From Prevotella sp. (GTDB lineage Bacteria > Bacteroidota > Bacteroidia > Bacteroidales > Muribaculaceae): a stretch of DNA of 34,630 bases. Position 1 is the stretch's first letter. Each line of letters begins with the position of its first letter. Made by a program: the position numbers and the translations under genes. Positions 1 through 34,630 of the stretch are shown piece by piece. Location: assembly GCA_023666665.1 (NCBI GenBank), contig JAMPBN010000011.1, positions 1,240-35,869 on the forward strand, in the 5' to 3' direction. The notes beneath the pieces were generated by a model. It worked only from the letters and a program-made list of their open reading frames with translations. It was not told the DNA's origin and searched no databases.

Positions 1-47
1 AAAAAAATGGCCAAATGACCGAATGTTAAACCCATAAAGTAAAGGAT

Positions 48-434
48 ATGACACCCAGAAAACAAATCGAGGTCAGCAAGCAGACCCGTGAAATGCTTGT
101 AAAACTGTTTAAGACGACCAAGGTAAGCGTGTGGCGCGCCCTGGCGTTCCGTGACAACAGCCCCAAGAGCCAGCGCATACGCAAGGCCGCGGAGCAGAAC
201 GGCGGGCTGCTGCTTTTGCTCACCCCCGCCATGGAGACCATGCACGACGCTGACGGCTTCATTCGTCAGTATTTTCCTAACGACGTGCTCATCGAGGCCG
301 ACAAGAACACGGGACGCGTGGAGCTGCTGAAACGCGGCCAGGTGGTAAAGGCGTGGGAGCACGTAGCAATTACAAAATTTTCAGAGATCCACAAAGAAGC
401 CCTCGCGCTGTGCGGCGGTAATGCGACACTTTAA
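48..434 (+). CDS. Small early protein in the Ner position, possible DNA-binding regulator
   Basis: This 128-residue protein lies directly upstream of the transposase, where Mu carries the regulator Ner. The N-terminal half is basic and helical-looking (KQTREMLVKLFKTTKVSVWRA, then KSQRIRKAAEQNGG), which would fit a Cro/Ner-like helix-turn-helix at about residues 8-50. The C-terminal half is a mixed alpha/beta region with no motif I recognise. The ATG at 48 follows an A-rich leader with no Shine-Dalgarno site, as is usual in Bacteroidota, and the stop is 11 bases before the transposase start, so the two are probably co-transcribed. The DNA-binding role is inferred from position and charge. It could equally be another early accessory protein. 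Confidence 0.6.
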   Translation: MTPRKQIEVSKQTREMLVKLFKTTKVSVWRALAFRDNSPKSQRIRKAAEQNGGLLLLLTPAMETMHDADGFIRQYFPNDVLIEADKNTGRVELLKRGQVVKAWEHVAITKFSEIHKEALALCGGNATL

Positions 435-445
435 GAGCTGACACC

Positions 446-2467
446 ATGGAGATGTATAACAATGCACTGTGCATAAGCCACGCAGAGCTGACGGACGGCA
501 TAATGACTGCCTCCACTGTCAAGCAGCTGCGGCACCGCGGGCAGCTCACCCAGGTGCGACGTGCCTGCTACGGAACCAGCGCGTTATACGTGGTTGAGAG
601 CTTGCCCGTGCAATATAAAGCAGAGGTTTACCGCCGTTGGCCAGACTTGAAAGAACAGGCCGAAAGCCGCCCATTTGTGGACAGCGTGGAGCCTGACGGC
701 AAGGCGATGCAGTATTTTGCCGACTACGTGTTGAGCGACGGGCGGCACCTGTCAACGGAAAAACAAAGCGAGTATGCCAATAACTGCGCCATACTTCGGG
801 CATTCGGGCAGCTGCTTGAAAGAGCGAACAGCCACCGCATGAGACAGAGCAAAGCCAGGGTAAACGCTGGCGAGTTTTGGGCAAAGGCAGCGGCAGCCCT
901 GCCGCGACTATGCGACCGCTGGTCTAACAGTCTGCCGCAAAGTGCGCGCCGTCTGCGCATGAAATACGCCGAATTTCAAAAGGCGGGCTATGAGAGTATG
1001 ATTAGCCGCAAGTTTCAGAATAAGAACGCTGCCAAGGTGCTGGACGACGAACAGCAGGCAGCCATTAAGGTGCTTTTGGCACACCACAACAACCTGCCCG
1101 ACACGGAGGTGGCGCGGCGTTACAACCTGGTGGCCGACGTGAAAGGCTGGCCGCAGATTACAGCCAGCGCAGTGGGCGTGTGGCGTGAAAAATGCGACCT
1201 GGTGACGGCTGCGGCACGACGTGGCGCGTCGAATTTCCGCAATGAGCGGAGTATGCAGGTGAAGCGGAGCCGCCCGACTGCACCGTTCCTGTTGTGGACG
1301 CTTGACGGCTGGACATGCGAGCTGCTGTATCAGCAGACGACCATAGACAAGCAGGGACACCGCACGACGACCTACCACAACCGCCTGACGCTGGAGGTGG
1401 TGCTCGACCCGTGCTGCCGTTATCCCATAGGCTACGCCATAGGGAGCCACGAAACCCCCGCGCTCATAGCCGAAGCCCTGCGCGATGCAGCCCGCCACAG
1501 CCGCGAGCTGACGGGGGTAATGCTTCGCAGCAATCAGATACAATGCGACCACTACGGCATTAAGACCATGACCGACCTTTACAACGTCATGGCCAAGCAC
1601 CTGACCCCTGCGCGGGTAAAGAACGCCAAGGCTAAAGACATAGAGCCATATTTCGGCTATCTAAATACGACATACTGCCAAAAGTTTGATAATTGGAGCG
1701 GCTACGGCGTAACGACCGACCCGAAAAAGCAACCGAACAGCGAGGCATTAAACCAGCTGCGGCACCAATTCCCCGACGAGCAGGGGGTGCGCGAACAGAT
1801 CCACCAAATAATAGCCTATGAGCGCGCCAGCAAGCGGGAGCAGTTCATGCAGATGTATGCCAACCTGTCGGAGGAGCACAGGCTGCCGCTGTCGAAAGAA
1901 AATTATTTGCTTTACTTCGGGCAGACAACGGGGTTCACCAACGCTCTGGAGGGGTGCGGACTTCGCCCCACGCTGTTAGGAGCAAAGCACGATTATGACT
2001 GCTGGGACTTGACGTTCAGAGAGCACGCAGGCGAAAAATGGCAGGTGCGCTTTGACCCTGACGACCTGAGCGAAGTGTTGGCCGTAAATGAGGACGGCAG
2101 CCGCCGTTACATGCTGCGCGAAAAGTATGTACAGCCTATGGCATTGGCCGACCGCAAAGAGGGCGACGCTGAACAGCTGGAGGCCGTCAGGACTTTTAAC
2201 AAAGAGCTGGAGGGGCATGTAACCAAAGAGCTGTGCGGGGCATATGAGACAGTCGACCGCATGATAAGCGACAACGAGCGACAGACCGCCCTCCTGTTAA
2301 GTCGCCTGCTGCTGACGGACAGCCACGGCCAGCACAAGTTACCCGCAGCCAGGCAGCGCATGAGCCAGGCCGCCATTGCTGACGTGGAGTATGAAACAGT
2401 GGAGCCAACGCCCAACATGCCCGCGGGGTGGCAGAACGAAGACCCCGAAAATTTCGATATTTTCTAA
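446..2467 (+). CDS. Mu-type DDE transposase (MuA-like, rve integrase core)
   Basis: This 673-residue protein is close in length to MuA (663). The DDE catalytic core is visible: D287 in WTLDGWT, D368 in QCDHYG and E400 in AKDIEPYFGYLN, with the 32-residue D-E spacing expected of MuA/retroviral integrase folds. The N-terminal region (about 10-80) has a winged-helix-like DNA-binding pattern (TASTVKQLRHRGQL). The segment after residue 450 corresponds to the Mu-C and B-interaction regions. It would bind the phage ends, nick them and join them to target DNA during integration and replicative transposition, stimulated by the ATPase encoded immediately downstream. The core is intact, so the element was probably functional. 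A Tn7 TnsB-like role is less likely given the surrounding phage genes. Confidence 0.95.
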   Translation: MEMYNNALCISHAELTDGIMTASTVKQLRHRGQLTQVRRACYGTSALYVVESLPVQYKAEVYRRWPDLKEQAESRPFVDSVEPDGKAMQYFADYVLSDGRHLSTEKQSEYANNCAILRAFGQLLERANSHRMRQSKARVNAGEFWAKAAAALPRLCDRWSNSLPQSARRLRMKYAEFQKAGYESMISRKFQNKNAAKVLDDEQQAAIKVLLAHHNNLPDTEVARRYNLVADVKGWPQITASAVGVWREKCDLVTAAARRGASNFRNERSMQVKRSRPTAPFLLWTLDGWTCELLYQQTTIDKQGHRTTTYHNRLTLEVVLDPCCRYPIGYAIGSHETPALIAEALRDAARHSRELTGVMLRSNQIQCDHYGIKTMTDLYNVMAKHLTPARVKNAKAKDIEPYFGYLNTTYCQKFDNWSGYGVTTDPKKQPNSEALNQLRHQFPDEQGVREQIHQIIAYERASKREQFMQMYANLSEEHRLPLSKENYLLYFGQTTGFTNALEGCGLRPTLLGAKHDYDCWDLTFREHAGEKWQVRFDPDDLSEVLAVNEDGSRRYMLREKYVQPMALADRKEGDAEQLEAVRTFNKELEGHVTKELCGAYETVDRMISDNERQTALLLSRLLLTDSHGQHKLPAARQRMSQAAIADVEYETVEPTPNMPAGWQNEDPENFDIF

Positions 2468-2491
2468 CACCCATTAAAAAGATATTAAACC

Positions 2492-3343
2492 ATGGTAAAG
2501 GACGAAAAACAACAGATCGCGCAGCGACTTAAAGAATACTGCGAAAAAATGGGCAGCCAGAACAAGGCAGCCCGCAGCCTCAACGGCACCAGCACGGCGA
2601 CCGTCAGCAAAATGCTTTCAGGCGATTGGGACACCATAAGCGACGACATGTGGCGCGCAGTGGGTGCGCAGCTGGGACACGACAGCAGCGCGTGGCAGAT
2701 CGTGAAAACAAACGCCTACAAGCGCATGGCCTTTTTGATGCAGCAGGCCAAGGAAGAAAGCCTCGTTATAGCCATTACGGGGTTTGCAGGCTGCGGCAAG
2801 ACGGAGGCCATAAAGAGCTACACGAAGACGACGCGCAGCGTGTACCACTTAATGTGTAGCGAGTATTGGAACCGCCCGACGTTCATAAACAAGCTGCTGC
2901 GCGCCCTGGGCAAAGACGTGGGCGGCAGCGTGGCCGACCAAATGGAGGCCATAGTGGAGACGCTGAACAGTGCGGACGCCCCTCTTATCATTCTGGACGA
3001 GGCCGACAAGCTGCGCGACCAGGTGCTTTACTTTTTCATAAGCCTATACAACCAGCTGGAGGGTCATTGTGGCATTATCCTGGTGGCAACGGAGTACCTT
3101 AAAAACCGCATAGAGCGCGGCGTTAGGCTGAAAAAGAAAGGCTATGAGGAAATTTACAGCCGCATAGGCCGCAAGTTTGTGCAGCTTCAAGTGATCAACG
3201 GCGAAGACATAGCCGCCGTATGCAAGGCCAACGGCGTAACAGACCCGAAGACCATACAGGACATAATAGCCAGCGCAGAGTGCGACCTTCGCAGGGTGAA
3301 ACGCGCCGTATGGGCAGCCAAAAAGAAAGGAGGCGCGCAGTGA
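2492..3343 (+). CDS. MuB-like AAA+ ATPase, transposition target selector
   Basis: This 283-residue protein has an N-terminal HTH-like segment (about residues 8-60, with ATVSKMLSGDW as the recognition-helix region) followed by an AAA+ domain. The Walker A motif is GFAGCGKT (97-104) and the Walker B motif is LIILDEAD (ending around 169-172). This matches MuB and TnsC-type proteins, which coat target DNA in an ATP-dependent way, recruit the transposase complex and give target immunity. The leader is CCCATTAAA plus an AT-rich stretch before ATG 2492. The stop overlaps the GTG start of the next gene, so translation is coupled. MuB is usually slightly longer (about 312 residues). The assignment is firm because of position and motifs. 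Confidence 0.93.
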   Translation: MVKDEKQQIAQRLKEYCEKMGSQNKAARSLNGTSTATVSKMLSGDWDTISDDMWRAVGAQLGHDSSAWQIVKTNAYKRMAFLMQQAKEESLVIAITGFAGCGKTEAIKSYTKTTRSVYHLMCSEYWNRPTFINKLLRALGKDVGGSVADQMEAIVETLNSADAPLIILDEADKLRDQVLYFFISLYNQLEGHCGIILVATEYLKNRIERGVRLKKKGYEEIYSRIGRKFVQLQVINGEDIAAVCKANGVTDPKTIQDIIASAECDLRRVKRAVWAAKKKGGAQ

Positions 3344-3576
3344 GCAAGAGCGTAAAGCTGCGTGTGCCCTCTGCGGCAGTGTCGCCGCTGCTGGTCGAAT
3401 GGCTGCGCTATGCGCTGCCGTTTGACATAACAGTGGCGAGGGGGAGCAGAGCAGACAAGACGCGCACGGTGGTGTTTACCGTCACCGACAGCACAAAGAG
3501 CGACGCAGCGGCCAAGCTGCGCGCCCTGGAACAATTAATCGACGCGCACAACATGCGCGACAACATAGAACAGTAA
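3340..3576 (+). CDS. Small early protein of unknown function
   Basis: This 78-residue protein is read from a GTG at 3340 that overlaps the stop of the MuB-like gene (GTGA). A strong AAGGAGG Shine-Dalgarno sequence at about 3327-3333 supports this start and is unusual here, because most genes in the window lack one. The product begins VSKSVKLRVPSAAV and contains a beta-strand-rich middle (DITVARGS, TRTVVFTVTD) followed by an amphipathic helix (AAAKLRALEQLIDAH). I recognise no family. The next gene starts 3 bases after its stop. It is probably part of the early replication operon. Confidence 0.7.
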   Translation: MSKSVKLRVPSAAVSPLLVEWLRYALPFDITVARGSRADKTRTVVFTVTDSTKSDAAAKLRALEQLIDAHNMRDNIEQ

Positions 3577-3578
3577 CA

Positions 3579-4214
3579 ATGCGCAGGGCGATAAGTAACA
3601 AAAACGTGATGCAGGCCAAGTTTGAGACGGCACCCTTCGAGGGTGTGTGGCTTGCAAGCCTGGGGCGGCCAGAGATGCGCGGGTCGTGGATAGTGTACGG
3701 GGGTAGCGGAAGCGGCAAGACCACCTACGTGATGCAGCTGTGCAAATATCTTACGAATTTCGGGCGCGTGGCCTACAACAGCCTGGAGCAGGGTTTGAGC
3801 TTGTCGCTTCAAAAGGCATGGGAGCGTGTGGGCATGGAGGAAGCAGGCAGCAAAATAATACTGCTGTGCAAAGAGAGCCTCGCCGACATAAAGGAGCGAC
3901 TAACGAAAAGGAACGCCCCTAACATTGTGGTAATCGACAGTGTGAATTATTGGATTGGCTTCACCATGCGCGACTATACCCGACTGAAAGACGACAACCC
4001 CGACACGCTGTTTGTCTTCATAGCCCACGAAGACAAAGGCCAGCCGAAGGGCAACATGGCAAAAAATATTCGCTACGATGCTGACATTAAGATCAGGGTC
4101 GAGGGTTACAAAGCATTTGCCACGTCGCGCTATGAGGACACGGACAAAGGCGAGGGCGGGCAGGATTATGTAATCTGGGAGCAGGGCGCGCGCGAATATT
4201 GGGCAGAGTTATAA
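3579..4214 (+). CDS. RecA/Sak4-like P-loop ATPase
   Basis: This 211-residue single-domain ATPase has Walker A GGSGSGKT at residues 41-48 and Walker B NIVVIDS at about 114-120, followed by a sensor-like FVFIAHEDKGQPKG segment. Size and layout match phage Sak4/RadA-like recombination ATPases and the AAA_24-type P-loop proteins common in phage early operons. The expected role is ATP-driven handling of single-stranded DNA or recombination during replication. Mu itself has no clear equivalent at this position. The gene starts 3 bases after the preceding one and the following GemA-like gene begins just past its stop. The precise substrate cannot be told from sequence. Confidence 0.8.
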   Translation: MRRAISNKNVMQAKFETAPFEGVWLASLGRPEMRGSWIVYGGSGSGKTTYVMQLCKYLTNFGRVAYNSLEQGLSLSLQKAWERVGMEEAGSKIILLCKESLADIKERLTKRNAPNIVVIDSVNYWIGFTMRDYTRLKDDNPDTLFVFIAHEDKGQPKGNMAKNIRYDADIKIRVEGYKAFATSRYEDTDKGEGGQDYVIWEQGAREYWAEL

Positions 4215-4234
4215 ACAGTAAGCAATACACAGCA

Positions 4235-4735
4235 ATGAAAGAAAACAAGGACATGGACGAGATCCACCGCAATTTACTAAAAAAGTTTCACACGCTTTGC
4301 AGTGTGCTGGGCATGACCGCAGAGCAGAAGGAGGAACTCATAGCCGCCTACAATGTGGAGAGCAGCCGCGACCTGGACACGCACGACCTGGTCGACCTGT
4401 GCGGGAAGCTGTCGAAGCAGGCAGGAGGCAAAAAGCGGAGCGAGTATGACCGCCTGCGCAAGCAGTGCATGGCCGCCATAGGCAGCTGGCTAAAGATGTG
4501 CGGCAAGGAGAGCAACGCCACCGTAATAAAAGCCATAGCGTGCCGCGCCACCAAGCACGACGACTTTAATAAAATACCGCTGGAGCGTCTGCGCAACCTG
4601 GTGTATCTTTTTAACAACAAGATAAAGGATCAGGACGCAGTGGACGACGTGGCCGAACAGGTGGAGGCCGTGAAAGAGGCGGCAAAGAAAATATTTGTTT
4701 ACCGCACGGACAACGGTCTGGGCTTTCTCAATTAA
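4235..4735 (+). CDS. GemA-like regulatory protein (Mu gp16 family, DUF1018)
   Basis: This 166-residue protein resembles the GemA/gp16 family of Mu-like phages. It has an N-terminal helical domain (HRNLLKKFHTLCSVLGMTAE, about residues 10-30), a middle DLVDLCGKLSKQ segment, and a second helical repeat ending in RLRNLVYLFNN. GemA of Mu is an early protein reported to influence host gene expression and DNA supercoiling. The reading frame is open back to 4199, overlapping the previous gene. I prefer ATG 4235 because it follows an A-rich leader and begins a compact domain. The next gene starts 7 bases downstream. Confidence 0.8.
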   Translation: MKENKDMDEIHRNLLKKFHTLCSVLGMTAEQKEELIAAYNVESSRDLDTHDLVDLCGKLSKQAGGKKRSEYDRLRKQCMAAIGSWLKMCGKESNATVIKAIACRATKHDDFNKIPLERLRNLVYLFNNKIKDQDAVDDVAEQVEAVKEAAKKIFVYRTDNGLGFLN

Positions 4736-4742
4736 CACAGAT

Positions 4743-4919
4743 ATGAACACGAACACAAACACGGCATTGGCCGAGATAAAGCGCACCATAACGGCGCAGA
4801 CCATTGAAATGGACACGGACACATATTGCTGGCTGCTTCGGGAGCTGGCAGAGTGGTGCCAAAATCAGGCAAACTTGCAGGAGTTTGCCATAGACTTCAC
4901 AGAAGACTATAACGAGTAA
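4743..4919 (+). CDS. Small acidic early protein
   Basis: This 58-residue protein begins MNTNTNTALAEIKRT. The C-terminal half is acidic and helical (WLLRELAEWCQNQ, then FAIDFTEDYNE). It is in register with the early operon, 7 bases after the GemA-like gene, and its start follows an AT-rich leader. I do not recognise a family and no motif suggests an activity. Size, acidity and early position would fit a host-takeover or anti-restriction role, but that is only a guess. Confidence 0.6.
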   Translation: MNTNTNTALAEIKRTITAQTIEMDTDTYCWLLRELAEWCQNQANLQEFAIDFTEDYNE

Positions 4920-4941
4920 TAACCATAAAACAGTAAAAGCA

Positions 4942-5103
4942 ATGAAAACAAACATTTTGAACTACGTAAAAGCAGCCGTGCGCCTGCCATTCGCACTTGT
5001 CGGCGGCGCGTTGACCCTGGCAGCCGTAACCCTCAACACCCTGGGGTCGTTAACCCTGGGCAGACTGTCGGACGCAAACGACTACATGGACACTATTAAA
5101 TAA
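4942..5103 (+). CDS. Short hydrophobic (membrane-associated) peptide
   Basis: This 53-residue ORF starts at ATG 4942 and stops at 5101-5103. An N-terminal amphipathic, positively charged stretch (MKTNILNYVKAAVRLP) is followed by a hydrophobic segment (FALVGGALTLAAVTLNTLGSL, about residues 17-37) and a polar tail (SDANDYMDTIK). One transmembrane or membrane-surface helix is likely. Its spacing (22 bases after the preceding stop, 21 before the next start), A-rich leader and codon use match neighbouring genes, so it looks real. No family recognised. Confidence 0.6.
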   Translation: MKTNILNYVKAAVRLPFALVGGALTLAAVTLNTLGSLTLGRLSDANDYMDTIK

Positions 5104-5124
5104 CCCCTAAACACCCGTTAAACA

Positions 5125-5787
5125 ATGGACACAACCGAAAAAAAGACCGTAGAAATGACGGCAGAGGAACAGGCACAATTTGCCGCGTTCAAGGCAGAGC
5201 AGGAGAAAAAAGCGCGCCTGCAAAAACGTAAAGAAAACCGCGACACCTACGCGCAGATCGTGGACGAGCAGGTAAAGTTAGCCATTCCGGAGCTGGCCTC
5301 ACTGTCGGAGCAAATCAAGACCGTTAAAACCGCCGTTTTCGAGAACTTCAAGACGGTGCTCGACATGAAAGCCGAGGTTATGAGCATGACCACGGCAGGG
5401 CAGCACAGCCACACGTTCACCACTTCGGACGGCCTTATGCGCCTGACGCTGGGCACCAACACAGTGGACGCATACCGCGACACGGTGGAAGACGGCATCG
5501 CCATGGTGCGCGCCTACATTGAAAGCATGGCCAAGGACGAGAACAGCCGCGCGCTGGTCAATGCCGTGCTTCGCCTGTTGGCGCGTGATCAGAAAGGCAC
5601 GCTAAAGGCCAGCCGCGTGCTCCAGCTTCGCAAAATGGCCGACGAGACAGGCGACGAGACGTTCATAGAGGGCGTTAAAATAATCGAGGAAAGCTACCAG
5701 CCCGCCGAAACAAAGCAGTATATACGTGCGGAGTATAAGGACGACAAGGGCTGGCACATTATCCCGCTGTCGGTTACAGACGTGTAA
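5125..5787 (+). CDS. DUF3164-like early protein of Mu-like phages
   Basis: This 220-residue protein has a charged, coiled-coil-prone N-terminus (EEQAQFAAFKAEQEKKARLQ, about 14-33) and a core resembling DUF3164 proteins of Mu-like phages: VDEQVKLAIPELASLSEQI, then the helix FENFKTVLDMKAEV, then HSHTFTTSDGLMRLTLG. DUF3164 proteins are always found in transposable-phage early regions but have no proven function. CCCGTTAAA at 5114-5122 lies immediately upstream of ATG 5125, a leader motif seen before other genes here. It is the last large gene of the early module. Confidence 0.75.
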   Translation: MDTTEKKTVEMTAEEQAQFAAFKAEQEKKARLQKRKENRDTYAQIVDEQVKLAIPELASLSEQIKTVKTAVFENFKTVLDMKAEVMSMTTAGQHSHTFTTSDGLMRLTLGTNTVDAYRDTVEDGIAMVRAYIESMAKDENSRALVNAVLRLLARDQKGTLKASRVLQLRKMADETGDETFIEGVKIIEESYQPAETKQYIRAEYKDDKGWHIIPLSVTDV

Positions 5788-5871
5788 CCATGCGTGCGGG
5801 CATAAAAGAAGCGCGCCCCCCATAAGCCGAAGCCTGAAGCACGCGCAACCCGATGTGTAAAGGACACTGCA

Positions 5872-5879
5872 AAGATAGT
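5872..5879 (-). promoter_or_regulatory. Possible minus-strand -7 promoter element
   Basis: The plus-strand sequence CAAAGATA is TATCTTTG on the minus strand, a match to the Bacteroidota -7 element TAnnTTTG. No matching -33 TTTG is seen at 19-21 bases upstream. A transcript from here would run leftward across 5866-5800, through a GC-rich imperfect hairpin (GCGCG/CGCGC) and then TTCTTTT. The whole 5788-5894 gap otherwise holds no gene that I can support. Confidence 0.25.
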
Positions 5880-5894
5880 AAAAAATTTCGGTAA

Positions 5895-6080
5895 ATGGGA
5901 AATAAACGGCATTATAAAAGCACCTTAGAGCGCGTTAAGCTAATAAAAGCACTTACCGACCGTTATTACGAGCCTGGAAACAACGCGAAATGTTACAAGG
6001 CTGTGTGGAAAAAGTATATTTACCCCATTTACCCGATGTGTTATAGAACTTATCTAAATTATTTGAATATACCACCATAG
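5895..6080 (+). CDS. Small basic protein of unknown function
   Basis: This 61-residue protein is rich in K, R and Y (starting MGNKRHYKSTLERVKLI, then YKAVWKKYIYPIYPMCYRTY). Its composition is distinctly more AT-rich than the rest of the early module. The C-terminal half looks like a short HTH-type unit (CYKAVWKKYIYPIYPMCYRTYLNYL, where the last helix could be a recognition helix), similar to small proteins common in Bacteroidales mobile elements. A nucleic-acid-binding role is inferred from charge. It ends about 60 bases before the convergent terminator and may be a late-acquired cargo gene. Confidence 0.6.
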   Translation: MGNKRHYKSTLERVKLIKALTDRYYEPGNNAKCYKAVWKKYIYPIYPMCYRTYLNYLNIPP

Positions 6081-6139
6081 CCGCCAGCCACCACACCTCC
6101 TCAATTACCGTTAGACATTGACGAGGACTGAACACAGAA

Positions 6140-6174
6140 AAAGCCTGCCAGCCTGCAAAAGACTGACGGGCTTT
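6140..6174. terminator. Bidirectional rho-independent terminator between convergent modules
   Basis: An inverted repeat pairs AAAGCCTGCCAG (6140-6151) with CTGACGGGCTTT (6163-6174), a 12-position stem with one G-U wobble and one mismatch around an 11-base loop. It is preceded by an A-run and followed by a T-rich stretch. It therefore can terminate the plus-strand early operon and the minus-strand head operon, whose last stop codon is at 6176-6178. Confidence 0.8.
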
Positions 6175-6175
6175 G

Positions 6176-6658
6176 TTATTTAATTTGCAGCTGCGCCACA
6201 ATGGCCTGACGGGCAGGGCGGGCGGCGGCAGTGAATTGGCAGCGAGTAATGTAGCGGTCGATGCTTTCTATCAGTTCGGCATGGTTGTGGTTAGTGGCCG
6301 ACACTGAAAGCATGAACGTGCTAAAGTTTTCGCCTGCCAGGGTGGCCATGGCAGCGTGTACCTGGTCGATAATGTCGAAATAGTCAAGAGCGGCCTCGAG
6401 GCGTTTGTCATCAAAGCCCGCCGTGTAAGCCTTTGTGCGTGTAATGATGTGGAGGCGCACGGGCACGTCGGCCATGCAGACGTGGTTAGCGAGCTGGCGC
6501 ACGTCGTACTGTTCAAACTCAATAAAGACGGAGGGGCACGGCCAGGCAGTTGCGGCCGTAATTTCAGCGAGGTGCTCATTCCACAGGTCTATGAACTTGA
6601 CGGCGGGCACATGCTCTTTAATCTGGGCTGCAATAGCCTTAAATAACTGTTTTCTCAT
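6176..6658 (-). CDS. Head-tail connector or tail-terminator-like protein (Mu gp37 position)
   Basis: This 160-residue alpha/beta protein begins MRKQLFKAIAAQIKEHVPAV and continues with PCPSVFIEFEQYDVRQLANH and VPVRLHIITRT. Alternating strands, a 'F-I-E-F' strand followed by a 'V-R-L-H-I' strand, resemble tail-terminator/tail-completion proteins and the Mu gp37 (DUF1834) type. It overlaps the start of the upstream gpG-like gene by 4 bases (ATGA) and is the last gene of the minus-strand module. The role is inferred from gene order and strand pattern. I cannot confirm a family. Confidence 0.65.
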   Translation of the reverse strand: MRKQLFKAIAAQIKEHVPAVKFIDLWNEHLAEITAATAWPCPSVFIEFEQYDVRQLANHVCMADVPVRLHIITRTKAYTAGFDDKRLEAALDYFDIIDQVHAAMATLAGENFSTFMLSVSATNHNHAELIESIDRYITRCQFTAAARPARQAIVAQLQIK

Positions 6659-7113
6659 TTGCGTAATGCTTTAATTAGTTCCTGGTTGTAACGCTGGACG
6701 TTGTCGTCTATAACGTCCCGAATTATGCGCTGCGTTTCGGCACCGTCGCCGACAAACTGACGCTGCGGCATGTTGACGGTGCGGGTGTGTTGTTTGACGG
6801 TGTAGGTATTGCCTTTTTTGCTTTTGCGGGTGTGCTGGCGCACGGTAACACTGCCCTTGCCACCCTCATTGTGGAGGGTGGCATAAGGCTGGTTAGATGT
6901 GAAGCGTACGCCGTCGGGTGTCTCTTTGGCTTGAATGGATCTGCGGAGGCTGCCCGTAACAACAAGCAGGGAGCCGAGGGCGTTTGGGTCGCGCCTCTTT
7001 TTCCACTTATTTGTAAAAAAGGCTTTGCGGGTAAAGTTCCGGTCGAATTCGTCGTGCAGTTCGACCCTCATGTCGCTAATAATGTCTTTTTTGAGTTGTG
7101 CGGGGTCTAACAT
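6655..7113 (-). CDS. Phage virion morphogenesis protein (Mu gpG-like)
   Basis: This 152-residue protein matches the virion morphogenesis (Mu gpG / phage tail completion) family: it contains LLVVTGSLRRSIQAK, FTSNQPYATLHNEGGKG and VNMPQRQFVG, the family's recurring 'L..tG.Lr.s', 'Yai.hn.G' and 'mP.R.fvg' motifs. In Mu it acts at the head-tail joining or tail-completion step. Between the second and third motifs lies a basic RQHTRKSKKGNTYTVKQH insertion. It lies downstream of the MuF gene as in Mu, but a plus-strand gene is inserted between them. Confidence 0.85.
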   Translation of the reverse strand: MLDPAQLKKDIISDMRVELHDEFDRNFTRKAFFTNKWKKRRDPNALGSLLVVTGSLRRSIQAKETPDGVRFTSNQPYATLHNEGGKGSVTVRQHTRKSKKGNTYTVKQHTRTVNMPQRQFVGDGAETQRIIRDVIDDNVQRYNQELIKALRK

Positions 7114-7133
7114 TGTTATTTGTTACGTAAAAT

Positions 7134-7165
7134 TTTGGGAGTTCGACAAATAGTTATTAAATTTG
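7134..7165 (+). promoter_or_regulatory. Consensus Bacteroidota promoter for gene 7171-7404
   Basis: TTTG at 7134-7137 and TAAATTTG at 7158-7165 are separated by exactly 20 bases, matching the Bacteroidota sigma-ABfr consensus TTTG-N19-21-TAnnTTTG at every position. The predicted start of transcription falls at about 7170, so the mRNA would have an almost absent leader. It is the only perfect two-box promoter I found by eye in the window and faces against the surrounding minus-strand operon. Confidence 0.8.
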
Positions 7166-7170
7166 CGGTC

Positions 7171-7404
7171 ATGAAGCAGCAAACAATACCGACACAAGTA
7201 AGCCAGGAGGCCGAGGAGCTTGTCTCTATGTACGGCCAGCGCGTCGAATACCTGGGGCAAATGCCTGACGGGCGGGCTGCTTATTATTACCATTATCCTG
7301 ACGACGTGTGCGCTGGCTTTCCAACGGTGTGGCTATACGGCAGCGGTCAGGTAATGGAGCTAAACGACCACGAAGCCCTGGAGGTCATTTCGGCTTTTTG
7401 CTGA
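7171..7404 (+). CDS. Small acidic protein, candidate immunity protein for the MuF toxin
   Basis: This 77-residue protein has roughly 11 acidic against 3 basic residues. It contains YGQRVEYLGQMPDGRAAYYY, then YPDDVCAGFPTVWLYGSG and a terminal ALEVISAFC. It is the only plus-strand gene inside the 7-kb minus-strand head module. It has its own consensus promoter 5 bases upstream and overlaps the 3' end of the MuF-toxin gene by 20 bases, tail to tail. Small size, acidity, independent expression and position next to a toxin domain are the usual features of immunity genes. That function is inferred, and I recognise no immunity family. An alternative start at 7228 follows an AGGAGG sequence and would give 58 residues. 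Confidence 0.7.
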   Translation: MKQQTIPTQVSQEAEELVSMYGQRVEYLGQMPDGRAAYYYHYPDDVCAGFPTVWLYGSGQVMELNDHEALEVISAFC

Positions 7405-9010
7405 AAATCGAGGCAAATTTCATATTAAAAATTTTATCGTCAATTCTCATAACGCCCCTGCACTCATGCGGGGTCGCGTCGCCTTTGTCGCACAGTTCCT
7501 TAATAGGCCGCTGTTCGCCTTTGTCGCTTTCGTAGTGCTGCGGTTCGATATACACCAGCTTGCCATCGGCGCGCCGCTGTAACACGGTCATGTGGCCGCC
7601 ACCGCCGCGCCAACCAATCGAAAGCGCATAAATGCCCTCCTGTTTTGTGCTTTCCTCTAAAAACTCATTATAATGCTCTGGGGTCATGTCGGTGTAGCCT
7701 TTGGCTTTGTACCATTCGCGCATAACGGTGTGTTTTGCTGGGGTGCCGTCGGCATTAAGCCAGCACTCCCAGGTTTGCAGGCCGTGGCTCAAATAGTCGC
7801 TTTGCGAGTTACGGGTGTTTCCTTTGGCGACAATATCCAGACCACGGAGGCGCAGCAGGTAGGCAGGCGTGCATGTCTGGCAATTTATGTGATATGCCCG
7901 CTTGTATTTTTCATTTTTGCGGTAACGTTTGTCCTCTTTGTCCACATACGCCCCGTTTGGATCCTCTATGAATTTAGGCTCCCATTTGGGGTTGGCACTC
8001 TGTTGGTCTGCCTGTGACACGGTCATCGGCGTGCCGCAAACGGCTTTTAATTCCTTTTCAAGTTTCAGAATATTTTCAACAATAGCCTCACGTGTGGCCT
8101 GCGGCAAGGTGTCGGGCTGCTGTTCTGCCAGCTGCTGGCGGTGGAGTGCTGCCTGTTCCTCTTTGCTGACTTTCTTAATGACCTTTTTAGCCTCTGCGGG
8201 AGCCTTAAAATAAGGGTGCTTTGGCGGGAACAGTTGCATTTGCTTGCCAGCGTTAAAACGGAACATTTGCTGCTTTGCGGCTTCGGTTGAATTGTCGCCC
8301 AGGAGCATGGCACGGGCTGGGTCGCTTTCGGCATACTTACCGCGGCGCACCTGCACGGCAGTGCAGCGGCAGCCCCAGCCGTTTGGTGGGTAGTATTTGT
8401 CCCAAAACGGGTCGGAGGGTGGCAATGTTATGCCGTTCATGGCGGCGTGGTCGTCGCGCACACGATTGTCCTCTGCGGTGCGGTACTGCAAGAGGTAGCG
8501 GTCGCCGTCGCGCTCCATAGCCACCCATTTGGCCGCCATTTGGCAGGTGCCGACGGCGTGTTTATATTCGGCATAAAGGTAGGCGGTATTATAACGCTGG
8601 TTAATCTTTAGCACGTCGTCCTGAAATTGGGCATACGGCTTAATTTCGCCTTTGTCAGAGACCAGCGACAACCCTATTTCGCGCATAGCGTGGAACGTCT
8701 TAAAGCCCGAAAAAACAAAACTGTTCTCCTCTAAGGCATAGCGCAGCGTGTCGGGCACGTCGGTGGGGAGGTGCGCGTCCACGCCTCGGTTAATAGCGGC
8801 GACAGTTTCAAGTATGAGCTTGCGGGCTTTGGGGTCTTTAATCTGGTTTACGTCGAAGCCGCCAGCCTGGTAGATCAGGTCGGCCACGTCGTCGAAGACG
8901 GAGGAGTCGAAGCTGGGTGGGTCGTCGTCATCAGCGGCAAGGTTAAGGGTGCCTCCGTCTTCATATAGCAAATTAACTGCTGCGTGGAAAGCCCCGTATT
9001 TGGCGCGCAT
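7385..9010 (-). CDS. MuF minor head protein fused to a C-terminal papain-like toxin domain
   Basis: This 541-residue protein has an N-terminal Mu gpF/SPP1 gp7 head-morphogenesis domain (about residues 50-225) with the family hallmarks RTAEDNRVRDDHAAMNG (178-193 region) and PPNGWGCRCTAVQV (208-221). A charged linker (about 270-345) follows. The C-terminal 190 residues look like a Tox-PL/papain-fold toxin: C377 and C380 in NCQTCTPAYLLRLRGLDIVA, H473 in GGGGHMTVLQR and E489-P-Q in LVYIEPQ, the Cys-His-acid/Gln order of these toxins. MuF-toxin fusions are known from temperate phages. The domain may be injected with DNA or act in interbacterial competition. The gene lies 20 bases after the portal gene. 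The toxin assignment is by motif reading, not a search. Confidence 0.85.
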   Translation of the reverse strand: MRAKYGAFHAAVNLLYEDGGTLNLAADDDDPPSFDSSVFDDVADLIYQAGGFDVNQIKDPKARKLILETVAAINRGVDAHLPTDVPDTLRYALEENSFVFSGFKTFHAMREIGLSLVSDKGEIKPYAQFQDDVLKINQRYNTAYLYAEYKHAVGTCQMAAKWVAMERDGDRYLLQYRTAEDNRVRDDHAAMNGITLPPSDPFWDKYYPPNGWGCRCTAVQVRRGKYAESDPARAMLLGDNSTEAAKQQMFRFNAGKQMQLFPPKHPYFKAPAEAKKVIKKVSKEEQAALHRQQLAEQQPDTLPQATREAIVENILKLEKELKAVCGTPMTVSQADQQSANPKWEPKFIEDPNGAYVDKEDKRYRKNEKYKRAYHINCQTCTPAYLLRLRGLDIVAKGNTRNSQSDYLSHGLQTWECWLNADGTPAKHTVMREWYKAKGYTDMTPEHYNEFLEESTKQEGIYALSIGWRGGGGHMTVLQRRADGKLVYIEPQHYESDKGEQRPIKELCDKGDATPHECRGVMRIDDKIFNMKFASIFSKKPK

Positions 9011-9030
9011 TTCAGCAGTGTGCGCGGGGC

Positions 9031-10281
9031 TTACTCGAAAAAAGCGTCGGGCTGTGTCTTTTTTTCGCGCACGCCTGTAATGGGCACGTTATATTTGTCG
9101 GTGAAATACTGGGGGTCAATTTCGTAATATTCCAGGAGCACGCGCTCCATTTCGCGCTGTTCTGACGGGGTAAAGGCCGCCGCGTCGTCCCACTCAAAGC
9201 GAGTGCCGCCCACAGGGAAGCCGTGGGCAAGCATGAACGGCAGCAGGTGGTCATTTACATTATTCGCCAGCATGGTTTTGTCGGCTTCGATAACATTCTC
9301 GAACACGTCGAGGTGTGTTTCAGACTGTGAGAGCGAGGAGCCCGCGTCAATGGTCATAGTCTGGTTAAGAATGCCTTTTGAAATTTCGCTATTACAGCGA
9401 TCCACGCGCTTGTCGTAAACGTTGTAAGCGTCGCCGCGGCTGCTTTCTTTAATGTCTATTTCGGTGCCGTCAGGGAACAAGCCCCAAAACGCACTGCCCA
9501 TATTTTCGAGGGCACTTTCAATTTTGGCACGTTCCGCGTCGTCGGTGGTGGTGGCTTTCGCTATACGCATAGGCGCGCCGAATATTTCGCCGAACATGTC
9601 CCAAAAGCCGAGCATGTTTTTTTTGCTTATGCACTGCGGTGCGCACTTCAAGAGCAGGCCGAGGTCGTTTGGCTTGCCTATTTCAAGGCACCAGCTGGCC
9701 AGCTCACCCTCGCGGTAGCTTATGCCGCTGCGCCAATCGTCGCCGACATTGCGCAGCAGCACGCCGTGCTCCTGGCACACATGCTTGCGGGGCACAAGCT
9801 CCACGCCGTCGAATGTGAGGCCGTCGCTGGTTTTCTTAATGTCGCCGAATTGCACAAGACTGTGTCCCCAGAAGCGGCAGTCAAGAGCCAGGGAGCAGTA
9901 ATCGTTAAACCATTCGCGGGTAAACAGTGCCGTGGCCTTTTCCACCTCTTTGCCGTCAGCACCGACAAGGCGAAATTTTTGCTTTAACACCATGCCTTTA
10001 CGCTGGCCTATACAGCCCTCGAGGTGGAGGTCAACAAGGCAATCGGTGTAAATGTCGTAAAGGTTCTGCCGACGGGGGTTGTCCACGTTAATGGCCTGCT
10101 GCCAAGCCTGCCGCCACATGCCGACGTCCTTTTGCGTCAGGCTGTCGGTTTGTCGGATCAGTTCGGCAGTGAGGCGGCGACCCTCTTTACTCTTTACAAA
10201 AGCGGCAATGCGCTGCACCTCTGCGGAGCTATACATGTGCTCGCCTGTAAAGATATGGCCTATTTTCTGTAAAATGTTCAT
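9031..10281 (-). CDS. Portal protein (Mu gp29-like, DUF935)
   Basis: This 416-residue protein matches the DUF935 portal family. It has an N-terminal helical region, MVLKQKFRLVGADGKEVEKA, the central GLLLKCAPQCISKKNMLGFWDMF segment, FGAPMRIAK, and the characteristic C-terminal GSSLSQSETHLDVFENVIEAD followed by LLPFMLAHGFPVGG. It would form the dodecameric DNA channel at one capsid vertex, bound by terminase outside and MuF inside. It is shorter than Mu gp29 (512). Its leader on the minus strand contains ACCGTTAAAC, one of the recurrent leader motifs. Confidence 0.92.
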   Translation of the reverse strand: MNILQKIGHIFTGEHMYSSAEVQRIAAFVKSKEGRRLTAELIRQTDSLTQKDVGMWRQAWQQAINVDNPRRQNLYDIYTDCLVDLHLEGCIGQRKGMVLKQKFRLVGADGKEVEKATALFTREWFNDYCSLALDCRFWGHSLVQFGDIKKTSDGLTFDGVELVPRKHVCQEHGVLLRNVGDDWRSGISYREGELASWCLEIGKPNDLGLLLKCAPQCISKKNMLGFWDMFGEIFGAPMRIAKATTTDDAERAKIESALENMGSAFWGLFPDGTEIDIKESSRGDAYNVYDKRVDRCNSEISKGILNQTMTIDAGSSLSQSETHLDVFENVIEADKTMLANNVNDHLLPFMLAHGFPVGGTRFEWDDAAAFTPSEQREMERVLLEYYEIDPQYFTDKYNVPITGVREKKTQPDAFFE

Positions 10282-10306
10282 TTAACAAGCGTTTAACGGT
10301 TAATAA

Positions 10307-10732
10307 TTACCATGTGCATTTTTTGACTTTGCCCAGGGCAGAGCCGAAGCGCACGGGGTTATGGCTGTCAGTGTCGCCGTCGTCGCTCACATATTTGGGC
10401 ATGTCGGGCGACGCTTTGGAGGCTTGCACGTCGCGCAGCCATTTGAGGCTGTCTTCATAGAGCTGCACACGGCGGTCGCTGCCCATAGACTGCGGCAGAC
10501 GGTGCACCATGATGTAAAGCGTAATATTTACGGCGCAGTCCACCAGCATAGGGTTGCGGCACGCGCCGACCTGGGCAAATGCCTTTGCCATGTCGTAGCG
10601 GTCGCGGGTGTAGCTGCTTATTTTTTCCATGGCCGCCTCTTCGGCCTGGAGACGTATTTCGGTGTGTGCCTGGAGCTGTTCAAACTCGAAATCGTCGCAC
10701 ACGGCTTTGTAGTCTTCATCAGTCAGAAACAT
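10307..10732 (-). CDS. Mu gp36-like protein (DUF1320), head-tail connector type
   Basis: This 141-residue protein matches DUF1320: MFLTDEDYKAVCDD at the N-terminus, AEEAAMEKISSYTRDRYDM, RNPMLVDCAVNITLYIMVHRL and YEDSLKWLRDVQASK, the order seen in Mu gp36. The family is thought to be a connector/adaptor protein between portal and tail. The C-terminal 30 residues (DDGDTDSHNPVRFGSALGK) are polar. In Mu the gene lies downstream of the capsid gene. Here it sits between terminase and portal. Confidence 0.85.
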   Translation of the reverse strand: MFLTDEDYKAVCDDFEFEQLQAHTEIRLQAEEAAMEKISSYTRDRYDMAKAFAQVGACRNPMLVDCAVNITLYIMVHRLPQSMGSDRRVQLYEDSLKWLRDVQASKASPDMPKYVSDDGDTDSHNPVRFGSALGKVKKCTW

Positions 10733-10738
10733 AGGGCA

Positions 10739-10999
10739 TTACTTTTTTGTGGGTTGTGGGTTGGCCTCATAAATGGCAATTTTGCGGGCGGTCTCTGCGG
10801 TAAAGCCTTTTGCAAAGCGGTGGGCAGCAATCAGCTTTTTAACGCCCTGCATTGAAACGACCACGGGCTTGCCGTCATTTACCAGCACCAGGAACTTGCG
10901 GCGCAGTTGGTTGGCGTTTTCCTGTGCCTGTTTAATGGCCTTTTTTCTGCGCCACTCAAAGATCTGGGCGCGGACGAGTTTTTTAATAAAATTCACCAT
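10739..10999 (-). CDS. Small basic protein between terminase and gp36-like genes
   Basis: This 86-residue protein has a basic N-terminal amphipathic helix (FIKKLVRAQIFEWRRKKAIKQ), a strand-like LVLVNDGKPVVVSMQGVKKL segment and a helical AETARKIAIYEANP end. Its start overlaps the 3' end of the large terminase gene by 7 bases, implying translational coupling. Family not recognised. Co-location with packaging genes suggests a packaging or connector accessory role, which is inference. Confidence 0.65.
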   Translation of the reverse strand: MVNFIKKLVRAQIFEWRRKKAIKQAQENANQLRRKFLVLVNDGKPVVVSMQGVKKLIAAHRFAKGFTAETARKIAIYEANPQPTKK

Positions 11000-12546
11000 G
11001 TTACATTTTTTGCATTACGCCGCTTACCAAAAGACGGCTTAAAGTTAGAAATACGGGAGTGCTTTTGCAGTATGTTGATAGCGGCCTCGTCAGCGTCGGG
11101 CGCATCATCGTGGCCGCGCATACCTTTTTGGAAAGCTAAAGTTTGGTCAAGGCCGCGCAGCATGTCGGGGTCGTCTTTCTGGCTGTCGTCGTAAAATACG
11201 AAGCCGCGCTCCCAATTTGCCGCGCTGCTTTCGATACGCTGGAACTTGTCGGGCTTTTTTCGCTTGTCGGGCAATATTGGCAGCTGGTAGCCGCGTAAGT
11301 TGCCCTCCGTTGCAAAGTCTTTCATTAAGTTGTCCTGCATGAAATTGGCCTCCATATAGAATTTAATGGCTATGCCCGCAGTGCTTGCCCATTCGTAGAG
11401 ATCATAACACCAGCGCACCATTTCGGCCACAGTGGCCTGACGGACGAAAGCGCGGAGCTGCCACAGCTGCCCGCCTTTGATTTTGCCCCACAGCTTTGCG
11501 GCCTTATAGTCATTTTTTTGGGTGCTTTTCCAGGAGGGGTCGATATATAGCACAAATTCCTGGAACTGCGCCCACGCTGGCCGCTTTGCCCAGCGGATCC
11601 ATTCCTGGCGAAAGACGGCACCCTCCACAATGGGGTTGTTCATGTATTCTTTTTGAAATGAACGGTACCCCTGGAAGTCTTCAATGGCCTGCACTTCGGC
11701 GGGTGTCCATTTAGCCGCCCACGACACATTGCCGTTTTTGTCCCAGATGTTGACCTGCGACACCTGCACGCCTTTAGTCTCTGAAATGTTTTGCAGGACG
11801 GAGTTTTTGGCTATCAAGTTGCCGACCATGATAAAGCGGCCACGGCCACCGTCGAGGGCACCGAACAAAGCCTCCTTAACCCAATCAGTGAGACGCTGCA
11901 CACGGTTAGGGTTTTCGCAGAGTTCGTCGTCGTCGAGGTCGTCAATAACAATATAATCAGGGCGGTGGCTGCGGTAACGCAGACCACGGGGGGACTGTCC
12001 GCGACCACGGGCAAAAAAGGCCGTGCCGTCTTTAGTTACGAAAGCCCCCTCCTCCCAATTGCCGTTATTATACTGCTGGCCGAAATCGTTAATATAACGC
12101 TGGTTAAATTGTAACTCAGCCTGAATGTCGGCCAGGAGAGTGTTTGCGTTGTCTTCACTCTTACCCACCAGCACCATAACGTTAATTTCGCGCTGCTGCT
12201 GGCACTTTAGCCACAGCGGGATAAATATATCCAGGTGTGTGGACTTTGCCGCGCCACGGTGCCACTTGAAGACGGCGCGGAGGTTTTTTTCTTTCTTTAC
12301 GAGGGTGGCCGCCTTAATGTGGAAAGGCGCGCAAGGGGTCTGCACGCCTGTTTGTGGGTTCTGGGTGTAGTGGGGAAAGTAGTAATCGACAAACGCGGCA
12401 TAATCGGCACGCACGCGCTTAATGCGCTGCTCCCGCTGTTGGTTGGTCTCACCACGCCCCACAACGGTGGCCGTCTGGACAGTCTCACAGTGTTGCTTCC
12501 ACAGTTCGAGTGCCTCTTTTCGTGTTAGTTTGTCGTACTTCGGCAT
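10993..12546 (-). CDS. Large terminase subunit (Mu gp28-like)
   Basis: This 517-residue packaging motor has an N-terminal ATPase with a Walker A-like KWHRGAAKST (R97-T103) and a Walker B-like YIVIDDLDDDE (about 198-208). The C-terminal RNase H-like nuclease begins at FVLYIDPSWKSTQKNDYKAA. The RGxxKS version of Walker A is typical of Mu-type TerL. It pumps DNA into the prohead and cuts it. In Mu, packaging starts from the integrated end and proceeds headful. The gene begins one base after the small subunit's stop codon. Confidence 0.93.
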   Translation of the reverse strand: MPKYDKLTRKEALELWKQHCETVQTATVVGRGETNQQREQRIKRVRADYAAFVDYYFPHYTQNPQTGVQTPCAPFHIKAATLVKKEKNLRAVFKWHRGAAKSTHLDIFIPLWLKCQQQREINVMVLVGKSEDNANTLLADIQAELQFNQRYINDFGQQYNNGNWEEGAFVTKDGTAFFARGRGQSPRGLRYRSHRPDYIVIDDLDDDELCENPNRVQRLTDWVKEALFGALDGGRGRFIMVGNLIAKNSVLQNISETKGVQVSQVNIWDKNGNVSWAAKWTPAEVQAIEDFQGYRSFQKEYMNNPIVEGAVFRQEWIRWAKRPAWAQFQEFVLYIDPSWKSTQKNDYKAAKLWGKIKGGQLWQLRAFVRQATVAEMVRWCYDLYEWASTAGIAIKFYMEANFMQDNLMKDFATEGNLRGYQLPILPDKRKKPDKFQRIESSAANWERGFVFYDDSQKDDPDMLRGLDQTLAFQKGMRGHDDAPDADEAAINILQKHSRISNFKPSFGKRRNAKNVTW

Positions 12547-12547
12547 G

Positions 12548-13024
12548 TCATTTTATAAGTTTGTTTTGCATCAGATAGTCGATATATTGGTTGTGGTAGC
12601 GGTTAATGGTTTTCAGCAGTTCGGGTGTTATACCCTCATCATACTGCGCCTGAAATTGCAGCCATTTGCTGAACGCCATAAAGACCTCGATAACGTCCAC
12701 AATGCTGGTCTGCTTGTCCAGCTTTTCGATAGTGGCCGAAAATTTGGCCAATTTGTCGCCCAGGCCGTTTATTGCGTCGGGGTCTTCGCTATTATTAACC
12801 CTTTCCAGCATTTTGTCGATAGTTCGGAGCAGTTTGTTGACGAGTTCGGGGCGGGTAATGTTCTGCGCTGCGCGCTGTTCCTGCCAGCCCTCTGCGTTCA
12901 CCCATTTGGTAATGGTCTGCGCCGATATACCTGTTTTTTCGGCTATCACCTTTTGACTGTCGCCCTGCATGAATAAAATGCGGGCGTAGTCTTTCTTTTC
13001 TTCACGCTCTTTTTTTGTCGCCAT
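12548..13024 (-). CDS. Small terminase subunit (HTH, Mu gp27 position)
   Basis: This 158-residue protein has a basic N-terminus (MATKKEREEKKDYARILF) leading into a helix-turn-helix, KVIAEKTGISAQTITKWVNAEGW (about residues 24-46). A helical oligomerisation region with LVNKLLRTIDKMLERVNN and LAKFSATIEKLDKQT follows. This is the layout of small terminase subunits, which bind the packaging start site and load the large subunit. It is the first gene of the minus-strand operon, and its start faces the divergent control region. Confidence 0.85.
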   Translation of the reverse strand: MATKKEREEKKDYARILFMQGDSQKVIAEKTGISAQTITKWVNAEGWQEQRAAQNITRPELVNKLLRTIDKMLERVNNSEDPDAINGLGDKLAKFSATIEKLDKQTSIVDVIEVFMAFSKWLQFQAQYDEGITPELLKTINRYHNQYIDYLMQNKLIK

Positions 13025-13101
13025 TCGGCACCATGTTTTTAATGTAGTTTATGCAGCGCAAGGCAAGCTAAACGCTGCGGGTTATTGTTGGTTTATCGCT
13101 G

Positions 13102-13133
13102 CAAAAATCTGCATAAAAGGCCTAAATAAAAAA
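13102..13133 (-). promoter_or_regulatory. Weak candidate promoter for the minus-strand head operon
   Basis: On the minus strand the -7-like element is GATTTTTG (plus-strand 13102-13109) and the -33-like element is TTTT (13130-13133), 20 bases apart. The -7 box departs from consensus at its first base in the same way as the plus-strand candidate. This is inferred from spacing, and may need an activator. Confidence 0.3.
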
Positions 13134-13145
13134 AAGTGTGTCAAG

Positions 13146-13179
13146 AGTTTACACTCTTTTTGTGGGAGTGTGATAAACT
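13146..13179. promoter_or_regulatory. Inverted repeat, candidate operator between divergent late operons
   Basis: AGTTTACACTC (13146-13156) faces GAGTGTGATAAACT (13166-13179), an 11-base imperfect palindrome with a 3-base bulge. A further half-site AGTGTGTCAA lies just upstream (about 13135). The repeat is located between the two candidate late promoters and overlaps the -33 box of the plus-strand one, so a dimeric activator or repressor could control both operons. Confidence 0.45.
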
Positions 13180-13190
13180 GTTGAATTTTG
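13159..13190 (+). promoter_or_regulatory. Candidate promoter for tRNA and plus-strand late operon
   Basis: TTTG (13159-13162) and GAATTTTG (13183-13190) are separated by 20 bases. The -7 box matches TAnnTTTG except for its first base. Predicted transcription would start near 13196, about 14 bases before the tRNA. Confidence 0.45.
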
Positions 13191-13209
13191 CGCCGAAAGT
13201 GTAACATAA

Positions 13210-13281
13210 CGCGGCGTAGAGCAGTGGTAGCTCGTGAGGTTCATTCCCTCAAGGTCGCAGGTTCGAGTCCTGCCGCCGCCA
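13210..13281 (+). tRNA. tRNA-Met(CAT), initiator-like
   Basis: A full cloverleaf folds. The acceptor stem pairs CGCGGCG (13210-13216) with CGCCGCC (13274-13280), with position 1 unpaired (C1xC72). The D stem is GAGC/GCTC, the anticodon stem TGAGG/CCTCA with loop TTCATTC (anticodon CAT), and the T stem GCAGG/CCTGC with loop TTCGAGT. The C1x72 mismatch and the A11-T24 pair are initiator hallmarks, and the D and T arms look like a Bacteroidota fMet tRNA. Oddities: T at position 37 in place of a purine, A29-T41 in place of the third G-C pair of initiators, and a 3' end that reads ACAA, not ACCA, so CCA must be added. It could be a functional phage tRNA or a diverged host copy. Confidence 0.85.
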
Positions 13282-13393
13282 CAACCCAACATAGTGAAAT
13301 ATGATCCGACGGCCACGGCGGCAGCTCACCACAGAGCGCACAAAATGGGTGTATGCGTCAGAGCTGCCCCGCCCGTCACTTTAGACCAACACA

Positions 13394-14398
13394 ATGGCAA
13401 AAGAAATGATAATCAGCACCAGCCGACTGAACAGTTACGGCAGCCGTGTAATTACGTCGGGCATTGACATAGAGCAATACCAGAAAAACCCCGTTTTGCT
13501 CTGGATGCACCGCCGCAGCTTCAACGACAAAAATCCGCTGCCCATTGGCCGCGTGGAAAACTTGCATTTTGACGGCGACGCGCTCAAAGGTACGCCCGTG
13601 TTTGACGAGAACGACCCATTCGCCAAGCAGATAGCCGACAAGTGGAACAACGGCTTTTTGAAAATGTGCAGCGCAGGACTGGACATTTTAGAGGTCAGCG
13701 TCGAGCCTGCCAACCTGGTGCCAGGTCAGACCCGCGCCACAATTATGCGCAGCAAGCTGACGGAGGTTAGCATTGTGGACGTAGGCAGCAATGACGATGC
13801 TTTGCAGCTTACCAACAGCGGCCAGCTGTTGACATTGGCGGCAGGCGACGAAAGCGACGCACTGCCCCTGCTGGTGCTGGCACAGAATACCGAAACAGAC
13901 AACGCCGACGGCGAAAAGCCCGAAGCCAATATTAACAAAACCAACAATAACAAAAGCATGAACAAAGAAACGTTAGAGCTGCTCGGTCTTACCGAGAGCG
14001 CGACCGACGAGCAGGTGCATACTGCTGTGCAGTTGCTCAAAGGTAATGCAGACAAAGCCAAGAGCATGGAGCTTGCCGCCGTTACAGCCGTGGTTGATCA
14101 GGCCGTCAAGGACAGACGTATCACCGAGGCCAAGCGCGACCACTTTATCGAGTTAGGCAAAAGTGTAGGTGTGCAGCAGCTCACCGCCACGCTGGAGTGT
14201 ATGACACCGGCCAGAAAGCCCACAGACTTAATCAATAAGACACAGGGCAGCGCAAATGCGCCCGCAGGTCAGGAGCACCAGACCTTTACCAAGTTGTCAG
14301 AGGTGCCCGCCGACCAGGTGGAAAAAATCAAAGACGAACAACCGCAGGAGTATGCCCGCCTGTTCAAGGCCGAGTATGGCATGGAACTGCCCCGCTAA
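13394..14398 (+). CDS. Prohead protease fused to scaffold (Mu gpI-like)
   Basis: This 334-residue protein has an N-terminal prohead protease domain (about residues 1-155). It contains VLLWMHRRSF with a candidate catalytic His39, FLKMCSAGLDILEVS with candidate Ser93, and SKLTEVSIVDVGSNDDA. A linker rich in N, K and T (about 170-190) leads into a helical, charged scaffold region (190-334: LLGLTESATDEQVHTAVQLL and following). In Mu, gene I encodes protease plus scaffold, and the scaffold alone is made from an internal start. The scaffold guides capsid assembly and is degraded by the protease. The gene sits directly upstream of the major capsid gene. Confidence 0.85.
   Translation: MAKEMIISTSRLNSYGSRVITSGIDIEQYQKNPVLLWMHRRSFNDKNPLPIGRVENLHFDGDALKGTPVFDENDPFAKQIADKWNNGFLKMCSAGLDILEVSVEPANLVPGQTRATIMRSKLTEVSIVDVGSNDDALQLTNSGQLLTLAAGDESDALPLLVLAQNTETDNADGEKPEANINKTNNNKSMNKETLELLGLTESATDEQVHTAVQLLKGNADKAKSMELAAVTAVVDQAVKDRRITEAKRDHFIELGKSVGVQQLTATLECMTPARKPTDLINKTQGSANAPAGQEHQTFTKLSEVPADQVEKIKDEQPQEYARLFKAEYGMELPR
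13958..14398 (+). CDS. Possible nested scaffold product from an internal start
   Basis: An in-frame ATG at 13958 (residue 189 of the protease gene) is preceded by an A-rich stretch like those before the other starts in this phage, and it begins precisely at the scaffold part, MNKETLELLGL. The product would be 146 residues. By analogy with Mu gpZ, a separate scaffold could be translated here. This is inferred from layout. Confidence 0.4.
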   Translation: MNKETLELLGLTESATDEQVHTAVQLLKGNADKAKSMELAAVTAVVDQAVKDRRITEAKRDHFIELGKSVGVQQLTATLECMTPARKPTDLINKTQGSANAPAGQEHQTFTKLSEVPADQVEKIKDEQPQEYARLFKAEYGMELPR

Positions 14399-14437
14399 AC
14401 AGTCAATAACCAACCATTAAATAACCATTTAATAGCA

Positions 14438-15523
14438 ATGAAACCAATTTTTAAGATTTTCAGCTGTCTGTGCATGTTGCTTTGCGCCGTCGGCGTAAAC
14501 AGTGCAATGGGTGCCACACTTTCGTGTGCTGTCGGCGGCACGCCCGCCATGGGCGCGCTTATGGCAAACGGTGTCGCCCTGGTCGCTGGTAGCTTCATGC
14601 CCGCAAATGCCCTCCACGCTGGTGTGTTCACCGAGATATGGACGGCAGAAATGATTAAAGCGTTCCGCACTGCCCCCGAAGCATTGGGCTGGTACGACCG
14701 CATCCGCTCTTATGATCAGTATGTGGAAAATGACGTTATCCACTTTACCGAGCTGGGCGGCGATCCTAAAGTTTTAATAAATAACACCACTTACCCGCTT
14801 GCCATTACGAAGCTGGAAGACGCAGACAAGCCCGTCAGCCTGGATAAGTTCGACACCGAGGCCACACCCGTGACCGATGACGAGTTGCACGCAGTAAGCT
14901 ACGACAAAATGGCCAGCGTGCAGGAACGGCACCGCGAAGCCATTAAAGAGTCGGTGCGTAAAAAGGCCATACACGCCATTGCCCCCGACGAGCACACGGC
15001 AAACAAAACTGTGGTGCTACGTACCACGGGCGAGGTTGACACACCTAACTTGCGCAAGCGACTGACCCCCGCCGACCTGGTGACACTCAAGGCTGCCTTT
15101 GACAAATTGGGTATGCCTGCCAGCGACCGCGTTCTGGTGCTTTGCTCTGACCACGTTAACGACCTTTTGCATACCGACCAGAAATTCCGCGAAGCCTACA
15201 ACATCAACCAGACAGAGGGCAAGATTGCACGCCTTTACGGCTTCGACATTTACGAATACAACGGCACGCCATACTACACAACCGCAGGCAAAAAGAAGAC
15301 CTACGGCGCGGCCACCACTGCAACCGACCGACTGTCGTCTGTGGCTTTCCACGTGCCCAGCATGATGAAAGCCAACGGCAGCGTGCAAATGTATTACAGC
15401 GAAGCCAAGACCGACCCGCTGTACCACCGCAACCTCGTGAATTTCCGCAAATGGGGCATTTGCTTGCCTCTTAAATCAAACTGCACCCGCGGCGCAATCG
15501 TCAGCACCGTAGAAACAGCCTAA
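14438..15523 (+). CDS. Major capsid protein
   Basis: This 361-residue protein is the major head protein by size and position after the protease/scaffold gene. The body contains HAGVFTEIWTAEMIKAF, then RIRSYDQYVENDVIHFTELGG, PLAITKLEDADKPVSLDKF and KPTTTVVL-type strands (ANKTVVLRTTGEV). It continues with DLVTLKAAFDKLGMPASDRVLVL, typical of the Mu-like capsid proteins of Bacteroidota phages (HK97 fold expected). The N-terminus is unusual: MKPIFKIFSCLCMLLCAVG followed by two more hydrophobic stretches up to about residue 58 resembles a signal peptide. It could instead be a delta-like arm removed by the protease. Confidence 0.85.
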   Translation: MKPIFKIFSCLCMLLCAVGVNSAMGATLSCAVGGTPAMGALMANGVALVAGSFMPANALHAGVFTEIWTAEMIKAFRTAPEALGWYDRIRSYDQYVENDVIHFTELGGDPKVLINNTTYPLAITKLEDADKPVSLDKFDTEATPVTDDELHAVSYDKMASVQERHREAIKESVRKKAIHAIAPDEHTANKTVVLRTTGEVDTPNLRKRLTPADLVTLKAAFDKLGMPASDRVLVLCSDHVNDLLHTDQKFREAYNINQTEGKIARLYGFDIYEYNGTPYYTTAGKKKTYGAATTATDRLSSVAFHVPSMMKANGSVQMYYSEAKTDPLYHRNLVNFRKWGICLPLKSNCTRGAIVSTVETA

Positions 15524-15526
15524 AGA

Positions 15527-15994
15527 ATGGCACAGGCTCTTAAATATCTGGTAATCCACTGCACCGCCACCCCTGAGGGACGCGACGTGTCAGGCGACGA
15601 CATACGCCGCTGGCACACTTCGCCCGTCTCTTTGGGCGGGCGTGGTTGGAAACAAGTAGGCTATACCGACCTTTTCCACCTTAATGGCAGTGTGGAACGT
15701 TTGGTCGCCAACAACGAGGACGACATAGTGGACAATTGGGAGATAACCAACGGCGCAAAAGGCTACAACAGCATTAGCCGCCACATCGTGCTGGCTGGCG
15801 GTTATGCCTCCGACGGCAAGACCCCGAAAGACACCCGCACGCCCGCGCAGAAGGTCGCCCTGGAAAAATACGTTAAAGAGTTCCACGCCAAACACCCGAA
15901 AGTTAAGATTATAGGCCATAACGAGGTAGCCGCAAAGGCTTGCCCGTCTTTTGACGTGCAGGCATGGTTAAAAAGTATTGGCATAAATCAGTAA
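15527..15994 (+). CDS. N-acetylmuramoyl-L-alanine amidase endolysin (Amidase_2/PGRP type)
   Basis: This 155-residue single-domain enzyme has the zinc-amidase motifs YLVIHCTATPEGRDVSGDDI (His in VIHCTAT), WKQVGYTDLFHLNGS, ISRHIVLAGG and VKIIGHNEVAAKACPSFDV (metal His and catalytic Cys/Lys region). It would cleave the bond between muramic acid and the stem peptide to lyse the host. No signal peptide is seen, so it needs a holin or membrane-depolarising partner. It starts 4 bases after the capsid stop and is followed by spanin-like genes. Confidence 0.92.
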   Translation: MAQALKYLVIHCTATPEGRDVSGDDIRRWHTSPVSLGGRGWKQVGYTDLFHLNGSVERLVANNEDDIVDNWEITNGAKGYNSISRHIVLAGGYASDGKTPKDTRTPAQKVALEKYVKEFHAKHPKVKIIGHNEVAAKACPSFDVQAWLKSIGINQ

Positions 15995-16002
15995 CCCCCT
16001 GA

Positions 16003-16380
16003 ATGAGCAATATAACGACAATTATACTCGCAATCATTGGCAGCACAGTGTTAAGCACGCCCCTGGGTGTGTGGTTGGGCAGCATATTGACCCGCGACAA
16101 ATACAGGGCGGAAATCGACCAGCTACGTGCCGAGGTGTCGTCCAAGCTGTCGTCGGTCAAGTCGTCAGAACTTGACAACGTGCGCAAGGCCAACGACCTG
16201 CTGGTAGAAAGCATCGTTACACCGCTCCAGAAGGAAATATCAAGTTTACGCCGCAATGTTGACAAATTCCGCAAAGCTATTGAAAAGATCCCTTTTTGCC
16301 CTCATGCTAACGAGTGCCCTGTGTCTCGCCAGCTGTCGAGTGACGAGGGAGACGACGACGACCGCAGAAACACAGTATAA
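16003..16380 (+). CDS. Membrane-anchored coiled-coil protein, Rz-like (inner-membrane spanin) or holin-associated
   Basis: This 125-residue protein has an N-terminal transmembrane helix (about residues 5-29, TTIILAIIGSTVLSTPLGVW) and then a long coiled coil (about 34-95, including RAEIDQLRAEVSSKL and LQKEISSLRRNVDKF). The C-terminal tail has two cysteines (CPHANECP). This is the shape of Rz-type inner-membrane spanin subunits that act in the last step of lysis. The 3' end overlaps the next gene in another frame, as Rz/Rz1 pairs often do. A holin role is possible, as the window shows no other clear holin. Confidence 0.65.
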   Translation: MSNITTIILAIIGSTVLSTPLGVWLGSILTRDKYRAEIDQLRAEVSSKLSSVKSSELDNVRKANDLLVESIVTPLQKEISSLRRNVDKFRKAIEKIPFCPHANECPVSRQLSSDEGDDDDRRNTV

Positions 16381-16879
16381 CGCTACGGCCACCACCGACA
16401 GCGTGGGCACGTCGGCCATTGCGACGCAGACCACCAGAAAGGCGCAGGTCGATAGTCTGTTACAGGCTGCCTTAATGCAGACAACAGTAGAACAAAGTGA
16501 GGCCAGCGTTGAGCAGACCCTGCACCTTTTACTATTCGACACGACGCAACCAGCTGACACCGCCACAGGACTGCCGCCCGTAAAGGCAGCATTAACCAAG
16601 ACCACCGCGGCCAAGCGAAAGGACAACACCGAGCGCACGGCACAGGCTGACGTTAAAGCAGAACTAAATAAGGCGCAGACCGACAGCACCCAGACGCTGG
16701 CAAAAAGCACGGCACACGTGCAGAGCGACCAGCAGGCGAATGTGGCCGCCAAGAGCGACACCACAGCAAAGGAAAAGCCCCAGCGCAACAGTTGGCAGGT
16801 GTGGGCAGTGGCTGCCCTGGCTGCATTGCTAATCATTACGGCCTGTGTCGGGTATCTGCGCAGAAAATTAAACCAATAA
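16256..16879 (+). CDS. Lipoprotein with C-terminal membrane anchor, u-spanin-like
   Basis: This 207-residue protein starts inside the previous gene in the +1 frame. It has a lipoprotein signal peptide (AKLLKRSLFALMLTSALCLAS-C, lipobox Cys27), a long polar periplasmic region rich in T, A, Q and K, and a C-terminal transmembrane helix (about 181-201, WAVAALAALLIITACVGYL) with RRKLNQ facing the cytoplasm. An outer-membrane lipid anchor plus an inner-membrane helix in one protein is the unimolecular spanin design (as in phage T1). It would fuse the two membranes at lysis. The upstream ATG (16256) is preferred over 16304 because it supplies the basic signal-peptide start. Confidence 0.75.
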   Translation: MLTNSAKLLKRSLFALMLTSALCLASCRVTRETTTTAETQYNATATTDSVGTSAIATQTTRKAQVDSLLQAALMQTTVEQSEASVEQTLHLLLFDTTQPADTATGLPPVKAALTKTTAAKRKDNTERTAQADVKAELNKAQTDSTQTLAKSTAHVQSDQQANVAAKSDTTAKEKPQRNSWQVWAVAALAALLIITACVGYLRRKLNQ

Positions 16880-16890
16880 CAACAAGTAAA

Positions 16891-18072
16891 ATGAACAGTT
16901 TAGAAATTAAACGCCAGAATGGTAACGTCCCCAAAAGTCTGCCAGGCCAAGACCATGTGTCAGGCATGATCTTTTACGTTACCTCTGCGGACATTCCCGC
17001 AGGCTTCGCCACCGAGTCCGTGCAAGCTGTCAGTACCATAGACGCAGCCGAAGCGTTAGGCATTACCGCCGACGCGGATAAATGGGCTGTCAAGGTCATG
17101 CACTACCAGCTTTCTGAAATATTCCGCATCAACCAAGGCATTACGCTTTACGTCGGCATTTTCACCAAGCCCGAAACGCACACATTTGCGGAGCTGGCCA
17201 CAGTGCAGAACTATGCCGACGGCGCAATCCGTCAGTTCGGTATATGGGACGGCCTCACACAGCTGACTGCTGAAAACGTAGCCCTGCTTCAAGCCAAGTC
17301 CGACGCTCTGGATCTGAATAATGCCCCTGTATCTGTCGGCTATGCCCCCAGCCTTAAAAACGGCTACCAGGCTATTACCGCACTTAAAATCGCCAACGCA
17401 GCTCCACGTGTGTCTGTAATCATTGCCCAGGCTGGAGGCACTAACGACACGGGCGCGCTTCTCTTTGCCGAGACCAGCAACAAGACCACAAAAAACGCAG
17501 TTAGTTGCATAGGAGTATGGCTGGGTCATGTTTCGTCCGCCGCAGTGCACGAAAGCATTTCATGGGTTAAAAAATTCCCGTCTGGCATATCCCTGCCCGC
17601 GTTGAGCGACGGCACCCTGGTGCGTACACTTGACAAGGCCTGGGTTGAAAGGTTGGACGCTGCGCGCTTTATGTTCCTTACCCCCATTGTGGGTGTATCA
17701 GGCAGCTATTGGAACGACAGCCACAACATGGACGACCCCATTAGCGACTACAACGCCATCGAGCTGGTGCGCACCATGGACAAAGCGTGCCGCGGCATTC
17801 GCACCTATCTGACCCCAGAGCTGGGCGGTAACGTTTATATAGATCCGAGCACGGGCAAGCTCCAGAGCTACACCGTGGCGCATCTGGAAACCACCGCCAA
17901 CAAAGCCCTCGAAGACATGGAAAAGGCGGGCGAGCTGTCGGGCTATCAGGCTGTAATAGACCCTGAACAGGACGTTTTGAGCACCAGCACCATAGAGGTG
18001 GTAATCAAGAACGTACCCGTGGGCGTTATCCGCAAAATCAAAGTTAAAATCGGTTACGTAAAATCACTGTAA
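16891..18072 (+). CDS. Contractile tail sheath protein (DUF2586 type)
   Basis: This 393-residue protein begins MNSLEIKRQNGNVPKSLPGQ at ATG 16891 after an A-rich leader. It contains ISGMIFYVTS-like VSGMIFYVTSADIPAG, INQGITLYVGIF and the C-terminal NVYIDPSTGKLQSYTVAHLET and RKIKVKIGYVKSL strands. This is the Bacteroidota Mu-like sheath, shorter than Mu gpL (495). It polymerises around the tube and contracts on adsorption. The open frame extends upstream into the spanin gene, but the start chosen leaves a normal gap and a proper sheath N-terminus. Confidence 0.88.
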   Translation: MNSLEIKRQNGNVPKSLPGQDHVSGMIFYVTSADIPAGFATESVQAVSTIDAAEALGITADADKWAVKVMHYQLSEIFRINQGITLYVGIFTKPETHTFAELATVQNYADGAIRQFGIWDGLTQLTAENVALLQAKSDALDLNNAPVSVGYAPSLKNGYQAITALKIANAAPRVSVIIAQAGGTNDTGALLFAETSNKTTKNAVSCIGVWLGHVSSAAVHESISWVKKFPSGISLPALSDGTLVRTLDKAWVERLDAARFMFLTPIVGVSGSYWNDSHNMDDPISDYNAIELVRTMDKACRGIRTYLTPELGGNVYIDPSTGKLQSYTVAHLETTANKALEDMEKAGELSGYQAVIDPEQDVLSTSTIEVVIKNVPVGVIRKIKVKIGYVKSL

Positions 18073-18073
18073 A

Positions 18074-18508
18074 ATGGTAGGAAACAACGGCGTGCCATTT
18101 GTAAATGGCAAACTATATGATTGGGCAGACATCGTGCTCGTCATTGCTGGCGTGCCCGTTACGGGCATTACAGGCATCGAATATAAAGACGACCAGGACA
18201 TAGTGACCAAGTACGGCGCAGGCCGCTATCCCGTAGGCTACGCCAAGGGGCGCATTACGTCCACAGGTAAAATTACCCTATACCAGGAAGAGGTCGAAGC
18301 AATCCAGCGGCAGAGCCTTACAGGCCGCCTGCAAGACATTGCACCCTTTGACATCATTGTCAGCTATCTGCCTGACACGGGCATTGTGTCAATCGACAAA
18401 CTGCGCAACGTCATGTTTAAGAACAACGGGCGCGGCTGGAAAGAGGGCGACACAGGCCAGGAGGTAGAAATCGACCTCGTAATGTCACACATTGACTGGA
18501 ACAAGTAA
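18074..18508 (+). CDS. Tail tube protein
   Basis: This 144-residue, beta-rich protein follows the sheath gene by one base. Key segments are YDWADIVLVIAGVPVTGITG, YKDDQDIVTKYGAGRYPVGY, GRITSTGKITLYQEE and VEIDLVMSHIDWNK. They match the tube proteins found after the sheath in Mu-like and P2-like phages of Bacteroidota, including the typical start 'G..ydw.di'. The tube forms the DNA channel inside the sheath. Confidence 0.85.
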   Translation: MVGNNGVPFVNGKLYDWADIVLVIAGVPVTGITGIEYKDDQDIVTKYGAGRYPVGYAKGRITSTGKITLYQEEVEAIQRQSLTGRLQDIAPFDIIVSYLPDTGIVSIDKLRNVMFKNNGRGWKEGDTGQEVEIDLVMSHIDWNK

Positions 18509-18514
18509 GCGCGG

Positions 18515-18553
18515 GCGGTGGGGCGGCCTCACAGCCGACCCCGCGGCTACCGC
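18515..18553 (+). promoter_or_regulatory. GC-rich intergenic stem-loop after the tail tube gene
   Basis: GCGGT (18515-18519) pairs with ACCGC (18549-18553), and GGGGCGGC (18520-18527) pairs largely with GCCGACCCC (18534-18542). No T-run follows, so it is unlikely to be a full terminator. It may lower expression of the following chaperone genes or protect the 3' end of the sheath/tube mRNA. Confidence 0.5.
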
Positions 18554-18591
18554 TAAACAACAATTAAAGACCCATTAAAGACCCTATTAAA

Positions 18592-18945
18592 ATGACCACA
18601 GACACCAACGCTGTACCCGCAGCAGAAAAGCGCACCTATGACGGAGGCGTAACAAACGAAAGTATAAACAAGTGGAAAGCCCAGCACCGCAAAGTTACCC
18701 GCATTGACGTGGAAGACGACGGCGACCTGCATGTAGGCTATTTCAAGCGACCGAGCATGGAAACCATGGCAGCAGTCAACAAGCTGGCCAAAACCGACGA
18801 AATGAAAAGCGCACAGACGCTGTTCGACGGCTGTTGGTTAGGCGGCAGTGAAGACCTACGCCATGACGCTGTGCTCTTTACTGCATGTATGGGACAGCTT
18901 AACGTGGCTTTTGCCCGTGTCTCTGCAAGCCTAAAAAACTTATAG
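18592..18945 (+). CDS. Tail assembly chaperone, upstream (gpG-type) product
   Basis: This 117-residue protein lies between the tube and tape-measure genes, the usual place of tail assembly chaperones. The sequence (KVTRIDVEDDGDLHVGYFKR, PSMETMAAVNKLAKTD, FDGCWLGGSEDLRHDAVLF) looks like this family. CCCATTAAA at 18571-18579 lies in the leader. The stop TAG at 18943-18945 comes just after the slippery sequence at 18933-18939, so some ribosomes should read on in the -1 frame. Confidence 0.8.
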   Translation: MTTDTNAVPAAEKRTYDGGVTNESINKWKAQHRKVTRIDVEDDGDLHVGYFKRPSMETMAAVNKLAKTDEMKSAQTLFDGCWLGGSEDLRHDAVLFTACMGQLNVAFARVSASLKNL

Positions 18946-19163
18946 AGGCGCACCAGCTCAACACGCGGGACGACGTGGAGGACAGCCCCGAGGATGGCTT
19001 TCTCAAAGCCTGCGCCCTAATACGGGCAAACCTGCACGTCAATCCTGCCGCTGGTAGTGCCGAAGACTTCGCAACAAACTACGCGGCTGCTGTGTGGCTG
19101 GAAAATTGGAGGCTGAAACGACAGGCCGAAATGATTGTCGCCCTATTCTCAAATAAAGACTAA
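18592..19163 (+). CDS. Tail assembly chaperone, -1 frameshift fusion product (gpGT-type)
   Basis: Frameshifting by -1 at A-AAA-AAC (18933-18939) joins the first 116 residues of the chaperone to a 74-residue extension read from 18939 to 19163 (LIEAHQLNTRDDVEDSPEDG and onward, ending LKRQAEMIVALFSNKD), making about 190 residues. No stop lies between the shift site and the downstream ORF in that frame. In lambda and many phages the two products in a fixed ratio coat the tape measure protein during tail assembly. The downstream ORF has no ATG of its own; a GTG exists at 18975. Confidence 0.75.
18933..18939 (+). promoter_or_regulatory. Programmed -1 ribosomal frameshift site
   Basis: The heptamer AAAAAAC is in the correct phase (codons CTA-AAA-AAC, so X-XXY-YYZ is A-AAA-AAC) two codons before the zero-frame stop codon. 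It fits a classical slippery sequence. Confidence 0.75.
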
Positions 19164-19177
19164 CGGCGGCGGCAGTC

Positions 19178-19255
19178 ATGGAGCACAGCGCGCACAATCA
19201 GAAAGAGGACATAAAAAGGCATGACCAGGAACCCGCAGCAAGCGACCGCAGTTAA
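19178..19255 (+). CDS. Very short ORF before the tape measure gene
   Basis: A 25-codon ORF (MEHSAHNQKEDIKRHDQEPA and five more residues) stands in the 174-base gap 19164-19337. It is polar with no recognisable motif and no distinct leader. The remainder of the gap is AT-rich leader for the tape measure gene. It may be spurious. Confidence 0.2.
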   Translation: MEHSAHNQKEDIKRHDQEPAASDRS

Positions 19256-19337
19256 TGCTTTTAAGAATAATATAAAAAGAGTTTCAAACATAGTGCACTG
19301 TAATAACGTGCCACATAGGTAATAAGTTTAATAAACC

Positions 19338-21497
19338 ATGCAATCGTTTGACTATCGTTTTGACGTTAGCGGCGACTTTTACGGCAGAATGTCGCAAATG
19401 AACCGGGCGGTCGGGCAGTTTTCGCAAAGTGTGGAAAACGCCCAGAGCTGGGTCGTGAAGCTATCGCAGAAAATGGCTGCCTTTGAGTTGGCCAGCGGCT
19501 ACGTTGAAAGGCTGTCGAACACATTCCAGGGGCTTGCCGCCAGCGGTGTAACGCTTGACAGTCAAATGCACGACCTTTCGGCTGTCGCTGGCGTGACGGG
19601 CGATGCACTCAAAGAAATAGAGGGCTACGCCCGTGAAAGTGCCAAGGCATTCGGTACGGACGCAGGTGTGGCCGTGGAGGGTTACAAACTGCTGCTTTCG
19701 CAGTTGACCCCAGAGCTGGGCAAATGCCCGCAGGCTCTGCAAGCCATGGGCAACAGCATACAGATAACGAGCAAACTTATGGGCGGCGACGGCGTGGCCG
19801 CCGCGCAGGTGCTTACAACCGCCATGAACCAATACGGCGTAAGTCTGGACGACCCAATAGCGGCCAGCAAGACCATGGCCGACATGATGAATACCATGGC
19901 CGCCGCTGGTCAGGCAGGTAGTGCCGAGCTGCCAGCCATTAAGGCAGCCCTCGAGCAGTGCGGTATGGCCGCCAAGGCTGCAAATGTCAGCTTTGAGGAA
20001 ACCAACGCCGCCATCCAGGTGCTGGACAAAGCAGGTAAGAAAGGCAGTGAGGGCGGTGTGGCTCTGCGCAACACCATGGCCATACTGTCGCAGGGCAGAT
20101 TTTTGCCGAAAGACACCCGCGAGGAGCTGGAAAAAGCAGGCATCGACGTGCTGGCTTTAGGCGACAAAAACAAGACCCTGAAAGAACGCCTCGAAATGCT
20201 CAAACCCGTGCTTAACGACAGTGCGCTGTTTAGTAAACTTTTCGGCATGGAAAACGCCAACGCTGCGCGCGCTCTGGTGCAGGGCACCGACCAGCTGGCT
20301 GCCTTTACCGAGGCCGTAACGGGCACAAGCAGCGCAGAGGAACAGGCCGCCATAATCATGGACAGCTACGCTGAAAAGCAGTCACGCATAAATCAGCAGA
20401 TCGAGGACGTAAAAATTAGCATTTTCCAGGCTACGGGCGGCGCGACCATGTGGGCGGGTGCCCTGGCTTCGGTATTGGTGCCCGTGGCGCAGCTGGTGCC
20501 GCTGCTTACAGGTCTGGGCAGTCTTATGACCTGGATTAAAGGCTTGCAGTGGGCAAACATGTGGGGGCGCATTCGCGGCATGTTATACGTCGCACGCTTG
20601 CAGGTGCTATTTATGAACCGTGAGCTTGTGACGGGGCAGTTCGTTAGTAATGGCTTTATGATAAACATAACCCGCGCAACGCTGGCAGTAGTGCGTTTTG
20701 CTACCGTCGGCATATTGCAGGGGCTTAAAGCCCTGGGGGCATTCCTGCTGTCGCTGGTGACTACGGGCACAGCTTCGACCACCTTTGCGGGCATTGCTTC
20801 AACGGCCTTTGGCGCGTTCAAGCTGGCGGCCACTACCGCCTGCCGCGCCGTCAGTGTGGCCATTATGAACATACCCATTGTCGGCTGGATCGCGGCGGCT
20901 ATTGCCGCCCTCATAGCCGTGGGCGCATACTTTTGGAACACGTCGGCCAAGTTCCGCGCAGTTCTGAAGGGTACGTGGGCAGCGTTCAAAGCCTGCTTTA
21001 CGGGTATCGGTGAGCTGGCAAAGCAAGTATTTGGAGCTATAGGCGACCTTATAAAAGCGGCTTTTAGTCTGGACGGCGACGGCATAAGTGCCGCACTTGA
21101 CAAGTTAAAAGGCGGCTTTTCGGACTATGGTAAGCAGATAGGCCAAGCCTTTAGCGAGGCATACAACGAGGAAATAGCAAAGAGCGAACAGGAGCAGAAA
21201 AATAAGAACCAGCAGCAGACCCCTACACAGGCGGCCATTCCTGGACTGCCCGAAACGCCCAGCGTGCCGACTATCGCATCCCCGACAGCTGGCACCTCAA
21301 ACGTAACAGGTGGCAAAGGCTCCACCAGCAAAGCCAGCAGCGGAGCCGACAAGATCCGAAATATAACTGTGAACATCGAGCGGCTGGTTGACAAGTTCGA
21401 GGTGCACACGGCGACTTTGACCGAAAGCGCGGAAAGGGTCAAAGAAACCGTTACCGAGGTGTTACTTTCTGCGCTAAACGACACGCAATTAGTGTAA
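19338..21497 (+). CDS. Tail tape measure protein
   Basis: This 719-residue protein is the longest in the window and follows the frameshifted chaperones. The N-terminal third is helical (MNRAVGQFSQSVENAQSWV), followed by the TP901/TMP-core-like stretch VTLDSQMHDLSAVAGVTGDA and AFGTDAGVAVEGYKLLLSQL. Several hydrophobic segments lie at about residues 370-400, 455-485 and 495-535 (for example VAIMNIPIVGWIAAAIAALI). A low-complexity Q/T/P/S linker and a C-terminal helix follow. It sets tail length and may form a membrane channel for DNA ejection. The length would give a tail of about 100 nm on the usual ratio of 0.15 nm per residue. Confidence 0.92.
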   Translation: MQSFDYRFDVSGDFYGRMSQMNRAVGQFSQSVENAQSWVVKLSQKMAAFELASGYVERLSNTFQGLAASGVTLDSQMHDLSAVAGVTGDALKEIEGYARESAKAFGTDAGVAVEGYKLLLSQLTPELGKCPQALQAMGNSIQITSKLMGGDGVAAAQVLTTAMNQYGVSLDDPIAASKTMADMMNTMAAAGQAGSAELPAIKAALEQCGMAAKAANVSFEETNAAIQVLDKAGKKGSEGGVALRNTMAILSQGRFLPKDTREELEKAGIDVLALGDKNKTLKERLEMLKPVLNDSALFSKLFGMENANAARALVQGTDQLAAFTEAVTGTSSAEEQAAIIMDSYAEKQSRINQQIEDVKISIFQATGGATMWAGALASVLVPVAQLVPLLTGLGSLMTWIKGLQWANMWGRIRGMLYVARLQVLFMNRELVTGQFVSNGFMINITRATLAVVRFATVGILQGLKALGAFLLSLVTTGTASTTFAGIASTAFGAFKLAATTACRAVSVAIMNIPIVGWIAAAIAALIAVGAYFWNTSAKFRAVLKGTWAAFKACFTGIGELAKQVFGAIGDLIKAAFSLDGDGISAALDKLKGGFSDYGKQIGQAFSEAYNEEIAKSEQEQKNKNQQQTPTQAAIPGLPETPSVPTIASPTAGTSNVTGGKGSTSKASSGADKIRNITVNIERLVDKFEVHTATLTESAERVKETVTEVLLSALNDTQLV

Positions 21498-21498
21498 T

Positions 21499-22110
21499 AT
21501 GCTACCGCTTAATTTCAACTTTGTGGCCGTGGCTGCCGTCGGAGCAGCTCATCAGCTTAAAGGTGCACTGTACCGCTTTAAGCCTGCGCGCACTGCCGCC
21601 CCGCCTAATTGGGACAACAACGGCACGCAAATGGAGGCTAAAGAGATAGCCGCGCCCATGACCGACCCGTCATTTTGGCGTGATCGCTTCGCCCTCTGCA
21701 CGCTGCGCTTTCGCAAAGAGAACGGCGAACAGTTGGAAATGAACGACGCGGTCGTGTCTGTGAGCTGTAAAAAGAACATAGTAACCACCCAGCTGGTGGG
21801 CATGGACGGCACCGTGAAAGAATATATTAACGCCGACGACTACACTGTAAAAATAGCGGTGGGTGTGCAGGCCGTCAGGGACGGCGTGTTCGTGGACGAA
21901 TACCCCACAGAGGGCATTAAAGAGCTGCGGGCATTTTTCGACCTTAACGAGCCTATATTGGTGCAAAGTGCCTTTTTGGAAATATTCGACATTGACCGCA
22001 TGGTCATAACCGATTTTTCAGTGGGACAAGCCACAGAAAGCAATTACCAGCCCATTAGCCTGTCGGCTCTTTCAGATAAAGAACATAACGTATATAGCAC
22101 AGAGTATTAA
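21499..22110 (+). CDS. Tail protein, DUF6046-like, between tape measure and hub genes
   Basis: This 203-residue protein contains RFALCTLRFRKENGEQLEMN, VSVSCKKNIVTTQLVGMDG and VKEYINADDYTVKIAVGVQ, plus a C-terminal FFDLNEPILVQSAFLEIFDI segment. The pattern 'kk.iv.T.v.g..gtVKEyI..dDy.i.i.G' is recurrent in Bacteroidota phage tails (DUF6046) and resembles LysM-linked hub adaptor proteins. It occupies the place of Mu gpN (gp43), which links tape measure and hub. It starts one base after the tape measure stop. Confidence 0.7.
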   Translation: MLPLNFNFVAVAAVGAAHQLKGALYRFKPARTAAPPNWDNNGTQMEAKEIAAPMTDPSFWRDRFALCTLRFRKENGEQLEMNDAVVSVSCKKNIVTTQLVGMDGTVKEYINADDYTVKIAVGVQAVRDGVFVDEYPTEGIKELRAFFDLNEPILVQSAFLEIFDIDRMVITDFSVGQATESNYQPISLSALSDKEHNVYSTEY

Positions 22111-22132
22111 CCACCCATTAAACACCCGTTAA

Positions 22133-23086
22133 ATGTACGTCTTAAACGCAAAAATAGAGATACAGGGCGACAAGTCGTGGCAGGTGCCTTTTGTTACTTC
22201 GGTAGAGATAACCAGGGACACCGAAAAGCTGACCGACGAGTGCAAAATCACCCTGCCGAAGCGCATAAAGTGGGACGGCGAGGCGCAGATCCCTGTAAAG
22301 CGCGGCGACAACATAAAGGTGTGGACGGGCTACGGCGACGACCTGGAGCTGGCTTTTGTGGGCTATGTGCGTAACGTGGGCATTAAAACGCCCATAGTGC
22401 TGACCTGCGAGGACGAAATGTTCAAACTAAAGCAAAAGCCAGCAACAAAAAAAGCCTATACGTCTGTATCTTTGGAAACGCTGCTAAAAGACCAGGGGCT
22501 TGAGGGCGTTAAAATCTTCGGTGAGCAAAACCTGGGACAGTTCCGCGTGACGGACGACACCGTGGCGGCTCTGCTGGGCAGACTTCAAGAAAGTGGCATC
22601 CGCTCTTTTTTTCGCTATGAGAACGGCAACCCCGTACTTTACTGCGGTGTGATCTTCGAGCGCGACACCAAGCCCGCCCAGGTCTTTACTACGGGTGTGA
22701 ACATCATAAGCGACAGCAGCCTCGAGCAACAGCTTGCCGCAAACATACGCCTTTGCATTAAGGCCGTCAGCATTATGCCGAACAACAAAAAAATAAAAGT
22801 GGAGGTCGGCGACAAAGACGGGGAACACAGGACGTTGCACACCTATAACAAGACCGAAAGCGAGTTAAAGGCGTGGGCAGAGCAGGAAATAAAACGCCTA
22901 AAGGTTGACGGTCTGACGGGCAGCTTTACCACTTTCGGCTATAAGCTGGTCGACAAGCTGGACGCTATCGGCATAAAGATAGACGACAACAAAATGGGCG
23001 TATATCAAGTAAAAAAGAATGTTATTAAATACAGTTCGAGCGGCTACCGTCAGGAAATAACCCTCGGGCTACGTGTGGCAAAATGA
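22133..23086 (+). CDS. Baseplate hub protein (Mu gp44 / P2 gpD-like)
   Basis: This 317-residue protein has the beta-rich hub pattern: ITRDTEKLTDECKITLPKR, then RGDNIKVWTGYGDDLELAFVGYV, then the second-domain VLTCEDEMFKLKQKP and SFTTFGYKLVDKLDAIGIKI. This matches late-control-D/gp44 hub proteins that form the ring at the tail tip holding the spike. Two copies of the leader motif (CCCATTAAA 22114-22122, CCCGTTAAA 22125-22133) lie immediately before the ATG. The 3' end overlaps the spike gene start (ATGA). Confidence 0.85.
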   Translation: MYVLNAKIEIQGDKSWQVPFVTSVEITRDTEKLTDECKITLPKRIKWDGEAQIPVKRGDNIKVWTGYGDDLELAFVGYVRNVGIKTPIVLTCEDEMFKLKQKPATKKAYTSVSLETLLKDQGLEGVKIFGEQNLGQFRVTDDTVAALLGRLQESGIRSFFRYENGNPVLYCGVIFERDTKPAQVFTTGVNIISDSSLEQQLAANIRLCIKAVSIMPNNKKIKVEVGDKDGEHRTLHTYNKTESELKAWAEQEIKRLKVDGLTGSFTTFGYKLVDKLDAIGIKIDDNKMGVYQVKKNVIKYSSSGYRQEITLGLRVAK

Positions 23087-23682
23087 GCGGACTAAAAAAC
23101 ATAATAAAGCAGCTTGCCACAGAGGGCGGCAGTGCCAGCCTGCTGGTGGGCAAAGTGTCGGCGCGCCATGACGACCGCCGCACAGTGGACGTGGAGCCAA
23201 TCAATGAGGACGCGCCCATTCTGGAGGTCAACCTGCAAGCTAACCAGGAGGGCACGCTGGGCGTTGTGTTGTTCCCACGTGAGGGCAGTTATGTGGCCGT
23301 GGCCATGCTTTCAGGCTATGCCGCTGGCGTGGTGGTGCTGACTGACGACGTGGAAAGTATCGAGGTAAACATAAACGACGGCACAAAACTGACCATAACA
23401 GAGGACGGCATCAGCCTGAACGTTCAGGACGGCATAACGGTGGACATCGACAAGGACGCGGCAGTCTTCAATGGTGGCGACCTGGGAGGCCTTATCAATA
23501 TAGCCGACCTCACAGGCAAAATTAACGACCTGGTGGACACGGTAAACAGTTTTATAAGCACTTATAACGGGCACACCCATACGGGCACACATGGCCCGAC
23601 AAGCACGCCGCTTGCAACAGTCAGCGACGAAGCCGCACAGTTCAACCGTGGCGACTATGAAGACGAGACAGTAAAACATTAA
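23083..23682 (+). CDS. Baseplate assembly/spike protein (gpV / Mu gp45-like)
   Basis: This 199-residue protein starts with a helical segment and an OB-like domain (VGKVSARHDDRRTVDVEPIN, GTLGVVLFPREGSYVAVAML). A beta-helix-like region with repeated DDVESIEVNINDGTKLTITE and DGISLNVQDGITVDIDKD strands follows, then a tip-like YNGHTHTGTHGP with HxHxxxH, the kind of motif that binds metal at the apex of phage spikes. It would pierce the outer membrane on contraction. Confidence 0.88.
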   Translation: MSGLKNIIKQLATEGGSASLLVGKVSARHDDRRTVDVEPINEDAPILEVNLQANQEGTLGVVLFPREGSYVAVAMLSGYAAGVVVLTDDVESIEVNINDGTKLTITEDGISLNVQDGITVDIDKDAAVFNGGDLGGLINIADLTGKINDLVDTVNSFISTYNGHTHTGTHGPTSTPLATVSDEAAQFNRGDYEDETVKH

Positions 23683-23687
23683 CGGCA

Positions 23688-23969
23688 ATGAAAGGAATAA
23701 TAACAAACACCCAGACGGGCGACCTGCTAATAGGCAGGAACAAACAGGCCACCATAACGGACTGCGAGGAGCAAGTATGTGAAAGCGTGCTGCTGGCCAT
23801 GCGCGGCGAGTTTAAGGAGTTCCCCCTGCTGGGTGCCGAGGTGCGCCAGCAGTTAGGCGGTTGTGTGGATCCTTTTTGGCCGCAGGAAACAAAAAAAATG
23901 CTACGCGCTTGCAAGGTGGCTGCCGAAACGGTTAAACTGCAAGAGGACGGCTCCCTAACAATACAGTAA
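23688..23969 (+). CDS. Baseplate wedge protein (gpW/gp25 or Mu gp46-like)
   Basis: This 93-residue protein contains CESVLLAMRGEFKEFPLLGA and the C-terminal VAAETVKLQEDGSLTIQ. The pattern 'q.i...L.t..Ge....p..G' matches small gp25/gpW-type wedge components. It starts 5 bases after the spike gene and 1 base before the following gene. The family is short and divergent, but position supports it. Confidence 0.75.
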   Translation: MKGIITNTQTGDLLIGRNKQATITDCEEQVCESVLLAMRGEFKEFPLLGAEVRQQLGGCVDPFWPQETKKMLRACKVAAETVKLQEDGSLTIQ

Positions 23970-23970
23970 A

Positions 23971-24492
23971 ATGAAAGTAACGGTAAAAGACAGACAAAAC
24001 CTCCTCGACGTGGCTATCCAGGTGCTGGGCAGTGCCGAGGGTGTCTTCGCCCTGGCAGTGCGCAACGGCATAAGCATAACCGACCGCCTGGAAGACGGCC
24101 AGGAGCTGGAGTATGACCTGGGCGACATCTTCGACACGCACACCGCTGACCTTATAGCCGCCCGCAAGATCTGCCCCGCTACGGAAATACCCAAAACCGA
24201 CGAAAAGGAACTTTTGCGGCGCGTGGGCACAAATTACAACCGGATCATTTCGCCGCTCTATCGCCCCGAAGTAGTGCCGCTTTATGGCACGACATACGAC
24301 AGTGGCGTGACCGAGCAGTTGCGACGACATCTGGAAGCCGAAAAGGTAGAACCCCCCGCCGAGGTCAATGTGCTGGACTCAACACTTAACGCCGCCATAC
24401 AGGCCGCACAGAAAAATGAAGCACCGCCAAGCGAAAGCGGGCAGGCCGTAACAAGCATATTTAACAATCAATTTAACGACACATTCGCATAA
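23971..24492 (+). CDS. LysM-like tail protein (gpX-type)
   Basis: This 173-residue protein has an N-terminal LysM-like unit (about residues 1-60: NLLDVAIQVLGSAEGVFALA, RNGISITDRLEDGQELEY), the arrangement of P2 gpX-type tail proteins. A flexible, polar C-terminal region with two acidic stretches and an alanine-rich helix (LNAAIQAAQKNEAPPSE) follows. It starts one base after the wedge gene. The function is inferred: it probably connects hub and tube, or binds peptidoglycan. Confidence 0.65.
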   Translation: MKVTVKDRQNLLDVAIQVLGSAEGVFALAVRNGISITDRLEDGQELEYDLGDIFDTHTADLIAARKICPATEIPKTDEKELLRRVGTNYNRIISPLYRPEVVPLYGTTYDSGVTEQLRRHLEAEKVEPPAEVNVLDSTLNAAIQAAQKNEAPPSESGQAVTSIFNNQFNDTFA

Positions 24493-25152
24493 ATGGAACT
24501 GACACCAATAGAAATTAAGCAGCTGCAAGTGGACGGGCTGCGCCTGCGCGCTCATGCCATTCGTGACGCTGTGGCGAACAAGGCCGTAACGCCCGCCATG
24601 GTGGGCGAATTGTTCGCAGATCTTATAGACGCTTGCGGCGACATTCGCAAGGCGTTAGACCTCTTTCTCGACACCAATCTGCCAGAGATACAGCAGGACA
24701 TTAACGCCCGCCTGGCAGGTGCCGACATTGCCGCAGAAAGCGCAACCGCAGAGGCGCAGCGTGCGCAGGCCACCCGCATGCTGGTGGAGGAACTGACCGC
24801 CACGCTACAAGCGCAGGGTACAACACACCCCGCGCCTAAACAGGTGGTAATAGACCACTGCCCGCAGGAGGTAACGCTGGCCGAGGGTGTGCATCCGCAA
24901 ATTAAAGCCCGTGCTGTTCCTGGCTATGGTGACGGCGGGGTGCTCTTTATTGCCGACAACCGCGCTTTAATGATCACCCCCGACGGCATTATTACACCGA
25001 CCGCCACAGGCACCACCATGGTGAACGTGGTAGCAGTGCAAAAATCGACAGTTTACAAGCAGCTGACCATTGCCGTGGTGCCCCCGCGTATGCGTACCAC
25101 TGCGGCTGGAGGTTTGCGGCTGGACGCTAACGGAAATATAAGACTGACATAA
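24493..25152 (+). CDS. Tail fibre-like protein with C-terminal Ig-like domain
   Basis: This 219-residue protein has an N-terminal helical region (about 1-110, including AVTPAMVGELFADLIDACGD and LPEIQQDINARLAG), probably coiled-coil. A beta-rich C-terminal domain (about 115-219) contains CPQEVTLAEGVHPQIKARAV, VLFIADNRALMITPDGIITP and the end LRLDANGNIRLT. The C-terminal domain resembles a bacterial Ig-like fold and is shared with the next gene product. The stop overlaps the next start (TAATG). It is likely a fibre or a fibre-attachment protein. Confidence 0.65.
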   Translation: MELTPIEIKQLQVDGLRLRAHAIRDAVANKAVTPAMVGELFADLIDACGDIRKALDLFLDTNLPEIQQDINARLAGADIAAESATAEAQRAQATRMLVEELTATLQAQGTTHPAPKQVVIDHCPQEVTLAEGVHPQIKARAVPGYGDGGVLFIADNRALMITPDGIITPTATGTTMVNVVAVQKSTVYKQLTIAVVPPRMRTTAAGGLRLDANGNIRLT

Positions 25153-26705
25153 TGGCTACACAATACCAGAACTATAAAAGCGACTTTGTGCTGCGGCAGT
25201 CTTTCGAGGACATAACGGGCGCACCTTACCCCCTGCCCGCCGACATTGACTTTACGCTCCGCTATTGGACGCAGCACGGGCGTGAGTATGTCGCCAGCCG
25301 GCAAGGCGGCGTTTACACTAATTGCGCACCAGAGGGGGACGCGCTGCTGGTCTTTTTCAAGGATCACAATCTTTGCGAGGGTGAGCTTCACAACGAGCTG
25401 CACTTGCCGCTGGATAACCCACTATTTGAGGGAGGCACGCAAAACGTTTTTTACCCTACCAACCCGCACATTCTGCTATGGGACAAGGCCAGCAGTACCG
25501 ACAAACTGACCAGCAGTTTGGTAGCCGACTACACCCGCGGCAGGGCGTTTGCCTTTGACGACTTCACACCTGAACAAATCGAACAGCTGCAACAACCTGC
25601 CAAAGAGGCCGCCGACCGCTACGAGGCTGCCATGGCAGATTATGACCGTAAGGCCAGCGAACAGGTGGGACGTATCGACGAAGCCGCCACAGAGCTGGAG
25701 TGTATGGTGAAAGAATTTGCAAAGGAAAGCACAGAGCTGACCGAGCAAATGGCAGCCGCCACCAAGGCAGCAAACACCACCATTGCCGACGCGGAGCGAC
25801 GCACATCCGCAGCGGTACAGACCGCACAGACGACCACCGCAGAGGCCACAGCGGCCAAGGAGGCCGCAGACGCTGCCGCCCGTCGCGCAATAATAGCACA
25901 GCAAGCCGCAGACAATGCAGCTCAAGAGGCAGCCGACAAAGCCAGCAAGGCCGACAAAGCCACACAGGCGGCTACCAAAGCGGCCACCGACGCGGCAGCA
26001 GCTACCCAAGCGGCAAGTGGAGCAGCCGCTGACGCTACGGCAAACGCCACAGCTGCGGGGCAAGCAGCCGCCAACGCCCGCAATGCCATAAGCACCATTG
26101 ACCAGGTGGCCAGCGACACACGAAACATCGCCGAAAGAGCAGAAGCGGCAGCCCTGGCAGCAACAGAGGCCAAGCAAGCCGCTGAACGTGCCACCGAGGC
26201 GGCAAACATCGCCAAGACTGGAGCCGCCAACGCGGCAGCAACAGCGCGCCAAGCCAAAACCAAAGCCGACACGGCAGCCGCCAACGCCATAGCGACAGCG
26301 CAGCTGGCAGAGGCTGCAACGCAGGCCACCGAGCAGGAGCGCGCTATTCTGGTGGGCTTGATCGAGCGGGCAAAAGTGGTAACGGCTGGAGTACCCACGG
26401 GCATGGTGGTGGAAAGCCCCGAAAGTATCACCATAGGCAACCCCGTAAAGCAATATGTGCACGGCAGAGTTCTGCCGACCAGCACACAGCAAAATGTGCT
26501 TTACCTGGCCGACGGCAAAGCTGTGGACGTGCTGCCCGACGGCGAGATAGTGCCAAAGGCTAAAGGCATCAGCACGGTGCATGTCATACCTACCGACGCG
26601 ACCCGCTTTTATAAAACTATCCAGGTGGAAACAGTCGCGCCCAGCGTCAGAACTGCGGGCAGCTCTATGCGCCTGGACAAACACGGTAACATACGTTTAA
26701 CATAA
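25152..26705 (+). CDS. Long alanine-rich coiled-coil tail fibre
   Basis: This 517-residue protein has an N-terminal globular domain (about 1-130: FVLRQSFEDITGAPYPLPAD, DIDFTLRYWTQHGREY). A very long, alanine-rich coiled-coil stem (about 155-400) follows, with imperfect repeats such as AAKEAADAAARRAI, AQQAADNAAQEAAD and ATQAATKAATDAAA. The C-terminal beta domain (NVLYLADGKAVDVLPDGEIV, ending RLDKHGNIRLT) is similar to the end of the upstream protein. Trimeric phage fibres have this layout. The gene lies directly upstream of the DGR target, so it may carry the variable adhesin. Confidence 0.75.
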   Translation: MATQYQNYKSDFVLRQSFEDITGAPYPLPADIDFTLRYWTQHGREYVASRQGGVYTNCAPEGDALLVFFKDHNLCEGELHNELHLPLDNPLFEGGTQNVFYPTNPHILLWDKASSTDKLTSSLVADYTRGRAFAFDDFTPEQIEQLQQPAKEAADRYEAAMADYDRKASEQVGRIDEAATELECMVKEFAKESTELTEQMAAATKAANTTIADAERRTSAAVQTAQTTTAEATAAKEAADAAARRAIIAQQAADNAAQEAADKASKADKATQAATKAATDAAAATQAASGAAADATANATAAGQAAANARNAISTIDQVASDTRNIAERAEAAALAATEAKQAAERATEAANIAKTGAANAAATARQAKTKADTAAANAIATAQLAEAATQATEQERAILVGLIERAKVVTAGVPTGMVVESPESITIGNPVKQYVHGRVLPTSTQQNVLYLADGKAVDVLPDGEIVPKAKGISTVHVIPTDATRFYKTIQVETVAPSVRTAGSSMRLDKHGNIRLT

Positions 26706-26719
26706 ATATAACAGTAAAA

Positions 26720-28222
26720 ATGGCTTTTACAACAGAACAGGAGCAGGGCATTATAAACATGCTGGCTGCTTTCAACAACGGAAAGCGCATTAACGACCTG
26801 CCCGAAGCGACAGGCGCGCTTAAAGACATGCACGTCGAGGTTATGGACGAGACGGGCGAGACACACCGCATCGAGCTGGCCAAGGCCGTAGAGCAGGCAG
26901 GCAACCCCATTGCTGGCCGCTATTGGAATGAGGCCAACAACACCTCCACCGCCGCAGGCTATTATGGCAGTCTGTCGGCTCTGCGCGAGCTGCCCACAAA
27001 GTTAGGGCTTGGCCGCTATTTGGTAACTGACGACCGAAAGAAGCGCAAGCTCGACCCATTCGACAGCACACGTTACACCGACGGAAGCCCCGCCGCTCTG
27101 GACGGCACACAGGGACAATGTATGTGGTGCTGGAACGGCTTCATTGCCAACATCTGGAAAGAGGGCAACAACCTGGTCAAGGCTGTAACGTTCAACAAGC
27201 CCGTCGGCAACGGCATAAGTATTAAAATACCCGCTGGCGGTATTTCGTGGCTGGGTGCTGGCGTAATGGATCGCACAAACACCAAGCTGTGCAGTGTTAT
27301 AACCGACGCAGAGCAGTACCGAGGTGGTGGTGGCTCTGCCCTGAACCCTGCAAGCTATGAAAAGGCACCCGCCGCAGACGTGCCTCAAATCACTATGCTG
27401 GGAATGCCCGCCACCAACATAAGCACAACCAATTTTGGTAGTTACGCCCGTAAGCGCGGCGAGGGCTGGGAGGCTAATTGGTTTGTAGCCCGTTTTGTGG
27501 TTGAGTTCCTTTTTGAGGTCATCATGGGCACCGAAAACAGCCAGGCCACATTTAACCCCGAAAAAGACGCTAACGGCCTTTATCAGGGTGGCTTCGGCAC
27601 AGGTGTAACAGACATGCCCGGCTGGGACAAATATAACGGCTATTACCCCATTATCCCTACCAGCGTAGGCGTAGAGGCTGGCGACGGCGTGTGTCTGGTG
27701 CCTTACAGCCTGCCACAGACCGCTGACACCGAGGGCGAGACATACAAGACCTTTAACGTGCCTGTATTCTTTGGCCTGGTAGGTGCTGGCTTTGGCCACC
27801 TCTTTCAATGGGTGCGCGGCCTCATAATGGACGCTGGAGAGGAAAAGTCGCTTGTGTATGTAACCCCCAGCATGTTGGCCGACTACGACCCCAACACCGT
27901 AGCCGACAAGATTCTGGTGGCAGAGTGCCCCCGTGTAAGCGGCTATATCAAGCGCAAGAGCTACCAAGGGCTGTGTTGTATGCCCACCGAGCTGGGAGGC
28001 AGTGCGACCGTTCGTTTTGCCGACTATTTTCATACAAACGTGGACACCTCTAAGGGTCTTCGTGTCCGTGCTGCTGGCGGTAGCGCGGACTATGGTACGT
28101 TTGCGGGCGCGTCGTACACGTATGCGTATCGCACGGCTACGTCTGCGCATGCGAATTACTCCGCGCCCCTCTGCTATTTTGAGGAAGACCCAGAGATCCC
28201 AGAAACGCAGCGCATTGGATAA
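26720..28222 (+). CDS. DGR target: variable tail adhesin with C-type-lectin-like C-terminus
   Basis: This 500-residue protein carries the DGR variable repeat in its last 56 residues (GLRVRAAGGSADYGTFAGAS onward to YSAPLCYFEED). The stretch before it (LGGSATVRFADYFHTNVDTS) looks like the C-type-lectin fold of the BPP-1 Mtd and other DGR targets. The N-terminal part (about 1-80, INMLAAFNNGKRINDLPEAT) would attach to the virion. The central part contains NPEKDANGLYQGGFGTGVTD and tryptophan-rich loops. The protein probably contacts the host surface, with variable surface residues encoded by adenine-rich AAY codons of the template. It ends 17 bases before a short basic ORF and 147 bases before the template repeat. 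Confidence 0.9.
   Translation: MAFTTEQEQGIINMLAAFNNGKRINDLPEATGALKDMHVEVMDETGETHRIELAKAVEQAGNPIAGRYWNEANNTSTAAGYYGSLSALRELPTKLGLGRYLVTDDRKKRKLDPFDSTRYTDGSPAALDGTQGQCMWCWNGFIANIWKEGNNLVKAVTFNKPVGNGISIKIPAGGISWLGAGVMDRTNTKLCSVITDAEQYRGGGGSALNPASYEKAPAADVPQITMLGMPATNISTTNFGSYARKRGEGWEANWFVARFVVEFLFEVIMGTENSQATFNPEKDANGLYQGGFGTGVTDMPGWDKYNGYYPIIPTSVGVEAGDGVCLVPYSLPQTADTEGETYKTFNVPVFFGLVGAGFGHLFQWVRGLIMDAGEEKSLVYVTPSMLADYDPNTVADKILVAECPRVSGYIKRKSYQGLCCMPTELGGSATVRFADYFHTNVDTSKGLRVRAAGGSADYGTFAGASYTYAYRTATSAHANYSAPLCYFEEDPEIPETQRIG
28055..28171 (+). repeat. DGR variable repeat (VR)
   Basis: This 117-base repeat is at the 3' end of the target gene. Aligned to the template at offset 315, it differs at 13 positions, and all 13 are adenines in the template (0 of the 90 non-adenine positions differ). 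The 27-base start and the last 21 bases (GCGAATTACTCC through CCCCTC) are identical. The GC-rich tail would serve as the initiation-of-mutagenic-homing region. Confidence 0.95.
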
Positions 28223-28238
28223 CGAGAATAAATAAAGC

Positions 28239-28370
28239 ATGAACAAGCCCAAGCGGCGGGGCGAAAGCGAAAGCGTCAACCCCGCCGCAGGCGGGCGAAA
28301 ATTTTTAGCTCTGCGAAAACCAAAACGGGCTGCCACGTTTGGCAGCTGGCGGCACCTCTCTGCGTGGTAG
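28239..28370 (+). CDS. Short, strongly basic ORF between target gene and template repeat
   Basis: This 43-codon ORF (starting MNKPKRRGESESVNPAAGG) has about 11 basic and 2 acidic residues. It lies where the Avd accessory protein gene is found in the Bordetella BPP-1 DGR, but it is much shorter than Avd (about 128 residues) and I see no Avd-like helical bundle. The stop codon's last base is the first base of template identity. It may be a real small nucleic-acid-binding peptide, or non-coding DGR RNA. It contains the two hairpins described separately. Confidence 0.35.
   Translation: MNKPKRRGESESVNPAAGGRKFLALRKPKRAATFGSWRHLSAW
28253..28288 (+). repeat. Inverted repeat (hairpin) downstream of the VR
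   Basis: GCGGCGGGG (28253-28261) pairs perfectly with CCCCGCCGC (28280-28288) across an 18-base loop containing CGAAAGCGAAAGCG. DGRs such as that of BPP-1 have a hairpin or cruciform soon after the VR that raises retrohoming. Here it is 82 bases after the VR end, further than in BPP-1. It could also act as a transcription pause. Confidence 0.6.
28329..28346 (+). repeat. Short hairpin upstream of the template repeat
   Basis: GCTGCCA (28329-28335) pairs with TGGCAGC (28340-28346) around a 4-base CGTT loop, 23 bases before the TR. Position and the 7-bp stem/4-base loop shape suggest a structural element of the DGR RNA. Confidence 0.5.
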
Positions 28371-28486
28371 GTCTTCGTGTCCGTGCTGCTGGCGGTAACG
28401 CGAACAATGGTACGAATGCAGGCGCGTCGTACACGAATGCGAATAACACGGCTACGAATGCGAATGCGAATTACTCCGCGCCCCTC
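28370..28486 (+). repeat. DGR template repeat (TR)
   Basis: This 117-base, adenine-containing template is not itself translated in a proper gene. In the VR frame it reads nearly all as Asn AAY codons at the variable sites. It contains 27 adenines, of which 13 have been replaced in the VR. Identity with the VR ends at the CTC at 28484-28486. Confidence 0.95.
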
Positions 28487-28640
28487 AATTTTGCATAAAA
28501 AAGAAATTAGCTATTATGAGGTGAGCCATGCCACAAGGCAAAAAATAACAAGTTAAAAAGGGTGTTAGTAGGGCGTAAGCATTGAAAGCTCCAGAGTATG
28601 CAAAGCAGACTAAAAACGTGCACAAACATTATAACGACAA
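28487..28640 (+). ncRNA. DGR spacer region between TR and reverse transcriptase
   Basis: The 154-base gap holds no ORF. In BPP-1, about 140 bases between TR and RT (the Sp region) prime and fold for cDNA synthesis. The matching length and location make this the likely Sp part of the TR-containing RNA. It is AT-rich with a start at AATTTTGC and a GTTAGTAGGGCG motif in its middle. Confidence 0.6.
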
Positions 28641-30050
28641 ATGAAACGCATAGGCTATCTTTTTGAAAAGGTTTGCGACATGCAAAACCTGCGTTTGGCT
28701 GACATCAATGCAGGCACAGGCAAGGGAGGCCGCCAGGAGGTGGCCAAGTTCCGCGCCGACCTGGAGCACAACCTGGTAGAGATACGGGCGCAGTTGTTAG
28801 GCAAGACCTACACCACGTCCGCATATACCAGCTTTATAAAGCATGAGCCTAAAGAGCGTGTAATTTTCAAACTGCCCTATCGCGACCGCGTGGTGCAGTG
28901 GGCTATAATGCAAGTGCTGGTGGACATCTGGACACCAATTTTTACCCGCGACACATACGCCTGCATTAAGGGGCGCGGTGTGCACTCTTTGCTGGCAAAG
29001 CTGCGCAAGGATCTGCGCCAAGATATCGACGGCACGAAATACTGCTATAAGATAGACATCCGCAAATTTTACCCCTCAATAACTCACAGCATTCTTAAAG
29101 AGGTAGTGCGCCAACGTATCAAAGACCCCGACCTCCTTTGGCTGCTGGATAATATCATCGACAGCGCAGACGGAGTGCCCATTGGTAACTACATAAGCCA
29201 ATATTTCGCAAACTTATACCTGGCCGAGCTTGACCACATCGTCAAGGAACAGTGGGGCGTAAAATATTACTACCGCTATGCCGACGACATTGTGATCCTG
29301 TCAGGCAGTAAAGAGTTCCTGCACGGCATACACACTAAAATGGTGCAATACCTAAAGGAACACAGACGGCTGGAGCTTAAACCGAATTGGCAAATTTTCC
29401 CCGTGGAGGCGCGCGGCATTGATTATGTCGGCTATGTTACCCGACACAGCTATTGTCGTGCCCGTAAGCGCAACAAAAAGGCTCTTTGTAAGGTAGTGGC
29501 CAAGCTGCGACACAAAGGGCTTGCAGGCGAGGAAATAAGGCTCCGTGTGGCTTCGCGACTGGGCTTTATCGTTCATGCAGACAGTAAACATTTAATAAAC
29601 ATTTTAGGCGTGAAAAAATTACACGAAGTAAAGAAAAGCCAGGGGTCAATGATAGGCGACAAATACCACATTGACCATATCATCGGGCGAGAAATCCACC
29701 TGCTGCGCTTTGAGCTTACCCCGTCAAAAATGAATACGGGCGACTGCCTAAAGTTTCAGTATGAAATACAGGAGCAGCTCACCGACGACAAAGGCCAACC
29801 GCTCATCAATAACGGCCAGCCTGTCATGGGCTGGGTGAAGCACATAACCTTTACAGGCTCTAAAACGCTGGCCGAAGACATAGCCGACCTGGACTTGTCC
29901 GAGCCTGTGCAGTGCCAATTAGTACGGCAAAAGTGCGTCGGTAGTAACCGCTGCTTTTACAAGCTGGCAGAATGGGAGGAACCCCAGGCTGCCGCCCCCG
30001 TTCAGGCACCCCAAACAGACAGTATTAACCAACCGTTAACCAACAATTAA
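28641..30050 (+). CDS. DGR reverse transcriptase with C-terminal extension
   Basis: This 469-residue protein has the RT signature: IYRDRVVQWAI-like PYRDRVVQWAIMQVLVDIW (motif 1-2 region), D139 in YKIDIRKFYPSI, the DGR-type SQ (S186-Q187) in PIGNYISQYFANLYLAEL, and YADD at 213-216 in YYRYADDIVIL. The SQ form of motif 4 is typical of DGR RTs, which lack QGXXXSP. The first about 330 residues match the usual DGR RT length. The C-terminal about 125 residues (from about 345) form an additional beta-rich domain (LKFQYEIQEQ, WVKHITFTGSKTLAED) and a proline/alanine tail. It makes adenine-mutagenised cDNA of the TR RNA. Confidence 0.95.
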   Translation: MKRIGYLFEKVCDMQNLRLADINAGTGKGGRQEVAKFRADLEHNLVEIRAQLLGKTYTTSAYTSFIKHEPKERVIFKLPYRDRVVQWAIMQVLVDIWTPIFTRDTYACIKGRGVHSLLAKLRKDLRQDIDGTKYCYKIDIRKFYPSITHSILKEVVRQRIKDPDLLWLLDNIIDSADGVPIGNYISQYFANLYLAELDHIVKEQWGVKYYYRYADDIVILSGSKEFLHGIHTKMVQYLKEHRRLELKPNWQIFPVEARGIDYVGYVTRHSYCRARKRNKKALCKVVAKLRHKGLAGEEIRLRVASRLGFIVHADSKHLINILGVKKLHEVKKSQGSMIGDKYHIDHIIGREIHLLRFELTPSKMNTGDCLKFQYEIQEQLTDDKGQPLINNGQPVMGWVKHITFTGSKTLAEDIADLDLSEPVQCQLVRQKCVGSNRCFYKLAEWEEPQAAAPVQAPQTDSINQPLTNN

Positions 30051-30061
30051 ATAACATCTAA

Positions 30062-30433
30062 ATGGCAACAGCATTTAACCCCCAGCGCCAGGCATACGCC
30101 AAGTATGACGACAAACATTACCTGCTTTTTCTTGACGAGAAAGAGGCAGAACAGACCGACGAGCAGACCCAGCAGACCGTAAAAGGCTACACATACACAG
30201 GCAGCCGCCCCGACGGCTCAACGCTCATCGAAGCCACCGACGTGGACAACACCAACCGCCGCAGCAAGTTTATTGCTGGCCTCATCGGCACAGAATACAC
30301 CCAGGACGACCAAATCGCCCTGCTGGCTAACGGTGAGGACACCAACGAGCATGCCGAGGAGCTGGCTATTTTCCACGCAAACCGCAAAATGGCAAAACAG
30401 GCCGTAGACGAATTGCTATCCCGTAACATCTAA
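30062..30433 (+). CDS. Small tail-operon protein downstream of the RT
   Basis: This 123-residue protein is rich in acidic residues, with TYTGSRPDGSTLIEATDVDN, RRSKFIAGLIGTEYTQDDQI and HANRKMAKQAVDELLSRNI. It appears alpha/beta with a helical C-terminus. Family not recognised. It is located 11 bases after the RT and 10 before the baseplate gene, so it is either a DGR-associated protein or a baseplate accessory. Its position could be tested by looking for it in related phages without a DGR. Confidence 0.6.
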   Translation: MATAFNPQRQAYAKYDDKHYLLFLDEKEAEQTDEQTQQTVKGYTYTGSRPDGSTLIEATDVDNTNRRSKFIAGLIGTEYTQDDQIALLANGEDTNEHAEELAIFHANRKMAKQAVDELLSRNI

Positions 30434-30443
30434 ACCCTGCACA

Positions 30444-31319
30444 ATGGCACGCACAGTAAAAGAAATAAAAGACAGCATGACGGCCACGTTCTGCCAGGAG
30501 CGTGCCGTTGTGGATGCATACGGCCTTAACCCTAAAAAGACCTTTGACCAGCAGTTCAGCAGCGTAAGCATAGAAAACATTTTGTTTTACTGTTTTGCTT
30601 TCGCTGTCTGGACGCTGGAGGTGCTTTTTGACTTGCATAAAGCAGAGGTCGAGGCTAAAATCGAACAGCTGGAGCCGCACACGCTGCGCTGGTATGTAAA
30701 CAAGGCCAAAGCATTTATGTATGGCTGCCAGCTGGTGCCGAATGCGGACTATTACGACACCAGCAAAATAAGCGAGACTGACCTGGAAACGGCAAAGGTG
30801 GTAAAATACGCCGTGGCTTCGGAAAGTAACACTGTGGTATATTTGAAAGTAGCGGCACAAGACGACAAAGGCCAGCCCACCCAGCTGTCGCCCTCACAGT
30901 TTGCCTCCTTAACCAGCTACATGAACACCGTAAAGGACGCGGGTGTATCTATTAAGCTGGTTAATGAAGAAGCCGACCTAATCCGCATTAGCATGGTGGT
31001 TTACTATGACCCCACGGCTATGGACAGCAGCGGCGCAGACAAAGACGGCAACCAGCCCGTTAGGGAGGCCGTCGAAACTGTCATTACCAACCTGCCGTTT
31101 AACGGTATCTTTCGCAAAAGCGACCTGCTGGCTGCCGTGTCTGCCGTTCCTGGTGTTGAGGTGGCCGACATTGAAAAGGTGCGCGTTAAGGTGGCTACTG
31201 CTGCCGACTTCACCGACGTAGTGGGCTACGACAAGCCTTACAGTGGTTATTATAAGATTGATAGCCTAAACATAAATTACAAGTCTTACGACGTGCTCAA
31301 CAACCCCACAGCAGAATGA
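30444..31319 (+). CDS. Baseplate J-like protein (Mu gp47-like)
   Basis: This 291-residue protein starts with a helical segment (MARTVKEIKDSMTATFCQER), then VSIENILFYCFAFAVWTLEV and WYVNKAKAFMYGCQLVP, and a C-terminal beta domain with REAVETVITNLPFNGIF and SAVPGVEVADIEKVRVKV. The order is that of J-like wedge proteins (Mu gp47/P2 gpJ), including the 'v...in...v.dI..V.v' end. It overlaps the following gene by 4 bases (ATGA). Confidence 0.82.
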   Translation: MARTVKEIKDSMTATFCQERAVVDAYGLNPKKTFDQQFSSVSIENILFYCFAFAVWTLEVLFDLHKAEVEAKIEQLEPHTLRWYVNKAKAFMYGCQLVPNADYYDTSKISETDLETAKVVKYAVASESNTVVYLKVAAQDDKGQPTQLSPSQFASLTSYMNTVKDAGVSIKLVNEEADLIRISMVVYYDPTAMDSSGADKDGNQPVREAVETVITNLPFNGIFRKSDLLAAVSAVPGVEVADIEKVRVKVATAADFTDVVGYDKPYSGYYKIDSLNINYKSYDVLNNPTAE

Positions 31320-31822
31320 TATTTAATATAAATTTTTCACGCCTCTGCATCAATCTGCTGCCTACGTTCCTGCGCCAACCCATAATTTACGGCATACTGC
31401 ACGCAGGGGCGCAGGTGCTGAAAAAATCGACATACGCAGCCTTTACCACCGCCAGAACCAACCATAACTACCAGTTAAACCATAACGGCCAAGTGTGTTA
31501 TTTGCGGGCGGTGTTAAATGACACTTTCGGCGGCGGCTTCGACATTTTGGACGTGGAGGACAAGGGCGAGTGGCTCTATGCCATTACCGAGAAAGGCACG
31601 GGCATTTTGCTAACCTACGGCGAAGACGGTAACGCTGCCGAGGTATCAAACGGCCAGAAGGTGCCCGTGGTCTATAATGAAGCACTGCTCAACGTCGCAC
31701 AAAATAGCTTTATTGTGCGTGTTCCTTACAAGATCTACCAGACCAACCTCCCCGCGGTGGCTGCTTTGGTGGACAAATATAAGTTAATCAGTAAACGCGC
31801 CATTTATGTGGCCAACAGCTAA
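31316..31822 (+). CDS. Baseplate/tail protein in the gpI (Mu gp48) position
   Basis: This 168-residue protein follows the J-like gene as gpI/gp48 does. It contains FSRLCINLLPTFLRQPIIYG, LNDTFGGGFDILDVEDKGEW and FIVRVPYKIYQTNLPAVAAL. 'YG.l.ag.qvl', 'R..LN..FGGG..I' patterns recur in Bacteroidota Mu-like tails, so it is a real gene, but I cannot name a characterised family. Probably a baseplate wedge component. Confidence 0.65.
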   Translation: MIFNINFSRLCINLLPTFLRQPIIYGILHAGAQVLKKSTYAAFTTARTNHNYQLNHNGQVCYLRAVLNDTFGGGFDILDVEDKGEWLYAITEKGTGILLTYGEDGNAAEVSNGQKVPVVYNEALLNVAQNSFIVRVPYKIYQTNLPAVAALVDKYKLISKRAIYVANS

Positions 31823-31833
31823 AAAATAACATC

Positions 31834-33141
31834 ATGCAAACAGCAGCTTATACAACGGTTAAAACCGCAACCAACGGCGAGGGCAAATACCCGCTTTCTA
31901 CCCAAACGCTGGAATTTATTCAGCAGCAAATTTTACTGCTGCAAGAGGTGGTCGCCATAGCTGGCGGCAAAGTCATACTAAAAGAACCTGACGGCACAAA
32001 CACGGGGCTCCTGGCTTTGGACGGCGAAATTCTGCCCATTGCCGCAACGCCGAAGCTCACCACAACCATTAAATACGTCTATGTTATAACCCAAAAGACG
32101 AACATCGAGGCCGACGGCGAAATCTACAAGGAGGCGCGCACTGTGCGCACAGCGAAGTTTGCCTCGGCTACATCGACCGCCGTCAACACCGTGGTTTATA
32201 AAATCGGCGACTTTACCAAGCTGACCACAAACACCACGCTGGCCGAAAAGGTCAACAACATGCCGTCGCTGGTGCTTGCCTACCTGTCCGACACGCTGGC
32301 AAGCAAGCTCGACCGCTTGACGCTCAACAATGCAACCCAGGCACAATTAGACGGCCTTAAAAACGCCTGTGTGGTAAATTGCGCCAATAGCGTGGCCGTG
32401 CAGGGCTTTACAAATTACTGCATAACGGTAAAATGTGCTGGCAATACGGTGGAACAAGTGCTCACCACCACCGACGGCGCAAACTATGCCCGTTATTTCG
32501 ACGCGACCACAAAAAAGTGGACTGCCTGGGTGTCTGTTACTGACAACATGCACATCGAGGTTAAAACTGTCGGCGGCACGCTCTATGTTCGCCATGGTGT
32601 GCTGGCCGACGACGCAAAAATCATCTTTTTGCGAAAGAAAAAGCGCGGAGGCTGGCGCAGAACAGGCGGCGACAAAGCCTACACAAAGAATAAAGGCAAA
32701 CGCCAAAAACGCCAAAAAAAGCTGCAATACGTACACTATAAGGGCGTGGTTCTGTCAAAGGGTGAGCCAGGCAAATGGTATGTGCCCAAATGTATAGCCG
32801 TAGCCAATAAAGCCGCCGACGCTAACCTCATAGACAGAGAGGTCAGCTCAATAGCTGGCCAGCTGGTGCGTCAGGTGTCTGTAAACTCTGCTGGTGGTGC
32901 TGTTTATAGGCTTGCAGGCGTGCGCAAACTGCTGACCAAGACCGTAACGGGCAAAAACTACAAACGTAGCGGCTTTGTCAGCCTGGCCATTCAGGTGGCG
33001 AAAATCAATAAAAAGGGAGGTAAAGACGCAGGCGGCGAGCTTGCACGCTTCAAGCTGCGCCTTGCACCTAAAAAGGTCTATAATCCAAATAACGCCCAGA
33101 AATACACACACGCTTACATACGCACGTTTTCAGTTGAGTAG
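31834..33141 (+). CDS. Tail fibre or tail appendage protein
   Basis: This 435-residue protein has an N-terminal helix (TQTLEFIQQQILLLQEVVAI) that looks like an attachment segment. Beta-rich repeats (about 45-260) contain DGTNTGLLALDGEILPIAAT, FTNYCITVKCAGNTVEQVLT and KKWTAWVSVTDNMHIEV. A very basic stretch RKKKRGGWRRTGGDK plus KGKRQKRQKK (about 268-295) follows, then a C-terminal beta domain (SGFVSLAIQVAKINKKGGKD). The polybasic insert is unusual for a fibre and might bind lipid A or DNA. It is the last gene of the plus-strand late operon. Confidence 0.65.
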   Translation: MQTAAYTTVKTATNGEGKYPLSTQTLEFIQQQILLLQEVVAIAGGKVILKEPDGTNTGLLALDGEILPIAATPKLTTTIKYVYVITQKTNIEADGEIYKEARTVRTAKFASATSTAVNTVVYKIGDFTKLTTNTTLAEKVNNMPSLVLAYLSDTLASKLDRLTLNNATQAQLDGLKNACVVNCANSVAVQGFTNYCITVKCAGNTVEQVLTTTDGANYARYFDATTKKWTAWVSVTDNMHIEVKTVGGTLYVRHGVLADDAKIIFLRKKKRGGWRRTGGDKAYTKNKGKRQKRQKKLQYVHYKGVVLSKGEPGKWYVPKCIAVANKAADANLIDREVSSIAGQLVRQVSVNSAGGAVYRLAGVRKLLTKTVTGKNYKRSGFVSLAIQVAKINKKGGKDAGGELARFKLRLAPKKVYNPNNAQKYTHAYIRTFSVE

Positions 33142-33145
33142 GGAC

Positions 33146-33179
33146 AAAAAAAAGAAAGTGGGGATATTTCCTCACTTTC
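33146..33179 (-). terminator. Rho-independent terminator for a leftward transcript
   Basis: On the minus strand, GAAAGTGAGG pairs with CCCCACTTTC around an AAATAT loop (one G-U pair) and is followed by eight Ts (plus-strand A-run 33146-33153). No T-run follows the hairpin on the plus strand, so it acts leftward. An outer GGGAC/GTCCC pair (33141-33145, 33182-33186) flanks it. Confidence 0.85.
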
Positions 33180-33420
33180 AAGTCCCTGCGGTCGAAACTC
33201 AATGTATGCCGTGCTAAAAGATCGTTGTTAAGGGTCTTTGTGTTGTGTAGTTGCCAAATTTTCGGGAGCCGATAGCTCCACGCGGGTAATTACAGGAAAG
33301 CAAAGGGACGGTGTTAAACGACGCTAAACCCTGTCAAGGCGAGCCTGGTGTTAGGGTTACAAGCAGGTTGCGTACATCCCAAGCTAAAGGGATTCACAAT
33401 AGACCGAAGCCCAAATAAAA
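33146..33420 (-). ncRNA. Predicted small structured RNA with its own promoter and terminator
   Basis: The 344-base gap 33142-33485 has no gene on either strand that I can support. It contains a minus-strand promoter (33426-33457), a strong minus-strand terminator at 33146-33179 and, in between, short hairpins: AACCCT (33327-33332) with AGGGTT (33353-33358), GGAGC (33265-33269) with GCTCC (33275-33279), and ATCCC (33376-33380) with GGGAT (33389-33393). The expected RNA is about 270 bases. No ORF longer than a few codons is seen on that strand. It does not look like tmRNA, RNase P or 6S RNA to me. Confidence 0.6.
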
Positions 33421-33425
33421 CACTG

Positions 33426-33457
33426 CAAATTTACAGCTTTTTTACTTTAATCACAAG
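33426..33457 (-). promoter_or_regulatory. Minus-strand Bacteroidota promoter for the predicted small RNA
   Basis: On the minus strand the -7 element is TAAATTTG (plus-strand 33433-33426, full consensus) and the -33 element is CTTG (33457-33454, one mismatch from TTTG), 20 bases apart. Transcription would begin at about 33420 and run toward the terminator at 33146-33179. Confidence 0.65.
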
Positions 33458-33485
33458 TATATAGTGCAAAAAATGAGTTAGCCGA

Positions 33486-34319
33486 ATGAAAAAGGCTTTT
33501 AAGACTTCGCCCTTGCCATTCAGAGGGCAAAAAAGGTATTACATTAAGCGGTTTGCGTCTGTGCTGGCACGCTGCGAAGACATTACAACAGTCGTCGACC
33601 TTTTCGGCGGCTCTGGCCTGCTTTCGCGTGTCGCAAAAGATCAGCTGCCGAATGCCCGCGTAATTTATAATGACTTCGACCGCTTCGACAAACGTGTGGC
33701 AAATATAGACCGCACAAATGCGCTTTGCGCACAAATTGCGCCGCTTGTCGCAGGTGTCGCAGATAATAAGCGAATACCTGACGAAATAAAGCAGCAGTGT
33801 TTGCAGCTTATGCGTGAAAGTGAAAAGACAGGAGCAGTCGATTATATAACGCTTTCTGCTTCGCTGCTCTTTTCAGGTAATTGGGCGACAAGTTACGACC
33901 AATTCGCAAAGCAAACGTTTTATAACAGAGCTGTAAATAGTCATTATGATGCAACAGGTTACTTTGACGGCCTGGAAATAACACATAAAGACTACCGTGA
34001 ATTGTTCGACGAGTTCAAAGACCTGCAAAACGTGCTTTTTATTCTGGATCCACCATATTTGCAGACAGAATGCAGCGCGTATAAAAGCGACACATATTGG
34101 CAGCTAAAAGATTATTTAGACGTGTTAAACATGCTGAAAGGCACAAAATATGTGTTTTTCACCTCTGGAAAGTCGCAAATTATTGACCTTTGCAAGTGGA
34201 TAAACCAAAACTTTCCAAATGCAGAACTGCTTAAAGGAGCAGAGCTTTGGGAGCAAAACAGCAGAGTAAACGACTTTAACAGCTATAAAGACATTATGAT
34301 TGCGAAAGTAACAGCATAA
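33486..34319 (+). CDS. D12-class N6-adenine DNA methyltransferase (Dam-like)
   Basis: This 277-residue enzyme shows the class motifs: PLPFRGQKRYYIKRF (N-terminal motif X), DLFGGSGLL (D38-L46, motif I, SAM binding) and LDPPYLQTE (DPPY at 188-191, motif IV, catalytic). NFPNAELLKGAELWEQNSRV lies near the C-terminus. It would methylate adenine in phage DNA, protecting it from host restriction. Mu carries its DNA-modification gene mom at the same right-end location. The gene is clearly more AT-rich than the late operon, suggesting recent acquisition. No restriction enzyme partner is seen, so it is an orphan methylase. Confidence 0.9.
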   Translation: MKKAFKTSPLPFRGQKRYYIKRFASVLARCEDITTVVDLFGGSGLLSRVAKDQLPNARVIYNDFDRFDKRVANIDRTNALCAQIAPLVAGVADNKRIPDEIKQQCLQLMRESEKTGAVDYITLSASLLFSGNWATSYDQFAKQTFYNRAVNSHYDATGYFDGLEITHKDYRELFDEFKDLQNVLFILDPPYLQTECSAYKSDTYWQLKDYLDVLNMLKGTKYVFFTSGKSQIIDLCKWINQNFPNAELLKGAELWEQNSRVNDFNSYKDIMIAKVTA

Positions 34320-34478
34320 AATACCCAGGAAAACCACAGAAATGGCCGACAATCGCATTAAGATGTTTCGCTGGTAAAATTGTAAGACTGAAAGAGTAGA
34401 AACGTGACAACGCGCTTAAAAATGGCCTGCATGAAAAGCAGCTGAAAGCGGCGCGAAAATACAAATACCTGGAACAAA
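34320..34478. other. Intergenic stretch after the methylase
   Basis: This 159-base stretch shows no intact gene. A plus-strand frame from ATG 34343 reads MADNRIKMFRW, a stop, then NCKTERVET, a stop and further short segments, reminiscent of a degraded zinc-ribbon protein like Mu Com. The sequence evidence is slight. Another frame gives ALKNGLHEKQLKAARKYKYL with no start codon. Confidence 0.3.
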
Positions 34479-34524
34479 TAAACGCAGATTAAAACCCGTT
34501 GAAAAGGAGTTAAATCTGCGTTTA
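34479..34524. terminator. Perfect 12-bp inverted repeat, probable terminator
   Basis: TAAACGCAGATT (34479-34490) pairs with AATCTGCGTTTA (34513-34524) across a 22-base loop. The right arm is followed by ATTATGCTTTTT, so it can end transcription from the methylase. The loop is longer than usual. Confidence 0.6.
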
Positions 34525-34581
34525 ATTATGCTTTTTGGCCAGTAAATGGCAGAGAAAAAAGGAACCGAAAAAAGAGATATT

Positions 34582-34620
34582 CTGCTCGTTTCGTTTTTAA
34601 ATTGCTGCTCGTTTCGTTTT
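34582..34620. repeat. Tandem direct repeat, candidate transposase end-binding sites
   Basis: CTGCTCGTTTCGTTTT occurs at 34582-34597 and again at 34605-34620, a 23-base period (about two helical turns). MuA sites at the phage ends are spaced at similar intervals, and this lies at the distal end of the phage-like sequence. The actual phage terminus is not visible before the window ends. Confidence 0.5.
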
Positions 34621-34630
34621 CGCGATTATA

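What the first reader, a model, noticed from the sequence alone, without database searches (positions are those of the whole stretch)
28055..30050. Complete, apparently active diversity-generating retroelement in a tail adhesin cassette
VR and TR (each 117 bases, offset 315) differ at 13 positions, all at TR adenines, out of 27 adenines. None of the 90 other positions differ. In the VR frame the changes convert Asn (AAY) codons to S, D, Y, F, Y, Y, R, S and H (one change is silent), leaving the framework codons untouched. RT with the DGR-type SQ motif, a spacer of BPP-1-like length and a C-lectin-type target are all present and intact, so the phage can vary its receptor-binding protein.
Basis: partly seen in the sequence, partly recalled or inferred. 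Interest (0 to 1): 0.85.

Follow-up and report, generated by a model that had tools for sequence, protein, structure and literature searches.

The report
Prophage tail-gene mutator without Avd
A prophage in a gut Prevotella-type bacterium carries a complete mutation machine that rewrites a tail protein, and it may use an unusual OB-fold-like helper domain, attached to its reverse transcriptase, in place of the usual helper protein Avd.

Summary
VR (28055-28171) and TR (28370-28486) differ at 13 positions, all TR adenines (P = 3e-10). The RT is 29% identical to BPP-1 Brt, and Rfam RT-17 RNA lies between TR and RT. Close relatives are active: the same prophage in Xylanibacter caecicola and X. 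rodentium differs at 22 of 11,085 bases, 19 of them in the 117-base VR (18 at TR adenines), with identical TRs.

The cassette is not BPP-1-like throughout. It has no Avd. The RT instead has a C-terminal extension, distantly related to phrog_19665 ('unknown function'). In other Bacteroidales DGRs that family is a separate gene in the Avd position or the end of the RT (hankyphage). The 80 viral loci kept of 141 found with this family alone all have a DGR RT or TR/VR beside it. No cassette examined had both it and bAvd. Its model is OB-like, with weak matches to ssDNA-binding proteins. I propose it replaces Avd. The window's own kinship to it is indirect and its function inferred. A C-type lectin fold of the target was not shown. 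The DGR is a known kind; the accessory is the new variant.

The parts
26720..28222 (+). Target gene: 500-aa tail protein whose C-terminal part carries the VR
   Evidence: ORF; phrog_5302 'tail protein' 6.4e-55; 89/85/76% identical to targets of L003/L125/L010
28055..28171 (+). Variable repeat (VR)
   Evidence: 117 bases, 13 differences from TR, all at TR adenines
28253..28288 (+). GC-rich hairpin between the target stop codon and TR (stem GCGGCGGGG/CCCCGCCGC); terminator or DGR RNA element, not tested
   Evidence: sequence; a similar GC-rich hairpin in L003, L006, L125, L011
28329..28346 (+). 7-bp hairpin (GCTGCCA/TGGCAGC) 23 nt upstream of TR, perhaps in the 5' leader of the DGR RNA (inferred)
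   Evidence: sequence; present in the window and in L003, L006, L125, L011; not in L010
28370..28486 (+). Template repeat (TR); its Asn codons are all AAY, so A changes in them cannot make stop codons
28524..28612 (+). RT-17 RNA (Rfam RF03020) in the TR-RT spacer
   Evidence: 52.9 bits, cut-off 40.4; over cut-off in 5 of 15 other loci scanned (L003, L006, L007, L010, L011), all window-type
28641..29621 (+). DGR reverse transcriptase core, residues 1-327
   Evidence: Pfam RVT_1 4.9e-20; phrog_1423; PDB 8ub7 = BPP-1 Brt; SQ motif
29622..30047 (+). C-terminal extension of the RT (residues 328-469), proposed OB-like accessory domain distantly related to phrog_19665
   Evidence: no direct PHROG hit; profile link only through L143 and L010; hhalign Prob 39.9, P 3e-4, co-linear; predicted strand order b-b-b-a-b-b after two short strands, low confidence

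Best explanation
This is a working diversity-generating retroelement in a Mu-like transposable prophage of a Prevotellaceae host. The TR and its structured RT-17 spacer are transcribed. The RT copies the RNA with errors at adenines. The cDNA replaces the VR near the 3' end of the tail-protein gene, so that protein changes while TR stays fixed. It has no Avd. An OB-like domain, at the RT C-terminus here and a separate gene in the Avd position in related phages, most likely does Avd's job by holding the RNA template or the single-stranded cDNA. Shown: the repeat pattern, the RT type, the RNA element, recent VR-only divergence in close relatives, absence of bAvd, and linkage of the accessory family to DGRs. 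Inferred: the mechanism by analogy with BPP-1, activity of this exact copy, that the extension belongs to the accessory family (indirect evidence), and its role.
For: 13 of 13 VR differences at TR adenines. RT 29% identical to BPP-1 Brt. RT-17 RNA. Natural experiments: L124 vs L125, 22 differences in 11,085 bases, 19 in VR (18 at TR-A), TR identical; L007 vs L008, 20 in 6,682, 19 in VR, all at TR-A. Accessory family: 80 of 80 loci kept (of 141) beside a DGR RT or TR/VR (66 both, 11 RT only, 3 TR/VR only where the locus ends; five of the 80 are seed contigs again). In 297 family genomes, 36 of 39 accessory places have an RT beside or fused. bAvd over cut-off in 0 of 28 records, then in 1 of 5, the one being the BPP-1 control. 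Four loci in the family with a bAvd match and an RT have no OB accessory (two of the four under the bAvd cut-off). Hankyphage, whose RT ends in the family's domain, has a DGR shown active in culture (PMC12135933, passages).
Confidence: 0.75

Rival explanations
1. An ordinary DGR in which the RT extension is a lineage-specific tail with no role in mutagenesis, and the host or no protein supplies the Avd function.
For: Avd-less DGRs are described (PMC7290462, passages). 27 of 59 RT places in the family lack phrog_19665 nearby. Some relatives have RTs that end near residue 332. The window's kinship to phrog_19665 is weak.
Against: The family recurs as a stand-alone gene between VR and TR and as an RT C-terminus, with 80 of 80 kept loci DGR-linked. 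The extension is kept with the RT in L003-L010, L124, L125 and L143.
Confidence: 0.27
2. A decayed DGR: an old A-biased VR frozen in a prophage that is no longer active.
For: Activity of this exact copy was not measured; no reads were available.
Against: Target and RT ORFs are intact, there is no non-A mismatch in 117 bases, and close relatives show VR-only divergence on otherwise near-identical DNA.
Confidence: 0.06
3. A chance or duplication repeat with an unrelated RT (group II, retron or defence RT) next to it.
For: NCBIfam and PADLOC list group II, retron and DRT models for this RT; the NCBIfam ones are all under their cut-offs.
Against: Adenine-only mismatches, A-type TR/VR in 33 of 36 viral relatives, BPP-1 Brt as best PDB match, RT-17 RNA.
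Confidence: 0.01

Closest known systems
Bordetella phage BPP-1 DGR
   Same: Order target(VR)-TR-RT, adenine-specific VR changes, spacer length (144 vs 154 nt), RT core 29% identical
   Different: BPP-1 has Avd between VR and TR (PF22296, 123 bits) and no phrog_19665 match; the window has no Avd and its RT is 469 aa against 328
Hankyphage (Bacteroides phage p00) DGR
   Same: Transposable phage of Bacteroidales (PMC6199706, PMC12135933, passages), repeats annotated as 116 bases (117 in the 2018 paper), RT with C-terminal extension, no bAvd match, methyltransferase gene downstream
   Different: RT 33% identical over 71% of the query; its extension matches phrog_19665 clearly (3e-18), the window's does not; the 2025 paper's figure legend names an Avd, whose identity I did not determine
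Lineage-3 DGRs of crAss-like phages (crAssphage LMMB)
   Same: TG-VR-TR-RT with no avd (PMC7290462, passages); RT 44% identical
   Different: Different phage group; the LMMB RT extension gave no convincing profile match
RT-17 RNA (Rfam RF03020)
   Same: Match over cut-off at 28524-28612
   Different: Function not tested; the paper I believe described it was not held and searches for its name found none

Membership tests
Diversity-generating retroelement | TR/VR pair with mismatches at TR adenines | tested here: met
   13 of 13
Diversity-generating retroelement | RT of DGR type with [ILV]GxxxSQ motif | tested here: met
   IGNYISQ at 181; best PDB match BPP-1 Brt; no tree was built
Diversity-generating retroelement | VR inside a target ORF, TR outside it near the RT | tested here: met
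Diversity-generating retroelement | VR hypervariable while TR is fixed among close relatives | tested here: met
   met in relatives with 82% RT identity to the window; not measured for the window copy
Diversity-generating retroelement | C-type lectin fold of the variable domain | tested here: inconclusive
   no sequence match; no structure was predicted, both jobs went to the accessory
Avd-type DGR (BPP-1 type) | bAvd gene in the cassette | tested here: not met
   147 nt between target stop and TR, no listed ORF lies in it; bAvd in G000 only as two sub-cut-off matches on other contigs
phrog_19665 accessory family | Profile match of the window's extension | tested here: not met
   no direct match; only an indirect link by L143 and L010, so I call it distantly related, not a member
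phrog_19665 accessory family | Genetic linkage to a DGR | tested here: met
   the extension is part of a DGR RT; the family itself is DGR-linked in 80 of 80 kept loci
OB fold | Five strands and one helix in order b-b-b-a-b-b, matching known OB folds | tested here: inconclusive

The most novel reading that the evidence does not exclude
DGRs of Bacteroidales phages run on a dedicated OB-fold cofactor that replaces Avd. It exists as a free gene in the Avd slot, as a gene after the RT, or as the end of the RT, and does not occur together with Avd. It would be a second, independently recruited solution for handling the template RNA or mutagenised cDNA during retrohoming; the window holds a diverged, RT-fused form.
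Probability: 0.48. Interest if true: 0.75.

Novelty: new variant of a known kind. Interest (0 to 1): 0.57.

Why it matters
Avd is described as essential for cDNA synthesis in BPP-1 (PMC6642488, passages), yet about a quarter of DGRs are reported without a homologue of the accessory gene (PMC7290462, passages). If an OB-type cofactor fills part of that gap, the question of what Avd does becomes testable by comparing two unrelated helpers, in a laboratory phage (hankyphage) whose DGR is already shown active in culture. The two Xylanibacter lysogens also give a clean natural record: near-identical prophages in two host species that differ almost only at DGR-targeted adenines.

Tried and rejected
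Helix between TR end and spacer end: TTTTGCAT/ATGCAAA folds in 5 of 6 window-type spacers (not L125), but over 72 unique loci duplex energies were no better than shuffles (mean z 0.02; 4 of 72 at p <= 0.05). Not claimed.

Profile comparison of the window extension with the stand-alone accessories failed (hhalign Prob 1.3; 0.6). Only the set of eight hankyphage-type extensions plus the L015 gene gave Prob 39.9. In one search the window's RT was not listed at E <= 50 until its kin L143 and L010 were added. The crAssphage LMMB extension gave nothing convincing.

PDB sequence search with the accessory profile gave nothing below E = 0.07; Pfam gave nothing better than E = 0.02, in one of five members. 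RT-17 was not found in 9 of the 15 loci; a tenth, L002, has RT-3 instead.

C-type lectin fold of the target: no sequence evidence.

Literature: Wu 2018 and the paper I believe described RT-17 are not held. PMC10053308 (passages and section 4 part 1) says one DGR-associated protein has no Pfam or CDD entry; it may be this family, so I do not claim that the family is unreported. Searches for DGR with OB-fold and with single-stranded DNA-binding listed no paper whose title or abstract start concerns such an accessory. The other papers (PMC8144416, PMC7290462, PMC6199706, PMC6642488, PMC12135933, PMC8143477, PMC7159879, PMC10743442, PMC12386605) were seen as passages only.

My TR/VR detector tolerates mismatches at TR-A, so its pooled count (1146 of 1183 at A in 72 unique loci) is biased; the decisive figures are those, which use no such filter.

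Full report
What is there. VR 28055-28171 and TR 28370-28486 are 117 bases, offset 315, and differ at 13 positions, all at the 27 TR adenines (P = 3.2e-10). Nine of ten Asn codons are changed and one further change is silent. VR is near the 3' end of a 500-aa ORF (26720-28222) that matches PHROG 'tail protein' phrog_5302. The RT ORF 28641-30050 is intact, matches RVT_1 and phrog_1423 (3.6e-112); its best PDB match is 8ub7 (8.6e-35, next best 1.2e-14), which is BPP-1 Brt. Brt aligns to residues 2-322 at 29% identity. The RT has IGNYISQ and YADD. Rfam RT-17 lies at 28524-28612 between TR and RT (52.9 bits, cut-off 40.4) and is also found in 5 of 15 other loci scanned.

Setting. The window is G000:C2:1240-35869 of a 2.16-Mb genome. 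PHROG matches include a transposase, a DNA transposition protein, portal, terminase, major head protein, tail sheath, baseplate hub and tape measure, so this reads as a Mu-like contractile-tailed prophage. The nearest named relatives are in Xylanibacter caecicola and X. rodentium (82% RT identity); the host of the window itself is unnamed. The right 14.6 kb has no megablast match in 50,697 phage records.

Activity. Of 36 viral relatives found by the RT, 33 have an A-type TR/VR by my detector and 3 (L015, L035, L038) do not. Close pairs are the best test, since no filter is applied. L124 (X. caecicola) and L125 (X. rodentium): 22 differences in the first 11,085 bases, 19 in VR, 18 of those at TR-A; TR identical; beyond that the sequences stop matching, probably the prophage end. 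L007 and L008: 20 in 6,682, 19 in VR, all at TR-A. L125 and L007 are identical over 11,086. The window differs from L005 at 17 VR positions, 16 at TR-A, and at 2 TR positions, but there the rest of the DNA differs too (105 of 1,389 in the RT). So DGRs of this type act in nature; for the window's own copy this is an inference.

What is unusual. There are 147 nt between the target's stop codon and TR, with no room for Avd, and the RT is 469 aa against 328 in BPP-1. In relatives L012, L013, L014, L016, L017 and L031 a 113-122-aa gene sits between target and TR, the Avd position, and their RTs are 331-354 aa. A profile of these six, run over 1,532 ORFs, hits the C-terminus of a second DGR RT in the window's own genome (L002, 8.7e-15), a gene two places after the RT in L037 (3e-7) and the gene after the RT in L015 (4e-4). 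In phages, tblastn of the L017 gene matches 29 of 50,697 records: 21 of hankyphage type (19 annotated there as reverse transcriptase, 2 records unannotated), 2 annotated RTs (BS-TP4, BKO1-TP3) and 6 'hypothetical protein' genes of LoVEphage type. In the one LoVEphage record looked at, the RT lies in pieces and the domain is on the last piece. The family is phrog_19665, 'unknown function': it matches 5 of 5 stand-alone genes and 7 of 10 further proteins, not the window's extension, L010 or crAssphage LMMB. No Pfam match.

Linkage. A search of viral contigs with the accessory alone found 141 loci; the 80 kept all have a DGR beside it: 66 RT and TR/VR, 11 RT only, 3 TR/VR only where the locus ends; five are seed contigs again (L044, L045, L051, L053, L121). 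In 297 genomes of the bacterial family, 26 carry it, in 39 places. 32 have an RT within 1.5 kb and four more have one in the fetched locus (L163, L181, L186, L191): 36 of 39. L185 is at a contig end without RT, and two places were not examined. In 395 genomes of the phylum, 2 carry it: the window's own and one of the same order, the second also beside an RT (L226).

Exclusivity. bAvd (PF22296) is over cut-off in 0 of 28 records holding RT relatives with or without the accessory, many of them fragments; one weak match lies in a host genome. In a further 5 it is over cut-off only in the BPP-1 control; the window's genome and L125's have sub-cut-off matches. BPP-1 has no phrog_19665. In the family, none of 59 RT places has a bAvd match within 1.5 kb. 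Of 30 bAvd loci fetched there, 4 have an RT (L196, L198 over the bAvd cut-off; L208, L216 under it) and none has the OB accessory. Against this, 27 of the 59 RT places have no phrog_19665 nearby, the window's among them.

Is the window's extension the same domain? It has no PHROG match. hhalign of window-type extensions against eight hankyphage-type ones plus the L015 gene gives Prob 39.9, P 3e-4, co-linear over 83 columns; against the stand-alone set it fails. In a pool of 8,781 ORFs plus reversed decoys, L143, an RT fragment from the same genus 51% identical to the window over residues 262-447, scores E 0.008, and L010 0.26, both ahead of the best decoy (1.1); the window's own RT is not listed at E <= 50. 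With those two added it scores 1.5e-8, which is partly circular since they are its kin. Predicted strand order agrees (b-b-b-a-b-b), but the window model is poor (pLDDT 52.6; stand-alone 87). I put the kinship at about 0.75; it is not a tested membership.

Fold. The three viral-library matches of the stand-alone model under E 0.001 are proteins named as RT or intron-encoded protein (2.3e-6 to 5.9e-4). PDB matches are weak; many of the top rows are ssDNA-binding proteins (SSB, PRD1 P12, LEF-3, Teb1, PriB, RPA70N; that they are OB folds is partly recalled), mixed with DNA polymerase epsilon, chromatin remodellers, transthyretin and bacterial toxin subunits. This is a hint of an OB fold, not proof.

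Mechanism. By analogy with BPP-1 (established, not tested here), TR RNA is copied by the RT with adenine errors and the cDNA replaces VR. The accessory most likely binds RNA or ssDNA, as a free subunit or tethered to the RT. The acidic pI of the window's extension (5.5) argues against simple charge-driven binding.

Known and new. Avd-less lineages are in print (PMC7290462, passages). HRDC and MSL are other accessories and one further DGR-associated protein lacks any Pfam (PMC10053308, passages and section 4 part 1). Hankyphage DGR activity is in print (PMC12135933, passages). Wu 2018, which I recall reporting new accessory genes, was not readable, so whether the family is unreported is uncertain.

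Noticed in passing
L002 (G000:C22), whole locus: A second, different DGR in the same genome: RT 34% identical to the window's over residues 1-292, 17 VR/TR differences all at TR-A, Rfam RT-3 RNA near the RT start, and a clear phrog_19665 domain at the RT end.
   Followed up: partly
L003 4732-4848 against L004 4732-4848: Two contigs identical in VR, RT and 1,300 bases of target differ at 5 TR positions, where L003's TR carries the VR bases: VR-to-TR conversion or an assembly chimera.
   Followed up: no
window 30062-30433: A 123-aa ORF just after the RT; L010 has a 123-aa ORF at the same place that looks alike by eye, and small ORFs follow the RT in other relatives. No family match over cut-off.
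   Followed up: no
L019 6413-6844, L023 6432-6818, L037 6433-6846: A second small family (phrog_29953), two genes after the RT in L019 and L023 and after a fused RT in L037, also matches phrog_19665 (1.2e-10 to 1.8e-4); perhaps the same accessory further away.
   Followed up: partly
window 13210-13282: tRNA-Met gene inside the prophage, between the minus-strand packaging genes and the plus-strand head genes.
   Followed up: no
window 33486-34319: D12-class adenine DNA methyltransferase-like gene near the right end of the window; hankyphage also has an N6 methyltransferase downstream of its DGR.
   Followed up: no
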